Of a stretch of DNA of 64,000 nucleotides, positions 1 to 64,000 are shown piece by piece. The DNA comes from Meiothermus ruber DSM 1279 (GTDB lineage Bacteria; Deinococcota; Deinococci; Deinococcales; Thermaceae): positions 2,542,001 to 2,606,000 of the forward strand of contig NC_013946.1 in NCBI RefSeq assembly GCF_000024425.1, in the 5' to 3' direction. The notes beneath the pieces were generated by a model, which did no database searches, was not told the DNA's origin, and saw only the letters and a list, made by a program, of their open reading frames with translations. Positions within the stretch are counted from its first letter, which is position 1. Each line of letters starts with the position of its first letter. The position numbers and the translations under genes were made by a program.

Positions 1-217
1 CGCCCGCATCCATGGCCTGCAACACCACCAGTACCTTGTGCTGGCCTTCCGCATACAGCAGCTCTTGCAGCTTCTCCAAACGCCTGTTGAGCACAGCCAG
101 GGCTTCCAGGGCCGCTTGCTTGCCCCCCTCAAAGGCGCTGGTGTCGTCGGGATCGAAGCGCTTTAGTTCAAAGCGACCATCCGGTTGAACGCGGTATTTT
201 TTCATCTGGGCTCCCAT
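1..217 (-). CDS. ppk2: polyphosphate kinase 2 (PPK2 class III), N-terminal part
   Basis: The gene enters from the left edge and only about 72 codons are present. The peptide begins MKKYRVQPDGRFELKRF and runs to VLVVLQAMDAG, which is the start of the Walker A region of PPK2 enzymes (usually followed by GKDG). PPK2 class III phosphorylates AMP and ADP with polyphosphate in the cytoplasm. I recognise this N-terminus as that of the characterised Meiothermus ruber enzyme. A start at 244 (MGFCSIEFL) is also open, but TAGAAT at 223-228 lies 5 nt upstream of the ATG at 217, a leaderless arrangement common in this phylum, so I prefer 217. It is divergent from the WD40 gene. Confidence 0.9.
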   Translation of the reverse strand, partial: MGAQMKKYRVQPDGRFELKRFDPDDTSAFEGGKQAALEALAVLNRRLEKLQELLYAEGQHKVLVVLQAMDAG

Positions 218-288
218 CAGGAATTCTATGCTGCAGAACCCCATCCGGCCAGCATCCCAGCCTCATCCTTGCGTCCGGGTGGCTCCGG

Positions 289-294
289 TAGGCT
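289..294 (+). promoter_or_regulatory. -10 box of a probable leaderless promoter for the WD40 gene
   Basis: TAGGCT lies exactly 6 nt upstream of the GTG start at 301. No Shine-Dalgarno sequence is present and no convincing -35 box is visible. Confidence 0.5.
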
Positions 295-300
295 AATGGG

Positions 301-2067
301 GTGCACCGGTGGATTGGCTGGCTTTTATGTTTGTCGTTGGCGACCGCCCAGCAACCGTCGCAGATACTTGTGGGACACCGGGCCCCGGTGGGGGCTGTGG
401 CTTTTGGCCCTGGGGGAAGGTTGGCCCTGGGAGCGGATACCTACGTTCATCTCCACCAGGCCGATGGGCGTTTTTTGCGCACCCTGAGCGGGCACAGCGA
501 TACCGTGCGAGCCCTGGACTTCGCTGCGGATGGCACCTTGCTCAGCGCGTCCTCCGATACCACCCTGCGGCTGTGGAACCCCCAGAGCGGCCTGCTGAAA
601 GGCGTGTTGCAAGGCCACCGCGATCAGGTTTGGTCGGCCCGCATCAGCCCGGATGGGCGTCAGGTGCTCAGTGGTAGCGCCGACGGTGAGTTGCGCCTTT
701 GGAGTGTGCCAGCGCTGGGCTTGTCTCGGTCTATTTATGCAGGGCGCGGCTGGATATACAGCGTTGGGCTTTCCCCGTTAAACCCTGTCTGGGCAGCCGG
801 GGGGCAGGATGGGGTGCTCTTGTGGAATCCCCAGAGCGGCCACCGGCTGCCCCTTCTGGGCTCCCTCTCGGTGCGAGCGCTGGCCTGGGGGCCGGACGGC
901 CAGTTGGCCACTGGCGACCGGGACGGACAGATACAATTGTGGAGTGCCGAGGGGCGCTATGTGCAGCAGTGGAGTGCGCATCGCCTGGCGGTGAGCGCCC
1001 TGGTCTGGCGCAAGCGCGCGCAGCTCATCAGCGGGGGGCAGGACGGCCAGATTATCTTCTGGGACACAGGCCGGCCCCAAAAAACCCTCCAGACGGCCTC
1101 GGTGCTGGCCCTGGCTGTGGGCGAAAGCCGGCTCCTGAGCGGCCACGACGATGGGCGGGCCCGGTTGTGGAGCCTGGACGGAGGGCTGCTACGAACCCTC
1201 GAGCCCCCTGCGGCCTCGGTGAGCGCCCTGGCCTACAGCCCCGACGGGAGGCTGCTGGCCAGCGGGGGCTGGGACGGCGAGGTCTGGCTGTGGAACCGCC
1301 AGGGGCAGCCCATCCACAGGCTGAGCGAGGCCGCCCTGGAAATTACCGCCCTGGCCTTCAGCCCGGATGGGCAGTACCTGGCCGCAGGCAGCCGCGACGG
1401 CCTGACCCGCCTCTACCAAACAGGTAGCGGGCGGCTGTTGCAGAGCCTCGAGGCCCATGGCAACGGGGTGGGGGCCCTGGCCTTCGCCCCAAACGGACGG
1501 GCCCTGGCCACCGGCGGGCGCGACCGGTTAATCCGGCTCTGGGACTGGCGGCAGGGCCGGAAGGTGCTCGAGTTCCGCGCCCACGAGTCCCACGTAACGG
1601 GCCTGGCTTTTAGCCCCGACGGGCGCACGCTTTATAGCAGCAGCAGCGATGAAAGCCTGGCCTGGTGGGCCCTGCGCCCCGAGGGGGTGGGGCTCCTGCG
1701 CCGGGTCATGGCCCACGCCCGGGGCCTCTACGGCCTGGCCCTGAGCCCCAACGGACGCCTGCTGGCCACCGCCAGCCACGACCAGACCCTCAAGCTCTGG
1801 GATGCCCAGTCGGGGAAGCTGCTCCGGGTGCTGGAAGGGCACACCGAGGCCGCCCAGGCCCTGGCCTTCTCGCCCGACGGCCAGCGGCTGGCCAGCGTGG
1901 GCTGGGACAAGACCCTGCGCCTGTGGAGCGTGCAGGGGCCGCTTTTACAGACCACCTCAGGGTTTGTGCGGCCCCTCTACGCGGTGGCCTGGGCCCCTGA
2001 TGGCCGGCTGGCGGTGGGCAGCGGCACCCTGCGGCAGGCCGGCACCGTGGCTTTATTCAGACCGTAG
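301..2067 (+). CDS. exported WD40 repeat protein, about 14 repeats
   Basis: The 588-residue protein has a short signal peptide (to about residue 16, ending LATAQ) followed by WD40 repeats to the C-terminus. I count 14 units ending in variants of LW or LWD (for example TTLRLWNPQSG, GEVWLWNRQG, QTLKLWDAQSG), with SPDGR-type turns between strands. Fourteen units would make two seven-bladed propellers. Such proteins are protein-binding scaffolds; no catalytic domain is present. The GTG start is favoured by the TAGGCT box 6 nt upstream. The 3' end overlaps the convergent small gene by 15 bp. The partner is unknown. Confidence 0.9.
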   Translation: MHRWIGWLLCLSLATAQQPSQILVGHRAPVGAVAFGPGGRLALGADTYVHLHQADGRFLRTLSGHSDTVRALDFAADGTLLSASSDTTLRLWNPQSGLLKGVLQGHRDQVWSARISPDGRQVLSGSADGELRLWSVPALGLSRSIYAGRGWIYSVGLSPLNPVWAAGGQDGVLLWNPQSGHRLPLLGSLSVRALAWGPDGQLATGDRDGQIQLWSAEGRYVQQWSAHRLAVSALVWRKRAQLISGGQDGQIIFWDTGRPQKTLQTASVLALAVGESRLLSGHDDGRARLWSLDGGLLRTLEPPAASVSALAYSPDGRLLASGGWDGEVWLWNRQGQPIHRLSEAALEITALAFSPDGQYLAAGSRDGLTRLYQTGSGRLLQSLEAHGNGVGALAFAPNGRALATGGRDRLIRLWDWRQGRKVLEFRAHESHVTGLAFSPDGRTLYSSSSDESLAWWALRPEGVGLLRRVMAHARGLYGLALSPNGRLLATASHDQTLKLWDAQSGKLLRVLEGHTEAAQALAFSPDGQRLASVGWDKTLRLWSVQGPLLQTTSGFVRPLYAVAWAPDGRLAVGSGTLRQAGTVALFRP

Positions 2068-2358
2068 CTCAGGCCAGACCCGCCCATAGGGGCGCACCTC
2101 ACCCTGGGGGAAGGCCTGCTGCAAGAGTTCCTGCAAGAACCGCCCCGCCATGGGCAGCAGGCCGGTGCAGCCCTGGTTCACATAAACAAACACATAGCCG
2201 GGCGGGCGGGGCGACTGGCTGAAGGTGAGCACCCCAGCATATTCCGGAAAAGCCTCGTAAAAAATAGCCAGAAGGCCCTCCAGCAAGGCCCTGGCCTCGG
2301 GCAGGGGCTGGCCCTCCAGCGGGCGCACCCAGAAGGTGACCACCTTGAGGGGGGTCAT
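2053..2358 (-). CDS. conserved small protein of unknown function in the cobalamin operon
   Basis: The 101-residue protein (MTPLKVVTFWVRPLEGQ...) has no signal peptide, membrane segment or motif I recognise. Its ATG overlaps the stop of the upstream cobalamin-receptor gene by 4 bp (ATGA), so the two are very probably translationally coupled and may act in the same process. I cannot assign a function. Confidence 0.7.
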   Translation of the reverse strand: MTPLKVVTFWVRPLEGQPLPEARALLEGLLAIFYEAFPEYAGVLTFSQSPRPPGYVFVYVNQGCTGLLPMAGRFLQELLQQAFPQGEVRPYGRVWPELRSE

Positions 2359-3140
2359 GGCCGGCCTCCGTGCTGCCAGACCGGCACCCCGCGCAACAGT
2401 TCGGCCAGTTTTTTCGCCCCCTCGGCCAGGCGCGGCCCCGGACGGCCCAGGTAGGCCTCCTCGAGGGCGAACACCTGCTTATGCTTCAGGGCGGGGATAT
2501 CCAGCTTGCGGCGCAGAACCACCTCTGGACGCAGTTTTTTCGCCCCGCACCACGAGACCGTAATCAGGTCAGGCTGGGCCTCCTCCACCAGGGCGGGGGT
2601 GAGGGGCTGGGAGCGCACCGGCAGGTGGGCAAAGGCGTTTTCCGCCCCCAGCGCCTCCAGCATCTGCGTTACCCAACTGTGTTGCCCGGCGGCAATCATG
2701 GGCCGGGGCCACCACTCCACCATCACCCTGGGGGGGCGCACCCAGTTGGGCAGCGAGCCCCGGGCCTGGGCGATCATCCACTGCATGGCCCGCACCACGT
2801 GCCGGCCCTGCGAGGCCACCCCCAGAAGATCCGCCACCTGAATAATGTCGTTGTAGACGTCCTGCAGGCTTTGCGGGTCGAGCACCACGTGGGGGATTTG
2901 CCGCGCTTGCAAACCCTCCACCACCCGCTCCATGCCCGGCACGCTCAGGCTGGCCAGCACCAGGTCGGGCTTCAGGGCCTCGACCCTGTCCAGGTCAATC
3001 TGGAGGTCGGGCCCTACCCGGGGCAGCCGGGCCACCTCGGGAGGAAAGTCGGAGTTGCTGTCCACCCCCACCAGCCTGTCCAGGCAGCCCAGGGCCCAGA
3101 CGATCTCGGTGTTGGAGCAGGTCAGGCTCACCAGGCGCAT
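2355..3140 (-). CDS. cobalamin-binding, BtuF-like helical-backbone receptor without signal peptide
   Basis: The 261-residue protein matches periplasmic metal/cobalamin receptors (BtuF/FepB fold): RLVSLTCSNTEIVWALG at the N-terminus, VGVDSNSDFPPEV, VGPDLQIDLDRVEALKPDLVL, and a C-terminal lobe with VMVEWWPRPMIAAG. BtuF normally carries a signal peptide; this one starts directly at the first strand of the domain. The start is well supported by AAAGGAGG 7 nt upstream of the ATG, so a missed leader is unlikely and a cytoplasmic location is inferred. It lies 12 bp downstream of a cobalamin adenosyltransferase, which suggests intracellular corrinoid binding or salvage. Binding of another ligand is possible. 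Confidence 0.8.
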   Translation of the reverse strand: MRLVSLTCSNTEIVWALGCLDRLVGVDSNSDFPPEVARLPRVGPDLQIDLDRVEALKPDLVLASLSVPGMERVVEGLQARQIPHVVLDPQSLQDVYNDIIQVADLLGVASQGRHVVRAMQWMIAQARGSLPNWVRPPRVMVEWWPRPMIAAGQHSWVTQMLEALGAENAFAHLPVRSQPLTPALVEEAQPDLITVSWCGAKKLRPEVVLRRKLDIPALKHKQVFALEEAYLGRPGPRLAEGAKKLAELLRGVPVWQHGGRP

Positions 3141-3152
3141 ACCAGCCCTCCT

Positions 3153-3716
3153 TTATCGGCGTTTTTTGACCAGCCACTTCTCCTCGGCGAAGCCTTCGCG
3201 TTTATTGACCACTCGAGCCAGCGTAAAAAGCAGGTCCGAGAGCCGGTTGAGGTAGCGCAGGGCCTCCGGGTTCACCTCCTCGGTGCGCATCAGCGCCACC
3301 ACCCGGCGCTCGGCCCGGCGGGCAATGGTACGGGCGAGGTGCAGGGCCGCCGCCGCAGGATGGCCGCCGGGATGGATGAAGCCGGTGAAGCGGGGGGCTT
3401 CTTCCTGGTAGCGGTCAATCAGGGCCTCGAGCTTCTCCACGTCTGAGGCGTCCATGCGGGCCAGGTTGCGCTCGTAAGGGCCGCCGGCGCGGGTGGCGAG
3501 GTCGGCCCCTAGGTCGAAGAGGGCGTTCTGGAGGTACTCGAGGTCGGCTTCAATGTCGGCGTGGGCCGCCCCCAGGGCCGCGCGAGCCAGCCCGATGGCG
3601 CTGTTGGCCTCGTCCACCGTGCCATAGGCCTCCACCCGGGGGTGGTCCTTGCCCACCCGCTCGGCCCCGTACAGGCCGGTCTCCCCCGCGTCACCGGTTT
3701 TGGTGTAGATTTTCAT
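3153..3716 (-). CDS. cob(I)alamin adenosyltransferase, PduO type
   Basis: The 187-residue protein begins MKIYTKTGDAGETGLYGAERV, the ATP-binding signature of PduO-type ATP:cob(I)alamin adenosyltransferases. RTIARRAERRVVAL and LNRLSDLLFTLARVVNKREG are the other conserved helices. It transfers adenosyl from ATP to cob(I)alamin to form coenzyme B12 in the cytoplasm. An upstream in-frame ATG at 3773 is open, but family alignment and the K-I-Y-T-K-T-G beginning place the start at 3716. It is first in a three-gene operon with the BtuF-like protein and the small unknown protein. Confidence 0.93.
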   Translation of the reverse strand: MKIYTKTGDAGETGLYGAERVGKDHPRVEAYGTVDEANSAIGLARAALGAAHADIEADLEYLQNALFDLGADLATRAGGPYERNLARMDASDVEKLEALIDRYQEEAPRFTGFIHPGGHPAAAALHLARTIARRAERRVVALMRTEEVNPEALRYLNRLSDLLFTLARVVNKREGFAEEKWLVKKRR

Positions 3717-3785
3717 GCTTTCATTTAACTCTACCCAAGGCGGCTCGAGTGGGTCACGCCCAACATACCTCACTATGCCTGGCAG

Positions 3786-3791
3786 TACTAT
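3786..3791 (+). promoter_or_regulatory. -10 box of a probable leaderless promoter for the MNT gene
   Basis: TACTAT stands 6 nt before the ATG at 3798; there is no clear -35 box. Confidence 0.45.
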
Positions 3792-3797
3792 GGTCTC

Positions 3798-4088
3798 ATG
3801 CGCAGGGGAAGTGTGCTGGCCATCCTGGAGGAACCGCTGCCTGGCCTAGCCCAACAGTACGGCATCAAAAGCCTGTACCTGTTCGGCTCCACCGCTCGCG
3901 ACGAGGCCAGTCCCGACAGCGACGTGGACTTTTTGGTGAGATTGGCGCAGCCCACCTTTGAGCGCTACATCGGCCTCAAGCACGCCCTGGAAGACCTGCT
4001 GGGCTGCAAGGTGGATCTGGTCAGCGCCAAGAAAGTACCGGCCGAGCTGCGCGCCCACCTCGAGGCCGATGCACTTCGGTTGATTTGA
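3798..4088 (+). CDS. mntA: MNT-type nucleotidyltransferase (MntA-like antitoxin)
   Basis: The 96-residue protein is a minimal nucleotidyltransferase. LYLFGSTARDEASPDSDVDFLV contains the GSx10DxD motif complete (GS, then D-V-D), so the metal-binding aspartates are intact. In HEPN/MNT systems this protein neutralises the HEPN RNase toxin by AMPylating it. The next gene, 10 bp downstream, is a HEPN-domain protein, so the pair has the usual antitoxin-toxin order. The partner has lost its expected motif (see there), so the antitoxin's target chemistry may no longer apply. Confidence 0.88.
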   Translation: MRRGSVLAILEEPLPGLAQQYGIKSLYLFGSTARDEASPDSDVDFLVRLAQPTFERYIGLKHALEDLLGCKVDLVSAKKVPAELRAHLEADALRLI

Positions 4089-4098
4089 AAAGGGGCCC

Positions 4099-4464
4099 AT
4101 GCGCCACCCCACCCCCCCCAACCCCCACCTACAAAAGCGGGTCTACCTCGAGCAGATGCAGGAGGCCGCCCGGCGAGTCCTGCGCTATACCGCTGGGATG
4201 AAGTTGGCCGATTTTGCCGCCGATCTGCGCACCCAGGACGCCGTGCGCCACAACCTCCACCGCCTGGGCACGATGGCTGCTGCCATGCACCCCAGCCTGC
4301 GCGAGGAACTGCCCGAGCTGGACTGGAGAAGCATCCTGGACTTACCCGACCTGGTCAGCCACCTCCACTTTGGCATTCAGGACGAGATTCTCTGGGATCT
4401 AATCCGGCGCACCCTGCCCTACTGGCTGGTGGTGCTGGAGGAGGCCCTGGAGCAGTCGGTGTGA
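4099..4464 (+). CDS. hepT: HEPN/DUF86 (HepT-like) protein with degenerate RNase motif
   Basis: The 121-residue helical protein aligns with DUF86 HepT toxins: an N-terminal helix (YLEQMQEAARRVLRYTAG), the VRHNLHRLGTMAAAM helix, and ILDLPDLVSHLHFGIQ where the family has the RNxxxHxY ribonuclease motif. Here R becomes P83, N becomes D84, the His is kept (H88), and the Tyr is H90. The catalytic Arg and the motif Tyr are therefore absent, and RNase activity is doubtful. It follows the MNT gene by 10 bp. It may be a retired toxin or a HEPN domain kept for binding only. Confidence 0.78.
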   Translation: MRHPTPPNPHLQKRVYLEQMQEAARRVLRYTAGMKLADFAADLRTQDAVRHNLHRLGTMAAAMHPSLREELPELDWRSILDLPDLVSHLHFGIQDEILWDLIRRTLPYWLVVLEEALEQSV

Positions 4465-4469
4465 CATCT

Positions 4470-4475
4470 TAGACT
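4470..4475 (+). promoter_or_regulatory. -10 box of a probable leaderless promoter for the LysM-M23 gene
   Basis: TAGACT stands 6 nt before the ATG at 4482 and no Shine-Dalgarno sequence is present. Confidence 0.5.
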
Positions 4476-4481
4476 GAGACC

Positions 4482-5477
4482 ATGCACATTCGTCTGCTCG
4501 TACTCCCAGCCCTGGCCTCTTTTGCCCTGGCCCAGACCACCCACACCGTCCAGCCCGGCGAGACCCTCTACCGCATCGCCCAGCAGTACAACACCAGCGT
4601 GGAAGCCCTGCAGGTGCTGAATAACATCGCAGACCCCACCCAGCTTCGGGTGGGGCAGGTGCTGCGGGTGACGGGGCAGCCCAGCCCAGCCCTTCGCCGC
4701 CTCACCCAGGCCCCGGCCCCCATCGAGGCCATCGAGTGGCCCGGCGAGACCATCCAGGGCCACCTGGCGGTGATCCGCATCACGGCCCCGGCACCGGTAC
4801 AGGGCGAGGTGCGCTTCCTGAACAACACCTACCCCATCCAGCAAAACCGCGTGCTGCTGCCCATACCGGCCCTGCAAGCCCCTGGGGTCTACCCCGCCCG
4901 GCTGCGGGTGGGGGGGGCGGAGGTGGGGCTCGAGGTGCGGGTGGTGGCCGGAAGCTTTGGGCGCTTTGTGCTGCAACTGCCCCCCGACCGCCAGGCCCTG
5001 CTGGTGCCCGAGCGGCTGCGGGCCGAACGGCTCAAGGTGGTGGGCTCCTGCGACTTCGACCGGCCCCAGCAGTGGCGGGGCCCCTTCCAGAAGCCCGTCC
5101 AGACCAACCGCATCACCGACCCCTTCGGCACCCGCCGCAGCTACGACGGCGGGCGCAGCTACTCCTACCACGAGGGGCTCGACTACGGCGTGCCCGAAGG
5201 CACCCCGGTCTATGCCCCGGCCCCGGGTGTGGTGGGCCTGGCCGAGCGGCTCTTTGTGCGGGGGAACGCCGTCACCCTCAACCACGGGCTGGGGGTGTGC
5301 AGCGGCTACTGGCACCTCTCGCGCATTGCTGTAAAACCGGGCCAGACTGTGCAGGCCGGCGACCTGCTCGGCTACTCGGGCAACACCGGCCTGTCCAACG
5401 GGCCTCACCTGCACTTCGAGATCCGGGTGCGGGGCATCCCCACCAACCCCGCCCCCTGGTTCCTGAGCGTTCCCTGA
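4482..5477 (+). CDS. LysM and M23 family peptidoglycan endopeptidase
   Basis: The 331-residue exported protein has a signal peptide to about residue 17 (ALASFALAQ), one LysM domain (HTVQPGETLYRIAQQYNTS to LRVGQVLRV, about 20-65), a linker and beta-domain, and a C-terminal M23 peptidase domain (about 210-325). The zinc motifs are visible: HEGLDYGVP (HxxxD) and HLHFEI (HxH). M23 enzymes cut peptidoglycan cross-bridges outside the cytoplasmic membrane, and LysM anchors the enzyme to glycan. It is convergent with the 5-FTHF cyclo-ligase gene, 9 bp away. Confidence 0.93.
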   Translation: MHIRLLVLPALASFALAQTTHTVQPGETLYRIAQQYNTSVEALQVLNNIADPTQLRVGQVLRVTGQPSPALRRLTQAPAPIEAIEWPGETIQGHLAVIRITAPAPVQGEVRFLNNTYPIQQNRVLLPIPALQAPGVYPARLRVGGAEVGLEVRVVAGSFGRFVLQLPPDRQALLVPERLRAERLKVVGSCDFDRPQQWRGPFQKPVQTNRITDPFGTRRSYDGGRSYSYHEGLDYGVPEGTPVYAPAPGVVGLAERLFVRGNAVTLNHGLGVCSGYWHLSRIAVKPGQTVQAGDLLGYSGNTGLSNGPHLHFEIRVRGIPTNPAPWFLSVP

Positions 5478-5486
5478 CCCAGCAGC

Positions 5487-6035
5487 CTATGGGGCGAAAC
5501 CGCGCGCGGGGCGAACCCCCTGCTCGGTGGCTAGAAAGCGCACCGGCACGTCCCAGGGGTCGTGCGGCAGCTCGGGCAGCACCAGCGCCTCGGCCACCAG
5601 GCCCACCGTGAGGGTGCGTGGGGGTAGCTGGGCCAAAAAGCGGTCGTAGAAGCCCTGCCCATACCCCAGCCGGTGGCCCCAGGGGTCGAAGGCCAGGCCC
5701 GGCACCAGCACAGCGTCCAGCACCTCGAGCGCCACCTTGGGGGTCTCGGGGGCCGGCTCCCAGAAACCATACCTGTGCTTGACCAGCCGGCAGGGCAGGG
5801 GGTGCACCTCGAGCTGGTGGGTGCGGGCCCTGGGCAGGTAGTAGGCAGCGGGGTACAGGCGCTGCAGTGCGGCGGGATCGAGTTCGGAGCCAAAAGCGCT
5901 GTAAAGCAGAATGTGCCGGGCCCGGTGTTCTTGCAAAAAACCGGTCAGGTGTTGGGTCACTTCTTGCGAGAGTGTTCCGGTGGGAAGGTTTTTGCGTACC
6001 TCCTTGGCCCAGCGCCGGAGTTCGGCCTTGTCCAT
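5487..6035 (-). CDS. 5-formyltetrahydrofolate cyclo-ligase
   Basis: The 182-residue protein carries the family signature LVPGLAFDPWGHRLGYGQGFYDRFL near residue 110-135 and the N-terminal basic helix LRRWAKEVRKNL. It converts 5-formyl-THF to 5,10-methenyl-THF with ATP in the cytoplasm and belongs to one-carbon metabolism. The gene stands alone, convergent with the peptidase gene and divergent from the FmdB-like gene. Confidence 0.93.
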   Translation of the reverse strand: MDKAELRRWAKEVRKNLPTGTLSQEVTQHLTGFLQEHRARHILLYSAFGSELDPAALQRLYPAAYYLPRARTHQLEVHPLPCRLVKHRYGFWEPAPETPKVALEVLDAVLVPGLAFDPWGHRLGYGQGFYDRFLAQLPPRTLTVGLVAEALVLPELPHDPWDVPVRFLATEQGVRPARGFAP

Positions 6036-6183
6036 ACCCGTCAGTATTTCATCCCAAAGCGAGACCGCAAGTTATCAGAGATATAACTGGAAGGCTGGTT
6101 GACAGTCTAGGGTGTCGTTTGTCAAAATCCTCTAGGTGAGGGAGGTGACCCCTCGAGACACCTTTGTCCCACAGGAGTCCACT

Positions 6184-6420
6184 ATGCCCAGATACGTTTA
6201 CCAGAACCTTGAGACCGGCGAACAATATGAGTTCGAGCAGGGTTTTCACGATCCCGCCTACACCCATCACCCCGAGACCGGCGCTCCCATCAAGCGTCTG
6301 ATTTTTGCTCCGGCGGTGGTGTTCAAGGGCTCGGGCTGGTACATCAAAGACTCCAAGGCCGGCTCCAACGGCAAGTCCGAGTCCGGCAACAAGGAAGCCG
6401 GGAGCGCGGCGGCCGATTAA
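6184..6420 (+). CDS. FmdB-family protein lacking the zinc-ribbon cysteines
   Basis: The 78-residue protein aligns along its length with FmdB zinc-ribbon proteins (MPRYVYQNLETGEQYEFEQGF, then GAPIKRLIFAPAVVFKGSGWYIKDS), but the two CxxC pairs of the family are replaced by non-cysteine residues, and the protein contains no Cys at all. The C-terminal 20 residues are low-complexity Ser/Gly/Ala. The ATG is preceded by AGGAG. A TTGACA at 6099-6104 could be the -35 of its promoter. A strong terminator follows. Function is unknown; metal binding is not expected. Confidence 0.75.
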   Translation: MPRYVYQNLETGEQYEFEQGFHDPAYTHHPETGAPIKRLIFAPAVVFKGSGWYIKDSKAGSNGKSESGNKEAGSAAAD

Positions 6421-6456
6421 GGGGACAACCTCAAAAATAAACCCATAAAACACGCA

Positions 6457-6493
6457 GCCTTGGCTTATTAATAGCCGGGCTTCTTTGTTTTTG
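6457..6493 (+). terminator. Rho-independent terminator after the FmdB-like gene
   Basis: The hairpin GCCTTGGCT / AGCCGGGC (one bulge, G-U pairs) with a 7-nt loop is followed directly by TTCTTTGTTTTTG. Confidence 0.75.
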
Positions 6494-6563
6494 TCTTACC
6501 TCTATCCTAATCTGCTGCCCATCCACCATACTGGGGTCGTATGACCATGGAAACGAGGTGTGT

Positions 6564-7514
6564 ATGTTCCTGCTCTTAGGCATCGTGGTGGCTGTCCTGG
6601 GCATCGTCCTGCTGGCACAGCCCGGTGGGCGGCGGGCGCTGGGCGCGCCGCTGCTGCTCGTTGGGTTAGCTATAGCGACCATATCACAAAGCTTTGTGGT
6701 GGTTCCGGCAGGCCACGTGGGGGTGGTGTTCAACGTGTTTGGCGGCGTGCAGCCCGCCCCCCTGGGGGAGGGCTTCCGCATCGTGATACCGGGTATTCAA
6801 AGCGTTGTTCTTTACGATGCTCGCCTGAAGGAAGTAACCCTGGCCAAGGGGCCGGCCCCCTCGAATACCAGCACCCCCGGCGAGGACGCCATTACCGCCC
6901 GCAGCAAGGAGGGGCTGGACATTGGGGTAGACGTCACCGTGCAGTACCGCATCAAGCGCGAGGAGGCCCCCCAGCTTCACCGCAACCTGGGGCCGAACTA
7001 CCTCGAGACCCTGATCGTGCCCCAGATTCGCAGCAAGGTGCGCGACGCCGTAGGTTTGTTCAACGCCGCCGAGCTCATCAGCACCCAGCGAACCCAGCTC
7101 GAGGCCGCCGTAACCAGGGAGCTGCGCGAAGACCTGGGGGCGCAGCATATCGAACTCATCTCGGTGCTGTTGCGCCGGATTGATATTCCACCCTCGGTGG
7201 CTAAGGTAATCGAGGAAAAGCAGACCGCCGAGCAGCAGGTGCAGGTGGAGATCAACCGCCGGCAGCAGGCCGAGATCGCCGCCCAGCGGGCCGTGGTACA
7301 GGCCAAGGGCGAACGCGACGCCGCCATTCTGCGGGCCGAGGGCGAGGCCCAGGCCATCCGCCTGCGCGGCGAGGCCCTGCGGCAAAGCCCCCAGGTCATC
7401 CAGCTCACGGTGGCCGAAAAACTGGCCCCCAACATCCAGACCATCCTGGTGCCCACCACCGGCAACTTCCTGCTCGACCTGCGCAGCCTGCAGCAGGCCC
7501 AGCCGGCGCGGTAG
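6564..7514 (+). CDS. SPFH/prohibitin-family membrane protein
   Basis: The 316-residue protein has two N-terminal hydrophobic segments (about 1-18 and 30-50), an SPFH/band 7 domain (about 50-220: VVPAGHVGVVFNVFGG, ITARSKEGLDIGVDVTVQYRI, RSKVRDAVGLFNAAEL), and a Gln/Ala/Glu-rich coiled coil (about 210-275) with RRQQAEIAAQRAVVQAKGER. Prohibitin-type proteins oligomerise on the membrane as scaffolds, often with FtsH-type proteases. The ATG at 6564 has GAGG at proper spacing; a GTG 6 nt earlier is also possible. It is convergent with the DUF192 gene. Confidence 0.9.
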   Translation: MFLLLGIVVAVLGIVLLAQPGGRRALGAPLLLVGLAIATISQSFVVVPAGHVGVVFNVFGGVQPAPLGEGFRIVIPGIQSVVLYDARLKEVTLAKGPAPSNTSTPGEDAITARSKEGLDIGVDVTVQYRIKREEAPQLHRNLGPNYLETLIVPQIRSKVRDAVGLFNAAELISTQRTQLEAAVTRELREDLGAQHIELISVLLRRIDIPPSVAKVIEEKQTAEQQVQVEINRRQQAEIAAQRAVVQAKGERDAAILRAEGEAQAIRLRGEALRQSPQVIQLTVAEKLAPNIQTILVPTTGNFLLDLRSLQQAQPAR

Positions 7515-7516
7515 CC

Positions 7517-8041
7517 CTACTGGGTGTTGGGGGCGGCCTCGAGCGGCCGCACCCGCACCGCAGCGCCGGGCTTAATCTGGTACCTCGCAAACCAGCCCTG
7601 CCCCACCTCGAGCACCTGCCGGTAAACCACCCCCGGCACATAGCTGCGACAGCCTTTGCCCTGGGGGGGAGCGGGGCAGGGCTCGATGTCCAGAATGGCT
7701 AGAATGGTGCCGCGGCTATCCAGAAAAGCCACCGAGACGGGCTTCTCGAGGCCCATCCCCGTCCAAGCCTGGTCGCGGGGTTCCAAAAAGCTATACAAAA
7801 GGCCCTGGTGGGCTTTTCGGGTGAAGAGGTCGAGCACCCTGGGGTTGGAGAGCCTGTACACCGGCAGCTCCACCGTTCCCTTGGGGCTCGAGATGCTCAC
7901 CACTGCGTTGGGCACGGGAGGGGTACGCTGTGGCGGGCGGTTCAGAATCTGGCCCGCCCAAAAATAGCCCGTGGTGGAGAGCGCCACCGCCAGGGCAATG
8001 AGCCCCAGACCATAGCCACGCAGACCTCCGGAGCGGCTCAT
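7517..8041 (-). CDS. DUF192 family protein, membrane-anchored
   Basis: The 174-residue protein has one N-terminal transmembrane segment or uncleaved signal (about 9-28) and a DUF192 domain (about 55-165): VELPVYRLSN, then GLLYSFLEPRDQAWTGMGLEKPVSVAFLDSRG and ILDIEPCPAP, with VLEVGQGWFARYQIKPGAAV at the end. The biochemical role of DUF192 is not established. It overlaps the upstream glutaminyl-cyclase gene by 4 bp (ATGA), so the pair is co-translated and both products probably act outside the membrane. Confidence 0.85.
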   Translation of the reverse strand: MSRSGGLRGYGLGLIALAVALSTTGYFWAGQILNRPPQRTPPVPNAVVSISSPKGTVELPVYRLSNPRVLDLFTRKAHQGLLYSFLEPRDQAWTGMGLEKPVSVAFLDSRGTILAILDIEPCPAPPQGKGCRSYVPGVVYRQVLEVGQGWFARYQIKPGAAVRVRPLEAAPNTQ

Positions 8042-8799
8042 GGGTTGCTTACCACCGCAATTTCGAACAGGTAGGGCCAGAGCTTACCGGTAACAAAGAT
8101 GCGCCGGGTCTGGCTGTCGTAAGCGATGCCGTTGAGCACCGCGTCGGGGTTGGGGTTACGGGCCTGGGCCAGAAGCACCAGCCCGCTCAGGTCGAGCCAG
8201 GCCTCCACATTGCCGCTCTGGGGGTTGATGATGGCGATGCGGCTGGTCTGCCAGACATTGGCCCAGATGCGGCCCTGGATGTACTCGAGCTCGTTCAGCC
8301 GGGTTACCGGCTGCCCCCCGGCCCGCACCGTAAGGGTGCGCTCGGGCCGGAGGGTGCGGGGGTTGAGGAAAAATAGCTGGGCCGAGCCGTCCGACATAAT
8401 CAGGCGCTGGCCGTCGTGGGTCAGGCCCCAGCCCTCGGTCTGGTAGGTGAAGCGCCCCACCGGGTTGAAGTTGAGGTCGTAGATAAAGCCCTCCTGGTTC
8501 TGCCAGGTGAGCTGATAGAAGCGGTTCTGGAAGAGGGTGATGCCCTCGCCAAAGTACTTCTGCGGCAAAGACCGGCTTTGCAGCACCCGCCCGGTCTGGA
8601 GTTCCACCTTGCGCAGGCTGGACTGGCCGTAGAGACCGGTGCCCTCGTACAGAAAACCGTCGTGGTAGATGAGCCCCTGGGTAAAGGCCTGGGGGTCGTG
8701 GGGGTAGGTGTTGACAATGCGAAAACCCCAGACCGGAACCGAGGGCTGGGCCAGGGCCAGGCCCAGCAGGGCCAAGAGGGCAAGGAACGCTCGAATCAC
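8038..8799 (-). CDS. glutaminyl-peptide cyclotransferase, exported
   Basis: The roughly 253-residue protein has a signal peptide (VIRAFLALLALLGLALAQ) and a five-bladed propeller of the plant/bacterial glutamine cyclotransferase family: YPHDPQAFTQGLIYHDGFLYEGTGLYGQSSLR, TWQNQEGFIYD, EGWGLTHDGQRLIMSDGS, NELEYIQGRIWANVWQTSRIA and VLNGIAYDSQTRRIFVTGKLWP. It cyclises N-terminal Gln to pyroglutamate on exported proteins. I chose the GTG at 8799 with AAGG upstream; a TTG at 8826 is an alternative. It is coupled to the DUF192 gene downstream. Confidence 0.9.
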   Translation of the reverse strand: MIRAFLALLALLGLALAQPSVPVWGFRIVNTYPHDPQAFTQGLIYHDGFLYEGTGLYGQSSLRKVELQTGRVLQSRSLPQKYFGEGITLFQNRFYQLTWQNQEGFIYDLNFNPVGRFTYQTEGWGLTHDGQRLIMSDGSAQLFFLNPRTLRPERTLTVRAGGQPVTRLNELEYIQGRIWANVWQTSRIAIINPQSGNVEAWLDLSGLVLLAQARNPNPDAVLNGIAYDSQTRRIFVTGKLWPYLFEIAVVSNP

Positions 8800-8844
8800 G
8801 CCCTTTACCTTACCGCAAGGCCCCAAAGATGAATGAGACCGGGG

Positions 8845-10216
<1,372 letters not shown>

Positions 10217-10220
10217 GGCT

Positions 10221-11666
10221 TCAGTCTACCGGTTGCGCCGCCAGGGCCCTGCGCACCTCGTCCACCTCGTTCCAGGGAATGGCCTCGGTGCCCCGCTCGA
10301 GCGTCCGCTCGTGGCCTTTGCCGCTAAAGAGCAGGGTATCGCCCGGCTGGGCTTCCTGGATGGCGTAGCGGATGGCCTCGCGCCGGTCGGGGATGAGCAC
10401 GTAGCGGCGGGGGTCGCCGTGGGCCTGGGCCATGGCCTCCAAAATGGCCTCCAACGGCTCGGTGCGGTGGTCTTCCTCGGTAAAGATGGCGAGATCGGCC
10501 AGCCGCGCCGCCACCTGGCCGATGCCCACGCGCCGGCTGGGATCCTGATTCCCGGCGGCCCCGATCACCACCAGCAGGCGGCCCTGGGTGGTGGGGCGCA
10601 GGGTCTGCAGGGCGGCCTCGAGGCTGGCCCCGGTGTGGGCGAAGTCCACCACCACCCGAAAGGGCGCGGCCTGCACGAGCTGCATCCGGCCCGGCACGCC
10701 GGGAAAACCAGCCAGGCCTTCCTGGATTTGCTCCACCGAGAGGCCCACCTGCGCAGCAGCGGCCATGGCGGCCAGGGCGTTCTCGGCATTGAAGCGGCCC
10801 ACCATGGGAAGCCGTACGGCAAACCGGCCCATGGGCGAGACCACCTCAAACTCGAGGCCCGTACTGCTTTCCACCAGGTTGTGGGCCTGCCAGTCCCCTT
10901 GCTGGCCGTAGCTCCAGGTCTGGGGGCGGCCCCGCAGGGTCTGGGTCCAGGGGTTGTCGCTGTTCACAACGGCGAACCTCGAGCGCTCCAGGAGCTTCTT
11001 TTTCTCGGCAAAGTAGTTCTCCATGCTCCCGTGCAGGTCGAGGTGGTCTTGGTAGAGGTTGGTGAACACCCCCACCCGATACTCCAGCCCCCGCACCCGC
11101 TCCAGCGCCAGCGCGTGGCTGCTGACCTCGAGCACCGCCTGCCGGCAGCCCGCCTGCACGAAGCGGTGCAGCATCTCCTGTACCTGCGGGGCCTCGGGGG
11201 TGGTGAAGTGGCCGGGCAAAAAAAGCTCTTCTTCGCCAATTTTGATGCCCACCGTGGAGAGCCTGCCCACCGGTGGACGGGCCCTTTGCAGCAGGTGATG
11301 GAGCAGCACCGCAACGGTGGTTTTGCCCTTGGAGCCGGTCACCCCCAGCAGCTCCAGCCGTTGCGCCGGATACCCCCAGAAGGCCGCCGATAGATCGGCC
11401 AGGGCCGCGCGCGCATCCGCCACCCGCAGGTAGGGCACGCTCAGGTGCAGCTCGCGCATCCCCACCACCGCCACCGCCCCGTTCTGGATGGCCTGGGGGA
11501 TGTAGTCGTGCCCATCGAAAGGCTTGCGGCTCGGCAGGGGCACGCCGGGGATCGCCACGAAGACAAAACCCGGCTGCACCAGGCGCGAGTCGTGGGTCAC
11601 ACCCCGCACCTCCAGGGCCGGGGCGGTCTGGCCGAATAGTCCAAAAAGCTCTTGCAGGGTTGGCAT
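10221..11666 (-). CDS. murE: MurE: UDP-MurNAc-L-Ala-D-Glu ligase (third residue, probably L-ornithine)
   Basis: The 481-residue protein has the Mur ligase architecture: N-terminal UDP-binding domain (VRGVTHDSRLVQPGFVFVAIPG), central ATPase domain with the P-loop GVTGSKGKTT (about 110), and a C-terminal domain with SGKGHERT. DAP-adding MurE enzymes carry DNPR near residue 414; here the equivalent site (about 396) reads TEEDHRTEP, so DAP specificity is not expected. Deinococcus-Thermus peptidoglycan contains L-ornithine at this position, which fits. The start MPTLQELFGLF was chosen by family alignment; an upstream in-frame start would only add a low-complexity Arg-rich tail. Confidence 0.93.
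   Translation of the reverse strand: MPTLQELFGLFGQTAPALEVRGVTHDSRLVQPGFVFVAIPGVPLPSRKPFDGHDYIPQAIQNGAVAVVGMRELHLSVPYLRVADARAALADLSAAFWGYPAQRLELLGVTGSKGKTTVAVLLHHLLQRARPPVGRLSTVGIKIGEEELFLPGHFTTPEAPQVQEMLHRFVQAGCRQAVLEVSSHALALERVRGLEYRVGVFTNLYQDHLDLHGSMENYFAEKKKLLERSRFAVVNSDNPWTQTLRGRPQTWSYGQQGDWQAHNLVESSTGLEFEVVSPMGRFAVRLPMVGRFNAENALAAMAAAAQVGLSVEQIQEGLAGFPGVPGRMQLVQAAPFRVVVDFAHTGASLEAALQTLRPTTQGRLLVVIGAAGNQDPSRRVGIGQVAARLADLAIFTEEDHRTEPLEAILEAMAQAHGDPRRYVLIPDRREAIRYAIQEAQPGDTLLFSGKGHERTLERGTEAIPWNEVDEVRRALAAQPVD
10223..10228 (-). promoter_or_regulatory. -10 box of a probable leaderless promoter for nif3
   Basis: On the minus strand TAGACT is followed after 6 nt by the nif3 ATG (10216). The box lies within the last codons of murE. 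Confidence 0.5.
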
Positions 11667-11679
11667 CCAGGCCGCTCCG

Positions 11680-12090
11680 TTAGACTTGATTTTTGGGCCC
11701 CTCGAGCCGCTCGACCGGCCCCCCGGCCTCGGCCCAGGCTTTGAAGCCGCCCTCGATGTGGCAGACCGGCTCCAATCCCATCCGCTGGGCGGTCTGGGCT
11801 GCCAGGGCCGAGCGCCAGCCCCCCGCACAGTAAAACACGAACTTTTTACCCGAGGCGAAGATGGGCTTGTGGTAGGGGCTTTCGGGGTCTATCCAGAACT
11901 CCAGCATGCCCCTGGGGGCGTGAAAAGCGCCGGGGATCTTGCCCTCGCGCTGGAGCTCGCGGATGTCCCGCAAGTCCACAAACACGTAGTCGGGGTGGCC
12001 CAGGTAGCCTTTGGCCTCCTCTGCCGAGATGGTCTCGATCTCGGCCAGGGCCTGCTCGAGCAGCTTTTTATAGCCGACCTTCATTGCCAT
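11680..12090 (-). CDS. rhodanese-domain sulfurtransferase
   Basis: The 136-residue protein is a single rhodanese domain (about 20-128): ISAEEAKGYLGHPDYVFVDLRDIRELQREGKIPGAFH, the active-site loop FYCAGGWRSALAA with its catalytic Cys, and HIEGGFKAWAEAGGPV at the end. It would carry a persulfide sulfur in the cytoplasm; the acceptor is unknown. It lies 13 bp upstream of murE on the same strand. Confidence 0.9.
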   Translation of the reverse strand: MAMKVGYKKLLEQALAEIETISAEEAKGYLGHPDYVFVDLRDIRELQREGKIPGAFHAPRGMLEFWIDPESPYHKPIFASGKKFVFYCAGGWRSALAAQTAQRMGLEPVCHIEGGFKAWAEAGGPVERLEGPKNQV

Positions 12091-12131
12091 GCCTCAATTT
12101 ACTCATCCGAGCGGTTTAAGCTAGCTAAGGT

Positions 12132-12536
12132 ATGCGTGGTTGGCTTTGGCTCTTACCCTTGCTGCTTTCGGCCTGTGTGGTGGGCGTGCGGCCCGAGCCC
12201 GACCCTCCCCCGCCGGTGCGGCCCGTACCCCAGACCTCCAGTTTCGTGCTGAATGCCCGGCTGGGCCTGCCGCCCTATCCCGGCAGCGTGGCTATCAAGC
12301 GCGAGGAGCGGGGCGGCTCGAGCGAGGCCGAGTTCGAGACCCGCGACCCCCTCGAGCAGGTCTACACCTTCTTCCACAACTGGCTCACCAGCCGGGGCTG
12401 GGTGCGCACCCGCCTCGAGTACAAAGGCCCGGCCAGCAAACTCGAGGCCGAGTACCGCCGCGGGGCCGAGCGCTTCAAGCTCGAGCTCGACCAGCAAGGC
12501 CGCAGTGGGCGCTACAAGCTCGAGATAGATTTCTGA
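12132..12536 (+). CDS. small lipoprotein of unknown function
   Basis: The 134-residue protein begins MRGWLWLLPLLLSACVVG, a lipoprotein signal with the lipobox LLSAC and lipidated Cys15. A Pro-rich linker follows, then a soluble domain (about 45-134) with YPGSVAIKREER, DPLEQVYTFFHNWLTSRGWVR and a Lys/Glu-rich C-terminal strand region. The domain resembles small membrane-anchored proteins that I cannot name. TAAGCT stands 9 nt upstream of the ATG. The location should be the outer face of the cytoplasmic membrane or the periplasm. Confidence 0.75.
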   Translation: MRGWLWLLPLLLSACVVGVRPEPDPPPPVRPVPQTSSFVLNARLGLPPYPGSVAIKREERGGSSEAEFETRDPLEQVYTFFHNWLTSRGWVRTRLEYKGPASKLEAEYRRGAERFKLELDQQGRSGRYKLEIDF

Positions 12537-12584
12537 AAGCCCAGGCCACACAAGGCCCTGCAGATCTGTGGCATTCTGAAGCCG

Positions 12585-13475
12585 ATGCGCCGGGCCTACT
12601 CCACCGCACACTGCACCCTCGAGCTTCCCGATTACCACCCTTTCCCCAAGTACAAGTACGCTGGGGTCGCCGAGGCGCTACGGGGCGAGCTGGACATACA
12701 ACCCGCCCCGGCCATCGCCTGGGAGACCCTGGCCCTGGCCCACACCCCGGACTACCTGCAAAAGCTTCGCTCAGAAGGGCTCAGCCGGCAGGAGTCGCAC
12801 AAGGTAGGGCTGCCCTGGAGCCAGAGCCTGCTCACCCGGGCCTTGCATGCAGCAGGCGGAACCCTGGCCGCCACCCTGGACGCCCTTCAGACTGGGCTGG
12901 GCCTCAACCTGGCCGGGGGCACCCACCACGCCTATCCGGGGCGGGCCGAGGGCTACTGCCTGTTCAACGATGTGGCCGTGGCAATTGCTTACTTGCGGGC
13001 CCAGGGCTGGAATGGCCGGGTGCTGGTCGTGGATCTCGATGCCCACCAGGGTAACGGTACAGCAGCTTTTTTTCGGAACGACCCCACCGTCTTTACCCTT
13101 TCGGTGCACGCCGAGCGCAACTACCCCCTCAAAAAAGAGCCGGGCGACCTGAACGTAGGGTTGGCGGACGCCACCAACGATGCGGCGTATCTGGAGGCAT
13201 TGGAGGCTGCGCTGGAACAGGCCTTCACCCACCGGCCGGATCTGGTTTTCTACAACGCCGGGGTGGATGTGCTGCAAAACGACCGCTTCGGACGTTTGGG
13301 CCTGAGCCTGCAAGGGCTGGCCGAGCGGGATCGAATGGTATTTGAGAAGATCCGGCAGGCCGGCCAGCCCCTGGTGGTGGTGATGGGCGGCGGCTACAAC
13401 CGCGACCCACAGACGACTGTGGCCGGCCATGCCCAGACCTACCGCCTGGCCCTCGAGACCCTCGCGAACCGCTAA
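12585..13475 (+). CDS. histone deacetylase family (AcuC/HDAC-like) deacetylase
   Basis: The 296-residue protein is a complete arginase-fold deacetylase. The catalytic His pair is in AGGTHHAYPGRAEGYCLFNDVAVAI (H114, H115), the zinc ligands in VVDLDAHQGNGTA (D150 or D152, H154), and the third ligand region is FYNAGVDVLQNDRFG. Bacterial members remove acetyl groups from lysines (AcuC acts on acetyl-CoA synthetase) or from small amides. No acetyl-CoA synthetase or acetyltransferase gene is adjacent, so the substrate is open. Confidence 0.92.
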   Translation: MRRAYSTAHCTLELPDYHPFPKYKYAGVAEALRGELDIQPAPAIAWETLALAHTPDYLQKLRSEGLSRQESHKVGLPWSQSLLTRALHAAGGTLAATLDALQTGLGLNLAGGTHHAYPGRAEGYCLFNDVAVAIAYLRAQGWNGRVLVVDLDAHQGNGTAAFFRNDPTVFTLSVHAERNYPLKKEPGDLNVGLADATNDAAYLEALEAALEQAFTHRPDLVFYNAGVDVLQNDRFGRLGLSLQGLAERDRMVFEKIRQAGQPLVVVMGGGYNRDPQTTVAGHAQTYRLALETLANR

Positions 13476-13508
13476 ACACCTTGCTACGCAGCAGAGGCTG
13501 GCCTGCGA

Positions 13509-13514
13509 TACACT
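13509..13514 (+). promoter_or_regulatory. -10 box of a probable leaderless promoter for pdxY
   Basis: TACACT lies 6 nt before the ATG at 13521; no Shine-Dalgarno sequence is present. Confidence 0.45.
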
Positions 13515-13520
13515 GCCCCC

Positions 13521-14402
13521 ATGCAACCACCCCGCAATATCCTCTCCATCCAAAGCTGGGTTTCCTACGGCCACGTCGGCAACGCCGCCGCGGTGTTTCC
13601 GCTGCAACGCATGGGCTTCGAGGTATGGGCCATTCACACCGTGCAGTTCTCCAATCACACCGGCTACGGGCAGTGGAAGGGCATGATCCTGCCGCCCGAG
13701 CACCTTGTAGCGGTGGTGGAAGGGATCGCCGAGCGCGATGTACTGGGCCAGTGCGACGCGGTGTTGTCAGGTTATATGGGCAGCGGCGGCACCGCCGGGG
13801 CGATTCTATCGGCCCTGCACAAGGTGCGCCAGCTCAACCCCAGCGCGCTGTTCTGCTGCGACCCGGTGATGGGCGACGAGGGCCGGGGCCTGTTTGTACG
13901 CCCGGAAATCCCCGAGATCATCAAAAACCAGGTGCTGCCCCAGGCCGATATCCTCACCCCCAACCAGTTCGAGCTCGAGCTCCTCACCGAGCATCCCAGC
14001 AAAACCCTACCAGAGGCGCTCGAGGCCGCCCGCATCGTCCGGGCCCGGATGCACCCGGGCGGCCCCCGCATCGTGGTGGTAACCAGCCTGCTGCGCCAGG
14101 GAGCCCCTGAAAATACCATCGAAACCCTTGCCGTAGCCGAGGAGGGGGCCTGGCTGGTGCGCACCCCCCGCATCCCCCTCGAGCCCCCCCGCAACGGAAC
14201 CGGCGACGCCATTGCGGCCCTGTTCTTGGGGCGCTACCTCCAGACCCACCAGGTAGCCCAGAGCCTCGAGCACGCGGTCTCGGCCATGTACAACCTGCTG
14301 CTGCTCACCCACCAGATGAATACCCGTGAAATTCAGCTCATCGCCGCCCAGGACGAATACATCAACCCCAGCCGTCGCTTTGCCGCCGAGCAGGTGGCAT
14401 GA
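13521..14402 (+). CDS. pdxY: pyridoxal kinase PdxY
   Basis: The 293-residue ribokinase-fold protein begins with [26 protein letters not shown], the pyridoxal kinase hallmark, and has [43 protein letters not shown] and the catalytic anion hole [17 protein letters not shown] (Asp near residue 230). It phosphorylates pyridoxal in the B6 salvage pathway. It is followed head-to-tail (convergent) by the phospholipase gene, 3 bp away. Confidence 0.95.
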
Positions 14403-14405
14403 GGG

Positions 14406-14981
14406 CTAGTCGTAAAAGTAAGCCCAGCCAGCCGAACGCACCGCCAGGTAGTAGGCATAGGCCGCCGAGTAGCAAGCCGACCGGCTCAAGAAGCTTCTGG
14501 GGCGGCAGATCTGGTTCATGTTGACCAAAAAGTTGTCGTCGGAAAGCTTGCGCCCGGTCTCGTTGTAGAGGCTGGGAAAACGTGGAAAGTTGGCATAGCC
14601 AAAGTCGTGCACATTGCAGGCCGGCCGGAAGGTCTCGCGGTAGCCCAGCCCCAGGCCCTCCGGGGCCGAACACCCATTGCGGCTCCAGTCAAACTGCGGA
14701 TAGCTGGCCCGCGCGTTGTAGTAGGCGTCGTAGTTGGCCACGCTGCCCAGGGCAATGCTCTGCACCAGCAGCAGGTCGCCCGCACCCAGGCTTTGCAGGG
14801 CCAGCCGGGCCTGCTCGAGGTTCTGCAACGCCTCTGTATAGGCCGCAATGGCCTCGGGCTCGACCCCTAGCTGGCGCATGTCCTCCACAATGGATGCACT
14901 GGTCGACTCGGTAGCCGGCTGGCTGCAGGCCGCCAGCAACAAGGCCAGTATTCCCACCGCAAAACGCATCGGTTTACCCAT
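14406..14981 (-). CDS. prokaryotic phospholipase A2-like lipoprotein
   Basis: The 191-residue protein has a lipoprotein signal (ILALLLAACSQ, lipidated Cys19) and a C-terminal domain of the prokaryotic phospholipase A2 family: DWSRNGCSAPEGLGLGYRETF, then RPACNVHDFGYAN with the catalytic His-Asp pair, followed by LSDDNFLVNMNQIC and Cys residues that can form disulfides. It would hydrolyse the sn-2 ester of phospholipids at the cell surface. The middle region (about 25-85) is helical. The ATG at 14981 has AAGGAGG upstream with 7-nt spacing. Confidence 0.87.
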   Translation of the reverse strand: MGKPMRFAVGILALLLAACSQPATESTSASIVEDMRQLGVEPEAIAAYTEALQNLEQARLALQSLGAGDLLLVQSIALGSVANYDAYYNARASYPQFDWSRNGCSAPEGLGLGYRETFRPACNVHDFGYANFPRFPSLYNETGRKLSDDNFLVNMNQICRPRSFLSRSACYSAAYAYYLAVRSAGWAYFYD

Positions 14982-15142
14982 ACTCAACCCTCCTTCAAGG
15001 ATTCCTTAACCCTGCGGGGATAGCCTACCACAGCAATTTCAGCTCCTCCACAGGGTAAGTCGCCCCACACACCCAAGCCCCTTTCTAAACGATCATAAGA
15101 AAGTCGTCCCTAGCAACGTCCCCTAGCCAACAAGGAGGCCTT

Positions 15143-15499
15143 ATGCGAAAATTCTGGCTTGCAGGAGGGTTGCTGCTGGGCCTGGCCCTGGCCCATCACG
15201 GCTGGAGCAGCTACGACGCCAGCCGGGTGATTACCGCCACCGGCACCATCACCGAGGTCACCTTCGAGTTTCCCCATGCCACCATCTGGATAGAGGTTCC
15301 CCCCTCCGGCCTGACCCTGCAGCGCAGGTGGTACGTGGTGCTGGCCCCACCCTCGAGGATGACGGCCCGGGGACTGCCCAACGGCAGCCTCAAGGTGGGG
15401 GCGCGGGTCACGGTGGTGGGCTACCCACACCGCACCGAGCCTGAGGAAATGCGGGCCGAACGCATCATCGTAGATGGCAAAACGGTGGAACTGCGCTGA
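15143..15499 (+). CDS. DUF6152 family exported protein
   Basis: The 118-residue protein has a signal peptide ending ALAHHGW, and HHGWSSYDAS immediately after cleavage is typical of DUF6152. The rest is a small OB-like beta domain (ATGTITEVTFEFPHATIWIEV, GARVTVVGYPHR, EMRAERIIVDGKTVELR). The His-rich N-terminus may bind metal, which is inference. AAGGAGG precedes the ATG. Its stop overlaps the start of the DUF6644 gene (TGATG), so the two work together. Confidence 0.8.
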   Translation: MRKFWLAGGLLLGLALAHHGWSSYDASRVITATGTITEVTFEFPHATIWIEVPPSGLTLQRRWYVVLAPPSRMTARGLPNGSLKVGARVTVVGYPHRTEPEEMRAERIIVDGKTVELR

Positions 15500-15993
15500 T
15501 GGGTGAAGCCTGGGTCGCCTGGCTGGACTGGCTGCATACCACCCCGCTCGCGCAGACCATGCGCCAGTCGGAGTGGCTCTACCCTGCGGTGGAGATCCTG
15601 CACATTCTGGGATTCTGCGCGCTGGTGGGAGCGGCGGCCCTGTTCGATCTACGGCTGTTGGGGGTCTCCAGACAGATTCCCGTACAGCAGATGGCCGCTC
15701 ACCTGCTGCCGGTGGCCTGGGTGGGCTTTGCCCTGGCCGCGCCCAGCGGTTTTTTGCTGCTTCTGTCCGACGCCCCCAGCATTGGGGTCAGCCCGATCTT
15801 CCTGAGCAAGCTGGCCCTGATCGGGCTGGCGGGGATCAACGCGTGGATCTTTCATTTCCGCACCGCACGAAGCCTGCCAGCCTGGAATCAGCACACCCAC
15901 CCCCCGCCGGCGGCCAAGCTGGGGGCGCTGGTTTCGCTAGGGGTTTGGATAAGCGTTATTGCCCTGGGCCGATTAATCGCCTATTACGGATAA
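15499..15993 (+). CDS. DUF6644 family membrane protein
   Basis: The 164-residue protein has four predicted transmembrane helices (about 28-50, 70-90, 100-115, 138-160), with conserved His in EILHILGFCAL and WIFHFRTARSL that could ligate heme. It overlaps the DUF6152 gene by 1 nt. Function is not established; the pair looks like a small membrane redox or metal-handling module, which is only inference. Confidence 0.78.
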   Translation: MGEAWVAWLDWLHTTPLAQTMRQSEWLYPAVEILHILGFCALVGAAALFDLRLLGVSRQIPVQQMAAHLLPVAWVGFALAAPSGFLLLLSDAPSIGVSPIFLSKLALIGLAGINAWIFHFRTARSLPAWNQHTHPPPAAKLGALVSLGVWISVIALGRLIAYYG

Positions 15994-16281
15994 AAAGACG
16001 GCTCCCCTCGAGCCGCCCAGATTGCCCCGGAAGGTGTGCTTTGAACGGTGCGGTTCGGAAACACCTCCCCTCGAGGCTACCCGACCCAAACACCTCCGAA
16101 GGATGCCTCCAGCCTAGCAAGAGAAACACCTGGGGATTGGTAATTTGACACTTTACCCACCTCCTAGCTGTGTCCTCGCGGATTTGTCACCGCATAGCAA
16201 CAAGACAACCCGGCATACCAGGCCATCTGTTCCCACCTACTCCCAACAAACGCGTTCCATAGGTGGTTTGCGCAGGGGCTA
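15994..16281. other. non-coding stretch before the lacI promoter
   Basis: No gene is supported here. A 6-bp hairpin (CGGCTC/GAGCCG, 16000-16016) without a U-tract follows the DUF6644 stop. AAACACCT occurs three times in the same orientation (16059, 16088, 16124), the first two continuing to AAACACCTCC. TTGACA at 16145-16150 has no good -10 partner. Confidence 0.5.
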
Positions 16282-16310
16282 TTGCATTTCAGAACCGAAT
16301 GTGCTAGAAC
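16282..16310 (+). promoter_or_regulatory. promoter of the LacI-regulated sugar operon
   Basis: TTGCAT (16282-16287), a 17-nt spacer and TAGAAC (16305-16310) preceded by TGC, an extended -10. The first LacI-type operator begins about 15 nt downstream, where it would block elongation. Confidence 0.6.
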
Positions 16311-16324
16311 TATGGTCACAATAA

Positions 16325-16340
16325 TTGCAAACGATTGCAA
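16325..16340 (+). promoter_or_regulatory. LacI-family operator O1
   Basis: TTGCAAACGATTGCAA is a near-palindrome with the central CG typical of LacI/PurR operators. It lies just downstream of the promoter and shares TGCAAACGATTGCA with O2. Confidence 0.75.
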
Positions 16341-16370
16341 AAAAGTGCGCCCGCAACCCTTCTTGTAATC

Positions 16371-16399
16371 GCTTGTTCCTGGCATGGAGCGGCTTTTTT
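16371..16399 (+). terminator. hairpin plus T6 in the lacI leader (possible attenuator)
   Basis: GCTTGTTCC pairs with GGAGCGGC (one bulge, G-U pairs) around the loop TGGCAT and is followed by TTTTTT. It lies between the promoter and lacI, so it could reduce read-through into the operon. Confidence 0.4.
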
Positions 16400-16411
16400 G
16401 TAAATCCTGCA

Positions 16412-16427
16412 CTGCAAACGATTGCAT
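16412..16427 (+). promoter_or_regulatory. LacI-family operator O2, abutting the lacI start codon
   Basis: CTGCAAACGATTGCAT repeats the core of O1 87 bp further on and ends directly before the ATG at 16428. The pair could support looping and autoregulation. Confidence 0.7.
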
Positions 16428-17468
16428 ATGGTCAACCTTGATGACGTCGCCAAACTCGCGCAGGTCTCCCCCGCCACTGTGTCGCGGGCGCTATCCCGCC
16501 CAGAGATGGTGGCCGAAGCCACCCGCAAACGCATCCTGCAGGCGGCCCAGGAGCTGGGCTACCAGCCCAATCAGCTCGCCCGCAGTTTGCGCCAGCGCAG
16601 CAGCCAGACCCTGGGGCTGATCATCACCGATATCCTCAACCCCTTCCACGCCACGCTAGCCAAGGGCGTACAGGACGCCGCCGAAAAACACAACTACACG
16701 GTCTTCCTCTTCAATACCGACGAAGATCCAGAAAAAGAGCGACGCGCCCTTAACGTGCTGCGCGGGCACCAACCTCGAGGCCTCCTAATTGTGCCCAGCC
16801 CCCAGGCCAAAGAGAACCTCAAGCTCGTAACCAAGCTACCCATCGTAGAGCTGGATCGCACCAGCGGAACCCCTGGCATCCGCACGGTCATGGTCGATAA
16901 CGTGGGTGGGGCCCGTAAAGCCGTGCAGCACCTGATCGATCTGGGCCATCGGCGCATCGGCATGATCGTAGGGCGCCTGGACATCTCCACCGCGGTCGAG
17001 CGCCTGCAAGGTTACCGTGAGGCCTTGCAGGCCGCCGGCATCCCCTACGACGAGACCCTGGTGCGGCTTGGCAATCACCGCGAAGCCGATGGCCGCGCGG
17101 CAGCCCAGGCCCTGCTGTCCATGCCCCCCGACAAACGGCCCACAGCCTTATTCGTGGGCAACAACGAGATGACCGTGGGCGCGGTGCTGGCCTTGCGCGA
17201 GATGGGCATCCGCATCCCCCAGGAGCTATCGGTGGTCGGATTTGACGATTCCCGCTGGGCTGCAACCATCGAACCAGCCCTCACCGTGGTGGCCCAGCCC
17301 ACCTACGAGCTGGGGTTCTTGGCCTGCGAAACCCTGCTGAGTTCGCTTAGTCGCGGCCAGGACACCCTGCCCACCAGCATCCGGCTGGACACCAGCTTCA
17401 TTCTTCGGGAGTCCACCGCCCCTCCGGGCGGTCGCAAAAATGGGCTCAAAAAAAGGAGGCAGAGCTAG
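16428..17468 (+). CDS. LacI-family repressor of the adjacent sugar ABC operon
   Basis: The 346-residue protein has an N-terminal helix-turn-helix (VNLDDVAKLAQVSPATVSRALSRPEMV, about 2-28), hinge helix (NQLARSLRQRSS), and a periplasmic-binding-like sensor domain (about 60-335: LGLIITDILNPFHATLAKG, ELDRTSGTPGIRTVMVDNVGGA, VGFDDSRWAATIEPALT). It should bind a sugar or sugar phosphate. It is the first gene of the transporter operon, and operator O2 touches its start codon, so autoregulation is likely. An in-frame TTG 6 nt upstream is possible but less likely. Confidence 0.93.
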   Translation: MVNLDDVAKLAQVSPATVSRALSRPEMVAEATRKRILQAAQELGYQPNQLARSLRQRSSQTLGLIITDILNPFHATLAKGVQDAAEKHNYTVFLFNTDEDPEKERRALNVLRGHQPRGLLIVPSPQAKENLKLVTKLPIVELDRTSGTPGIRTVMVDNVGGARKAVQHLIDLGHRRIGMIVGRLDISTAVERLQGYREALQAAGIPYDETLVRLGNHREADGRAAAQALLSMPPDKRPTALFVGNNEMTVGAVLALREMGIRIPQELSVVGFDDSRWAATIEPALTVVAQPTYELGFLACETLLSSLSRGQDTLPTSIRLDTSFILRESTAPPGGRKNGLKKRRQS

Positions 17469-17517
17469 AAAAAAACAAGTCGGGTTGAGGTTGCGTTTTA
17501 GTCAAGGAGGAGAAGCT

Positions 17518-18522
17518 ATGCGTAGAGTGCTCGTTATTACAGGTTTGTTGGCAGCAGGCATCGCCGCGCTTGGACTGGTAACCGCCCAGGACAAGACCCC
17601 TTACATCGGACTCATCACCAAAACCGAGTCCAACCCCTTCTTCGTCAAGATGAAGGAAGGGGCCCAGAAGGAAGCCCAGCGGCTGGGCGCCAAGTTCATC
17701 AGCGCCGCAGGAAAAACCGACGGTGACAACGCCGGACAGGTGGCTGCCATCGAAAACATGGTGGCCGCCGGGGTCAACACCATCCTGATTACCCCCAGCG
17801 ATGCCAAAGCCATCGTGCCCGCCATTCAAAAGGCTCGAGCCGCCGGGGTGCAGGTCATCGCCCTGGATAGCCCCACCGATCCCGAAGATGCGGTAGACGC
17901 CCTCTTCGCCACCAACAACTACCAGGCCGGGGTGCTGATCGGTGAGTATGCCGCCGCGGTCATGAAGGGCAAAAAGCCGGTCATCGCCACCCTCGACCTC
18001 TTCCCCGGGCACCCCGTGGGCGCACAGCGTCACAACGGCTTCCTGGCCGGCTTTGGGCTGCCAAGCCTGCCGCAGGAAAGCAACGAGCTGGCCAAGCCCG
18101 CCGAGGTGGTCTGCATGGCCGATACCTATGGCGACCGGGCCAAGGCCCAGACCGCCATGGAAAACTGCCTGCAGAAAAACCCCAACATCAACCTGGTCTA
18201 CACCATCAACGAACCGGCCGCCGCAGGGGCCTATCAGGCGCTCAGGGCAGCCGGTAAAGAGAAGAACGTCATCATCGTCTCGGTGGACGGCGGGTGCGAG
18301 GGGGTGCGCAACGTCGAGCGGGGCATTATTGCAGCCACCTCGCAGCAGTACCCCTTGAAGATGGCCGCGCTGGGTGTGGCGGCTGGGGTCAAGTACGCCA
18401 AAACCGGCCAGAAGGCCCGCGGCTATGTGGACACCGGCGTCACCCTGATCGCCAAGAACCCCGTGCCGGGCGTCGGCAGCAAGGATGTGAAGTTCGGTCT
18501 GGCCAATTGCTGGGGCCAGTAA
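17518..18522 (+). CDS. sugar ABC transporter substrate-binding protein (FrcB/RbsB-like)
   Basis: The 334-residue protein has a signal peptide (ALGLVTAQ at about residue 22) and a type I periplasmic-binding fold of the ribose/fructose cluster: YIGLITKTESNPFFVKMKEGAQKEA, ITPSDAKAIVPAIQKARAAGV, ATNNYQAGVLIGEYAAA and VDGGCEGVRNVERGII. AAGGAGGAG precedes the ATG. The downstream single-domain ATPase is the arrangement of the fructose FrcBCA system, so fructose or a related sugar is the best guess. A hairpin follows its stop codon. Confidence 0.9.
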   Translation: MRRVLVITGLLAAGIAALGLVTAQDKTPYIGLITKTESNPFFVKMKEGAQKEAQRLGAKFISAAGKTDGDNAGQVAAIENMVAAGVNTILITPSDAKAIVPAIQKARAAGVQVIALDSPTDPEDAVDALFATNNYQAGVLIGEYAAAVMKGKKPVIATLDLFPGHPVGAQRHNGFLAGFGLPSLPQESNELAKPAEVVCMADTYGDRAKAQTAMENCLQKNPNINLVYTINEPAAAGAYQALRAAGKEKNVIIVSVDGGCEGVRNVERGIIAATSQQYPLKMAALGVAAGVKYAKTGQKARGYVDTGVTLIAKNPVPGVGSKDVKFGLANCWGQ

Positions 18523-18530
18523 GCGGAGCC

Positions 18531-18556
18531 GGGGAGGGGGTGCTGGCCTCCTCCCC
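18531..18556 (+). other. intercistronic hairpin after the sugar-binding protein gene
   Basis: GGGGAGG (18531-18537) pairs perfectly with CCTCCCC (18550-18556) around a 12-nt loop. No U-tract follows, so it is more likely an mRNA 3'-end stabiliser than a terminator. TACAAT at 18658-18663 may be a -10 box upstream of the permease gene. Confidence 0.5.
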
Positions 18557-18695
18557 ATCTCCTACAAGCTCGAGCGGGCGTGCACACCAGACCGCTTTTC
18601 AAAAAAACCCTACCCAATAACACCAAACCAAGCCGGACTTTGAGACCAGGCGCTTGATACAATAAACCAGAGCAAACAATCAAAGCGAGGAGAGC

Positions 18696-19682
18696 ATGTC
18701 GGAGCAGTCAGGTACCACCCAAAAGCCTCGCAGCCTTCTGGACAGGCTGCCCAGCCTGACCATCATGGGGCCGCTGGTGGCGCTTTTGCTGGCGGTGGTG
18801 TTTTTTAGCTTCCAGTCCGAGCGGTTCTTAACCGGTCAGAACTTTTCCCTGATTTTGCAGCAAATTTCGGTGGTCGCGGTGCTGGCCATCGGCCAGACCC
18901 TGATCATCCTCACCGCGGGCATTGACCTATCGGTTGGGTTTGTGATGGCCCTGGGCACCATGGTCATGGCCAAGTTTGCTGTTGAGCTGGGCATGCCACC
19001 CCTGCTAGCCATCCTGTGCGGTATGGCCGTGACCACTGCTTTCGGCTTTTTGAACGGCTTTTTGATTACCCGTTTTAAGCTGCCCCCTTTCATCGTCACC
19101 CTGGGCACCATGAACATCGCCTTCGCCCTGACCCAGATCTACTCCAGGGCCCAGACCGTGAGCGGTCTGCCGGAGGCCCATCTCTTCTGGGGCAATACCT
19201 TCAAAATCGGCGAGACGGTCTTCACCTATGGCGTTGTGCTGATGATTGTGCTGTACCTGCTGGTCTGGTTTTTCCTGAGCGAGACCGCCCCCGGCCGCCA
19301 TCTATACGCGGTCGGCAACAACCCCGAAGCCGCTCGTCTGATGGGGATTCCCACCCAGCGGGTGCTGCTGCTTACCTACACCATCGCCGGCTTCTTCTAT
19401 GGCATCGCCGGATGGCTGCTGATCTCCCGCACCAGCGTGGCCGACCCCAACGCTGGGCAGACCGAGAACCTCGAGACCATCACCGCAGTGGTGCTGGGCG
19501 GCACCAGCCTGTTCGGCGGGCGGGGGATGATCCTGGGCACCCTCCTGGGGGCCATCATCGTGGGGGTCTTCCGCAACGGCCTGACCCTGACCGGGGTCTC
19601 CTCGGTTTACCAGGTTTTGATCACTGGCATTCTGGTAATTCTGGCCGTGACCGCCGATCAACTTTCCAAACGCAGGAGCTAG
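18696..19682 (+). CDS. sugar ABC transporter permease (FrcC/RbsC-like)
   Basis: The 328-residue integral membrane protein has about nine to ten hydrophobic segments and the monosaccharide permease signature: IGQTLIILTAGIDLSVGFVMALG, RFKLPPFIVTLGTMNIAFAL, GRHLYAVGNNPEAARLMGI (the cytoplasmic ATPase-coupling loop) and TITAVVLGGTSLFGGRG. It probably forms the homodimeric channel of the transporter. CGAGGAG precedes the ATG. It is followed by the ATPase gene with 4 bp between. Confidence 0.93.
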   Translation: MSEQSGTTQKPRSLLDRLPSLTIMGPLVALLLAVVFFSFQSERFLTGQNFSLILQQISVVAVLAIGQTLIILTAGIDLSVGFVMALGTMVMAKFAVELGMPPLLAILCGMAVTTAFGFLNGFLITRFKLPPFIVTLGTMNIAFALTQIYSRAQTVSGLPEAHLFWGNTFKIGETVFTYGVVLMIVLYLLVWFFLSETAPGRHLYAVGNNPEAARLMGIPTQRVLLLTYTIAGFFYGIAGWLLISRTSVADPNAGQTENLETITAVVLGGTSLFGGRGMILGTLLGAIIVGVFRNGLTLTGVSSVYQVLITGILVILAVTADQLSKRRS

Positions 19683-19686
19683 GTCT

Positions 19687-20541
<855 letters not shown>

Positions 20542-20569
20542 GGCCTGGCGTCTTGTGGGGTGGATCGGT

Positions 20570-21988
20570 ATGCTGCTGGGCCTCGACCTGGGCACCGGAT
20601 CGCTCAAAGCCCTCCTGCTGGATTTCAACGGACAGGTGCGCGGGGAAGCCAGCCGCCCCTACCCGGTAGCGGCCCCCCATCCCGGCTGGGCCGAGTCCGA
20701 CCCCGAGGACTGGTGGCGGGCTGCCGCCGAGGCCACCCAAGCCGCTGTCGGGCCGCTGGCCTCACAGGTGGTGGCGGTTGGCCTGTCCGGTCAGATGCAT
20801 GGGGTGGTGCTATCGGATCCAGCGGGCCAGCCCCTACGCCCGGCCATCCTCTGGGCCGACGGCCGGGCGGTGCGGGAACTCAGTGCGCTCAAGGCCCTCC
20901 CCGAATCGCTGCAGCACAGGCTGGCCAACCCGCTGGTGGTGGGCATGGCGGCTCCCAGCCTGCTCTGGCTCGAGCGCAACGAACCCCGGCCCTACGCCGA
21001 GGCCCGCTGGGCCTTGCAGCCCAAGGACTGGCTGCGCCTGCGCCTTACCGGCCAGGCCGCCAGCGAGCCCTCCGATGCCTCCGGTACCCTGCTGTACGAC
21101 CTACTGGCCGATACCTGGGCCTGGGAGGCGCTCGAGCGGCTGGGCCTGCGCGCAGAACTCCTCCCCCCGCTCCTGCCCTCCGGCACCGTTGCCGGACACC
21201 TTACCCGCGCCGCCGCCCGCTGGCTGGGCCTGCCGGAAGGCCTGCCGGTGGCCGCCGGAGCCGCTGACACCGCCGCAGCGCTCCTGGGCAGCGGCCTGGC
21301 AGTCGGCCAGGTGCAGCTTACGGTGGGTTCCGGCGCGCAAATTGCGGTTCTGCTGGACACCCTTCAGATAGACCCCACGCTGCGCACCCACCGCTACCGA
21401 GCCACCCGGCCTCAGCAGTGGTACGCCCTGGCGGCTATGCAGAATGCCGGACTGGCGCTGGAATGGGTGCGCAACATGCTGCACCTGAGCTGGGAGGAAG
21501 CCTACCGGGAGGCTCAGCAAGCACCCGCAGGCTGCGAGGGGCTTTGTTTCCTCCCCTATCTGACCGGCGAGCGCACCCCCCACCTGAACCCCCAGGCCCG
21601 CGGGGTCTGGGCCGGACTCAGGCTAAACCACCAGCGCGGCCACTTAATGCGCGCGGCTCTGGAAGGAGTCGCCTACAGCCTCCGTGAAGGCCTCGAGGCC
21701 TTAGGTGCGGTGATCCCCCCCCAGGCTCCGCTGCGCCTGTCGGGGGGTGGCAGCCAGGAACCCTTCTGGCAACAGATGCTCTCCGACGTGCTGGGCCGCC
21801 CCCTGGTGAGCACCCCCACCCCCTCGGCCTCGGCCAGAGGAGCGGCCCTGTTGGCCGGCATGGCGGTGGGTATAACCCTCGAGGTCGCCAGAAGCGAAAC
21901 TCCTGTCGCCGAACCACAAAGCTCCGTCTACGAGGAGGGCTACCAGCGGTATAAGCAGTTGTACCGCCAGCTCTCGAGCTGGTTTTGA
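20570..21988 (+). CDS. xylB: FGGY-family carbohydrate kinase (xylulokinase type)
   Basis: The 472-residue protein has the FGGY fold: GLDLGTGSLKALLLD (phosphate 1), VGLSGQMHGVVLSD (a xylulokinase hallmark), PAILWADGRAV, PKDWLRLRLTG, GAADTAAALLGSG, and the C-terminal FGGY domain with LSGGGSQEPFWQQMLSDVLG. It should phosphorylate a ketose imported by the upstream ABC transporter. Together with the FrcBCA-like transporter, this leaves the substrate between xylulose/xylose and another ketose; no xylose isomerase is present. The ATG at 20570 begins the conserved core; a GTG 15 nt upstream is possible. Confidence 0.88.
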   Translation: MLLGLDLGTGSLKALLLDFNGQVRGEASRPYPVAAPHPGWAESDPEDWWRAAAEATQAAVGPLASQVVAVGLSGQMHGVVLSDPAGQPLRPAILWADGRAVRELSALKALPESLQHRLANPLVVGMAAPSLLWLERNEPRPYAEARWALQPKDWLRLRLTGQAASEPSDASGTLLYDLLADTWAWEALERLGLRAELLPPLLPSGTVAGHLTRAAARWLGLPEGLPVAAGAADTAAALLGSGLAVGQVQLTVGSGAQIAVLLDTLQIDPTLRTHRYRATRPQQWYALAAMQNAGLALEWVRNMLHLSWEEAYREAQQAPAGCEGLCFLPYLTGERTPHLNPQARGVWAGLRLNHQRGHLMRAALEGVAYSLREGLEALGAVIPPQAPLRLSGGGSQEPFWQQMLSDVLGRPLVSTPTPSASARGAALLAGMAVGITLEVARSETPVAEPQSSVYEEGYQRYKQLYRQLSSWF

Positions 21989-21995
21989 ACTGGGA

Positions 21996-22001
21996 TAAAA
22001 T
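21996..22001 (+). promoter_or_regulatory. -10 box of a probable leaderless promoter for the YceH-like gene
   Basis: TAAAAT stands 7 nt before the ATG at 22009, just after the stop of the kinase gene. Confidence 0.45.
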
Positions 22002-22008
22002 CCTACCG

Positions 22009-22626
22009 ATGGAGCTACTGAGCGAGGCCGAGGTGCGGGTGCTGGGCACCCTGATTGAGAAGCAATACGCCACCCCCGACCACTACCCCCTGACCGAGAA
22101 CGCCGTCCGGCTGGGAGCCAACCAGAAAAACAACCGTCAGCCCGTTACCAACCTGAGCGAAGCTGAGGTGCGCGAGGCCCTGGACGCCCTCCAGCGCAAA
22201 CGGCTGTGCGGCATGTTCCGCGAGTACAACGCCCGGGCTCCCAAGTACCGGCAGTTTCTGGATCGGGAGTTTAAGCTCGAGCCCCCCGCCACCATCCTGA
22301 TGGCCCTGCTGATGCTGCGCGGCCCTCAGACCTTAGGCGAGCTGCGGGCCCGGGCCGAGAGCATGAACCACAAGTTCGCCTCGCTGCAAGAAGTGGAGGC
22401 GGTGCTAAAGGAGCTTATCAACCTGGCCCCCCACCCCCTGGTGGCCCCGCTCGAGCGCCAGCCCGGTGAACGCGAGGTACGCTATGCCCATCTGCTGGCC
22501 GGAAAGCCAGCCCCCTTTGTGCGCACAGAGGCCAGAAGCGAACTCGAGCAGCGTTTAGAGGCCCTAGAAGCCGAAGTACACGACCTGCGAACCCAGTTAG
22601 AAGAGCTCAAAAGGATGCTGAGCTGA
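22009..22626 (+). CDS. YceH/DUF480 family protein
   Basis: The 205-residue protein begins MELLSEAEVRVLGTLIEKQYATPDHYPLTENA, the DUF480 signature, and contains two winged-helix-like domains (about 1-85 and 90-165), then a C-terminal coiled coil (RSELEQRLEALEAEVHDLRTQLEELK). The cellular role of the family is not established; the fold suggests nucleic-acid or protein binding. A TTG start 24 nt upstream overlaps the kinase gene, but family alignment and the TAAAAT box favour 22009. Confidence 0.88.
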   Translation: MELLSEAEVRVLGTLIEKQYATPDHYPLTENAVRLGANQKNNRQPVTNLSEAEVREALDALQRKRLCGMFREYNARAPKYRQFLDREFKLEPPATILMALLMLRGPQTLGELRARAESMNHKFASLQEVEAVLKELINLAPHPLVAPLERQPGEREVRYAHLLAGKPAPFVRTEARSELEQRLEALEAEVHDLRTQLEELKRMLS

Positions 22627-22639
22627 TACCAACGCCTGT

Positions 22640-23188
22640 TCAGGGAAGATCCTGTGGGCGGTTGGCGTTTAGGAATAAATAAGAACCAAAGCGGGCCTCG
22701 AGCGCACGTTTATCCAGGGCCATCAGGGGAATGTCATGTAGCAGCGCCTGCATCTTGAGGTTCCCCGTCTCAAGGCGACGCAGAACCTCACCCTCCAGCG
22801 ATTTGTGATACAGCGCCCCCAACGGTTCATATAAATCGTTCAATACCGCTACCACCGCCTGGATATCGGCCCGGGTGTGCTCGAGCATAAAGCACCAGAA
22901 ATCCCGGCTCAGGAAAGGTTGATCGCAGCCTGCCACCGCCACCCAGTCCTGCTGGGCGTGCGCGAGCGCTGCGTGCAACCCCGACAGGGTATCCCCCCCG
23001 CGCCAGAGGTCGGGATAGACCTCGAGGCCTGGGTAGGGGCGGTTGGCAATCACCAGGCGCTCAGAGGCCCCGGCCATCGAGTCCAGCACCCAGGCAATAA
23101 GGGGCTTGCCTTTGTATATGTAGAGCGCCTTGTCCTGACCAAACCGGCTGGATGACCCGCCGGCCAAAACCGCTCCACTCCATTGCAT
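22640..23188 (-). CDS. mobA: molybdenum cofactor guanylyltransferase MobA
   Basis: The 182-residue protein has the MobA nucleotide-binding signature VLAGGSSSRFGQDKAL near the N-terminus, then GGDTLSGLHAALAHA and VAGCDQPFLSRDF (metal-binding Asp). It attaches GMP to molybdopterin to make MGD in the cytoplasm. The ATG at 23188 has TATGCT 7 nt upstream on its strand (leaderless type); longer starts up to 23227 are open but lie upstream of the conserved beginning. It is divergent from pstS. Confidence 0.9.
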   Translation of the reverse strand: MQWSGAVLAGGSSSRFGQDKALYIYKGKPLIAWVLDSMAGASERLVIANRPYPGLEVYPDLWRGGDTLSGLHAALAHAQQDWVAVAGCDQPFLSRDFWCFMLEHTRADIQAVVAVLNDLYEPLGALYHKSLEGEVLRRLETGNLKMQALLHDIPLMALDKRALEARFGSYLFLNANRPQDLP

Positions 23189-23195
23189 AACCACC

Positions 23196-23201
23196 AGCAT
23201 A
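23196..23201 (-). promoter_or_regulatory. -10 box of a probable leaderless promoter for mobA
   Basis: On the minus strand TATGCT is followed after 7 nt by the mobA ATG. Confidence 0.4.
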
Positions 23202-23267
23202 GCTGGCAGTAGAAACTCCCGCAGCACATACCAAAATTCCGCTCATCATCAGTTTTTTATGGTTCTT

Positions 23268-23296
23268 CTGACAATACCCTGACATAAGGCTGACAA
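23268..23296 (+). promoter_or_regulatory. Pho box upstream of pstS (three 11-bp-spaced repeats)
   Basis: CTGACAA, CTGACAT and CTGACAA start at 23268, 23279 and 23290, an exact 11-bp period with 4-bp spacers. This is the architecture of PhoB/PhoP boxes and sits upstream of the phosphate transport operon. Confidence 0.78.
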
Positions 23297-23311
23297 GCTA
23301 TTCGGCGGAGC

Positions 23312-23332
23312 GCGGCACCAGGCTTGTGCCGC
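23312..23332 (+). other. hairpin in the pstS leader
   Basis: GCGGCAC and GTGCCGC form a perfect 7-bp stem with a 7-nt loop, just downstream of the Pho box and 14 nt before the ribosome binding site. It may stabilise the leader; no U-tract follows. Confidence 0.4.
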
Positions 23333-23358
23333 AGAGTCCAACACCAAGGAGGCCCTTG

Positions 23359-24438
23359 ATGAAGAAATTCCTGATTGCAACTACCGCCCTGCTAGGCTTG
23401 GCCGGCCACGGTCTAGCCCAGGTTAGCCTTACGGGGGCTGGAGCCACTTTTCCCTTCCCAGTCCTGTCGAAGTACTTCGACGAATACCTGAAAGTGACCA
23501 ACAACCAGGTTCGCGTTAACTACCAGTCCATCGGCTCGGGTGGGGGTCAGCGCCAGTTCATCGAGCAAACCGTACACTTTGGCGCCTCCGATAACCCCTT
23601 CAACGACCAGCAAATGGCCGAGATTCGCAGGAACACCGGCTCCCCTGCGCTCAACATTCCCTTTGTGCTGGGTGCGGTCGTACCCACCTACAACCTGCCC
23701 GGCGTAACCCAACGCCTGAACTTTACCGGTGAGGTGCTGGCCGATATCTTCCTGGGGAACATCAAAACCTGGAACGACCCCGCCATCGCCAGGCTGAACG
23801 AGGGGGTTCGCCTGCCCCCGCTGCCGATCACCGTGGTGCACCGCTCTGACGGCTCGGGTACCACCTATGTCTGGACCGACTACCTGACCAAAGTATCGCC
23901 CGAATGGGCACAGAAGGTGGGCCGGGGCAACAGCGTCAACTGGCTGGCTCCTAACAAAGTGGGCGGCCGTGGCAACGAAGGTGTTGCCGGCGTGGTGCGC
24001 AATACCCCTGGCGCCATTGGTTACAACGAAGTAACCTACGCGGTGCAGAACCGCATCCTCTTTGGGGCCGTACAAAACCGCGCAGGCCGCTTTATGGTGG
24101 CCGATCTGCCCGCCATCGCTGCGGCTGCCAATGTGGTGCTGCCAGGGGACGCCCGGGTTTCGCTGACCAATACCCAAGCGCCCGACGGGTATCCGATTGC
24201 CAGCTTCTCCTACCTGCTGGTCTACGAACAACTTGACAAAAACAAGGCTTTCAAGAGCGAAGCCGAGGCCAGGGCTTTCGTACAACTGCTCAAGTGGATC
24301 GTAACCGAAGGGCAGAAGTACAACGAGCCGCTCACCTATGGCCGCCTGACCGAAACCGCGCAGGCCCGTGCCCTGGCCCTGATCTCGCGCATCACCTATC
24401 AAGGAAAACCCATCGGCCGGGAGATTGTTGGCCGCTAA
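23359..24438 (+). CDS. pstS: phosphate ABC transporter substrate-binding protein PstS
   Basis: The 359-residue protein has a signal peptide (to about residue 20, GHGLAQ) and the PstS core: SLTGAGATFPFPVLSKYFDEY, NYQSIGSGGGQRQFIEQTVHFGASDNPF, TVVHRSDGSGTTYVWTDYL and GNEGVAGVVRNTPGAIGYNEVTYA. These are the phosphate-binding loops. AAGGAGG precedes the ATG. It is controlled by a Pho box and followed by a strong terminator, so it can be made in excess of the membrane components. Confidence 0.97.
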   Translation: MKKFLIATTALLGLAGHGLAQVSLTGAGATFPFPVLSKYFDEYLKVTNNQVRVNYQSIGSGGGQRQFIEQTVHFGASDNPFNDQQMAEIRRNTGSPALNIPFVLGAVVPTYNLPGVTQRLNFTGEVLADIFLGNIKTWNDPAIARLNEGVRLPPLPITVVHRSDGSGTTYVWTDYLTKVSPEWAQKVGRGNSVNWLAPNKVGGRGNEGVAGVVRNTPGAIGYNEVTYAVQNRILFGAVQNRAGRFMVADLPAIAAAANVVLPGDARVSLTNTQAPDGYPIASFSYLLVYEQLDKNKAFKSEAEARAFVQLLKWIVTEGQKYNEPLTYGRLTETAQARALALISRITYQGKPIGREIVGR

Positions 24439-24447
24439 GCTTATTTA

Positions 24448-24479
24448 GAGGCGGGGGCCTCGAGGCTCCCGCCTCTTTT
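24448..24479 (+). terminator. Rho-independent terminator between pstS and pstC
   Basis: GAGGCGGG (24448-24455) pairs perfectly with CCCGCCTC (24468-24475), followed by TTTT. It separates pstS from the rest of the operon. Confidence 0.85.
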
Positions 24480-24480
24480 G

Positions 24481-24486
24481 TAAACT
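24481..24486 (+). promoter_or_regulatory. -10 box of a probable leaderless promoter for pstC
   Basis: TAAACT comes right after the pstS terminator and 6 nt before the GTG at 24493, so pstCAB may have its own basal promoter. Confidence 0.45.
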
Positions 24487-24492
24487 AGAGGC

Positions 24493-25485
24493 GTGCGCAT
24501 GCAACAAGCCCCCGTACAACCCTCCATTATCAAACATCAGCCCTCCGCGATTTACCGTGTGTTGGGCGATCGCATTTTCCTAGGCGTAGTTTTGCTGCTG
24601 GCGCTCAGCATCATCGCCCTGACCGTGGGGCTGGGTTACTACCTGTACCTGGGCGGCTCGCAGGCTATTAACAAAGAAGGTTTTTTTGGCTTTCTGACCG
24701 GAACTACCTGGGATCCGGCCTTGAAGCTCGAGTTTGGCATCTGGCCATACGTTCTTGGAACCATCATCACCAGTCTGGCCGCCCTGGTTTTATCGGTTCC
24801 GGTGGCCCTGGCAGCGGCTATTTTTACCGCTGAGTACGCCCCTCGCTGGCTGGCCGGGTTCATCAACTACCTGGTAGACTTGATGGCCGCGGTGCCAAGC
24901 GTGGTCTACGGCATCTGGGGCATTTTTGTGCTGGCTCCGTTTTTGCGAGAGGTCTTTTATATGCCCTTCTTTTTGTGGGCCGCAGAAAACGCGCCCTGGT
25001 TGTCTCGCTATCTGGGAAACCCAGCCGGATACGGTATGTTCACGGCCATTGTGATTCTCTCCAGTATGGTGATCCCCTTCACGGCTGCACTTTCGCGCGA
25101 TGCCATTGCGCTGGTTCCGGTCGCCCAGCGCGAGGGGGCCTATGCGCTGGGAGCAACCCGCTGGGAAGTCATGCAAACGGTCATTCTGCCCTACGCCAGA
25201 GGCGGCATATTTGCCGGGGCTATGCTGGCGCTGGGCCGCGCACTGGGTGAAACCATGGCGGTAGCGATGGTTATCGGCAACGGCAACATTCTGCCTTACA
25301 CCCTCTTTGGCCCTGCTTCCACAATGCCCGCAGTGATTGCGCTCGAGCTCAAAGAGGCCGTGGAAGACCTGCACTACTCAGCCATTATCGGGGTGGGCTT
25401 TTACCTGTTCTTGATTGCCTTCATCGTCAACGCGGCGGCCAGCTACCTGCTCAACAAACTCAAGGTAGGAGGCCAACGGGCTTAG
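24493..25485 (+). CDS. pstC: phosphate ABC transporter permease PstC
   Basis: The 330-residue protein has six to seven transmembrane segments and the PstC/PstA binding-protein-dependent transport domain: GTIITSLAALVLSVPVALAAAIFTAEYAP, LMAAVPSVVYGIWGIFVL and the EAA-type loop EGAYALGATRWEVMQTVILPYARGGIFAG. It pairs with PstA as the phosphate channel. Start GTG 24493 is supported by TAAACT 6 nt upstream; ATG 24499 with AGAGG is the alternative. Confidence 0.96.
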   Translation: MRMQQAPVQPSIIKHQPSAIYRVLGDRIFLGVVLLLALSIIALTVGLGYYLYLGGSQAINKEGFFGFLTGTTWDPALKLEFGIWPYVLGTIITSLAALVLSVPVALAAAIFTAEYAPRWLAGFINYLVDLMAAVPSVVYGIWGIFVLAPFLREVFYMPFFLWAAENAPWLSRYLGNPAGYGMFTAIVILSSMVIPFTAALSRDAIALVPVAQREGAYALGATRWEVMQTVILPYARGGIFAGAMLALGRALGETMAVAMVIGNGNILPYTLFGPASTMPAVIALELKEAVEDLHYSAIIGVGFYLFLIAFIVNAAASYLLNKLKVGGQRA

Positions 25486-25495
25486 AGGAGAAACC

Positions 25496-26326
25496 ATGCG
25501 CAATCTTCGAGCACGTTACACCCGCGATCGTCTAATCCTCATCGTGGTAATTATCGGCACCATCCTGGCAGCCCTGCCGCTTACGCTGGTGCTTGGTTAC
25601 GCTTTGGTCAACGGCTTCTCTTCACTTAACTGGGACTTCCTTACCCAGGGCCCCAAGCCTCCGGGCGAACTGGGCGGGGGCATGGCTCCGGCCATTGTGG
25701 GCACACTCATCATCACCGGGGCTGGCTTGCTAATGGCAACCCCCTTCGGAATCGGAGCCGGTATTTTGCTGGCCGAGTACCCCGATAACAAACTAAACCC
25801 TACCCTGCGCCTGCTCTCCGACACCCTCAACGGAATGCCCGCTATCCTAAAGGGACTGCTGGCCTACGTGCTGGTTGTGAAGGCCCAGGGTTCTTTCTCA
25901 GGCTTGTCGGGGGCGCTGGCCATGGCTTTTATCATGATTCCCATCATCGCCAAGACCACCGAGAGCGTGCTCAAGCTGGTGCCCTGGAACATTCGTGAAG
26001 CCGGACTGGCCCTGGGCCTACCACGCTGGCGGGTCATCATGTCGCTGGTTTTGCCGGCGGCTAGGGCAGGGGTGGTCACTGGGCTGCTACTGGCAACGGC
26101 CAGGGCCGCCGGCGAAGCAGCGCCGCTCATCTTTACTGCCTTTGGGAACTCCTTGCTCACCTACAACCTTTTGCAGCCCATGGATGCCCTGCCGCTGCGC
26201 CTGTATGCCTATGCAATCAGCCCGTACGAAGACTGGCACCGGCAGGCTTGGGCCGCAGCGCTGGTGCTGCTGGCTTTAATTGTGCTAACCAGCCTGGTGG
26301 CCCGCTGGGTAACCCGTGGGCGTTAA
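25496..26326 (+). CDS. pstA: phosphate ABC transporter permease PstA
   Basis: The 276-residue protein has about six transmembrane helices and the PstA signature: [51 protein letters not shown] and the coupling loop [37 protein letters not shown] precedes the ATG. It lies 10 bp after pstC and 11 bp before pstB. Confidence 0.96.
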
Positions 26327-26337
26327 GGGAGTTGATG

Positions 26338-27159
26338 ATGAGCGAACTGAGACCTACAGCCAATTCCGCACAGAGCGAGGTCATGACCCTCGATCCCAGC
26401 CTTAAAACCCGCATTGAAGCCCGGCGCGTGACCGTAATGTACGGTCAAAAAGCAGGTGTTAAAGACGTAGATATGCCGATCTACGCCAACAAGGTAACCG
26501 CGCTGATTGGCCCCTCCGGTTGCGGGAAAACCACTTTTCTACGCGCCTTAAACCGGATGCACGACCTAACCCCCAGCGCCCGCGTAACCGGTGAGGTTTT
26601 GCTGGACGGCATTAACGTCTATGCCCCTGGGGTAGACCCGGTGGAGGTGCGGCGTAAGATCGGGATGGTTTTTCAAAAGCCCAACCCCTTTCCGACCCTC
26701 TCCATCTACGGCAACGTGGTAGCAGGCCTGCGCCTGGTGGGAATTCGCAAAAAGTCCATTTTGGACGAGGCGGTTGAGCGGGCCTTGAGTCAGGCTGCTC
26801 TATGGGATGAGGTCAAAGACCGTCTCAATGCGCCCAGCATGAGCCTTTCAGGGGGGCAGCAGCAACGTCTGTGCATTGCCAGGGCGCTTGCAGTGGAGCC
26901 CGAGGTCTTGTTGATGGACGAGCCCACCAGCGCACTGGATCCCATCTCAACCCAGTCCATAGAAGACTTGCTGAACGAGCTGAAAAACCACGTCACTATC
27001 GTTATTGTCACCCATAACATGCAGCAAGCTGGCCGGGTATCGGACTTCACTGGCTACTTCCTGAACGGCGAGATGGTGGAATTTGGCCCCACCAGCCTTT
27101 TGTTCACCACCCCCAAAGACAAGCGCACCGAGGCCTATATTACAGGGCGCTTCGGTTAG
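26338..27159 (+). CDS. pstB: phosphate ABC transporter ATP-binding protein PstB
   Basis: The 273-residue protein has Walker [10 protein letters not shown], the PstB-specific [22 protein letters not shown] (Q-loop), signature [15 protein letters not shown], Walker [14 protein letters not shown] and the H-loop [19 protein letters not shown]. It energises phosphate uptake. Start ATG 26338 is preceded by GGGAG; the adjacent ATG at 26335 is equivalent. The stop overlaps the convergent pth gene by 4 bp. No phoU follows, unlike in many pst operons. Confidence 0.97.
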
Positions 27160-27734
27160 GCCAGGTCGAGCTTCAGGCCGTTGTACTTTTTCTGGGCGGC
27201 CTCGAGGCCCTCGGTCGCCCAGAGCTTTGCCGCTTCGGCAGCGGTAGAAATCACCTTGTCCATAATCGGCACCACCTCGGGATGAAACCCCGAGAGCACC
27301 CAGCCCGCCCCCGCCTCGGGCGAAGGGGGCTTGCCGATACCAATGCGCAAGCGGTGGAAATCCCGTGTACCCAGGTGGGCGGTAATGGATTCCAGGCCGT
27401 AGTTGCCCGCGTTGCTCCCACCGGCTTTGAAGCGCAGCCGGCCAGGGGGCAGATCCAGCTCGTCGTGAACCACCAGGATGCGCTCAGGGGGCACCCTGTA
27501 GTAGCGGGCCAGCGGGGCTACTGCCTCGCCGGTGGCGTTGTAGAAGGTGGTGGGTTTGACCAGCAAACCCGAAACCCACTCACCCGACGGCCCCTGAAGC
27601 TTTATTTCGGTTACCAGGGCATGGCCTTTGGGGCGGAAATCTGAGCCAAGCCGATCCAGCACCCAGAAGCCCACGTTGTGTTTGGTGCGGGCGTATTGCA
27701 GGCCGGGGTTTCCCTGTCCCACAATCAAAAACAT
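27156..27734 (-). CDS. pth: peptidyl-tRNA hydrolase
   Basis: The 192-residue protein begins [27 protein letters not shown], containing the active-site Asn and His (N and H in KHNVGF), then [43 protein letters not shown] and [11 protein letters not shown]. It releases peptides from tRNAs dropped by the ribosome. It lies downstream of the ribosomal protein L25 gene, a common pairing, although a terminator sits between them. Confidence 0.96.
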
Positions 27735-27765
27735 ATCAATGCCTGGAATTCAGCCTCTGAAACCT

Positions 27766-27804
27766 CAAAAACTAAAGGCCGAGAGACCCCCTTGGCTCCC
27801 GGCC
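27766..27804 (-). terminator. Rho-independent terminator after rplY
   Basis: On the minus strand GGCCGGGAG pairs with CTCTCGGCC (one mismatch) and is followed by TTTAGTTTTTG. Confidence 0.75.
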
Positions 27805-27827
27805 CATTAGCCCACCACCGGAGGGGG

Positions 27828-28448
27828 CTACTTCTCTTCCTCGGTCTTGCCCTTCTTGATGACCTCAACCTCAGCCGGGGCTTCTGCAGCCTGGGCTTCC
27901 AGCTTCTCAACGTCCTCCGGTGGCACAATGGCCACGATGGTATCGCTGGGGTTCATGGCCAGGGTTACGCCCGGCGGAAGCCTGAGCTCATTGGCATGGA
28001 TGCTATCACCAATGCGCAGATGACTTACGTCAACCTCGATGTGTGGGGGAATGGCCTTGGGTGAGACCTTGACCTGAACATCGTTGTTAACGAGTTGCAG
28101 CACACCCCCCTCGCGCACGCCCTGCGCGGTGCCCTCAATCTTGATTGGAATCCACATCAGCACGGGCTCATCAGAAAGAGCGTAAAAGTCGACGTGGTCA
28201 GGGCGGCGGCGGCGCTTATCGAGGTTGACCTGGCGCACCAGGGTATCTACGGTCTTTCCGTTCTCGAGCTCGAGGGTAATCACGTGGTGAATCCCCGCCG
28301 CCAAAAAGACCTTGTTGAACTCTTTAAGATCCACCACAACCTTATAGTTCTCCTGGCGGTTGTAGACCACGCCAGGCAGCTTGCCAGCGTCGCGCAAGGC
28401 CGCGGGCTTTTCGTTCCCGCGGGTTTGGGCTTTGATGCGGTATTCCAT
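27828..28448 (-). CDS. rplY: 50S ribosomal protein L25/general stress protein Ctc
   Basis: The 206-residue protein is the long Ctc/TL5 form of L25: an N-terminal 5S rRNA-binding domain (about 1-95: YRIKAQTRGNEKPAALRDAGKLPGVVYNRQEN, NLDKRRRRPDHVDFYAL) and a C-terminal TL5 beta domain (about 100-185: GVLQLVNNDVQVKVSPKAIPPHIEVDVSHLRIGDSI), ending in an acidic Glu-rich tail. GGAGGAAGG precedes the ATG. Confidence 0.96.
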   Translation of the reverse strand: MEYRIKAQTRGNEKPAALRDAGKLPGVVYNRQENYKVVVDLKEFNKVFLAAGIHHVITLELENGKTVDTLVRQVNLDKRRRRPDHVDFYALSDEPVLMWIPIKIEGTAQGVREGGVLQLVNNDVQVKVSPKAIPPHIEVDVSHLRIGDSIHANELRLPPGVTLAMNPSDTIVAIVPPEDVEKLEAQAAEAPAEVEVIKKGKTEEEK

Positions 28449-29043
28449 TCCCTTCCTCCGAAACTTTTCCTTTGCCAGATGCTCATTGGCGCCGGATTTT
28501 TACTGACTCACACCACCCCAGCCGTGCGGGGTTTAAAACACAAGCCTTCAAAGTCTACCATAACCATGGCCCACCCGAAAAGCCTATCCTCCCAGCATTT
28601 GCCAAAAACCACCCCATACGCCGCAGACATAATCCAGGCGCTGTCGAGGGAAGCGAGCCAGCACCTGATAAAGTCCTGGTTTACAAAAAGCTTCGTTTGA
28701 ATTGGGCTTTACTTGATTGTTTGTGAGCACTGGACAAAACCCGCATTATGTTGTAGCCTTAACCTATCCGATTTGGTACAACCAAACGGGGGAAGGAACA
28801 AAACGTAAAAGAACCGAAGAACTGACCGCAACGCACCCAAGACGAGCCGACCGAAACCCCAAGCCCCTACCCAGCGCGCCCCTGTGGCGCAGACCGTAAC
28901 GGACGTGAAAGATGAATACGCTCGAGAATCCCCCACCCCCCTGCCAGGCCTAACCCCCCTAGGTTCTTATGACCTGGCAACAAGTCTGCATCTCAAACCC
29001 CAAACCCCCAGCATCTGACCGTAACGTACAAGGAGAAGCAACC
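28449..29043. other. 595-bp non-coding region between rplY and the SSB paralogue
   Basis: I see no convincing gene here. Towards ssb it holds a promoter candidate TGGACA (28731-28736), 17-nt spacer, TAGCCT (28754-28759), and three copies of GACCGYAACG (28824, 28892, 29017). A leader of about 280 nt or a small RNA ahead of the SSB gene would fit. Base composition is lower in GC around 28680-28830 than in the neighbouring genes. Confidence 0.45.
28731..28759 (+). promoter_or_regulatory. candidate promoter for the SSB-paralogue leader
   Basis: TGGACA, 17-nt spacer, TAGCCT. The implied transcript would start near 28766, about 280 nt before the SSB start. Confidence 0.4.
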
Positions 29044-29784
29044 ATGTCCACCAACCGAGTCTTTATCAGCGGTGTTCTGAACAAACACGAGCTGCGCTAT
29101 ACCCCCAAAGGCACCCCGGTGCTCGAGGTCACCCTCGTCGGCAAGCGGGCCGTGGGCGACAACCACCTCTTCTTCCGCGGTGATCTGAGCTTCTATGGCA
29201 AGCAGGCCGAAAACTGGGCTCAGCAACTGGTAGACGGGCAGGCTTACCAAGCCATGGGCCGCCTGGTCTACGAGGCCTGGGAGGCCAACGGGCAGAAGGC
29301 CTCGCGCTTGCGCATCGTGGGCGAGGAGCTGTTCAGGCTGGAAAAAGCCGATGTGCGTGAGGAGGAACAAGGCCCCATCCTCTATGGTGCGGAGAACCGG
29401 GTGATCCTGTCTGGCGGCCTGACCGCCGACCCCGAGATCCGCCAGACCCCACGCAAGACCCCGGTAGCCAGGGCCAGACTGGGCTTCTCGAGCTGGGACG
29501 CTTCGACCAAGCAAGCCAAGAATCACTACATCGAGCTGGAAGCCTGGCGCGAGCAGGCCGCACCGTTCGCCAGCCTTAAGAAGGGCTCAGCGGTGCTGCT
29601 AGAAGGTGCGCTCAAAACCGAGGTTTGGGAAGACAGGGAAACCAAAACCAGGCGCTACAAGCGGGTGCTGGAAGTCCAGCGCGTGACCCCGCTGGCCCGC
29701 CTTTGCCCTGCCGAGCGGGATCAAGAGGCCCCCACACAGGCTGAGCCCCGCACCAAGTCCAAGCAAAAGACCAGGGCTGCATAA
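29044..29784 (+). CDS. single-stranded DNA-binding protein paralogue with two OB folds
   Basis: The 246-residue protein contains two OB-fold SSB domains in tandem (about 3-105: NRVFISGVLNKHELRYTPKGTPVLEVTLVG; about 118-222: NRVILSGGLTADPEIRQTPRKTPVARARLGF), the architecture known for Deinococcus-Thermus SSB. The C-terminus is basic (TKSKQKTRAA) and lacks the acidic DDxxPF tip that recruits SSB partners, so it is probably a second, specialised SSB rather than the main replicative one. AAGGAG precedes the ATG; in-frame codons upstream lie in the leader. Confidence 0.85.
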   Translation: MSTNRVFISGVLNKHELRYTPKGTPVLEVTLVGKRAVGDNHLFFRGDLSFYGKQAENWAQQLVDGQAYQAMGRLVYEAWEANGQKASRLRIVGEELFRLEKADVREEEQGPILYGAENRVILSGGLTADPEIRQTPRKTPVARARLGFSSWDASTKQAKNHYIELEAWREQAAPFASLKKGSAVLLEGALKTEVWEDRETKTRRYKRVLEVQRVTPLARLCPAERDQEAPTQAEPRTKSKQKTRAA

Positions 29785-29825
29785 CGCAAGGGGATGGCGA
29801 ATCCCCCACGCCTGTTTGGTGGCCT

Positions 29826-29935
29826 CATACGCATTTCGTCACTGTGGTAAGCCTAAACGATACTACTCCCTTCGGTCGGCTTGAATCCTTCACCTCTGAC
29901 TACACAGGGCGGTGAAGGATTCAAGCAAAAATGGT
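29826..29935 (+). repeat. dispersed intergenic repeat, copy A
   Basis: It shares the blocks ATACGCATTTCG, AAGCCTAAACGATAC, CGGTGAAGGATTCAA and GGTAT, in the same order and strand, with copy B near 40.9 kb. This copy contains a perfect 16-bp inverted repeat (GCTTGAATCCTTCACC at 29879-29894 and its complement at 29911-29926, 16-nt loop). No transposase is associated. Confidence 0.65.
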
Positions 29936-30089
29936 ATCAGGGCCCAGTTTTCAAGGGTAGTGTTGGTCGGGGTGGCCACCCCCATTTTCAAGCAGCGCAG
30001 CGTTGTGCCCAGGGCCGTCATCAGGGTGGCAGGGCTGGGTTGAACGCCATGAAGGGGCGCTCATCGAGATATCGCCTTACAGCACAGCT

Positions 30090-30118
30090 CACCCGCCTCG
30101 AGCGGCCCTGGGCGGGTG
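30090..30118 (-). terminator. hairpin downstream of aceB, possible terminator
   Basis: CACCCGCC and GGCGGGTG form a perfect 8-bp stem with a 13-nt loop about 20 nt after the aceB stop. No U-tract is visible on the minus strand. Confidence 0.35.
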
Positions 30119-30137
30119 GCTATGCGGGTGCTGAATT

Positions 30138-31712
30138 TTAGGCCAGCCGCTCGTAGGCCGGCAGGGTCAGGAACTCCTTGAACTCCGGCTGCAACACCAG
30201 CTCGTCCAGGAGCTGGGCGGCCTCTTCCAGGTTCCTCAGGCCGGCCAGCTTGGCCATTTCTTCTTGCTTGAGCTGGGCGTATAGCTCCCTAGTAAAGGTG
30301 CGGCCATCGTCCAGCCGGGCCCCTTTACGCAGCCACTGCCACAGTTGCGAGCGGGAAATCTCGGCGGTGGCGGCGTCCTCCATCAGGTTGAAAATAGCCA
30401 CCGCCCCGCTTCCACCCAGCCAGGCCGCCATGTACTGCAGCTCCACGCTGATGTTGTTGCGAATCCCCGCCTCGGTAATCTTGCCACCCGGCACCTCGAA
30501 GTTAATCAGATCTTCGGCCTTAATCTTGCCGTCCACATCCTCGCGCAGGCGGTCTTTCTGGTTGGGTTTATCACCCAGCACCTTATCGAAGACCGCCATG
30601 GCCACCGGCACCAGGTCGGGGTGGGCCACCCAGGTGCCGTCGAAGCCGTCGCCCGATTCCCGCTCCTTATCTTTGGTAACCTGCTCGATGGCCTTGGCGT
30701 TCACCTCGGGGTCTTTGCGGCTGGGGATGAAGGCCGACATCCCCCCAATGGCGTGGGCCCCACGCTTGTGGCAGGTGCGCACCAGCAGCTCGGTGTAGGC
30801 CCGCATGAAGGGTACAGTCATGGTGACCTGGGCCCGGTCGGGGAAGAGCACCTCGTGGGTGGCGAACTTTTTGATGCAGCTAAAGATGTAGTCCCAGCGC
30901 CCGGCGTTGAGGCCGGCGGCGTGTTCGCGCAATTCGTAGAGGATTTCCTCCATCTCGAAAGCGGCCAGGATGGTCTCGATGAGCACCGTGGCCCGGATGG
31001 TGCCCTGGGGAATGCCCATATAGCTCTGGGCAAACTTGAAGACGTCGTTCCAGAGGCGGGCCTCGAGGTGGTTCTCCAGCTTGGGCAGGTAGAAGTAGGG
31101 GCCGCTACCGCGCTTTAGTAGCTCGTGGGCGTTGTGGAAAAAATAAAGCCCGAAGTCGAAGAGGCTTCCGGACATGGGTTCGCCATCCACCAACACGTGC
31201 CGCTCATTCAGATGCCAGCCCCTAGGGCGCACCACCAACGTGGCAATTTTCTCGTTCAGCCGGTACTCCTTCTCGGGGGTGCTCAGGTGAATGGTACGGC
31301 GTACCGCATCCATCAGGTTTTGCTGACCCTGCACCACGTTTTCCCAGGTGGGTGAGAGCGCGTCCTCGCAGTCAGCCATGAAAACCTTGGCCCCGGAGTT
31401 GAGGGCATTGATCATCATTTTGCGTTCGGTGGGGCCGGTAATCTCGACCCGGCGGTCGTTGAGGTCGGGGGGGGCGGGGGCCACCTTCCAGTCCCCTTCC
31501 CGAATAAACCGGGTGTGCTCGAGGAAAGCCGGCTTCTCACCAGCCTGAATGCGCTGGGCCACCTCGGCGCGGCGCTGCAACAAACCCTTGCGCACCGCGT
31601 TGAACTCGCGCTGAAGCCCAGCCAGAAAAGCCAGGGCCTCAGGGGTCAGCACCGTATCGGAAGCGGGGAGTTTGGGGCCTATAATTTGCACGCCTTTGGG
31701 CATTTCGCTCAT
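30138..31712 (-). CDS. aceB: malate synthase A
   Basis: The 524-residue protein is a full-length malate synthase [15 protein letters not shown]-type N-terminal region, [20 protein letters not shown] (Asp/Glu magnesium ligands), [78 protein letters not shown] and the C-terminal SRSQLWQWL. It condenses glyoxylate with acetyl-CoA to malate in the glyoxylate shunt. The ATG at 31712 has AGGAGA upstream. It is divergent from an IclR regulator, which probably controls it; isocitrate lyase is not in the window. Confidence 0.97.
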
Positions 31713-31753
31713 AGCAGTCTCCTGTAAAACCACCGGGTGCACGGCTTGCTCAA

Positions 31754-31783
31754 AGCCTAGCCGCAGTCGAATCATTTTGTCAA
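31754..31783 (-). promoter_or_regulatory. aceB promoter
   Basis: On the minus strand TTGACA (31778-31783), an 18-nt spacer and TAGGCT (31754-31759), about 40 nt upstream of the aceB ATG. Confidence 0.7.
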
Positions 31784-31795
31784 TCTACGAGATTA

Positions 31796-31813
31796 TTTTC
31801 CATTTATTGAAAA
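31796..31813. promoter_or_regulatory. candidate IclR operator between aceB and iclR
   Basis: TTTTCCATTTATTGAAAA has TTTTC/GAAAA arms. It overlaps the -35 box of the regulator's own promoter and lies just upstream of the aceB -35 box. Confidence 0.45.
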
Positions 31814-31835
31814 AATACCCCGGCTCCCCTATGCT
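31807..31835 (+). promoter_or_regulatory. promoter of the IclR regulator, leaderless type
   Basis: TTGAAA (31807-31812), 17-nt spacer, TATGCT (31830-31835), then 6 nt to the ATG at 31842. Confidence 0.65.
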
Positions 31836-31841
31836 GAGGCC

Positions 31842-32639
31842 ATGAACACCAAACGCCGCCCAGGACGCAGCCGTTCCACCGAGGTGGGCGAGGTGCGGAC
31901 GCTCGAGCGCGGTCTGCACCTGCTGGAAGTTCTCTCTGAGGCCGAGACCCTCTCCCTTTCAGAACTAGCCCGCAGAACCGACCTCTCACCCAGCACCGCC
32001 TACCGGCTCCTAGAGACCCTGCGCCGCCGGGGTTTTGCCGACTGGGATGAGTCCAAGGGCCTATGGAAGGTGGGGCTGCGGGCTTATCAGGTGGGTTCGG
32101 CCTTCCTGACGCGGGGTGGACTGATTGATGCTGCCATGCCCGAGATGGAAAAGTTGGTGGACGAGCTGAACGAAACCGTCAATCTGGCTGTGCTAGACGG
32201 CAACGAGGTTATCTATATCGCGCAGGTCGAGGGGCGACAGCTCATTCGCATGTTCACCCGCATCGGCGCCAGAGCCCCCATCTACTGCACCGGGGTGGGC
32301 AAAGCTCTACTCATGGAACACAGTGAGCCGGAGATCCGCCGGATTGTGGGCACGGGGCCCTTCAAACCCTACACCGCCAAGACCATCACCACCCTGGAAG
32401 GCTTCTTGCAAACCCTCCAGGAAGCCCGCCAACAACGTTATGTGCTGGATGACGAAGAGCGCGAAGACGGGGTGCGTTGCATCGCGGCCCCCATCCACGA
32501 CAACCGGGGCAAGGTGGTCGCCTCCATGTCGCTTTCGGCCCCCACCACCCGCGTTCCCAACGAACGCCTACCCGAGCTCGGCGCGCGGGTGCGCCAGGCC
32601 GCCGATGCCGTCTCAGCCCGGCTGGGCTGGTCGGGTTAA
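31842..32639 (+). CDS. IclR-family transcriptional regulator, probable regulator of aceB
   Basis: The 265-residue protein has a basic N-terminal tail, a winged HTH (about 22-80: LERGLHLLEVLSEAETLSLSELARRTDLSPSTAYRLLETLRRRGF) and the IclR effector domain (about 95-260: AMPEMEKLVDELNETVNLAVLDGNEVIYIAQVEG, GARAPIYCTGVGKALL, DEEREDGVRCIAAPIHDNRGKVVASMSLSAP). IclR proteins often regulate the glyoxylate shunt with pyruvate or glyoxylate as effectors. The divergent position next to malate synthase supports this role. Confidence 0.92.
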   Translation: MNTKRRPGRSRSTEVGEVRTLERGLHLLEVLSEAETLSLSELARRTDLSPSTAYRLLETLRRRGFADWDESKGLWKVGLRAYQVGSAFLTRGGLIDAAMPEMEKLVDELNETVNLAVLDGNEVIYIAQVEGRQLIRMFTRIGARAPIYCTGVGKALLMEHSEPEIRRIVGTGPFKPYTAKTITTLEGFLQTLQEARQQRYVLDDEEREDGVRCIAAPIHDNRGKVVASMSLSAPTTRVPNERLPELGARVRQAADAVSARLGWSG

Positions 32640-32648
32640 TTCCGCCAG

Positions 32649-33104
32649 CTAGCCGATGCGGGCCTCTATATACTCCCGCTCCCCGGCCGCAATCTGCCGG
32701 GCCAGCTCGAGGTCCTTGGGGTACTCCTTACCCCGGTTAATCAGGTAGGTCTCGTAGCGTCCAATCTCGAAGTACTCCACCACCCGCCTGAGGGCTTTGC
32801 CGAGATCGAATTCCTTACAGGAAAAAATGTCCACGCTAATAAAACGCTCGCTGGGGAAGGTGTGGATGGCAATGTGGCTCTCGGCGATGATCACCACCCC
32901 CGTAATCCCCTCCGCATGACCGGGAAGCGCCGGGTAGCGCTGTACCACCGGCGGCAACACCTTGGTCATCTCCATCTCTTCAGGAAGCTGATCCAGAACC
33001 TGCCGAACAAGTTCAAAATCAGCCAGTTTTTCAGGGTTTGCATGGTAGCCGTCAATCATTAGGTGCGGGCCAAAACCAAACAGTTCCAACCTCGTATCCT
33101 CCAT
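32649..33104 (-). CDS. speD: S-adenosylmethionine decarboxylase proenzyme
   Basis: The 151-residue protein is a prokaryotic-type SpeD. The autocleavage site E75-S76 lies in VVIIAESHIAIHTFPSE; serine 76 becomes the pyruvoyl cofactor, H81 and C96 (VDIFSC) are the processing and catalytic residues. It supplies decarboxylated SAM for polyamine synthesis, which is extensive in thermophiles. Start ATG 33104 fits the family beginning, though no good Shine-Dalgarno is seen. It is convergent with the IclR gene. Confidence 0.94.
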   Translation of the reverse strand: MEDTRLELFGFGPHLMIDGYHANPEKLADFELVRQVLDQLPEEMEMTKVLPPVVQRYPALPGHAEGITGVVIIAESHIAIHTFPSERFISVDIFSCKEFDLGKALRRVVEYFEIGRYETYLINRGKEYPKDLELARQIAAGEREYIEARIG

Positions 33105-33142
33105 AAGCTTGCGGCTTTCAAACACACCGCAGCGCTTTGTCA

Positions 33143-33186
33143 GACGGCCACCCAAGGGGCGTCTTAACAGCCCACAATTATGGGCT
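33143..33186 (-). other. structured speD upstream region
   Basis: Two inverted repeats lie upstream of speD: AGCCCA/TGGGCT (33169-33186) and an imperfect GACG...CGTC arm pair (33143-33163). They could fold in the speD leader. No known riboswitch is recognised. Confidence 0.3.
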
Positions 33187-33346
33187 CGAGGGCCCAGAAT
33201 GTCAATCCAGCGCCCCAAAGCCCGCCCTGGTGCTATCCAGCAAAGGGTGCTAGCGGCATAACTTGGAATGAGTGTTATTAATTACACCAGTGCAGCTCCA
33301 CGACCAATGTGGCCTACCGAGGTTTCCATACCTGCTCATAAACCGT

Positions 33347-33352
33347 TATAGT
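33347..33352 (+). promoter_or_regulatory. -10 box for the sdh operon
   Basis: TATAGT, 9 nt before the ATG at 33362; TTTCCA 18 nt upstream is a weak -35. The mRNA would have almost no leader. Confidence 0.45.
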
Positions 33353-33361
33353 TTAGTAGAA

Positions 33362-34114
33362 ATGAGTACGAAACCTGTTACAGGTATAGAATCTCGGAAA
33401 ACGGATCGGCAGGACGCCTGGTGGATCGAGCCCCTCTTCACGGTGTTGAGCCTGGGCTTGTTTGGCCTCTACGCCTTTTGGGTCGCTTTAAACCGGCAAC
33501 ACTATGAGTATGGGCCTTACCTATCACCGTTCTACTCCATACCCATCCCTGGCGTGCACGCCAAAGACCTGGACTGGCTGGCCATTTCACCAGCCTTCTT
33601 AGTGCTCTGGATTCCGCTGGGCTTCCGCGCGACCTGCTACTACTACCGCAAAGCCTACTACCGGGCTTTCTTCTGGGATCCCCCGGCCTGCGCCGTGCCG
33701 GAGCTGCGCAAAGCCTATACCGGCGAGCGGGCTTTCCCCTTTGTGCTAAACAACCTGCACCGCTACTTCTGGTATCTCTCGGTGCCGGTGGTGGCCTTCC
33801 TCTGGTACGACGCCATCAAGGCCTTTTTCTTCGAGGATGGCTTTGGGATTGGCGTCGGGAGCCTGATCATGCTGGGCAACGTGATTCTGCTCTCGTACTA
33901 CACCTTCTCCTGCCACGCCTGGCGGCACCTGGCGGGCGGCTGCCTCAACTGCATGTCCAAACACAAGACCCGCTACACCCTGTGGCAGCGCATCAGCCGC
34001 ATCAACGAGAGCCACGGCTTCTGGGGCGTGGTTAGCATGCTCTCGGTGTGGTTCACCGACGTCTACATCCGCCTGTGCTCCATGGGCACCATCACCGACA
34101 TTCGCCTGTTCTAA
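33362..34114 (+). CDS. sdhC: succinate dehydrogenase membrane-anchor subunit, single-polypeptide type
   Basis: The 250-residue protein has about five transmembrane helices (near 24-43, 72-92, 134-157, 163-183, 219-236). It resembles the single-anchor succinate dehydrogenase subunit of actinobacteria (mycobacterial Sdh1) rather than the SdhC+SdhD pair known from Thermus. The cluster C184-H185-x3-H189-x4-C194-x2-C197 at the end of helix four offers ligands for the membrane-embedded Rieske-type [2Fe-2S] cluster described for that class. It is first in the operon, 12 bp before sdhA. The upstream in-frame start at 33272 precedes the promoter-like TATAGT and is unlikely. Confidence 0.85.
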   Translation: MSTKPVTGIESRKTDRQDAWWIEPLFTVLSLGLFGLYAFWVALNRQHYEYGPYLSPFYSIPIPGVHAKDLDWLAISPAFLVLWIPLGFRATCYYYRKAYYRAFFWDPPACAVPELRKAYTGERAFPFVLNNLHRYFWYLSVPVVAFLWYDAIKAFFFEDGFGIGVGSLIMLGNVILLSYYTFSCHAWRHLAGGCLNCMSKHKTRYTLWQRISRINESHGFWGVVSMLSVWFTDVYIRLCSMGTITDIRLF

Positions 34115-34126
34115 AGGGAGCCAAGT

Positions 34127-35956
34127 ATGGAATCCTATACAATCCACGATTATGACGTACTGGTAATTGGCGCCGGCGGCGCCGGTCTGCGGGCTGCCAT
34201 CGCAGCCATCGAGCAAGGGGCCAAGGTAGGGGTGGTTACCAAGAGCCTGCTGGGCAAGGCCCACACTGTGATGGCCGAAGGGGGCATGGCCGCTGCCATG
34301 GGCAACGTGCGCCCCGAAGACAACTGGAAAGTGCATTTCCGCGACACCCTCAAGGGTGGGGGCATGCTCAACAACTGGAAGATGGTGGAGAACTACACCA
34401 AAGAAGCCCCCGACCGGGTACGTGAGCTCGAGCAGTGGGGCGCCGTCTTCGACCGTACCCCCGATGGCCGGATTAACCAGCGCAACTTCGGGGGGCACTC
34501 CTACCCCCGGCTGGCCCACGTCGGCGACCGCACCGGCCTCGAGCTCATCCGCACCCTACAGGATCACGCGGTAAAAATGGGCATCCACGCCCACATGGAA
34601 ACCACCATCTACCGCCTCCTGACCGATGCCGGTCGGGTGGTGGGGGCCCTGGGCTTTAACCGCCAGACCGGGGACTTCCTGGTCTTCCGGGCCAAGGCGG
34701 TGGTGCTGGCTACGGGCGGGCTGGGCCGCATCTACCAGGTCACCTCCAACTCCTGGGAGTGCACCGGCGACGGCTTCTCGCTGGCCAGCATGGTGGGCGC
34801 CGACCTGATCGATATGGAGTTCATCCAGTTCCACCCCACCGGAATGGTCTGGCCGCCCAGCGTGATGGGCATCCTGGTCACCGAAGGCGTGCGGGGTGAG
34901 GGAGGTGTTCTCAAGAACAGCGAGGGCCGGCGCTTCATGTTCGACAACGTGCCCGAGCGCTACAAAGGCGAGTTTGCCGAAACCGAGGAGGAGGCCGAGC
35001 GCTGGCTCCAGGGTGACCGCAACGCCCGCCGCCCGCCGGAGCTGCTGACCCGCGACGTGGTGGCCAGGGCCATCCGCAAAGAGGTCAACGAAGGCCGGGG
35101 CAGTCCCCACGGCGGCGTTTTCCTGGATATCGCCAGCCGCCGCCCCGCCGACTACATCAAAAAGAAACTGCCCAGCATGTACCACCAGTTCATGAAGCTG
35201 GGCAACCTGGACATCACCAAAGAACCCATGGAGGTGGGCCCCACCTGCCACTACGTGATGGGCGGGGTGCGGGTCGACCCGGACACCCAGGCCACCAACG
35301 TACCGGGGCTGTACGCCGCAGGCGAGGTGGCGGGCGGTCTCCACGGGGCCAACCGCCTGGGGGGCAACTCCCTGTCCGACCTGGTGGTGTTTGGGCGGCG
35401 GGCCGGCCTGGCTGCCGCCGAGTACGCCGCCAAACAGACCGGCTCCTACCAGGTGGATGAGGCCCAGGTGCGGGCCTACATCGCCGAGGCCCTGCAACCC
35501 TTCAACAACCCCCAGGGCGAAAACCCCTTTGCCCTCATGAAAGAGCTTCGCGCCACCATGCAGAAAAACGCTGGCATCATGCGCGAAGAAAGCGAACTCA
35601 AAGCCCAGCTCGAGATTCTAGCCAACCTCAAAAAGCGGGCCTGGAACACCTCGGTCTCAGGCAGCCGGGCCTACAACCCCGGCTGGCACACGGCTTTGGA
35701 TATGCGCCTGATGGTGGAGATTTCCGAGGCCGTGGTGCTGGCCGCCCTGGCCCGCAAGGAAAGCCGGGGGGGCCACGCGCGCCTCGACTACCCCGACCCC
35801 GACCCCACCTTTGCTAAAATCAACCACATCATCCGGCGCAAAAGCGATGGAACCCTTACAGTGGTGGCCGAGCCGCTACCCGAGATGCCCGAGGAGCTGC
35901 GCAAGATAGCCGAGGCCAAAGACCTCAAAGAGCTCAGTGACAAGGTAGGTGCCTGA
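34127..35956 (+). CDS. sdhA: succinate dehydrogenase flavoprotein subunit
   Basis: The 609-residue protein has the FAD-binding VLVIGAGGAGLRAAIAA, the covalent-flavin region AHTVMAEGGMAAAMG, LATGGLGRIYQVTSNS, MEFIQFHPTGMVWP, the active-site RGEGGVLKNSEGRRFM, VGPTCHYVMGGVRVDPDTQA and LHGANRLGGNSLSDLVVFGRRAG. In FrdA/SdhA the covalent His precedes the TVMAEGG-like stretch, and AHTVMAEGG supplies it. It oxidises succinate to fumarate at the cytoplasmic face of the membrane. Confidence 0.97.
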   Translation: MESYTIHDYDVLVIGAGGAGLRAAIAAIEQGAKVGVVTKSLLGKAHTVMAEGGMAAAMGNVRPEDNWKVHFRDTLKGGGMLNNWKMVENYTKEAPDRVRELEQWGAVFDRTPDGRINQRNFGGHSYPRLAHVGDRTGLELIRTLQDHAVKMGIHAHMETTIYRLLTDAGRVVGALGFNRQTGDFLVFRAKAVVLATGGLGRIYQVTSNSWECTGDGFSLASMVGADLIDMEFIQFHPTGMVWPPSVMGILVTEGVRGEGGVLKNSEGRRFMFDNVPERYKGEFAETEEEAERWLQGDRNARRPPELLTRDVVARAIRKEVNEGRGSPHGGVFLDIASRRPADYIKKKLPSMYHQFMKLGNLDITKEPMEVGPTCHYVMGGVRVDPDTQATNVPGLYAAGEVAGGLHGANRLGGNSLSDLVVFGRRAGLAAAEYAAKQTGSYQVDEAQVRAYIAEALQPFNNPQGENPFALMKELRATMQKNAGIMREESELKAQLEILANLKKRAWNTSVSGSRAYNPGWHTALDMRLMVEISEAVVLAALARKESRGGHARLDYPDPDPTFAKINHIIRRKSDGTLTVVAEPLPEMPEELRKIAEAKDLKELSDKVGA

Positions 35957-35957
35957 G

Positions 35958-36734
35958 ATGTCGACCGTCACCTTCAGAATTTTCCGGGGGGATCGCAACG
36001 GTGGTGAGTTGAAAGACTACACCATCGAGGTGCAAGAAGGCATGGTGGTGCTGGACGCCATCCACCAGATCCAGGCCGAGCAGGCCCCTGACCTGGCCTG
36101 CCGCTGGAACTGCAAGGCCGGCAAGTGCGGCTCCTGCGGGGCCGAGGTCAACGGCAAGCCCACCCTAATGTGCATGACCCGGCTGGACACCATCGACACC
36201 AGCAAGCCGGTCACGGTGCGGCCCATGAAAACCTTCCCGGTGATCCGTGACCTGGCCACCGATGTGAAGTGGAACTACGAAGCCAACAAAAAAATCAAGC
36301 CCTTCACCCCAGCGCCCAACACCGACTGGATTATGTTCCAGGAGGACGTGGATCGGGTGCAGGAATTCAGGAAGTGCATCGAGTGCTTCCTGTGCCAGAA
36401 CGTTTGCCACGTGCTGCGCGAGCACGACGAAAAAACCGGCTTTATTGGGCCGCGCTTGCTGGTACGCACCGCCAGCCTCGAGATGCACCCCCTGGACGTG
36501 GAAAACCGCCTGGATATGCTCAAAAACGAAGGCGGCATCGGCTACTGCAACATCACCAAGTGCTGCACCGAGGTCTGCCCCGAGCACATCCACATCACCG
36601 ACAACGCCATCATCCCGCTTAAAGAACGGGTGGTGGACGAGTATTACGACCCAATCCTGGGCTTCTTCCGGCGGTTGTTCGGTAGCAAAAAGCAGGCACA
36701 GACCCCTTCCTCCGGCCAGGCAGCCGACGACTAA
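35958..36734 (+). CDS. sdhB: succinate dehydrogenase iron-sulfur subunit
   Basis: The 258-residue protein carries three clusters: the [2Fe-2S] motif CRWNCKAGKCGSCGAEVNGKP with a later Cys (LMCM), and CIECFLCQNVC plus CCTEVCP for the [4Fe-4S] and [3Fe-4S] centres. It passes electrons from SdhA to quinone at the anchor subunit. ATG 35958 comes 1 nt after the sdhA stop; a GTG 9 nt upstream is an alternative. A short linker-rich tail ends the protein. Confidence 0.96.
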   Translation: MSTVTFRIFRGDRNGGELKDYTIEVQEGMVVLDAIHQIQAEQAPDLACRWNCKAGKCGSCGAEVNGKPTLMCMTRLDTIDTSKPVTVRPMKTFPVIRDLATDVKWNYEANKKIKPFTPAPNTDWIMFQEDVDRVQEFRKCIECFLCQNVCHVLREHDEKTGFIGPRLLVRTASLEMHPLDVENRLDMLKNEGGIGYCNITKCCTEVCPEHIHITDNAIIPLKERVVDEYYDPILGFFRRLFGSKKQAQTPSSGQAADD

Positions 36735-36738
36735 ATTC

Positions 36739-36789
36739 ATACCAGGTCACACCAAAACACCAGCCGCCAGCGGCTGGTGTTTCTGGTAT
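36739..36789 (+). terminator. terminator of the sdh operon
   Basis: AAACACCAGCCG and CGGCTGGTGTTT form a perfect 12-bp stem (36755-36782) with loop CCAG; outer arms ATACCAG/CTGGTAT extend it. The U-run is short. Confidence 0.7.
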
Positions 36790-36846
36790 CCAGCCGATGA
36801 ACCCTTCCAGGCCGGCCGCCCGCTCCCCTCACAAATCCTGTCCTGG

Positions 36847-36852
36847 TAGACT
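36847..36852 (+). promoter_or_regulatory. extended -10 box for the sugar ABC operon
   Basis: TGGTAGACT (TGn plus TAGACT) lies 6 nt before the GTG at 36859. Confidence 0.5.
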
Positions 36853-36858
36853 TACGCC

Positions 36859-38118
36859 GTGCAAATGCTTCGTGGGTCTGCGCTCAAAAACTCACTCGGC
36901 CATCGCCCCACCCTGGTGCTCGGCCTGGCGGTGCTGCTGGCCCTGGTTCGGCTGGCGGTGGCGCTCGAGCTGCTCCCCCCCGGGGCCTATGGGATGGGAG
37001 CCATCCTGCTCTTTGGGGTGACCCTCGAGGCCATGCTTAGAAGCTTCCGACCGGCCCTGCTACCAGGCCTGGGGCTCCTGCTGGCGGGGCTCGGACTGGG
37101 GTACAGCACCGCCCCCGCTGTGCTGCTAGCCCTGCTTGGGGTGGGCGCTCTTTACTGGGCCTGGGCGCCCCGGATGAGCGAGCGCGAACAGGCCAGCTTC
37201 TGGGGCTGGGTGCTGGTCTGGCCTGCAGTGGGGCTGCTCTTGGTCTGGCAGATCATCCCCAGCCTGTACGCCCTGTGGCTTTCGTTTTTGGATCGGTTTA
37301 ACTTCATCGGCCAGAGCAGGTTCGCGGGGCTCCTTAACTACGAAATCCTGCTCACACGCGATCCTCTGTTCTGGAAAGCGATGGGCAACACTTTCTGGTT
37401 TGTGATTTTTACAGTTCCCCTGGGGATTCTGCTGGCGACGCTGGTGGCCATTTTACTCAACGAAAGGGTGCGCCTGCTGGGCTTCTTCCGCACGCTCTAC
37501 TTCCTGCCCTACATTACGGCGCTCACCGCTGCCGCTGCGGTATGGGACTGGATCTATCACCCCGAGTTTGGCTTTCTCAACTGGGTGCTGGGCACGCCGG
37601 GCCTGGACTGGCTCTCTACCCCGCAGGGCATCTTTGCCCTGGCCTTGGCGCCCCTGGGCCTCGAGCTCAAGGGCTTCTGGGCCGGGCCCAGCGTGGCTTT
37701 TGTGGCGATTATGGTGATGAGCCTGTGGCACCTGCTGGGCTATCAGGTGGTGGTCATTCTGGCCGGGCTGCAAAACATCCCCAAAGAGTACTACGAGGCA
37801 GCCCAGCTCGATGGCGCAAGCTGGTGGCAGCAGCAGCGCTATATCACCTGGCCCCTGCTCTCCCCTACCACCTTCTTCCTCTCGACGCTGGGGCTGATCG
37901 GTGGCTTTCAGGTCTTCACCCAGGTGCTGATCATGACCCCCACCGGCGGGGTCTTGCAAGACACCCTGACCATCACCCTATACCTGTACAACAAGGGCTT
38001 CCGCGACTCGGATTTCTCCTATGCCAGCGCCATCGCGGTGGTGGTGTTCGCCGTTATTTTGGTGCTCACGCTGGTGCAGCAGCGGGTGCTCGAGCGCAAG
38101 GTGACCTATGAAGCTTAG
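36859..38118 (+). CDS. carbohydrate ABC transporter permease (MalF/UgpA type) with N-terminal membrane extension
   Basis: The 419-residue protein has an N-terminal extension of about 110 residues with four hydrophobic segments, then a standard six-helix permease domain (about 120-415) with WQIIPSLYALWLSFLDRFNF, FWKAMGNTFWFVIFTVPLGILLATLVAILLN, and the EAA loop EYYEAAQLDGASWWQQQRYITWPLLSP. It forms a heterodimer with the next permease. Start GTG 36859 is supported by the TAGACT box; an ATG 6 nt later is possible. Confidence 0.92.
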   Translation: MQMLRGSALKNSLGHRPTLVLGLAVLLALVRLAVALELLPPGAYGMGAILLFGVTLEAMLRSFRPALLPGLGLLLAGLGLGYSTAPAVLLALLGVGALYWAWAPRMSEREQASFWGWVLVWPAVGLLLVWQIIPSLYALWLSFLDRFNFIGQSRFAGLLNYEILLTRDPLFWKAMGNTFWFVIFTVPLGILLATLVAILLNERVRLLGFFRTLYFLPYITALTAAAAVWDWIYHPEFGFLNWVLGTPGLDWLSTPQGIFALALAPLGLELKGFWAGPSVAFVAIMVMSLWHLLGYQVVVILAGLQNIPKEYYEAAQLDGASWWQQQRYITWPLLSPTTFFLSTLGLIGGFQVFTQVLIMTPTGGVLQDTLTITLYLYNKGFRDSDFSYASAIAVVVFAVILVLTLVQQRVLERKVTYEA

Positions 38119-38241
38119 AACTGGTTCTGCAGCAGATCTTATGCCCCCAGGTGGGCTGGTAGCCCGAAGGCCTGGGTTTGTGCGGGTTGTCAGAAAGCTG
38201 AAGGCCCAAGACGTGGCCCTGAGTACCCCGGAGGGCGCCCG

Positions 38242-39455
38242 ATGACCCTTGGCTCTATTCTGGGCCGCTTGCTCATCTACCTGGTTTTGAGTCTGGGGGC
38301 CGTTGCGATGGCCTTTCCCTTTTACTGGATGCTGGCCACCAGCCTGAAAAGCCCCCAGGAAGCCCAGCAGGCCCAGCCTGTCTGGATTCCCGAGCGGCTC
38401 AAGCCCGTCAACTGGATGGCCGCGGCCCGGCTGGGCGCCCAGGGCGGAAGCCCCCTGTGGGGCGGCTACGAGGATGGCCGCACCATCACCCTGCGAATCC
38501 ATACGGGCGAGATGGGGCCGGAGCCCCAGGTCTTTATTCCTACGGCCGTGGGCGCTTTCAGCGACCCCGGGCCGAGGGCACCCAGATTCGCACCCGTTAC
38601 CAGGAGGATCACTGGGAGATCACTTTCACCAACGCCTCGGGCGAGTCTTTCCGGCTGCTCCCAGTGGTGGTGCTGCTCTCCAAAAGCTACCCAAGCCACC
38701 AGCCCGAGCTGCCACCCGATGCGGTGCGCTCGAGCGGCGATGACTGGCGGCTGGAGTGGGTCAACCTGGCCCCCGGCGTGCTGGGGTATGTGTTCCACAA
38801 CTACCGCGAGGCCTGGCTGGCCGCCCCCTTTGGGCGGTATTTCTTCAACAGCTTCTTTACCGCGGGAACCCAGGTGCTGGTGGGCCTGCTGCTGGCTGCC
38901 ATGGCCGCCTTTGCCCTGGCCCGCATCGAGTTCCCCGGTAAGAACCTGGTCTGGCTCGTGATCCTGGCGACTCTGATGATTCCCGGCGAGGTGCTGCTGA
39001 TTCCCAGCTACATCCTGCTCTCGAGGCTCGAGTGGATCAACACCTACTACGCCCTGGTGGTGCCCTGGCTGGCCTCGGTGTTCGGGATTTTCCTGCTGCG
39101 GCAGTTTTACCTCTCGCTGCCCAGGGATCTGTTCGATGCAGCCCGGATTGACGGGGCCAGCTACTGGACGCAGCTCGTGCGCATTGCCCTGCCGCTCTCG
39201 ATACCAGGGCTGGTCACCTATGGCATCTTTACTTTTTTAGGCGCCTACAACGCCCTGCTGTGGCCCTTGATCGTGACCGACCGGCCCGAGATGTACACCA
39301 TCCAGCGGGGCCTGCAGGTGTTCATCGGAGAGGCCGGCAGCGACTACGGGGCTCTGATGGCCGCCTCAACGCTGGCTATTTTGCCCATTGTGCTGGGATA
39401 TTTTTTGGCTCAGCGGCAGTTTATCCAGGGGGTGGCCCGCAGCGGAATCAAGTAG
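38242..39455 (+). pseudogene. carbohydrate ABC transporter permease (MalG type), frameshifted
   Basis: The reading frame begins MTLGSILGRLLIYLVLSLGAVAMAFPFYWMLATSLKSP (first helix) and is intact to about codon 110, where it shifts; the remainder (QIRTRYQEDHWEITF onwards, five helices, EAA loop DLFDAARIDGASYWTQLVRIALPLS) continues in another frame to the stop. The total length of 1214 bp is not a multiple of three. One extra C in the run CCCC at 38565-38568 restores an uninterrupted 404-residue protein. An insert of about 150 residues between helices 1 and 2 is a large external loop. It may be a real mutation, phase variation or a sequencing error. Confidence 0.85.
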
Positions 39456-39511
39456 GCCTACCATAAGGTAATGTAGTAGGTGACCTGACCCTTAGCTGAC
39501 GTTGTTGTGGG

Positions 39512-39517
39512 TATAAA
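39512..39517 (+). promoter_or_regulatory. candidate -10 box upstream of the sugar-binding protein
   Basis: TATAAA occurs 21 nt before the start codon, ahead of the ribosome binding site; the -35 region is weak. It may give the binding protein extra transcription. Confidence 0.3.
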
Positions 39518-39538
39518 CAAACGAGAAGGAGACGTGAG

Positions 39539-40795
39539 ATGAGATATCTAACCATCGCTTTTTTTGCTTTCCTGAGCCTGTCCCTAGCGCAGCAGCGGCC
39601 CGAGGAGATCATCAAGAGCCAGTGTGAGAAGGCCGGCGTGGTGGCCGAGCTGTGGCACGGCTTTACCGGTGGTGCCCCCAAGACCGCCCTGGAAAACCTG
39701 GTGGTGGAGTTCAACCGAACCCAGAACGGCCAGGTGTGCGTGCGCCCCATTGCACAGGGCAACTACCGCGATCTCTCCACCAAGATCAAAGCTGCCTTCG
39801 CCAGCGGCAAGGTGCCGGTGATGGCCCAGGCCTTCGAGAACAACATGGCGCTGTACCTCGAGTCCGACGCCCTGACGCCCATGTCCGCGCTGGGTATAGA
39901 CCTGAAGGGGGTCAACCCCCTTTTTGTCAACGCAGTGACCTTTAACAAGCAGATCTACGGGGTTCCCTTCAACAAGAGCATCCAAATTCTGTACTACAAC
40001 CGCGACCTGCTCAAGAAATACAACGCCAAGGTACCCACCACCATCAGCGCGTTCATAGCCACCGCCAAGCAAATTTCCCAGGGGGAAAAAGCCCCGGTCT
40101 ACTTCTTCCAGCCCGACACCTCGACCTTCTCGTACTGGTTCTTCACCCTGGGCGGAAGCTACCTGCAAAACGGCAAGCTGGTGCTTAACTCGCCTAAGGC
40201 TGTCGAGGCGCTCGAGCTCTTGGTGCAGGGGGTCAAGGAGGGCTGGGCCCGGCCCATTACCAGCGGCTTCATCAACGCCAACTTCGGTGTGGGGCCCTAC
40301 GCCTTCTCCACCGACACTTCGGCGGGTTACAGCTTCTATCTGCAGGCTGCTAAGTTCGACCTGGGTGTGGCCCCGCTGCCGGGCCGCACCGACAAGCAGC
40401 CCGGTTTTGGACTGGTGCAGGGCACCAACCTGGTGGTCTTTAAGCGGGCCGACGAAAAAGAGAAAAAGGTCGCCGCCGACTTCCTAAAGTTCGTGATCTC
40501 GCCCAGGGTGCAGGCGGTTTTCGGGGTCGCCACCAACTACGTGCCGGTCAACCTGGGCTCGGGTGCCGATCCCGTGGTAACCCGCTACATCAAGCAGAAC
40601 CCGGGCTTTGGCGTGGCCATCACCCAGGCCCGCTACGCCAAGTTCGAGCCGGCCCTTTCCGACTGGGAGCAGATCCGCTTCGACATCCTGGGGCAGGCCA
40701 TCAAAGAGGCCGTGCTGGGCCAGGCCACCCCCAAAGCTGCATTGGACAAGGCCCAGAAAGCCGCTGAGGACTTGCTGGCCGGTCGCACCCGCTAA
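39539..40795 (+). CDS. carbohydrate ABC transporter substrate-binding protein (UgpB/MalE-like)
   Basis: The 418-residue protein has a signal peptide (AFFAFLSLSLAQ) and the extracellular solute-binding family 1 fold: VVAELWHGFTGGAPKTALENLVVEFNRTQNG, YRDLSTKIKAAFASGKVPVMAQAFENNMALYL, YGVPFNKSIQILYYNRDLLKKY, and LVQGTNLVVFKRADEKEKKVAADFLKFV. The pattern resembles UgpB-type proteins (glycerol-3-phosphate or oligosaccharide). AGAAGGAGA precedes the ATG. The operon lacks an ATPase gene. Confidence 0.9.
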   Translation: MRYLTIAFFAFLSLSLAQQRPEEIIKSQCEKAGVVAELWHGFTGGAPKTALENLVVEFNRTQNGQVCVRPIAQGNYRDLSTKIKAAFASGKVPVMAQAFENNMALYLESDALTPMSALGIDLKGVNPLFVNAVTFNKQIYGVPFNKSIQILYYNRDLLKKYNAKVPTTISAFIATAKQISQGEKAPVYFFQPDTSTFSYWFFTLGGSYLQNGKLVLNSPKAVEALELLVQGVKEGWARPITSGFINANFGVGPYAFSTDTSAGYSFYLQAAKFDLGVAPLPGRTDKQPGFGLVQGTNLVVFKRADEKEKKVAADFLKFVISPRVQAVFGVATNYVPVNLGSGADPVVTRYIKQNPGFGVAITQARYAKFEPALSDWEQIRFDILGQAIKEAVLGQATPKAALDKAQKAAEDLLAGRTR

Positions 40796-40832
40796 ACCTT
40801 CCGCGGCTGGGCTCAACCAGGGGTTTTATGCT

Positions 40833-40861
40833 GCGCCTCACAGCAGTGAGGCGCGCTTTTT
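40833..40861 (+). terminator. terminator of the sugar ABC operon
   Basis: GCGCCTCAC and GTGAGGCGC form a perfect 9-bp stem with loop AGCA, followed by GCTTTTTAT. Confidence 0.85.
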
Positions 40862-40960
40862 ATACGCATTTCGGTAGCATCGTTCACTTTAACAAGCCTA
40901 AACGATACGACCGAAATGCTTTTCTGCTCCCGGTGAAGGATTCAAACGGAAACGGTATTA
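40862..40960 (+). repeat. dispersed intergenic repeat, copy B
   Basis: Blocks ATACGCATTTCG, AAGCCTAAACGATAC, CGGTGAAGGATTCAA and GGTAT are shared with copy A at 29.8 kb. This copy has its own 19-bp imperfect inverted repeat (GCATTTCGGTAGCATCGTT against AACGATACGACCGAAATGC, 17 of 19 matching) that copy A lacks. Confidence 0.65.
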
Positions 40961-41032
40961 TTGCATTTCGCAAGCAGTGTCCATCCAGCCTCACAGCCAT
41001 ATACCTCTATACCTCTGTGAAACCAGATCGCG

Positions 41033-41764
41033 CTAAAAACTAAGCTTAGCCAAAACACCCGGTGCTACAACCTCGAGGATCGCGTTTAGTCTGGTTGAGG
41101 TATAACCAGGCTGAAGCTGCGAAAAGACCACCAGCGCGGTGTGAGCGTAATGCTGGGCCATGCACGCAATGGTTCGCTCTACATCGCGGCCTACAGCAGC
41201 ATCCAGCATCGCTCGGTGTTCAGCTTGGCGCAGATAGCCTCGCTCAGGACGTGCGCGGAAAAAAGCAACCCGGTAGCGTTCAGCGTGATCGAAGAGCTGC
41301 CCGATCTCCTCGAGCCAGCGGGGCCCTGCGGCGCGAACCAGACCCAGGTGGAAGGCCCGGTGCGGCACATCCATGCGCTCAAAGTCCTGGGTGCGCATGT
41401 AATGCTCCATCTGGGCGTAGAGGCCCTCGAGTTCGGCCAGGTCTTCTGGGGTCAGGGTAGGTACGGTCATGCGGATGGCGGCAGCCTCGAGGGCAATGCG
41501 CATGGTATAGATCTGCTCGGCATCCGATATTGATAGCTCGGCAATCCGCACCCGCCGGTTGGGTTCCTGTACCACCAAGCCCTCCCGCTGCAGCAGCCGC
41601 AGCGCCTCGCGCAAGGGGGTGCGGCCCACCCCAAGGTCGCGGGCCAGCTCGAGCTGGCTGGTGACCTGACCCGGAGCCAGACTTCCTCGCAGAATCGAGT
41701 GCCGCAGCAGGTCATGGATCAGTAGCACGTTTTGTCCATCGCGGCTGGCTTCTTCCTTCATCAT
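41033..41764 (-). CDS. GntR/FCD-family transcriptional regulator of the catabolic operon
   Basis: The 243-residue protein has an N-terminal winged HTH (about 12-78: LLIHDLLRHSILRGSLAPGQVTSQLELARDLGVGRTPLREALRLLQREGLVVQEPNRRVRI) and a C-terminal FCD domain (about 85-225) with D/H-rich ligand positions (FERMDVPHRAFHLGLVRAAG, QAEHRAMLDAAVGRD). FCD regulators usually repress carboxylate or aromatic catabolism genes and are released by the substrate. It is divergent from the 18-gene operon, with overlapping promoters. GAGG precedes the ATG pair. Confidence 0.92.
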   Translation of the reverse strand: MMKEEASRDGQNVLLIHDLLRHSILRGSLAPGQVTSQLELARDLGVGRTPLREALRLLQREGLVVQEPNRRVRIAELSISDAEQIYTMRIALEAAAIRMTVPTLTPEDLAELEGLYAQMEHYMRTQDFERMDVPHRAFHLGLVRAAGPRWLEEIGQLFDHAERYRVAFFRARPERGYLRQAEHRAMLDAAVGRDVERTIACMAQHYAHTALVVFSQLQPGYTSTRLNAILEVVAPGVLAKLSF

Positions 41765-41783
41765 ATCGCCTCAAACTGTGGAC

Positions 41784-41812
41784 AATATACCTCTATTGAC
41801 ATTAAAAGACAA
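41784..41812 (-). promoter_or_regulatory. promoter of the GntR gene
   Basis: On the minus strand TTGTCT (41807-41812), 17-nt spacer, TATATT (41784-41789). It is interleaved with the promoter of the divergent operon. Confidence 0.6.
41785..41796. promoter_or_regulatory. candidate GntR operator (12-mer also present at 40999-41010)
   Basis: ATATACCTCTAT covers the regulator's -10 box and touches the -35 box of the operon. The identical 12-mer occurs past the 3' end of the regulator gene. CTGTGGACA and CTGTAGACA (41777, 41834) are a second candidate pair. Confidence 0.4.
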
Positions 41813-41825
41813 AAGTGTATATAGT
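41796..41825 (+). promoter_or_regulatory. promoter of the 18-gene transport and catabolic operon
   Basis: TTGACA (41796-41801), 18-nt spacer, TATAGT (41820-41825), about 70 nt upstream of the first start codon. Confidence 0.7.
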
Positions 41826-41900
41826 TTGCTCATCTGTAGACATAAGTGCGGCTGGGCTCGAGGCTCAGGAGTCGAGTTGGGTCGCCCGCAAGGAGGAGGT

Positions 41901-43058
41901 ATGAGGAGAATCGGCTTGTTTGGCGCTTTTGTTCTGGGGGTTGTGGTGCTGGGATCGGCCCTGGCCCAGAGTCCCATCAAGGTGGGGTTCATCGGGGGGA
42001 TGAGTGGGGGGTTCATCCAGCCCGAGCCGGCCAAAATACTCAAGGCCTACTTCGATAGGCTGAATGCCCAAGGGGGCATTGGGGGGCGGAAAATTGAGTT
42101 CTACGCCGAGGACGATAGAACCAACCCGGCTGCCGCCAGCCAGGCCGCCCGTCGGCTGGTAGACGACATCGGCGTGGTGGCCCTTGTGGGCAGCGCCAGC
42201 GCTCTGGAGTGCAGCGTCAATGCCGCTTATTACGTACAAAAGGGCGTGGTCTCGATCCAGGGAACCGGGGTGGATCCGGTCTGCTTTAACAGCCCCAACA
42301 TCTCACCGGTGAACACCGGGCCGTTTACCGCCAGCACCCTGGTCTTACAGTACGCGGCGCTCAACCTGAAGAAGGAGAAAATCTGCGCCTTTTTCGCCCA
42401 GCTACCCGGCCTCGAGCCCGCCTACCGTCAAGCCGTGGCCGACTTTGAGCAGATCACCGGGAAAAAAATACTGATACAAGACTACAGCTACAAGCCCGGC
42501 GACGACCCTACACCGTTGGTTTTGCGGGCCCGTCAGGCTGGTTGTGAAGCCACGTTGTTTGCTGGCAGCGATGCTTTTGCCATCTCCTGGATGAACGCGG
42601 TCAAGACCCAGGGGCTTCTGAAGGCCAGCCAGTGGCTGTTCCTCCCTTCAACCTACACCGAAGCCTTTGCCAAGGCCATGGGCTCGAGCGCCAATGGGGT
42701 GCTGGTATCCTCTGAACTAGAACCCTACTTAGGCAACAACCCCATCCTCAACGACTGGCGCGAACTTTCTCGCCAGAACAACATCCCCCTCACCGCCTTC
42801 AGCCTGGCCAGCTACCTGGCTGCTCAGATCTTTGTGGATACCGTCAAAACCATCAGGGGTGAGATCACCCGTGAAAGCGTGACCGCAGCGTTCAAAAGCA
42901 TGCGTCCCTATCGCACCCCGCTGATGGGCAATGCCTATACCTTTGGCAACGCCCAGGCCCACCGCTCCAACCAGAGCATCAAAGTGCTCGAGCTGCGGGA
43001 CGGGCAGTACTTCCTGGCCTATCCGGGCTGGATCCGGCTGCAAGCACCCCAGCGCTAA
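41901..43058 (+). CDS. branched-chain-type ABC transporter substrate-binding protein (LivK-like)
   Basis: The 385-residue protein has a signal peptide (VLGVVVLGSALAQ) and a type I periplasmic-binding fold: IKVGFIGGMSGGFIQPEPAKILKAYFDRLNAQGGIGGRKIEFYAEDDRTNPAAASQAARRLV is the LivK-type beginning, followed by VALVGSASALECSVNA. Members bind amino acids but also many aromatic acids and amides. Being first in a catabolic operon, it probably binds the compound degraded by the downstream enzymes. AAGGAGGAGGT precedes the ATG. Confidence 0.9.
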   Translation: MRRIGLFGAFVLGVVVLGSALAQSPIKVGFIGGMSGGFIQPEPAKILKAYFDRLNAQGGIGGRKIEFYAEDDRTNPAAASQAARRLVDDIGVVALVGSASALECSVNAAYYVQKGVVSIQGTGVDPVCFNSPNISPVNTGPFTASTLVLQYAALNLKKEKICAFFAQLPGLEPAYRQAVADFEQITGKKILIQDYSYKPGDDPTPLVLRARQAGCEATLFAGSDAFAISWMNAVKTQGLLKASQWLFLPSTYTEAFAKAMGSSANGVLVSSELEPYLGNNPILNDWRELSRQNNIPLTAFSLASYLAAQIFVDTVKTIRGEITRESVTAAFKSMRPYRTPLMGNAYTFGNAQAHRSNQSIKVLELRDGQYFLAYPGWIRLQAPQR

Positions 43059-43076
43059 CCCGCCCAGGAGCCCGCG

Positions 43077-43934
43077 ATGATCCAAGCCGCGATCGCCGGT
43101 CTGGTCTCTGGTGGTGTATACGCGCTGCTAGGGGTCTGCGTGGTGCTGCTATACCGCATGGTGGGGGTGCTCAACCTGGCCCAGGCGGCCATTGGGGTGT
43201 TCGGAATGTTTGTGGTGCTGGTCTGCTACGAAAACCACTGGCCGCTGGGGCTTGCGGTGGCCAGCGGGCTGCTAACCTCAACAGCCCTGGGGGGTTTGTT
43301 GGGCGGGGTGATGGCCCACTGGTTCTCCGAGGCCTCTTTACAGGTGCGTTCGTCGGTGACCATTGCTTTTCTGATCGGCATCCTTACGGTGGGCCTGTGG
43401 ATTTTTGGTAGCGATCCCAGGCCGGTGCCAAATCTGGTGGGCACCGGCAGCCTGTGGGTGGGCGGTCTGGTGATTCCTCACCTGGCGCTGGTCATCCTTG
43501 GCACAGCACTGCTGCTGGCTGGGGGCATCTCACTTCTCTTGCAGCGCACCTTGCTGGGGGTCTGGCTGCGGGCCCTGGCCGAGCGGCCCACCGCTGCTGA
43601 GCTGCTGGGGGTTCCAGCCCAGGCCCTTACCGTGGGAGTCTGGGCAGTGGCCGGGGCGATCTCCTGCCTGGCAATTCTGCTCATCGCCCCCAGCCGTTCA
43701 CCGGAGTTTCCAGTGTTATCGCTGCTGGTGCTTCCGGGAATGGCCGCGGCTTTGCTGGGACTTTTCAAAAGCTTCCCCCTTACCATTCTGGGCGGCTTGG
43801 GTATCGGGCTCATCGAGGGACTGGCCTCGAGCCTCCCCGCCGTGGCCCCTTACCGACAGGCCCTGTGGTTCCTGGTAATGCTGGCCGCGTTGCTGTGGAT
43901 ACAGCGCAAGGAGGTCTGGGATGCTGCGCGCTAG
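43077..43934 (+). CDS. branched-chain-type ABC transporter permease (LivH-like)
   Basis: The 285-residue membrane protein has about eight hydrophobic segments and the LivH features AGLVSGGVYALLGVCVVLLYRMVGVLNLAQAAIGVFGMF and RTLLGVWLRALAERPTAAELLGVPAQALTVGVWAVAGAISCLA. It forms the translocation path with the LivM part of the next gene, which starts 14 nt before this gene ends. Confidence 0.92.
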   Translation: MIQAAIAGLVSGGVYALLGVCVVLLYRMVGVLNLAQAAIGVFGMFVVLVCYENHWPLGLAVASGLLTSTALGGLLGGVMAHWFSEASLQVRSSVTIAFLIGILTVGLWIFGSDPRPVPNLVGTGSLWVGGLVIPHLALVILGTALLLAGGISLLLQRTLLGVWLRALAERPTAAELLGVPAQALTVGVWAVAGAISCLAILLIAPSRSPEFPVLSLLVLPGMAAALLGLFKSFPLTILGGLGIGLIEGLASSLPAVAPYRQALWFLVMLAALLWIQRKEVWDAAR

Positions 43935-45600
43935 CCCCTGGTTCCTTCTGGCGTTGGTTGCGCTGGCCCTTCTGCCCCTGCTGCTGCCCAACTACTGGCT
44001 TTTTTTGCTAACCAGCATGCTGATCTCAAGCATGGTCACCCTGAGTGTGGGGCTGGTAAGCGGTATGGCCGGGATGATCTCGCTGGGGCAGCTTTCTTTT
44101 GCCGGGGTGGGGGGGTGGATGGTGGCCTACTTTAACGCCAACAATCTACCCATTCCCTTTGTCCTACAGGTTTTGATTGGTGCGCTGGTAGCCGTGCCGC
44201 TGGGCATCGTCATCGGCTTACCGGCTCTGCGGGTGCGGGGGGTGCATCTGGCAGTGGTCACTTTTGGCTTTGCAGCGGTGGCCGATCTGTTCTTTACCAT
44301 CCTGAACTTTCCCGGTGGGGTGATGGGAAAGCCGGTGCTGCGGCCCGATTTTTTGTCCCACGACCGCAGTTATTACTGGTTTTGCCTGTTCCTTTTTGTA
44401 CTTCTGGTGCTGGGGGTAAACGCCCTGTACCGCAGCCGCCTCGGCAGCGCCTGGCTGGCGGTCAAGCACAGTGAGCGCGCCGCAGCAGCTATGGGTCTGA
44501 ACGTGGCCGCTACCAAGCTGTGGGCCTTCGCCATGAGCGCTTTTATAGCCGGTCTGAGCGGAGGGCTTCTGGCCGGGCAGGTGGGCTTGCTGAGCGCCAC
44601 CAACTTTTCACCCACCGCTTCACTGATTCTGTTCGCCAGCGCGATTATGGTGGGGGCGCGCTACCCCGCCGGGGCCGTGCTGGCCGGGGTGATGGCCTGG
44701 CTGGTGCCCGAGGTGCTGGGCCGCTTGCATCTTTCGCAGAACCTGGGCAACCTCATTTTTGCCCTGGGCACGATTGCTGCTCTAAAAGCCGGAGGGGGCA
44801 TTTTCGAGGTGGCAGCCCGGCAAAAAAAGCCCGCTGCGACACCACCGCTTCCACCGCCAGCGGCCCCGGCACCCGCCGCCCACACCCCCAGCGACCAGGT
44901 GGTGCTCGAGGTTCAAAACCTTTGCGTAGCCTACGGGCAGGTGCTGGCCCTCAACAAGGTGAGCTTCAGCCTTAAGGAAGGCCAGGTGCTGGGGCTAATA
45001 GGGCCCAATGGTGCAGGCAAATCGAGTCTGGTAGATGCCCTTAGCGGCTTCACGCCCTACCAGGGACGCGTGCAGCTCGAGGGGCGAAGCCTGGAAGGGT
45101 GGAGCGCCGCACAGCGGGCCCGCGCCGGGCTGCGCCGTAGCTTCCAGCAGGATCGCACCATCCCCGAGCTGAGTGTGCAGGCCTACCTGGAGCTCTCTGC
45201 CGGGCGTGCCCTGCCGAAGGAAGAGCTGGCCTGGGCCCTGGAATTTGCCGGGTTGACCGAGTTGGGCCTGGAGTTGCACAGCCTAAACATGGGTACCCGG
45301 CGCAGGCTCGAGGTGGCCGGCATCCTGCTGTCTCGACCCAAGGTGGTACTGCTGGACGAACCAGCCGCGGGGCTCTCGAGCGAAGAAAGCCTACAACTGG
45401 CCCGGCAAATTGCCGGTATACCAGCCCGCTACGGCTGTTCGGTGATTCTCATCGAACACGACATGGAAGTGGTACGGGCCGCTTGCAGCGAGGTGGTGGT
45501 GCTGGACTTCGGTTGCTTGATCGAAGCAGGCCCCACCACCAGGGTGCTATCGAGCCCGCGGGTGGCCGCGGCCTATCTGGGCGAGGAGGTGCTGGCATGA
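43921..45600 (+). CDS. fused LivM-type permease and LivG-type ATPase
   Basis: The 559-residue protein joins two normally separate subunits. Residues about 1-300 are a LivM-like permease with eight or more helices (GLVSGMAGMISLGQLSFAGVGGWMVAYF, GLPALRVRGVHLAVVTFGFA, WLAVKHSERAAAAMGLNVAATK). A Pro/Ala-rich linker (about 300-325) leads to an ABC domain (about 328-559): Walker A GPNGAGKSS, Walker B VVLLDEPAAGLSSEE, H-loop LIEHDMEVV. The signature is LNMGTRRRLEVAG rather than LSGGQ or LSYGQ, a degenerate form. The partner ATPase has a canonical signature. Confidence 0.93.
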   Translation: MLRASPWFLLALVALALLPLLLPNYWLFLLTSMLISSMVTLSVGLVSGMAGMISLGQLSFAGVGGWMVAYFNANNLPIPFVLQVLIGALVAVPLGIVIGLPALRVRGVHLAVVTFGFAAVADLFFTILNFPGGVMGKPVLRPDFLSHDRSYYWFCLFLFVLLVLGVNALYRSRLGSAWLAVKHSERAAAAMGLNVAATKLWAFAMSAFIAGLSGGLLAGQVGLLSATNFSPTASLILFASAIMVGARYPAGAVLAGVMAWLVPEVLGRLHLSQNLGNLIFALGTIAALKAGGGIFEVAARQKKPAATPPLPPPAAPAPAAHTPSDQVVLEVQNLCVAYGQVLALNKVSFSLKEGQVLGLIGPNGAGKSSLVDALSGFTPYQGRVQLEGRSLEGWSAAQRARAGLRRSFQQDRTIPELSVQAYLELSAGRALPKEELAWALEFAGLTELGLELHSLNMGTRRRLEVAGILLSRPKVVLLDEPAAGLSSEESLQLARQIAGIPARYGCSVILIEHDMEVVRAACSEVVVLDFGCLIEAGPTTRVLSSPRVAAAYLGEEVLA

Positions 45601-46286
45601 GCTTGCGGGTTGAGGGGCTCTGTGTAGCCCGTGGGGAAGCAGTGGTGGTGCGCGGGGTGAGTTTTAGCGTGCCACTGGGTGAGGTAACCGTGCTACTGGG
45701 CCCCAACGGAGCCGGCAAGACCAGCCTGCTCGAGGCCCTTTCTGGCATTCTTCCCATCCAAGCAGGCCGCTTAGAGCTCTGCGGTCGGGAGATGAGCCGG
45801 GCCTCCAGGGTGGTTCGCGCACGAGCCGGGCTATCCCATGTGCAGCAAGGTCGGGTGGTCTTCCCTACCTTGAGCGTGGAGGAGAACCTGCGGGTGGGCG
45901 CGCGGGATGGCCTCGAGGAGGCCTTTCGCCTCTTCCCTGAGCTAGAAAAACGCCGCCATACCCCCGCCGGTCAGCTTTCTGGAGGTGAGCAGCAGATGGT
46001 GGTGCTGGCCCGGGCCATTCTGAGCAGGCCGCAGGTGCTCTTGGTAGACGAGATGTCGCTGGGACTGGCACCGCTGGTGGTCAAGCGACTGCTGCCGGTG
46101 CTCAAGGGTCTGGCCGAAGGGGGGGTGGGGGTCTTGCTGGTGGAACAGTTTGCCAGGCTGGCCCTCTCCCTGGGCCACCAGGCCCTGGTGATGAACCAGG
46201 GGCGGCTGGTGTACAGCGGCCCGGCCTCGGCTTTGCTACGCCAGCCAGAGCTGCTGCAATGGGCCTATCTAGGAAGGAGTGCTTGA
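45597..46286 (+). CDS. branched-chain-type ABC transporter ATP-binding protein (LivF-like)
   Basis: The 229-residue ATPase has Walker A GPNGAGKTS, Q-loop LSHVQQGRVVFPTLSVEENLRVG, signature LSGGEQQMVVLARAIL, Walker B VLLVDEMSLGLAP and the LivF-type C-terminus. The ATG overlaps the previous stop (ATGA). It should pair with the fused LivM-LivG protein. Confidence 0.94.
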   Translation: MSLRVEGLCVARGEAVVVRGVSFSVPLGEVTVLLGPNGAGKTSLLEALSGILPIQAGRLELCGREMSRASRVVRARAGLSHVQQGRVVFPTLSVEENLRVGARDGLEEAFRLFPELEKRRHTPAGQLSGGEQQMVVLARAILSRPQVLLVDEMSLGLAPLVVKRLLPVLKGLAEGGVGVLLVEQFARLALSLGHQALVMNQGRLVYSGPASALLRQPELLQWAYLGRSA

Positions 46287-46708
46287 TGACCCGCGACCGC
46301 TACGACGAGTACATCCGCCGTTTCAACGCGCAAGACCCAACGGTTTTCGAGGAATTTCTAACCCCCAACGTCTACGTGCTCAACGGCACCCTCGAGCTCC
46401 GCGGCATCGAGAGCATGCAGAAACACTACGCCCGCATCTGGCGCACCTTTCGCGAGACGCTGCACATCAGGCGCTTTGTGGCCAACTCGACTGGGCTGGC
46501 TGTGCAGATGTGGGCCCAGTTCATGGCCCTCCAGGAAGATCCTGTTTCACCCTTCGGCGCGGTGCGCGCAGGTGAGCGCTTCGATTTCCACGGCCTGATT
46601 TTGTACACCCTGGAACAGGGCCGCTTCCGCGAGATCTGGGTAGCCTACAACCGCTTCGTGCGCACCGACCTGGAGGGCCAGCAGACCGAGCTGGGCATAC
46701 CCCATTAA
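46286..46708 (+). CDS. NTF2-like/SnoaL-like small protein
   Basis: The 140-residue protein has the NTF2 fold pattern: an N-terminal helix (YDEYIRRFNAQDPTVFEEFLTPNVYVLNGTLELRGIESMQKHYARIW) and beta-sheet ending HGLILYTLEQGRFREIWVAYNRFVR. Such proteins act as isomerases, cyclases or dehydratases or bind small hydrophobic molecules. Start ATG overlaps the LivF stop by 1 nt. No catalytic Asp-His pair can be assigned with confidence. Confidence 0.8.
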   Translation: MTRDRYDEYIRRFNAQDPTVFEEFLTPNVYVLNGTLELRGIESMQKHYARIWRTFRETLHIRRFVANSTGLAVQMWAQFMALQEDPVSPFGAVRAGERFDFHGLILYTLEQGRFREIWVAYNRFVRTDLEGQQTELGIPH

Positions 46709-46721
46709 AGGAGGACTGAGA

Positions 46722-47507
46722 TTGAACGAGGTTCTGCACAAAAGTCGTTCTCAACGTCTGGCCGGTAAAGTGGCCCTGGTCAGCGGGATTGGCAGCGGCA
46801 TTGGTCAGGCCTGCGCCTTGATGTTTGCCCGGCATGGGGCCTGGGTGGTGGGTTGCGATCTGGATGCCTCCGCAACCCAGGCCACCCTCGAGGCAGCCCG
46901 CTCCGAAGGCCTCGAGCTGGCCAGCCTCCACCCCTGCGACCTAACCCGCCCGGCCGAGGTACAGCGTTGGGTCGCGTATGCCCTGGGTCTGCACCAGCGC
47001 CTCGATGTGCTGGTAAACGCCGCCGCTGCCGCTGTTTTCAAACCCATCGAGGCGCTGAGCTTTGCCGAGTGGAAGCGCACCCTGGAGGCCGAGCTGGACA
47101 CAGTCTTCCTGGTCTGCCAGGCAGCCTGGCCCTACCTCAAGCAAAACGGCGGCTCTATCATCAATTTTGCTTCAGCCAACGCTTACGGCGTGCTCGAGCG
47201 GAGTCCGGCCCTGGCCCACTGCGCAGGCAAAGGGGGGGTGCTGGCCATGACCCGGCAGCTAGCCCTCGAGGGAGCACCCTATGGCATCCGGGCCAATACC
47301 ATCTCGCCGGGCCTGGTGGTAACGGGGGCTACCGCTCCGGTCATCGCTGACCCAGAGATCCGTGCACTGTGGCTCAAGAAGCACATGCTGGGCCGCTTCG
47401 GCCAGCCAGAGGACGTGGCCTGGATGGCGGTGTTTTTGGCGTCGGACGAGTCCAACTGGATCACCGCCTCCGATTTTGCGGTGGATGGAGGAACTCGAGC
47501 TTTATGA
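46722..47507 (+). CDS. short-chain dehydrogenase/reductase (SDR 1 of the operon)
   Basis: The 261-residue protein has the classical SDR motifs: cofactor loop VSGIGSGIGQA (TGxxxGIG variant), DLDAS after strand two suggesting NAD specificity, NAAAAAVFKPIE in place of NNAG, and a C-terminal WITASDFAVDGG. At the usual Ser-Tyr-Lys site, SIINFASANAYGVLERSPALAHCAGKGG shows the YxxxK position as HCAGK, so the catalytic Tyr is replaced by His. The TTG start is decided by AAAGGAGG with 7-nt spacing. It probably oxidises an alcohol of the substrate, if active. Confidence 0.85.
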   Translation: MNEVLHKSRSQRLAGKVALVSGIGSGIGQACALMFARHGAWVVGCDLDASATQATLEAARSEGLELASLHPCDLTRPAEVQRWVAYALGLHQRLDVLVNAAAAAVFKPIEALSFAEWKRTLEAELDTVFLVCQAAWPYLKQNGGSIINFASANAYGVLERSPALAHCAGKGGVLAMTRQLALEGAPYGIRANTISPGLVVTGATAPVIADPEIRALWLKKHMLGRFGQPEDVAWMAVFLASDESNWITASDFAVDGGTRAL

Positions 47508-48874
47508 AATTCAAAGGTGAGATCTTCTGGCAAGGGGATGCAGGCTACGAAGAAGCCCGTGTGGGGCGCATCTTCAACGGACGCAGACCCGCGCGCTACC
47601 CAAAAGCAGTCCTCTTTGCCGAGGACGAGCAGGATGTGGTGGCCGCGGTGCGGCTGGCCAAGGAACAAGGGCTTAAGGTGGCGGTGCGCTCCGGAGGACA
47701 TAGCTGGGCGGCCTGGGGCCTGCGTGATCAGGCAATCTTGCTTGATTTATCGCGGATGCAGACGATGGCCTACGACGAGGCCACAGGCATTGTGCAGGTG
47801 AGTCCAGCGGTTAAGGGGGGCCAGACCCTAGCCCCTTACCTCGAAGCCCGGGGCCGCATGTTCCACGGGGGGCACTGTCCAACGGTAGGCCTGGGCGGCT
47901 TTCTCTTACAGGGCGGGATGGGCTGGAACTGCCGGGGCTGGGGCTGGGCCGCTGAAGCCATTGTAGCGATGGATGTGGTGACCGCCCAGGGTGAGCTGGT
48001 GCGGGCCGATGCCCAGCACAACCCCGACCTCTTCTGGGCCGCTCGCGGGGCAGGGCCGGGGTTTTTTGGGGTGGTGACCCGGTTTTACCTGCAAACCCGG
48101 CCTCTGCCCAAAGCCCTCACCCAGAGCACCCAGATCTACCCGCTGGACTGCTGGCAAGAGGTGCTCACCTGGCTTCAGGAAACCCACGCAGCGGTGGACA
48201 CCCGGGTGGAGCTGGTAGCGCTCAGCCTGGTACCCCCGGGCATGGATCGCCATGCCCTGGTGGTGCACGGCCTGGCCATGGTGGACACCCCGGAGGAAGG
48301 GCGCGAAGCCCTGGCCCTGCTCGAAACCTGTCCGGTGCTGGAGCGGGCCCTGGTGCACCAGGTGGCCCAGCCCACCAGCTTTGCCCAGGAGCGCCAGGAG
48401 CAGCTACGACAAAACCCCGAGGGCTGCCGTTATGCGGTGGACAACGCCTGGCTGCAAGGAAGCCCAGCGGAGGTGGTGCCCCGCTTGCACGAGGCTTTCA
48501 CCCAACCACCGACCGCCAAAACCTTCACCCTCTGGTTTAGCATGGCCCCCTTGCGACCCCTGCCCGATATGGCCCTTTCGCTCCAAAGCGAGATTTATCT
48601 GGCCATCTACACCATCTGGGAGGATGAGGCCGATGATGCGCGCTGCCGTAGCTGGCTGGCTCGGCAGATGGCCACCCTCGAGCCCGTCACGTTGGGGCAG
48701 TACCTGGGCGACTCCGACTTCACCACCCGCTCGCTCAAGTTTATGAGCGATGCGAACTGGGCCCGGTTACAGGCCATCCGAGCCCAGCGCGACCCCGAAG
48801 GGCTGTTCGTCTCCTACCTAACAAGCAACCCCCTCACCCTCAACCAAAACCCCTGGGAGGTGCACCGTGTTTGA
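47504..48874 (+). CDS. FAD-binding oxidase of the berberine-bridge/PCMH family
   Basis: The 456-residue protein has an FAD PCMH domain (about 35-205) with AVRSGGHSWAAWG (H66) and HGGHCPTVGLGGFLLQGGMGWN (C125). The spacing of 59 between the His and the Cys matches bicovalently flavinylated oxidases of this family. A substrate domain follows. These enzymes oxidise alcohols, sugars or alkaloids with O2. The usual BBE C-terminal motif is not obvious. The ATG overlaps the SDR stop by 4 nt. Confidence 0.88.
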   Translation: MKFKGEIFWQGDAGYEEARVGRIFNGRRPARYPKAVLFAEDEQDVVAAVRLAKEQGLKVAVRSGGHSWAAWGLRDQAILLDLSRMQTMAYDEATGIVQVSPAVKGGQTLAPYLEARGRMFHGGHCPTVGLGGFLLQGGMGWNCRGWGWAAEAIVAMDVVTAQGELVRADAQHNPDLFWAARGAGPGFFGVVTRFYLQTRPLPKALTQSTQIYPLDCWQEVLTWLQETHAAVDTRVELVALSLVPPGMDRHALVVHGLAMVDTPEEGREALALLETCPVLERALVHQVAQPTSFAQERQEQLRQNPEGCRYAVDNAWLQGSPAEVVPRLHEAFTQPPTAKTFTLWFSMAPLRPLPDMALSLQSEIYLAIYTIWEDEADDARCRSWLARQMATLEPVTLGQYLGDSDFTTRSLKFMSDANWARLQAIRAQRDPEGLFVSYLTSNPLTLNQNPWEVHRV

Positions 48875-49280
48875 GCTGCGCCCGCACCATGTGGGCCTGA
48901 GCGTGCCCGACCTCGAGGCCAGCCGCCGCTGGTACAGCGAGATGCTGGGCTTCGAGCCAGAAAAAGAGCTGTTCATTGAACAGATTCCAGCCCGGGTGGC
49001 CTTTTTGCGGCGGGGGGCTTTCCGCCTCGAGCTTTTCGAGGTCGTGGGGGCCCAGGCCCTGCCTGAGGAGCGGCGGCAGCCCCATACCGATTTGCGCACC
49101 CACGGTACCAAGCACCTGGCCTTTGCCGTGCCCGATGTGGATCAGGCCGTGGAGGCCCTGCGCGCACGGGGGGTGCGGGTGCTGCTGCACCAGCGCATCG
49201 GAGGCGAACCCATGGCCTTTATCTGCGACAACGCAGGCATCCTGCTCGAGCTCGTACAGGCTGCATCTTTTGGCGAATAG
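48867..49280 (+). CDS. VOC/glyoxalase-family protein
   Basis: The 137-residue protein has two beta-alpha-beta-beta-beta modules: [24 protein letters not shown] and [26 protein letters not shown], ending [14 protein letters not shown]. Candidate metal ligands are H8, H91 and E131 or nearby, as in VOC enzymes (epimerases, dioxygenases, glyoxalases). GTG start overlaps the oxidase gene by 8 nt. The substrate is unknown. Confidence 0.87.
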
Positions 49281-49288
49281 GAGGTTGT

Positions 49289-50578
49289 ATGGCAAAAATC
49301 ATCAAATCGGGTTTATCCCAGCAAGCACGCTTCCAGGCCGATCTGGAGATACAGCGCACCGTCGAGCAGATACTGCGCGAGGTGGAAGCCCAGGGCGATG
49401 CTGCGGTGCGGGCCTACTCCGAGCAGTTCGACCATTGGTCACCCCCTTCCTTCCAGCTCTCTGCTGAGGAAATTGAAAGGGCCATGGCCAGTCTGCCCCC
49501 GCAAGTGCTGGAGGATATCGCCTTCGCCCAGGAGCAGATTCGCAACTTTGCCCGCCACCAGCGCCAGACCTTGCAAGACCTCGAGGTCGAGACCCTGCCG
49601 GGGGTGGTGCTGGGGCACAAGCATATACCGGTAGATAGCGTGGGCTGCTATGTGCCCGGCGGGCGCTACGCCATGGTGGCCTCGGCCCATATGAGCATCG
49701 TGACCGCCCGAGAGGCTGGGGTGCGGCGCATCGTGGCCTGCACACCTCCTCTCAAAGGTCAGCTCCCCGCGGCCACCGTCGCGGCCATGGCCATGGCCGG
49801 GGCCGACGAGATCTACTTGCTGGGCGGGGTGCAGGCCGTGGCCGCCATGGCCCTGGGCACACAGAGCATGGCCCCGGTGGACATGCTCTGTGGCCCCGGC
49901 AACGCTTATATCGCCGAGGCCAAACGCCAGCTTTTTGGTCGGGTAGGCATTGACCTCCTGGCCGGCCCCACCGAGGTACTGGTCATAGCCGACGACAGCG
50001 CCGATGCCGAGATGGTGGCCACCGACCTGCTGGGCCAGGCCGAGCACGGCCCCACCTCCCCGGCGGTGCTCATCACCACCAGCAAGGCCTTGGCCCAGGA
50101 AACCCTCCAGGAGATCGAGCGGCAGCTACAAACCCTCCCCACCGCCGACGTGGCCGGGGCAGCCTGGCGCGACTACGGCGAAATTATCTTGGTCGAAAAC
50201 GAGGAAGAGGCGGTGCTTGAGGCCGACCGCATCGCCAGCGAGCACGTGGAGGTACTGACGCGCAACCCCGAATACTTTTTGCAGCGCTTGCGCAACTACG
50301 GGGCTTTGTTCTTAGGGCCGCAAACCAACGTGGCCTATGGCGATAAGGTAATTGGCACCAACCATACCTTACCCACCCGCAAAGCCGCGCGCTACAGCGG
50401 TGGCCTCTGGGTGGGTAAGTTCCTCAAAACCGTAACCTATCAGAAAGTAAGCCCCGAAGCCAGCGCCCTTATTGGCACCTATGGCTCCCGCCTGTGCGCG
50501 CTGGAGGGCTTCTGGGGGCACAAGGCCCAGTGCGACCTGCGGGTACGCCGCTACGGAAAGGAGGTGGCCATCCACTAA
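49289..50578 (+). CDS. histidinol-dehydrogenase-family alcohol dehydrogenase (sulfopropanediol dehydrogenase-like)
   Basis: The 429-residue protein is a complete HisD-fold enzyme with [15 protein letters not shown] (zinc ligands Q and H), ASEHVEVL (catalytic Glu-His), [29 protein letters not shown] and EGFWGHKAQ (His ligand). In true HisD the loop reads NHVLPTGGTAR..; the [15 protein letters not shown] version is typical of the HpsN-like paralogues that oxidise 2,3-dihydroxypropane-1-sulfonate. No other his genes are near, so a role in histidine synthesis is unlikely. It would oxidise a primary alcohol to a carboxylate with NAD. Confidence 0.87.
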
Positions 50579-51315
50579 TGCAGGGGCAGGTGGTGGTGAT
50601 CACCGGGGGCACTGGCGGCATTGGCAGCGCCATCTGCCACCGCCTGGCCCAAGCCGGGGCCCAGGTGGTGGTGCTCTATCGCAGCGACCCCCAAAAAGCA
50701 GCCCGCCTGCTCGAAAGCCTGCCCGGCGGAGGCCACCTCAGCCTGCAGGCCGATGTGACCCAGAGCCCGACCCTTGAGCAGGCGGCTCGGCGCGTGGCCG
50801 AGCAGTACGGCCGCCTCGACCTGCTGGTCAACAACGCCGGTATCACCCGGCCTGTCCCCCACGACGACCTCGAGGCCCTGGATGACGAGCTGATCGACCA
50901 AATTTTTCGCACCAACTGGCGGGGGGCCTTTGCCACAGTACGGGCCTTCCGAGGCCTGCTCGAACAAAGCCCCGCGCCGCTGATCGTCAACATCTCCTCG
51001 GTAGCGGCCCAGACCGGCCTGGGCAGCAACATCGCCTACTGTGCCAGCAAGGCCGCCCTCGACTCCCTGACCCGCTCGCTGGCCCGTGCCCTGGCCCCCC
51101 GCATCCGGGTGGTCTCGGTCTCACCGGGCTGGGTGCTGGGGGAGTACGCCAGCCGGATGGATCCGGCCTTGCTCGAGGCCCAGCGTACCCGCACCCCCCT
51201 GGGCCGCCTGGCCACTGCCGAGGACGTAGCGCAAGCGGTGTACGCCGCTGCAGTCCACCTGCCCCACACCACCGGGGCTGTTCTACCGGTGGACGGGGGC
51301 CGGCCCTTAGGATAG
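50578..51315 (+). CDS. short-chain dehydrogenase/reductase (SDR 2 of the operon)
   Basis: The 245-residue protein is a canonical SDR: TGGTGGIGSAI cofactor loop, LQADVTQS, NNAGITRP, catalytic SSVAAQTGLGSNIAYCASKAAL (Ser, Tyr, Lys intact), VSPGWV and VLPVDGG at the end. It resembles FabG-type reductases. YRS after strand two favours NADP. It starts on the last base of the previous stop codon. Confidence 0.9.
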   Translation: MQGQVVVITGGTGGIGSAICHRLAQAGAQVVVLYRSDPQKAARLLESLPGGGHLSLQADVTQSPTLEQAARRVAEQYGRLDLLVNNAGITRPVPHDDLEALDDELIDQIFRTNWRGAFATVRAFRGLLEQSPAPLIVNISSVAAQTGLGSNIAYCASKAALDSLTRSLARALAPRIRVVSVSPGWVLGEYASRMDPALLEAQRTRTPLGRLATAEDVAQAVYAAAVHLPHTTGAVLPVDGGRPLG

Positions 51316-51340
51316 CGCACCTGCGCGGAAAGGAAGCACC

Positions 51341-52369
51341 ATGCCCAAGTGTTTGTTAGCCCAACTCATCCACGTGGAACTCATCACCCCTAGGCTCGAG
51401 GAGTCCCTGCGCTTTTTCACCGGTATCGGTGGGTTGTACCTGGTGCATCGAGAAGAGCAGCGCGCGTACCTGCGCTGCTGGGGGGACTACTACACCTACA
51501 GCGTCATTCTGAGCGAGGGCCCCCATGCCGCCCTGGGCCATGCGGCCTGGCGTACCTGGAGCGCCGAAGACCTCGAGCAGGCTGTACAAAACATCGAACG
51601 AAGCGGTATCCAGGGCGAGTGGATCCCGCACAGCTTCGGCCATGGGCCGGCCTACCGCTTCCGCTCGCCCGGCGGGCACCTCATCGAGCTGGTCTGGGAG
51701 GTTGAGCGCTACAAAGCCCCGCCCCATCTGGCCTCCACCTTTCCCGAACGGCCCCAGCGCTTTGCCGGAGGGGGTTTGGAGCCGCGCCAACTTGACCATG
51801 TGACCGTAGCCACCGCCGACGTGATGCGCGATGCCCAGTGGTTCCGTGAGGTGCTGGGCTTCCGCTTTATGTGCTACAACGGCCTGGAGGAAAACCCCGA
51901 TTTCGTAGTCTTCGCCATGGTCACCACCAACGAGAAAAACCACGACCTGGCCTTTGCTAAAGATATGTCCCCCATCCCGGGCCGGCTCCACCACCTGGCC
52001 TTCTGGGTAGACACCCGCGAGGCACACCAGCGGGCCGCCGACCTGCTTCTAGAGGCCGGGATTCCCCTCGAGTACGGCCCAGGCATTCACGGCATGGGCG
52101 AGCAGACCTACCTCTACTTCCGCGAACCCGGCAGCGGCCTGCGCCTCGAGGTCAATACCGGCGGGGTGCGCAACTACGTGCCCGACTGGGAACCGGTGCG
52201 CTGGCGGCCTTCCCAGGGCTCCAACACCTTCTTCCGCAACACCGCCATGCCCGACTCGATGCTGGAGTCCTTCCCCCTCATCGGGCCGGAGCTGGCCGCG
52301 GCCGCCGACATCGACCTGGTGCCCGACACCCAGCAGCACAACCCCTGGGGCAAGCGGGGGCAGGGTTAG
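51341..52369 (+). CDS. type I extradiol ring-cleavage dioxygenase (catechol 2,3-dioxygenase family)
   Basis: The 342-residue protein has two VOC domains (about 8-122 and 148-275). The Fe(II) ligands are in the C-terminal domain: H153 (QLDHVTVAT), H217/H218 (GRLHHLAFWVD) and E270 (LRLEVNTGG), and H201 occupies the acid-base His position. These match H153, H214, E265 and H199 of catechol 2,3-dioxygenase almost residue for residue in spacing. It should open a catecholic ring next to one hydroxyl with O2. The C-terminal 65 residues are an extra tail. It is the key enzyme of the operon. Confidence 0.9.
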   Translation: MPKCLLAQLIHVELITPRLEESLRFFTGIGGLYLVHREEQRAYLRCWGDYYTYSVILSEGPHAALGHAAWRTWSAEDLEQAVQNIERSGIQGEWIPHSFGHGPAYRFRSPGGHLIELVWEVERYKAPPHLASTFPERPQRFAGGGLEPRQLDHVTVATADVMRDAQWFREVLGFRFMCYNGLEENPDFVVFAMVTTNEKNHDLAFAKDMSPIPGRLHHLAFWVDTREAHQRAADLLLEAGIPLEYGPGIHGMGEQTYLYFREPGSGLRLEVNTGGVRNYVPDWEPVRWRPSQGSNTFFRNTAMPDSMLESFPLIGPELAAAADIDLVPDTQQHNPWGKRGQG

Positions 52370-52378
52370 GAGGCACGG

Positions 52379-53140
52379 GTGGCACGCTTCATTGACCTAT
52401 CGGCCCCGATCCAAAACAGCCACCCCGAGGTTCCGGAGTTTCAGCGTATCCGTATCGAGTTCTCCGATCATACCCAGGGGTTAGAGGAGGTGAAGCGGCT
52501 TTTTGGAATTGGCCCCGAGCTGCTGCGTAACGGCGAAGCCTGGGCGGTGGAAACCATCGCCCAGCTCGGCACCCACAGCTCCACCCACCTCGACGCCCCC
52601 TACCACTACAACTCCCAGATTGGCGGGCGGCCTGCCCAGCGGATCGACGAGCTTCCCCTGGAGTGGTGCTTTGCGCCAGGGGTGGTGCTGGAGTTCCGCC
52701 ACAAGGCCGACGGCGACGCAGTGCGGCTTGAAGAGGTTCAGTCCGAACTGGCGCGCATCGGCCACTCTCTGAGACCGCTGGACATTGTACTTATCCGCAC
52801 CGGACGGGATGCCTTCTACGGCCAGCCCGACTACTGGAAACGGGGGCCGGGGGTGACGGTGGAGGCCACCCGCTGGCTCTTTGAGCAGGGGGTGCGGGTG
52901 ATGGGAATTGACGCCTGGGGCTGGGATCGCCCGCTGTACCTGCAGGCCCAGGAAGCCCTGGAGCAGCAGCGTCCCGGCATTTTCTGGGCCGCCCATCAGG
53001 CCGATCTGCCCTACGCGCAGATCGAACGACTGTGCAACCTGGGAGCCCTGCCTCAGACCGGCTTCAAGCTTTGTTGCTTTCCCTTGCGCATCGTGGGAGC
53101 CAGCGCCGCCCCAGCCCGGGTAGTAGCCATCTTGGAGTGA
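52379..53140 (+). CDS. cyclase/kynurenine-formamidase-like metal hydrolase
   Basis: The 253-residue protein has the cyclase-family metal motif HSSTHLDAPYH (H66, H70, D72, H76; consensus HxxxHxDxPxH), VLIRTGRDAFY and GIDAWGWDRPL. Members hydrolyse formylkynurenine, isatin and related cyclic amides or act on lactones. In this context it may open a ring or hydrolyse an amide or ester after oxidation. GTG start, 9 bp after the dioxygenase gene, with GGAGG upstream. Confidence 0.9.
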   Translation: MARFIDLSAPIQNSHPEVPEFQRIRIEFSDHTQGLEEVKRLFGIGPELLRNGEAWAVETIAQLGTHSSTHLDAPYHYNSQIGGRPAQRIDELPLEWCFAPGVVLEFRHKADGDAVRLEEVQSELARIGHSLRPLDIVLIRTGRDAFYGQPDYWKRGPGVTVEATRWLFEQGVRVMGIDAWGWDRPLYLQAQEALEQQRPGIFWAAHQADLPYAQIERLCNLGALPQTGFKLCCFPLRIVGASAAPARVVAILE

Positions 53141-53142
53141 AC

Positions 53143-54081
53143 ATGCCTCGACTGGATCTCCATGGACACCTCGAGCCGCCTGCCTACAGCACCCAGGTGG
53201 CTCAGGCTCTTGGCCCGGCCCCTGTGCCCCCCTGGACAGTGGAGGCGCAGCTCGAGATGATGGCGCAGTACCAAATTGCAGCCACAGTGGTTTCGCTGCC
53301 CCCGCCGGGGGTATTTCTGGGTGATCAGGCCCAGGCCAACGAGCTGGCCCACCAGGTCAACGAGTTCTACGCTGCTTTGGTACGGGAGCACCCAAAGCGG
53401 TATGCCGCGCTGGCTGCCCTACCACTGCCCGATGTGGAGGCTGCCCTTGCCGAGCTGGCCCATGCCCTGGATGTGCTCCGGCTGGACGGGGTGGCGCTTT
53501 TCACCCAGACCGCTGGCCTTTACCTGGGCGATCCCCGGTGGGAACCCCTAATGGCTGAACTCGATCGGCGGGGGGCTTACGTTTTTGTGCACCCCACCCT
53601 TCCCCCTTATACCAACCCGTTAGCGCAAACCCCGGTCTGGGTACTGGAGTTTCCCTTCGAAACCACCCGGGCCATCACCCACCTGCTCTACTCGGGTGTC
53701 TTCCATCGCTACCCCCGGATCCGCTTCCAGTTTGCCCATCTGGGGGGGGCTGTTCCCTTTTTAGCCCACCGGCTGGCCTCCCTGGTCGAGCGGGCCCCAG
53801 GGCTCAAGCTCACGGGGCAGGTGCCCGAGGGGCCGCTGGCCTATCTGCGCCGGCTATACTACGACACCGGCCTTTCTAACCACGCCCCGGCCCTGGCCGC
53901 CACCCTCGAGGTAGCCGACTGCAGACAGGTGGTTTTTGGCACGGACTGGCCCTACGCCCTGCTACCCCCCGGCCACGACCCGGCCCCTGGTCTGACCTAT
54001 CTGGGCGACCGGCGCCACCAGGTGGAGTTTGAGAACGCTCGAGCCCTTGTCCCACGTTTGTTTGCAAAGGAGATCGCATGA
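53143..54081 (+). CDS. amidohydrolase 2 family (ACMSD-like decarboxylase/hydrolase)
   Basis: The 312-residue protein has the ACMSD-type metal motif DLHGHLEPP (H7, H9), a His in YVFVHPTLPPYT, another in FQFAHLGGAVPFLAHRL and the metal Asp in VVFGTDWPYALLP. This family decarboxylates 2-amino-3-carboxymuconate semialdehyde, salicylates or 5-carboxyvanillate, or hydrolyses lactones. Placed after an extradiol dioxygenase, decarboxylation of the ring-cleavage product or of an aromatic acid is a reasonable inference. Confidence 0.9.
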   Translation: MPRLDLHGHLEPPAYSTQVAQALGPAPVPPWTVEAQLEMMAQYQIAATVVSLPPPGVFLGDQAQANELAHQVNEFYAALVREHPKRYAALAALPLPDVEAALAELAHALDVLRLDGVALFTQTAGLYLGDPRWEPLMAELDRRGAYVFVHPTLPPYTNPLAQTPVWVLEFPFETTRAITHLLYSGVFHRYPRIRFQFAHLGGAVPFLAHRLASLVERAPGLKLTGQVPEGPLAYLRRLYYDTGLSNHAPALAATLEVADCRQVVFGTDWPYALLPPGHDPAPGLTYLGDRRHQVEFENARALVPRLFAKEIA

Positions 54082-55082
54082 AAATTGCCCGACTTCGCTA
54101 CCCCAGTCCAGATGGCCCCGAGGTTCGCATTGTGGTCGAGGCCCTGGGCCATCCGGGCCGTTGGGTGGACGTGCGCACCACAGCCCGCCGGGCCTTCGAG
54201 CGACGGGGGGCCACCGCCGGTGCTGCCCTGCAACTGGCCTGCACCCTGGTTCCCGGCAGCCTGAGCCGGGCCCTCGAGAACGGCGAGGCCTTCCTGGAGG
54301 CCCTGGCCCAGGCTGCCGCCGATACCAGCGGGGAAACCCTGGCAGCGGAAGGAGGCCAGTTCGTCGCTCCCATTGACCCCAGTCTCTACCGTGACTTTCT
54401 TTCCTTTGAGGTGCACTTCACCAACGCCGCCCGCCTGAATAACCACGGGGTGAGTCCGGTGCTCTACGAGATCCCCATCGGTTATATGGGCAACGCGCTG
54501 TCATTCATCGGCCCCGATGAGGAGGTGCCCTGGCCCTTTTATGCCCAGGAGCGCATGGACTACGAGCTCGAGCTGGGTATCGTCATTGCCCGTGGAGGAC
54601 GGGACATCCAGCCCGAACGGGCCCGGGAGCACATCCTAGGCCTGACCATCCTCAACGACTTCAGCGCCCGCGACATCCAGCTCCGCGAGATGCAGGGTCG
54701 GCTGGGCCCCTCCAAAGGCAAGCACTTCTGCAATGCGGTGGGGCCGGTGATCGTAACCCTGGACGAACTGCCCGCCGGAGGATTACAGATGAGCGCACGG
54801 GTCAACGGCGAGGTCTGGTCGAGCGGCAACAGCGGCAGCATGTTGTGGTCGCTGGAAGAGTTGGTGGCCTGGGCCTCGGCCGGTGAGCCCTTACCGGCGG
54901 GCGCCCTGTTGGGCTCGGGCACGGTGGGTTTCGGCTGCGGGATGGAGTTGCAAAAGTACCCTCAGCCCGGTGACTTGATCGAACTCGAGGTCGAAGGCAT
55001 CGGGGTGCTGCGCAACCGTCTGGGTCAGCGACCTGCCCAGGGCTGGCTACCCAGCCCCAAGACCCCCACCATTCAGGTTTGA
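54078..55082 (+). CDS. fumarylacetoacetate-hydrolase-family protein (FAH 1)
   Basis: The 334-residue protein has an N-terminal beta domain and a FAH catalytic domain (about 110-320): FEVHFTNAARLNNHG, the metal-binding Glu pair in DYELELGIVIARGG, LGLTILNDFSARDIQ, KGKHFCNAVGPVIV and GSGTVGFGCG. It would hydrolyse a C-C bond of an acylpyruvate or isomerise/decarboxylate an oxo-acid made by ring cleavage. ATG overlaps the amidohydrolase stop by 4 nt. The sequence differs clearly from FAH 2, so the two are not a recent duplication. Confidence 0.9.
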   Translation: MKIARLRYPSPDGPEVRIVVEALGHPGRWVDVRTTARRAFERRGATAGAALQLACTLVPGSLSRALENGEAFLEALAQAAADTSGETLAAEGGQFVAPIDPSLYRDFLSFEVHFTNAARLNNHGVSPVLYEIPIGYMGNALSFIGPDEEVPWPFYAQERMDYELELGIVIARGGRDIQPERAREHILGLTILNDFSARDIQLREMQGRLGPSKGKHFCNAVGPVIVTLDELPAGGLQMSARVNGEVWSSGNSGSMLWSLEELVAWASAGEPLPAGALLGSGTVGFGCGMELQKYPQPGDLIELEVEGIGVLRNRLGQRPAQGWLPSPKTPTIQV

Positions 55083-55094
55083 AGGAGGCAGTGC

Positions 55095-56135
55095 ATGAAG
55101 CCTTTTCATCTGGGAACCTTTAGCGCCGGGGGCGGCCCTGCCTTTGCAGGGGTGGTGATCGAAGGGCAGGTGATCGCTGCTGCGGCCCTGGCCCCGCTGT
55201 GCGCCCGGCTGGGGTATGAGCTGCGTCAGCCCGAGCAGGTGCTGGGCTTGCTGGAAGACTGGCCGCGCAACTTTGCCGCCTTGGCCGCAGCAGTAGAGGC
55301 CATCCGCAACGGACAGGCAACCGGCCTGCCCTTCATCGCAGAGTCGCAGCTCCAGGTGTTACCCCCGGTGCTACCCCGGCAGATCTTCTGCTCCGGTGCC
55401 AACTACAAAAAGCATGTGGTGGACTTGATTGTGGCCCAGGGAGGGCCCCACCTCGAGGGCAAAACCCCAGAGGAACGGCGGGTTTGGGGCGTACAGCGCA
55501 TGGACGAGCGGGCCCAGCGAGGCAAACCCTTCGTCTTCACCAAGCTGCCCTCCAGCATCATTGGCCCCTTCGACCCCATCACGCTGCCCCCAGAGATCCA
55601 GCAGGCCGACTGGGAGCTGGAACTAGGGGTCATTATGGGCCGACCAGCCCGCCGCGTACCGCGCGCCGCTGCTCTCGAGTACGTGGCCGGCTATGTGGTG
55701 GTCAACGACATTACCGCCCGCGAACTGGTCTACCGGCCCGATATCCCCGAGATGGGCATGGACTGGCTCATCTCAAAAAGCGCCCCAGGGTTTTTGCCGG
55801 TGGGCCCCTACCTGACCCCAGCCGCTTTCGTCCCCGATCCACAAAGCCTCACCGTCACCCTCAAGCTCAACGGCCAGGTGATGCAGCATGAGTCCACTGC
55901 CGACATGATCTTTGGGGTGGCCCATCTGATCGAGTACATCTCGGCGTATGTGCAGCTCTGGCCCGGCGATCTGATCTGCACCGGCTCGCCCGCAGGCAAT
56001 GGGATGCACTACAACCGCTTCTTGCGGGAAGGGGATGTGCTCGAGGGCAGCATCGACGGGCTGGGCACCCAGCGCAATCGTTGTCAGTTAGAGACCCTGA
56101 GCCCTGCGGCCTTCGGAAGGGGGGTCAGGGTCTAG
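55095..56135 (+). CDS. fumarylacetoacetate-hydrolase-family protein (FAH 2)
   Basis: The 346-residue protein has an N-terminal domain and FAH core (about 95-335): QIFCSGANYKKHVVDLI, the metal site DWELELGVIMGRPARRVPRAAALEYVAGYVVVNDITARELVYR, KSAPGFLPVGPYLTP, QHESTADMIFGVAHLIEYIS and GDLICTGSPAGNG. It is of the 2-hydroxyhepta-2,4-diene-1,7-dioate isomerase / acylpyruvase type. Together with FAH 1 it could do successive isomerisation and hydrolysis of the cleavage product. GAAGGAGG precedes the ATG. Confidence 0.91.
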   Translation: MKPFHLGTFSAGGGPAFAGVVIEGQVIAAAALAPLCARLGYELRQPEQVLGLLEDWPRNFAALAAAVEAIRNGQATGLPFIAESQLQVLPPVLPRQIFCSGANYKKHVVDLIVAQGGPHLEGKTPEERRVWGVQRMDERAQRGKPFVFTKLPSSIIGPFDPITLPPEIQQADWELELGVIMGRPARRVPRAAALEYVAGYVVVNDITARELVYRPDIPEMGMDWLISKSAPGFLPVGPYLTPAAFVPDPQSLTVTLKLNGQVMQHESTADMIFGVAHLIEYISAYVQLWPGDLICTGSPAGNGMHYNRFLREGDVLEGSIDGLGTQRNRCQLETLSPAAFGRGVRV

Positions 56136-56148
56136 GTTGGGGGGAACC

Positions 56149-57279
56149 ATGCCAAGCGTAGAAAAGATACTGATTGTAGGGGGCGGCATCGCAGGCTTAT
56201 GCACCGCCGTGGGTCTCAAGAATAGCGGCATCAAGGCCGAGATCGTCGAGCTCAACCCCAAGTGGGATGTCTACGGGGTGGGCATCATTCAGTTAGCCAA
56301 CGCGCTGCGGGCCCTGGCTGCTCTGGGCTTAGCCAAAGAAGCCATCGCGGAGGGGTTCCCCATGTCCTCGCTGGTAATGTGGCGGCCGGATGGCGAGCCA
56401 ATCGCCACCCTTCCCCAGCCGCAGATTGCGGGGCCGGATTTTCCTCCTCAGAACGGCATTGCTCGGCCAAAGCTGCACAGTATTCTACAGAAAGCGGCGC
56501 AGGCTGCTGGGGCCAGGGTGCGCCTGGGGCTTACGGTAGCGCACCTCGAGCCCACCCCTCATTCGGTCAAGGTTAGCTTCACCGACGGCAGCCACGGCGA
56601 GTACGACCTGGTGGTAGGGGCCGACGGCCTGCGCTCCAGGGTACGCCGATTGGCTTTCCCCGGCGCACCCGAGCCCCAGTACGAGGGTCAGGTGGTCTGG
56701 CGCTACAACCTGCCCCGCCCAGCGGAGGTGGACAATATCTGGATGTGGATGGGAGATCCCAAGGTGGGCATCGTGCCGCTGGGCCCCAACCTGATGTACA
56801 TGTTCATCACCGACGCCGCACCCGGCTCTCCTCCGCGCTTCCCGGAAGCAGCCCTGGCCCAGGAGATGCAAAAGCGCCTGGACGGCTACCGCCATATCCC
56901 TTTGCTGGCCCAGCTACGCGCACAAATTACCGACCCCAGCAAGGTGGTTCTGCGTCCCTTCGAAACGATTTTGGTTCCCGCTCCCTGGAACCAGGGCCGG
57001 GTGGTGCTGATAGGTGATGCCGCCCACGCCATGACTGCCCACATCGCCCAGGGAGCCGCTATGGCCATCGAGGATGCAGTGGTGCTCACCGAAGAGCTGC
57101 GCCGCCAGACCAGCCTGGAAGCAGCCCTGCAGGCGTACAACCACCGGCGTTTTGACCGGGTACGCCAGATGGTCGAGATGTCACGTCAACTTTGCATCTG
57201 GGAACGCACCCACGACCCTAAAGCCGACCCCGTGGGGGTGACCATGGCCTCCGTGCAGCTAGCTGCCCAACCAATATGA
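56149..57279 (+). CDS. FAD-dependent aromatic-ring monooxygenase (salicylate-hydroxylase-like)
   Basis: The 376-residue protein has the class A flavin monooxygenase pattern: ILIVGGGIAGLCTAVGLKNSG (dinucleotide fold), ARPKLHSILQ, DLVVGADGLRSRVR (DG motif) and VLIGDAAHAMTAHIAQGAAMAIEDAVVL (GD motif). Such enzymes hydroxylate phenols and aromatic acids using NAD(P)H and O2, producing catechols, exactly what the extradiol dioxygenase needs. The ATG at 56149 is 13 nt after FAH 2 ends. Confidence 0.92.
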   Translation: MPSVEKILIVGGGIAGLCTAVGLKNSGIKAEIVELNPKWDVYGVGIIQLANALRALAALGLAKEAIAEGFPMSSLVMWRPDGEPIATLPQPQIAGPDFPPQNGIARPKLHSILQKAAQAAGARVRLGLTVAHLEPTPHSVKVSFTDGSHGEYDLVVGADGLRSRVRRLAFPGAPEPQYEGQVVWRYNLPRPAEVDNIWMWMGDPKVGIVPLGPNLMYMFITDAAPGSPPRFPEAALAQEMQKRLDGYRHIPLLAQLRAQITDPSKVVLRPFETILVPAPWNQGRVVLIGDAAHAMTAHIAQGAAMAIEDAVVLTEELRRQTSLEAALQAYNHRRFDRVRQMVEMSRQLCIWERTHDPKADPVGVTMASVQLAAQPI

Positions 57280-58292
57280 GCAGGAATCCCCTTCATGGCT
57301 TTCGGGTCGAACGCACCCAGATCGGTTTTATCGGCCACGACCTGCAGCGCCCTGAGTGCATCCTGGCCGAACCCGACGGCACCCTGTGGGTGGCCGATGC
57401 CCGGGGGGGCGTGGTGCGGATTGCCCCCGACGGAAGCCAGCAGATCATCACCCCGCTGACCCAGGAAAAGGCCCTGGATGCCTCCTTTGAAGCGCGCTAT
57501 GTGGAGGCCAAAGGTTCGTTGCCCAACGGGCTTTGCTTTGCCGAGAACGGCGACTTTATCATCGCCAACTGGGGCACCAACGCCCTGGAGCGCATGACCC
57601 GCGCAGGCCACCTGCGTACCCTTTATACCGAAATCGAGGGCCGGCCGCTGGGCAAGGTCAACTTCCCTTTACGCGACTCTAAGGGGCGTATCTGGTTTAG
57701 CGTGACAACCCGTGAGGAGCCCTGGACCAAGCAGGTCAACAGCAAGGTTAGCGATGGCTACATTGGGTTGATAGACCAGAAAGGCATCCGCATTGTGGCT
57801 GAGGGTTTTTGTGGCACCAACGAGATTCGCTTCGATGCGCGTGAAGAGTGGCTTTATGTGGTGGAGAGCACTGCCCGCCGCATCACCCGCCTGCGCCATC
57901 GCAACGGCGAGCTGTACGAGCGCGAGATTTACGGGCCCAGCGAACTCGAGGGTCACCCCGACGGCTTCGCCTTCGATGCGTTTGGCAACCTCTGGATCAC
58001 GCTGATTTTCCTGGACAAGCTGATCGCCATCACCCCCGAGGGTGAGGTGCTCGAGCTGCTCGACGACAGCAACCCTGTTGCCAACACCGTCTACGAGCAA
58101 CACTTCCGGGCCGGAACCCTCACCCCAGAGATCATGGCCGCCAACCACGGCACCCTCTGCCCCTGGATGGCCAGCCTGACCTTCGGGGGGCCGGATCTGC
58201 GCACGGTCTATCTGGGCAGCCTACGCGGCAACCGTATTCCCTACTTTCGCAGCCCGGTGCCGGGCCAGCCCATGATCCACTGGAGGCGTTGA
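57276..58292 (+). CDS. SMP-30/gluconolactonase-family protein
   Basis: The 338-residue six-bladed propeller has the metal ligands of the family: E in RPECILAEPDGTLWVADA, N in LPNGLCFAENGDFIIANWG, N in CGTNEIRFDAREEWLYVVEST and D in GHPDGFAFDAFGNLWIT. It should hydrolyse a lactone. In the operon it could open a lactone made by the flavin oxidase or an SDR. ATG overlaps the monooxygenase stop by 4 nt. Confidence 0.9.
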   Translation: MSRNPLHGFRVERTQIGFIGHDLQRPECILAEPDGTLWVADARGGVVRIAPDGSQQIITPLTQEKALDASFEARYVEAKGSLPNGLCFAENGDFIIANWGTNALERMTRAGHLRTLYTEIEGRPLGKVNFPLRDSKGRIWFSVTTREEPWTKQVNSKVSDGYIGLIDQKGIRIVAEGFCGTNEIRFDAREEWLYVVESTARRITRLRHRNGELYEREIYGPSELEGHPDGFAFDAFGNLWITLIFLDKLIAITPEGEVLELLDDSNPVANTVYEQHFRAGTLTPEIMAANHGTLCPWMASLTFGGPDLRTVYLGSLRGNRIPYFRSPVPGQPMIHWRR

Positions 58293-59068
58293 TGCACCCC
58301 CTGTTCGACCTGAGCGGCACGGTGGCGCTGGTGACCGGCGGCAGCCGGGGCATCGGGCTGGCCAGCGCCCGACTGTTGGCCGAGCTGGGAGCTCAGGTAG
58401 TGCTCTCGAGCGAAGACCCCAAAGCCTGCGCCGCTGCCGAGGCCGAGTTGCGCGCGCGCGGGATGGCAGCCTGGGGTCTTCCTTGTGACGTGGGGGAAAA
58501 ACCACAGATTGAGCGGCTGGTGGAGCAGACCCTGGAACGCTTCGGACGGATTGATGCCCTGGTGGCCGCCGCAGGGGTGGCTCCGCATTTCGGCCCCGTG
58601 CTGAGCGCTTCCGAGGCCGACTGGGCAACTACCATGCGGATTAACTTGCAAAGCAACCTCTGGTTAGCTGGTCTGGTGATCCCCCAGATGCTGGGCCGCG
58701 GGGGTAGCCTGGTGTTTATCACCAGCTTATCGGGTTTGCGAGGCAACCAGGAGATAGGTTTGTATGCTATTTCTAAAGCCGGATTGGCCCAACTGGTGCG
58801 TGATCTGGCTGTGCAGTATGGCCCCCAGGGGGTGCGGGCCAACGCGGTGGCACCGGGGCTAATTCGCACTGCGTTTGCCCGACGCTTATTAGAAAACCCG
58901 ACCTTCATGGAGCGCCGGATCGCCCATACCCCTCTACGCCGGGTGGGCGAGCCCGAGGATGTTGCCGGGGCCGTGGCTTTTCTGGTGAGCCGAGCCGGAG
59001 CCTTCGTAACCGGCCAGACCCTGGTGGTGGATGGGGGCACCCTGATCTCCGATGGGAGCGGAGCATGA
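58292..59068 (+). CDS. short-chain dehydrogenase/reductase (SDR 3 of the operon)
   Basis: The 258-residue protein has VTGGSRGIGLASA, DVGEKPQ, VAAAGVAPHFG in place of NNAG, catalytic SLSGLRGNQEIGLYAISKAGLA (Ser-Tyr-Lys intact), VAPGLIRTAFARRLL and VVDGG. It is of the FabG/3-oxoacyl-reductase type. It begins on the last base of the lactonase stop and ends 4 nt inside the DenD-like gene. Confidence 0.91.
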   Translation: MHPLFDLSGTVALVTGGSRGIGLASARLLAELGAQVVLSSEDPKACAAAEAELRARGMAAWGLPCDVGEKPQIERLVEQTLERFGRIDALVAAAGVAPHFGPVLSASEADWATTMRINLQSNLWLAGLVIPQMLGRGGSLVFITSLSGLRGNQEIGLYAISKAGLAQLVRDLAVQYGPQGVRANAVAPGLIRTAFARRLLENPTFMERRIAHTPLRRVGEPEDVAGAVAFLVSRAGAFVTGQTLVVDGGTLISDGSGA

Positions 59069-60000
59069 GAGTTCTAGTTACCGGAGCCAACGGCTTTGTG
59101 GGGCGCTGGCTGGTACGCCTGCTGCTGACCAACAATTCCCTCGAGCCCACCCAGCTCCTCCTGCTTGACCGAAAGTTCAACATCGCCCATACAGATCCTC
59201 GGATCCAGACCCTAGAGGGCGACTTCTTCCAGCCACAGGTGCTCGAGGCAGCCTTAGCCAAGCCAGTGGGGGTGGTGTTTCACCTAGCCAGCATCCCTGG
59301 CGGCCTGGCCGAGCAGGCCCTCGAGCTGGGCCTGGAGGTTAACCTGAAGGGCACCCTGGCCCTCTTCGAAGCCCTGCGTAAGCAGCCCAGAGCACCGGTG
59401 GTGGTCTTTGCCAGCAGCATCGCCGTGTACGGCTCGCCCCTACCGGAGCGGGTGGATGCCCAGACCCCTCCCAACCCCAGCAGCAGCTACGGTACCCAGA
59501 AGCTCCTCGGAGAGTATCTCCTGCTGGACTATTCGCGGCGGGGCGAGCTCGATGGCCGGGCCCTGCGCCTGCCGGGCATCGTGGCCCGCCCAGCCGAGCC
59601 TTCGGGGCTGGTCTCAGCCTTTATGAGCGAGGTCATGCACCGCCTCAAAGCAGGCCAGCCCTGCACCGCACCGGTTTCCCCCCAGGCCACCATGTGGTGG
59701 ATGTCGGCTCACTGCTGCGCAATAAACCTGATTCACGCAGCCACTTTGCCCAGCCAAGCGGTCTATCCGCGGGTCACCCTGCTACCTGCATTGCGGGCCA
59801 GCCTGCAAGAGGTGGTGGATGGGCTGGCAGCGTGCTATGGCTCCAACCGGCGCCACCTGATCCGCTATCAGCCCGATGAGGCCATTGAGAGCCGGTTTGG
59901 CCGCTTTCCCAGCCTTGATGCCAGCGTGGCCGAAGCAATGGGATTCCGCCACGATGGCGATGTAAACTCGCTCATCTTCAACGCCCTGGAAAGGGCATAA
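59065..60000 (+). CDS. NAD-dependent epimerase/dehydratase family, D-erythronate dehydrogenase (DenD)-like
   Basis: The 311-residue extended SDR has VLVTGANGFVGRWLVRLL, DRKFN after strand two, VFHLASIPGGLAEQALELGLEVNLKGTLALFEA, FASSIAVYGSPLPE and the catalytic SSSYGTQKLLGEYLLLDY (YxxxK). The pattern matches the DenD group that oxidises four-carbon sugar acids. It is last in the operon; what it oxidises here is uncertain. It ends 28 bp from the convergent antiporter gene. Confidence 0.87.
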   Translation: MRVLVTGANGFVGRWLVRLLLTNNSLEPTQLLLLDRKFNIAHTDPRIQTLEGDFFQPQVLEAALAKPVGVVFHLASIPGGLAEQALELGLEVNLKGTLALFEALRKQPRAPVVVFASSIAVYGSPLPERVDAQTPPNPSSSYGTQKLLGEYLLLDYSRRGELDGRALRLPGIVARPAEPSGLVSAFMSEVMHRLKAGQPCTAPVSPQATMWWMSAHCCAINLIHAATLPSQAVYPRVTLLPALRASLQEVVDGLAACYGSNRRHLIRYQPDEAIESRFGRFPSLDASVAEAMGFRHDGDVNSLIFNALERA

Positions 60001-60028
60001 AGACCTCTACTACACGCGTGCACACGCC

Positions 60029-60958
60029 TCAAGCCAGGCCGCTGACCTCGAGCACAAACAACCCGTACATCACCAAAAACAGCATCCCCTCCCAACTCGA
60101 GATGCGCCGATCCTGCACCAGCAAATAGAACAAAAGCGAAGCCCCCACCGCAAAGGGCAGGGCGAATCCGGTTAGTTCGGGCGTCGCTTTGACGGTGCCG
60201 TAGATCGCGCTGACCCCCACCACCACCAGCGCATTGAAAACGCACGAGCCCAGGATGTTGCCCACCGCCATGGAAGCCTTCCCCTGGCGCGCGGCGGTGA
60301 GGCTCACCACCAGCTCGGGCAGGGTTGTGCCCAAAGCCAGCAGCGTAACCGCCACGATGGCATTTGGCACACCCAGGCTGGCTGCCAGTCCTTGCAGACT
60401 GCGCACCGTCCAGTCGGCCCCAACGTAGACACCCACCGCGCCCAGTCCCACAATCAGGAGGTCGCGCAGGGCCAGGGGGGCTCGAGCCTGCCCGGTCGCT
60501 TTACTGCTGCCTTCCCTGAGAAGATAAACCACATACACCCCATACACCGCCAGCAGGCACAGGCCCTCCACCCGGCCCACCTGCCCGTCGAACATCACCA
60601 CCCCCAGCACAAACGCCGAGCCCACCAGAAAGTGCAGGTCAATGGCGATATACGCCTCGCCCAGATACACCGGGCGCAGCACCGAAAACACCGCGCTCAC
60701 CCCCAAAATGAGCAGCAGGTTGGATACGTTGGCCCCCAGCACATTGCCGCCCACAATCTCCGAAACCCCCTGGTGCACCGAAAAAAGCCCGGTCACCAGC
60801 TCGGGCAGTGAGGTGCCCACCCCCACGATGACCACGCCCACCATAAAGCTGGACAGCCCCAGGGCGAGGCCTATGCGCTCCGATGACTGGGTGAGTAAGC
60901 GGGCTGCCCCCAGCAACACAGCCAAGCTGGCAAGCAGGGTCAGAAGCGGAACCGTCAT
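60029..60958 (-). CDS. CaCA-family sodium/calcium antiporter
   Basis: The 309-residue membrane protein has ten hydrophobic segments arranged as two inverted halves, each with an alpha-repeat: VGVGTSLPELVTGLFSVHQG.. in the first and LALGTTLPELVVSLTAARQG in the second. These GTS/TLPE motifs define CaCA exchangers (YrbG type). It probably exports Ca2+ in exchange for Na+ or H+. It is not part of the neighbouring operons. Confidence 0.93.
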   Translation of the reverse strand: MTVPLLTLLASLAVLLGAARLLTQSSERIGLALGLSSFMVGVVIVGVGTSLPELVTGLFSVHQGVSEIVGGNVLGANVSNLLLILGVSAVFSVLRPVYLGEAYIAIDLHFLVGSAFVLGVVMFDGQVGRVEGLCLLAVYGVYVVYLLREGSSKATGQARAPLALRDLLIVGLGAVGVYVGADWTVRSLQGLAASLGVPNAIVAVTLLALGTTLPELVVSLTAARQGKASMAVGNILGSCVFNALVVVGVSAIYGTVKATPELTGFALPFAVGASLLFYLLVQDRRISSWEGMLFLVMYGLFVLEVSGLA

Positions 60959-61081
60959 TTTAGCTTAGCTTCCACGGATACCCAGCGCAGCGGTCGGGTA
61001 AGCTGAACGATTATGGGAAGCGTGAACAACGCAATTCCCGGACTTTACCCACTCATACCCGCTGCCACAAGCATACCAGAC

Positions 61082-62107
61082 TCAAGGTAGGGGGGTTTTG
61101 GGTGGGGCGGTCGATCCCCGCACCACCAGCCGGCTGGGAAATTCCAGCAGTTGGTCTCGCACCGGGTTGCCCTCGATGGCCTCGAGCAACAAGCGCACCG
61201 AGGCCTCGGCGATATCGCCAATCGGATGGGCCACCGTGGTAAGCCCTGGTGGGATCAGGCTGGCCAGCGGGCTATCGTCGAAACCGGCAATGGAAAGATC
61301 CGCCGGTACCTGCAACCCGCGCTCCTGTGCAGCTTCCATCACCCCAAAGGCCATCAGGTCGCTACCGGCAAAAATGGCCGTGGGCGGTGAGGGCAGCCCA
61401 AGCAGCGCTCGAGCCCCCTCCAGGCCCTTTCTTCGGGTAAAGTCGCCCGGCTGTACCAGGGCCTCATCCCATAGACCCGCCGCCCGCATCACCTCCCGGT
61501 AGGCTCGGTAGCGCTCCTTCGCCTGCCCTGAGTGCTCCGCCCCACCAATAAAGCCAATCCGCCGGTGGCCCAGCGCAAGCAGGTGGTGCAGGAGCGCCAC
61601 GGTGCCCTCGTAGTTCTCACCCCGCACCACCGGAAGGTGGGTGGCTCCGCCAAAGTAGTTGATCAGCACAATGGGCACCTGGCTTTGCTCGAGCGTACTT
61701 AGAAATTCACCAGCGCCAACCGGCACCACCAGCAACAACCCGTCGGCCATACCACCCAGCAAACTCTGAATGCGCTCACGCTCCCGCTGTGGGTCTCGAG
61801 ATGTGGTGAACAAGCCCAGGTCGTAGCCGCACCGGCCCGCCGCATCGGCGGCGGCTCGAGCCAGTTCTGCAAAGTAGGGGCTGACCAGCTCTGGCACCAC
61901 CATTCCCAAGATGCGGGTGGCCCCCCCCCTGAGCCGGCGCGCCGCGGTGTTGGCCACATACCCCAGCAAGGCCGCCGCCCGCTGCACCTTTTCCTGGGTC
62001 TCCGGGGAAATGTGCCCTTTGCCGTTCAAAACCTTCGAGACTGTAACGGCAGAAACCCCTGCCAGCCGGGCAACATCCACAAGGGTGGTTCGGGCGCGAC
62101 GTCTCAT
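61082..62107 (-). CDS. LacI-family repressor of the TRAP transporter operon
   Basis: The 341-residue protein has an HTH (TTLVDVARLAGVSAVTVSKVLNGKGHISPET, about 7-37), hinge (ANTAARRLRGG) and sensor domain (about 65-330: LGMVVPELVSPYFAELARAAADAA, VLINYFGGATHLPVVRGENYEGTVALLHHLLALGHRRIGFIGG, IAGFDDSPLASLIPPGLTTVAHP). It is divergent from dctP, with operator-like sites on both start regions. Genes of this type next to TRAP systems often respond to sugar acids. Confidence 0.93.
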   Translation of the reverse strand: MRRRARTTLVDVARLAGVSAVTVSKVLNGKGHISPETQEKVQRAAALLGYVANTAARRLRGGATRILGMVVPELVSPYFAELARAAADAAGRCGYDLGLFTTSRDPQRERERIQSLLGGMADGLLLVVPVGAGEFLSTLEQSQVPIVLINYFGGATHLPVVRGENYEGTVALLHHLLALGHRRIGFIGGAEHSGQAKERYRAYREVMRAAGLWDEALVQPGDFTRRKGLEGARALLGLPSPPTAIFAGSDLMAFGVMEAAQERGLQVPADLSIAGFDDSPLASLIPPGLTTVAHPIGDIAEASVRLLLEAIEGNPVRDQLLEFPSRLVVRGSTAPPKTPLP

Positions 62108-62116
62108 AAACGCTAA
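62107..62116 (-). promoter_or_regulatory. LacI-type half-operator at its own start codon
   Basis: On the minus strand TTAGCGTTTA, one base different from TTATCGTTTA inside the TRAP operator. It overlaps the A of the regulator's start codon. Confidence 0.4.
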
Positions 62117-62123
62117 CTCAATA

Positions 62124-62152
62124 TATTTTTACTTTTCTGTATTGACAAGTTT
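62124..62152 (-). promoter_or_regulatory. promoter of the LacI gene facing dctP
   Basis: On the minus strand TTGTCA, 17-nt spacer, TATATT, then 12 nt to the ATG. Its -35 overlaps that of the divergent dctP promoter. Confidence 0.6.
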
Positions 62153-62171
62153 TTTATATTTAGGTTATCGT
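62142..62171 (+). promoter_or_regulatory. promoter of the TRAP operon
   Basis: TTGACA (62142-62147), 18-nt spacer, TATCGT (62166-62171). Confidence 0.6.
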
Positions 62172-62178
62172 TTACCTA
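62161..62178 (+). promoter_or_regulatory. LacI-family operator overlapping the TRAP promoter
   Basis: TAGGTTATCGTTTACCTA is an imperfect palindrome with central CG and outer arms TAGGT/ACCTA. It covers the -10 box. Confidence 0.65.
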
Positions 62179-62261
62179 ACTACATCAAACAGGAAGTCGG
62201 CATGGCTTGACTACCCGGTCATCTACGGCTCGAGCTGGTTCTTGCAAGCAAAGGAGGCACC

Positions 62262-63239
62262 ATGAAGAAGCTGGCTTGGTTTTTCCTCGTGTTACTGGTC
62301 ACAGGCGGTCTGGCCCAGGGAAGCAACCCCACCTACACCCTTCGCTACAACCACGTTCTGGCCCCCACCCATCCGTTCCACGCCGCGTTTCAAAAGTGGG
62401 CCCAGCGGGTGGCGGCCCGCACCAAAGGCGATCTGCAGATTTTGGTTTTCCACAGCGCCCAGCTAGGGGTTGAAGAAGACATCATCGAGCAGCTCCGGCG
62501 GGGCATTCCGGTCGGACAGAACACCGATGCTGCGCGGATGGGCAACTACATCCGGGAAATGGCGGTGATCAACGCCCCCTACTTTTTACAGGATCCTGCC
62601 CAGGTAGAACGCCTTAGCAAGACCCCGTCGGTTCAGCGCTGGATCGATCAGCTCGCCTCGCAGTACGGCATCCGGGTGCTCTGTATGAACTGGGTGCAGG
62701 GGGCGCGGCACTTTATGACCAACCGACCCATCCGAACCCCACAGGATCTAAGGGGCCTGCGCATCCGCACCCCTCCCGCCCCCATCTGGCAGGAATCGGT
62801 GCGGGCCCTGGGGGCCACCCCGGTTGCCCTGGCCTTTGGTGAGATTTACAGTGGGCTACAACAGCGGGCCATCGACGGCGTGGAGCTGGTCTACCAGAAC
62901 ATCCTGGACATGAGCCTGAACGAGGTGCTGCGTTATGTGAACGAGACGCAGCACATCCTGCTGGTCAACTTCCAGGTGGTGGGGGAAGCCTGGTTCCAGC
63001 GCCTGCCCAAAAACTATCAGCAAATCCTGGTAGAAGAATGCGAGAGCGCTGGCCGGGGCGTCACCCTGGACATCCAGGTGCAGACCGCTAAAGCCCAGCG
63101 GGAGGTGCAGCGCAGGGGTATGACCATCGTAACCAATACCAACCTCGAGGCCTTCCGGCAGGCCGGCCAGGCCGCCTACGAGCGCCTGGGCCTGCTGGAT
63201 GCCCGCCGCAGACTCTACGAGGAGATGGGCTTGCGGTAA
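62262..63239 (+). CDS. dctP: TRAP transporter solute-binding protein DctP
   Basis: The 325-residue protein has a signal peptide (VLLVTGGLAQ) and the DctP fold: YTLRYNHVLAPTHPFHAAFQKWAQRVAARTKGDLQILVFHSAQLG, NWVQGARHFMTNRPIRTPQDLRGLRIRTPPAPIWQESVRALGATPVALAFGEIYSGLQQRAIDGVE with the Arg that binds a substrate carboxylate, and FQVVGEAWFQRLP. The ligand should be an organic acid. AAAGGAGG precedes the ATG. A strong hairpin follows the stop. Confidence 0.93.
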   Translation: MKKLAWFFLVLLVTGGLAQGSNPTYTLRYNHVLAPTHPFHAAFQKWAQRVAARTKGDLQILVFHSAQLGVEEDIIEQLRRGIPVGQNTDAARMGNYIREMAVINAPYFLQDPAQVERLSKTPSVQRWIDQLASQYGIRVLCMNWVQGARHFMTNRPIRTPQDLRGLRIRTPPAPIWQESVRALGATPVALAFGEIYSGLQQRAIDGVELVYQNILDMSLNEVLRYVNETQHILLVNFQVVGEAWFQRLPKNYQQILVEECESAGRGVTLDIQVQTAKAQREVQRRGMTIVTNTNLEAFRQAGQAAYERLGLLDARRRLYEEMGLR

Positions 63240-63248
63240 AGCCAATCG

Positions 63249-63270
63249 CCCGGGCCGGCAGCGGCCCGGG
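63249..63270 (+). other. intercistronic hairpin after dctP
   Basis: CCCGGGCC and GGCCCGGG form a perfect 8-bp stem with loop GGCAGC. No U-tract follows. It may raise DctP relative to the membrane subunits. Confidence 0.55.
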
Positions 63271-63288
63271 TAAGCTTTGGGGGCTGTT

Positions 63289-63747
63289 GTGAGCACAGTA
63301 CATCGACTCGAAGAATCGCTGGCCCTGGTCTTCCTGACCATCGCCACCTCGATGGTCTTCCTCAGCGGCATCAGCCGCTTTCTGGGCCAGCCCCTCGGAT
63401 GGAGTATCGACCTGGCGACCTTTTGTTTTGCCTGGGCGGTTTTTTTAGGGGCCGATGTGGCCTTCCGCCAGGATCGGCATGTGAGCGTGGAAATTTTTGT
63501 GCAGCGGCTCTCCAAACCCTGGCAGCGGGCCATCAAACTGTTCAACCTGTGCCTGATCGCTTTGTTCTTGTCGGCGCTGCTGGTCTACGGTAGCGAGATG
63601 GCCTATGCCACCCGCTTTCGCACCTTCCAGGGCATCCCAGAACTCAGCTACGCCTGGGTCACCCTGAGCGTACCGGTTGGCAGCCTGCTTTTACTGGCGA
63701 CAACCGTAGGCAAAATTAGGCAGCTTCTCAAGGAGAATCCAGCGTGA
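63289..63747 (+). CDS. dctQ: TRAP transporter small permease DctQ
   Basis: The 152-residue protein has four transmembrane helices (about 8-30, 42-62, 80-105, 122-145) and the DctQ features WSIDLATFCFAWAVFLGADVAFRQDRHVSVEIFVQRL and SYAWVTLSVPVGSLLLL. It binds the large DctM subunit. I chose GTG 63289 with GGGGG upstream; a TTG 12 nt earlier is possible. The stop overlaps the dctM start by 4 nt. Confidence 0.88.
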   Translation: MSTVHRLEESLALVFLTIATSMVFLSGISRFLGQPLGWSIDLATFCFAWAVFLGADVAFRQDRHVSVEIFVQRLSKPWQRAIKLFNLCLIALFLSALLVYGSEMAYATRFRTFQGIPELSYAWVTLSVPVGSLLLLATTVGKIRQLLKENPA

Positions 63748-64000
63748 TCGTGTCGCTTCTTATTTTCCTTGGGCTGTTGCTGCTTGGCATGCCGGTGGTG
63801 TTTGCTATTGGCATTGCGGGCTTCGTTTTTTTCCTTCTCACGCCCGGCCTGCAGCCGGTTATGCCGGTTCAACTCGCGCTCTCGGAAACCCAGAATTTCG
63901 CCCTCCTGGCCATCCCCACCTTCATCCTGGCCGGCAATCTGATGAACGAAGCCGGGGTCACCCGACGACTGGTGCAGTTCGCCACCCTGCTCACCGGCCA
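63744..64000 (+). CDS. dctM: TRAP transporter large permease DctM, N-terminal part
   Basis: The gene starts at a GTG overlapping the dctQ stop (GTGA) and leaves the window after about 85 codons. The peptide VIVSLLIFLGLLLLGMPVVFAIGIAGFVFFLL and NFALLAIPTFILAGNLMNEAGVTRRLVQFA is the conserved beginning of DctM, the sodium-coupled channel subunit of TRAP transporters. Confidence 0.9.
   Translation, partial: MIVSLLIFLGLLLLGMPVVFAIGIAGFVFFLLTPGLQPVMPVQLALSETQNFALLAIPTFILAGNLMNEAGVTRRLVQFATLLTG

Follow-up and report, generated by a model that had tools for sequence, protein, structure and literature searches.

The window analysed here is a stretch of 64,000 nucleotides from the genome of Meiothermus ruber DSM 1279 (3,097,457 bases, single contig; NC_013946.1, positions 2,542,001 to 2,606,000). 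It contains a gene for a minimal nucleotidyltransferase (MNT) directly upstream of a gene for a HepT-like protein (HEPN), the order found in the type VII HepT/MntA toxin-antitoxin (TA) systems (Table 1). This order is kept across 11 species, with a spacing of 10 bp between the two genes in the window and of 6-10 bp across the species. The location of the pair between the cobalamin adenosyltransferase and LysM/M23 peptidase genes is also retained among the orthologue genomes; a divergent copy in G011 lies at an unrelated locus.

Table 1. Features of the MNT/HEPN locus in the M. ruber window and of related loci in other genomes.
Feature	Position	Strand	Remark
Cobalamin adenosyltransferase	3153-3716	-	Upstream neighbour of the pair
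TACTAT, -10 box (TANNNT)	3786-3791	+	Ends 6 bases before the MNT start codon
MNT	3798-4088	+	96-aa minimal nucleotidyltransferase; its sequence keeps the catalytic residues
First 12 residues of MNT	3798-3833	+	MRRGSVLAILEE
GSx10DxD motif of MNT	3885-3929	+	Residues 30-44 (GS-x10-DVD)
HEPN	4099-4464	+	121-aa HepT-like protein lacking the RNase/AMPylation motif
Former RX4HXY loop of HEPN	4342-4374	+	Residues 82-92 (LPDLVSHLHFG); by alignment P83 is the Arg site, H88 the catalytic His site and H90 the AMPylated Tyr site
LysM/M23 peptidase	4482-5477	+	Downstream neighbour of the pair
Window counterpart of the VapBC-like gap	3716-4482		Holds HEPN/MNT only
VapBC-like pair, relative	L122 2340-3205		HTH_26 + PIN
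VapBC-like pair, relative	L123 2514-3370		HTH_26 + PIN
VapBC-like pair, relative	L111 1802-2667		HTH_26 + PIN
464-aa protein, relative	L039 3386-4780		Between HEPN and LysM
464-aa protein, relative	L124 3813-5207		Between HEPN and LysM
464-aa protein, relative	L123 4241-5635		Between HEPN and LysM
464-aa protein, G018	L125 3907-5305		Frameshifted
Orphan antitoxin-like gene, G016	L130 694-1134	-	MNT of the motif-bearing-HepT type

The hexamer TACTAT is identical at positions -12 to -7 before the ATG of MNT in all 11 orthologues, although several of them have unrelated sequence farther upstream. It is predicted to be the leaderless promoter of the pair, as the -10 motif of leaderless genes in Deinococcus-Thermus, which is experimentally supported, lies about 6-7 bp from the open reading frame (PMC12340547). 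All 11 species share the same first 12 residues of MNT, a degree of N-terminal conservation that seems unusual in this type of protein.

The gap between the two neighbouring genes varies in content among the relatives. A divergently oriented VapBC-like pair (HTH_26 + PIN) stands beside HEPN/MNT in G017 and G005, while the close relative G021 carries the VapBC-like pair only and lacks HEPN/MNT, which is thus dispensable in one species. Judged from its gene content, the interval looks like a site at which TA-type modules are exchanged. Pairs of this kind were located in the gap of three relatives, with or without HEPN/MNT. Several relatives also encode a 464-aa protein between HEPN and LysM, which is absent from the M. 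ruber window and, by reading of its sequence, resembles a serine hydrolase of the beta-lactamase class. In PADLOC, MNT matches the candidate family PDC-S09, which is weak evidence of a defence role, and HEPN has no match.

Protein families and predicted folds

MNT belongs to PF01909 (1.3e-14), and its score against the NCBIfam model MntA_antitoxin (NF047752), 58.9 bits, falls just under the cut-off of 60. The residues G30, S31, D42 and D44 of the GSx10DxD motif, which an earlier note on this DNA had described as kept, are invariant together with a third aspartate (D73) in 11/11 orthologues, so that MNT shares this feature of type VII systems. The MNT model (pLDDT 91) finds its best structural matches in 1wot (Z 12.8), the Legionella MNT (Z 11.6) and HI0073 (1no5, Z 10.8), and is devoid of the additional C-terminal helix through which some MNTs dock to HEPN. 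The protein terminates where this helix starts in the MNTs of S. oneidensis and A. flos-aquae, and in this shorter form it resembles the MNTs of Legionella and T. thermophilus (1wot).

HEPN matches the HepT-like family PF01934 (4.7e-13) over profile positions 1-115 of 120 with 49.3 bits, above the cut-off of 23.5 bits. PF01934 is the sole family reported for it at E up to 1; PF05168, the family of class II HEPN/MNT pairs, gave no match in the search at E up to 1, and the NCBIfam model HepT_toxin (NF047751) scores 17.5 bits against a cut-off of 60. An AlphaFold model built from six orthologues (pLDDT 88) has as its best eight structural matches (VIA) the HEPN toxins of S. oneidensis and A. flos-aquae, with Z 10.1-11.6 and an rmsd of 2.6-3.2 over 106-114 residues; the rank of these matches counts more than their Z, as helical bundles reach middling Z by chance. 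A PDB sequence search with HEPN alone gave no match, while a search with a profile found the HepT of S. oneidensis. By homology, as judged from the profile match, the predicted fold and the alignment with motif-bearing HepTs, HEPN is a member of the HepT-like family, and the earlier note had correctly aligned it on the RX4HXY family motif.

The former RX4HXY motif of HEPN

The segment ILDLPDLVSHLHFG of HEPN aligns exactly on I-x-G-[LM]-R-D/N-x3-H-x-Y-F-G of motif-bearing HepTs from the same bacterial family, standing where these have ...GLRDIVVHEYFG. Within it, L82, P83, D84, V86, L89, H90, F91 and G92 are invariant in 11 species, while position 87 is S, G or T. At position 88, the 11 orthologues, M. 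ruber counted, have R seven times, H three times and N once. The divergent G011 copy keeps LHFG, with an Arg before it. Thus RX4HXY is absent (PDLVSHLH in M. ruber) and the acceptor tyrosine of the Y-loop is replaced by His90 in 12/12 members of the clade. As these two defining features of type VII systems are wanting, the pair can not be classified by function as a type VII TA system.

The claims of the earlier note on single residues fared unequally. The replacement of Arg by Pro is confirmed by P83, which is invariant in the 11 close orthologues, and that of Tyr by His is present in 12/12. The change of Asn to Asp is no loss, as RD is frequent in place of RN among the motif-bearing HepTs from Meiothermus and Thermus. 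The statement that only the His remains holds for M. ruber itself, which has H88, but this residue is incidental rather than a conserved catalytic one, as the site is usually Arg in the orthologues. The question whether the substitution is fixed is answered by the orthologue alignment, in which the motif is gone from the 11 close Meiothermus orthologues and from the divergent twelfth copy. The loss also withstands a search for an intact motif elsewhere in HEPN, as helix 2 holds the single RX4-6H match of the protein, R44-H51, whose H51 is Tyr in 7/11.

A changed motif is no proof of a dead enzyme, because non-canonical RNase activity of HEPN proteins is documented: the Legionella HEPN cuts RNA via a separate Mg site (Q44/E47), and R98A/H103A has little effect (PMC11586414). 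The pair may accordingly still be a TA pair, in which HEPN would do harm via a different active site or through non-cleaving RNA binding, and MNT would counteract it, either through binding or through modification of a different residue. This is consistent with the retained MNT-then-HEPN operon order, the toxicity of the Legionella HEPN via its Mg site rather than RX4H (PMC11586414), the proposal of non-catalytic RNA-binding HEPNs (PMC3710099) and the resemblance of the locus to a TA exchange spot, with VapBC-like HTH + PIN genes in G017, G005 and G021. However, the equivalents of Q44 and E47, as we read them across two families from the sequence alignment and helix 2, are position 51 (H4/Y7) and position 54 (H8/Q2/N1), neither of which is conserved; the sole other RX4-6H is not conserved either, and no alternative conserved acid/His pair was identified in HEPN. 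We consider this explanation rather unlikely.

His90 itself may be the target of MNT, which would then AMPylate HEPN on this residue (N-linked AMP), or on some other one, as a switch that has nothing to do with RNase activity. H90 coincides with the acceptor position and does not vary even in the divergent copy, the loop is strongly constrained and the MNT motif is intact. Nevertheless, among pol-beta-type protein AMPylators we know of none that uses His as acceptor, the conservation of H90 may reflect packing, and the loop holds no invariant Ser, Thr or Tyr, position 87 being S, G or T. Such a switch is therefore regarded as improbable.

Selection and distribution of the pair

The dN/dS ratio (omega), estimated by the Nei-Gojobori method over 55 pairs from 11 species, is about 0.29 for HEPN and 0.147 for MNT, the synonymous distances being rough in these GC-rich genes. 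Within HEPN, the most constrained parts are WRSILD (0.09), which precedes the former motif loop, the last helix (0.14) and the loop itself (residues 82-92, 0.16), while helices 1-3 reach 0.34. The loop is constrained though apparently non-catalytic and therefore may still serve a purpose, for instance MNT docking. In comparison with a motif-bearing Meiothermus HepT (omega 0.085), the constraint on the motif-less HEPN is partly relaxed but still clear.

None of the 12 motif-less copies carries a stop or frameshift, whereas 8/35 motif-bearing HepT loci of the same 18 genomes have an internal stop or are truncated; this contrast (8/35 vs 0/12, Fisher p 0.09) is suggestive only. In-frame stops among the motif-bearing Meiothermus HepT genes were seen in G007:C134, G007:C152, G011:C16 and G012:C21. 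The earlier note had left the choice between a decaying module and a new role. Simple decay would agree with the higher omega of HEPN and with the loss of the pair in G021, but it is rejected as very improbable, because all 12 copies are intact, both omega values (0.29/0.15) are far below 1, the former motif loop is constrained and the -10 box is invariant, and the broken motif-bearing loci stand in contrast to it. The other half of that choice, a changed role, is favoured, although the function itself is predicted from sequence. The sequences themselves show that loss of the motif has become fixed in 12 species and that purifying selection keeps the pair conserved.

Close orthologues of HEPN are present in 11 Meiothermus genomes, M. 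ruber included, the other 10 showing 69-87% identity to the M. ruber protein; the divergent copy of a twelfth Meiothermus genome, G011, shows 47-49%. A branch with 99/97 support sets the 12 motif-less copies apart as a single clade. When 111 Deinococcota genomes were scanned for the pattern of the motif-less loop, 11 were positive, all from one genus, and the best profile matches outside the genus are far weaker, those that were aligned carrying the motif. No relative was found among the IMG/VR viral contigs by the search made, plasmid matches are DUF86 relatives with less than 60% identity (best about 30-33%), and nothing useful was found in the literature on Meiothermus TA modules.

The M. 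ruber genome encodes three other PF01934 proteins with MNTs nearby, and HEPN proteins are known to dimerise (PMC11586414). The motif-less pair may thus be a decoy or antidote, titrating or cross-modifying the motif-bearing HepT toxins of the same genome. This role is weakened by G016 (99% complete, 2 contigs) and G019, in which the motif-less HEPN is the only PF01934 protein, so that the pair persists on its own, and the identity of the motif-less HEPN to other HepTs is only about 30%; we hold it to be quite unlikely. G016 also contains an orphan antitoxin-like gene, an MNT of the type accompanying motif-bearing HepTs but without an adjacent HepT.

Candidate role and related systems

The simplest account of the locus is a domesticated HEPN/MNT module, in which a non-catalytic HEPN would partner an intact MNT with a target other than the usual tyrosine, as catalysis and acceptor are apparently gone and MNT is under the stronger constraint. 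We assign this reading a probability of about one half. Both the fold of HEPN and its position in the operon appear to be kept, while the Arg-His RNase dyad and the tyrosine normally AMPylated by MNT are lost, and HEPN most likely is no RNase toxin now. It may instead be a non-catalytic, possibly dimeric partner of MNT, acting as a substrate-presenting or regulatory subunit, and the intact nucleotidyltransferase would modify something other than the usual HEPN tyrosine. We infer from the sequences that MNT is active, that it binds HEPN and that HEPN has lost its toxicity and RNase activity. Domestication is opposed by the faster evolution of the motif-less HEPN relative to a motif-bearing Meiothermus HepT, by the dispensability of the pair (absent from G021) and by the lack of a docking helix in the MNT model, although the Legionella MNT also has none and still works. 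More specifically, and only as a tentative suggestion, the separate-gene TA pair may have turned into a two-subunit nucleotidyltransferase, in which the former toxin would present a new substrate or its own His90 and the former antitoxin would be the effector rather than an antidote.

Domestication of such modules has been proposed before. HEPN domains fused to MNT usually have no RNase residues and have been proposed to be domesticated TA modules (PMC3710099), as in kanamycin nucleotidyltransferase and the C-terminal domains of GlnD/GlnE, where a non-catalytic HEPN accompanies an active nucleotidyltransferase; the predicted activities of the Meiothermus proteins would fit this arrangement, but their parts are separate genes in an unaltered TA-like order. 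In the HEPN-M/DUF86 group, 83% of the members retain RX4-6H, and the remaining 17% or so were described as motif-less in 2013 (PMC3710099); the locus is accordingly of moderate surprise. Motif-less HEPNs and the domestication idea being already published, what is new is a genus-wide, constrained and unfused HEPN/MNT pair which also lacks the acceptor tyrosine. It provides a natural case in which the catalysis and the modification site of the toxin are both apparently gone and the pair is still selected, which allows asking what an MNT 'antitoxin' does without an active toxin to silence, and bears on the route by which TA modules become housekeeping or defence enzymes.

Among the characterised systems, type VII HepT/MntA (class I; SO_3166/SO_3165 of S. 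oneidensis, and A. flos-aquae) is similar in having a PF01934 HEPN downstream of a PF01909 MNT with GSx10DxD, and its structures match the HEPN model best and the MNT model well; the Meiothermus HEPN differs in lacking the RX4H dyad and the acceptor tyrosine, with Pro and His fixed in the 11 close orthologues. The HEPN-MNT pair of Legionella pneumophila (lpg2920/lpg2921) resembles it in an MNT without the extra C-terminal helix and in a HEPN whose activity is independent of RX4H (PMC11586414), but that HEPN still has RX4HXY, with poly-AMPylation on Y105, and cuts via Q44/E47, residues of which none is conserved in the motif-less HEPN. Class II HEPN/MNT pairs likewise are without RX4H and keep the GSx10DxD of MNT (PMC7641770), but their HEPN belongs to PF05168 and has a tyrosine that could be adenylylated, whereas the Meiothermus HEPN is a PF01934 protein with His. 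The 'two-protein nucleotidyltransferase' HI0073/HI0074 of Haemophilus influenzae also consists of a separate MNT, the 1no5 match of the MNT model, and a helical partner; in HI0074, however, which aligns with PF08780-type HEPNs, RN-x3-H-x-Y is still present (RNITSHTY).
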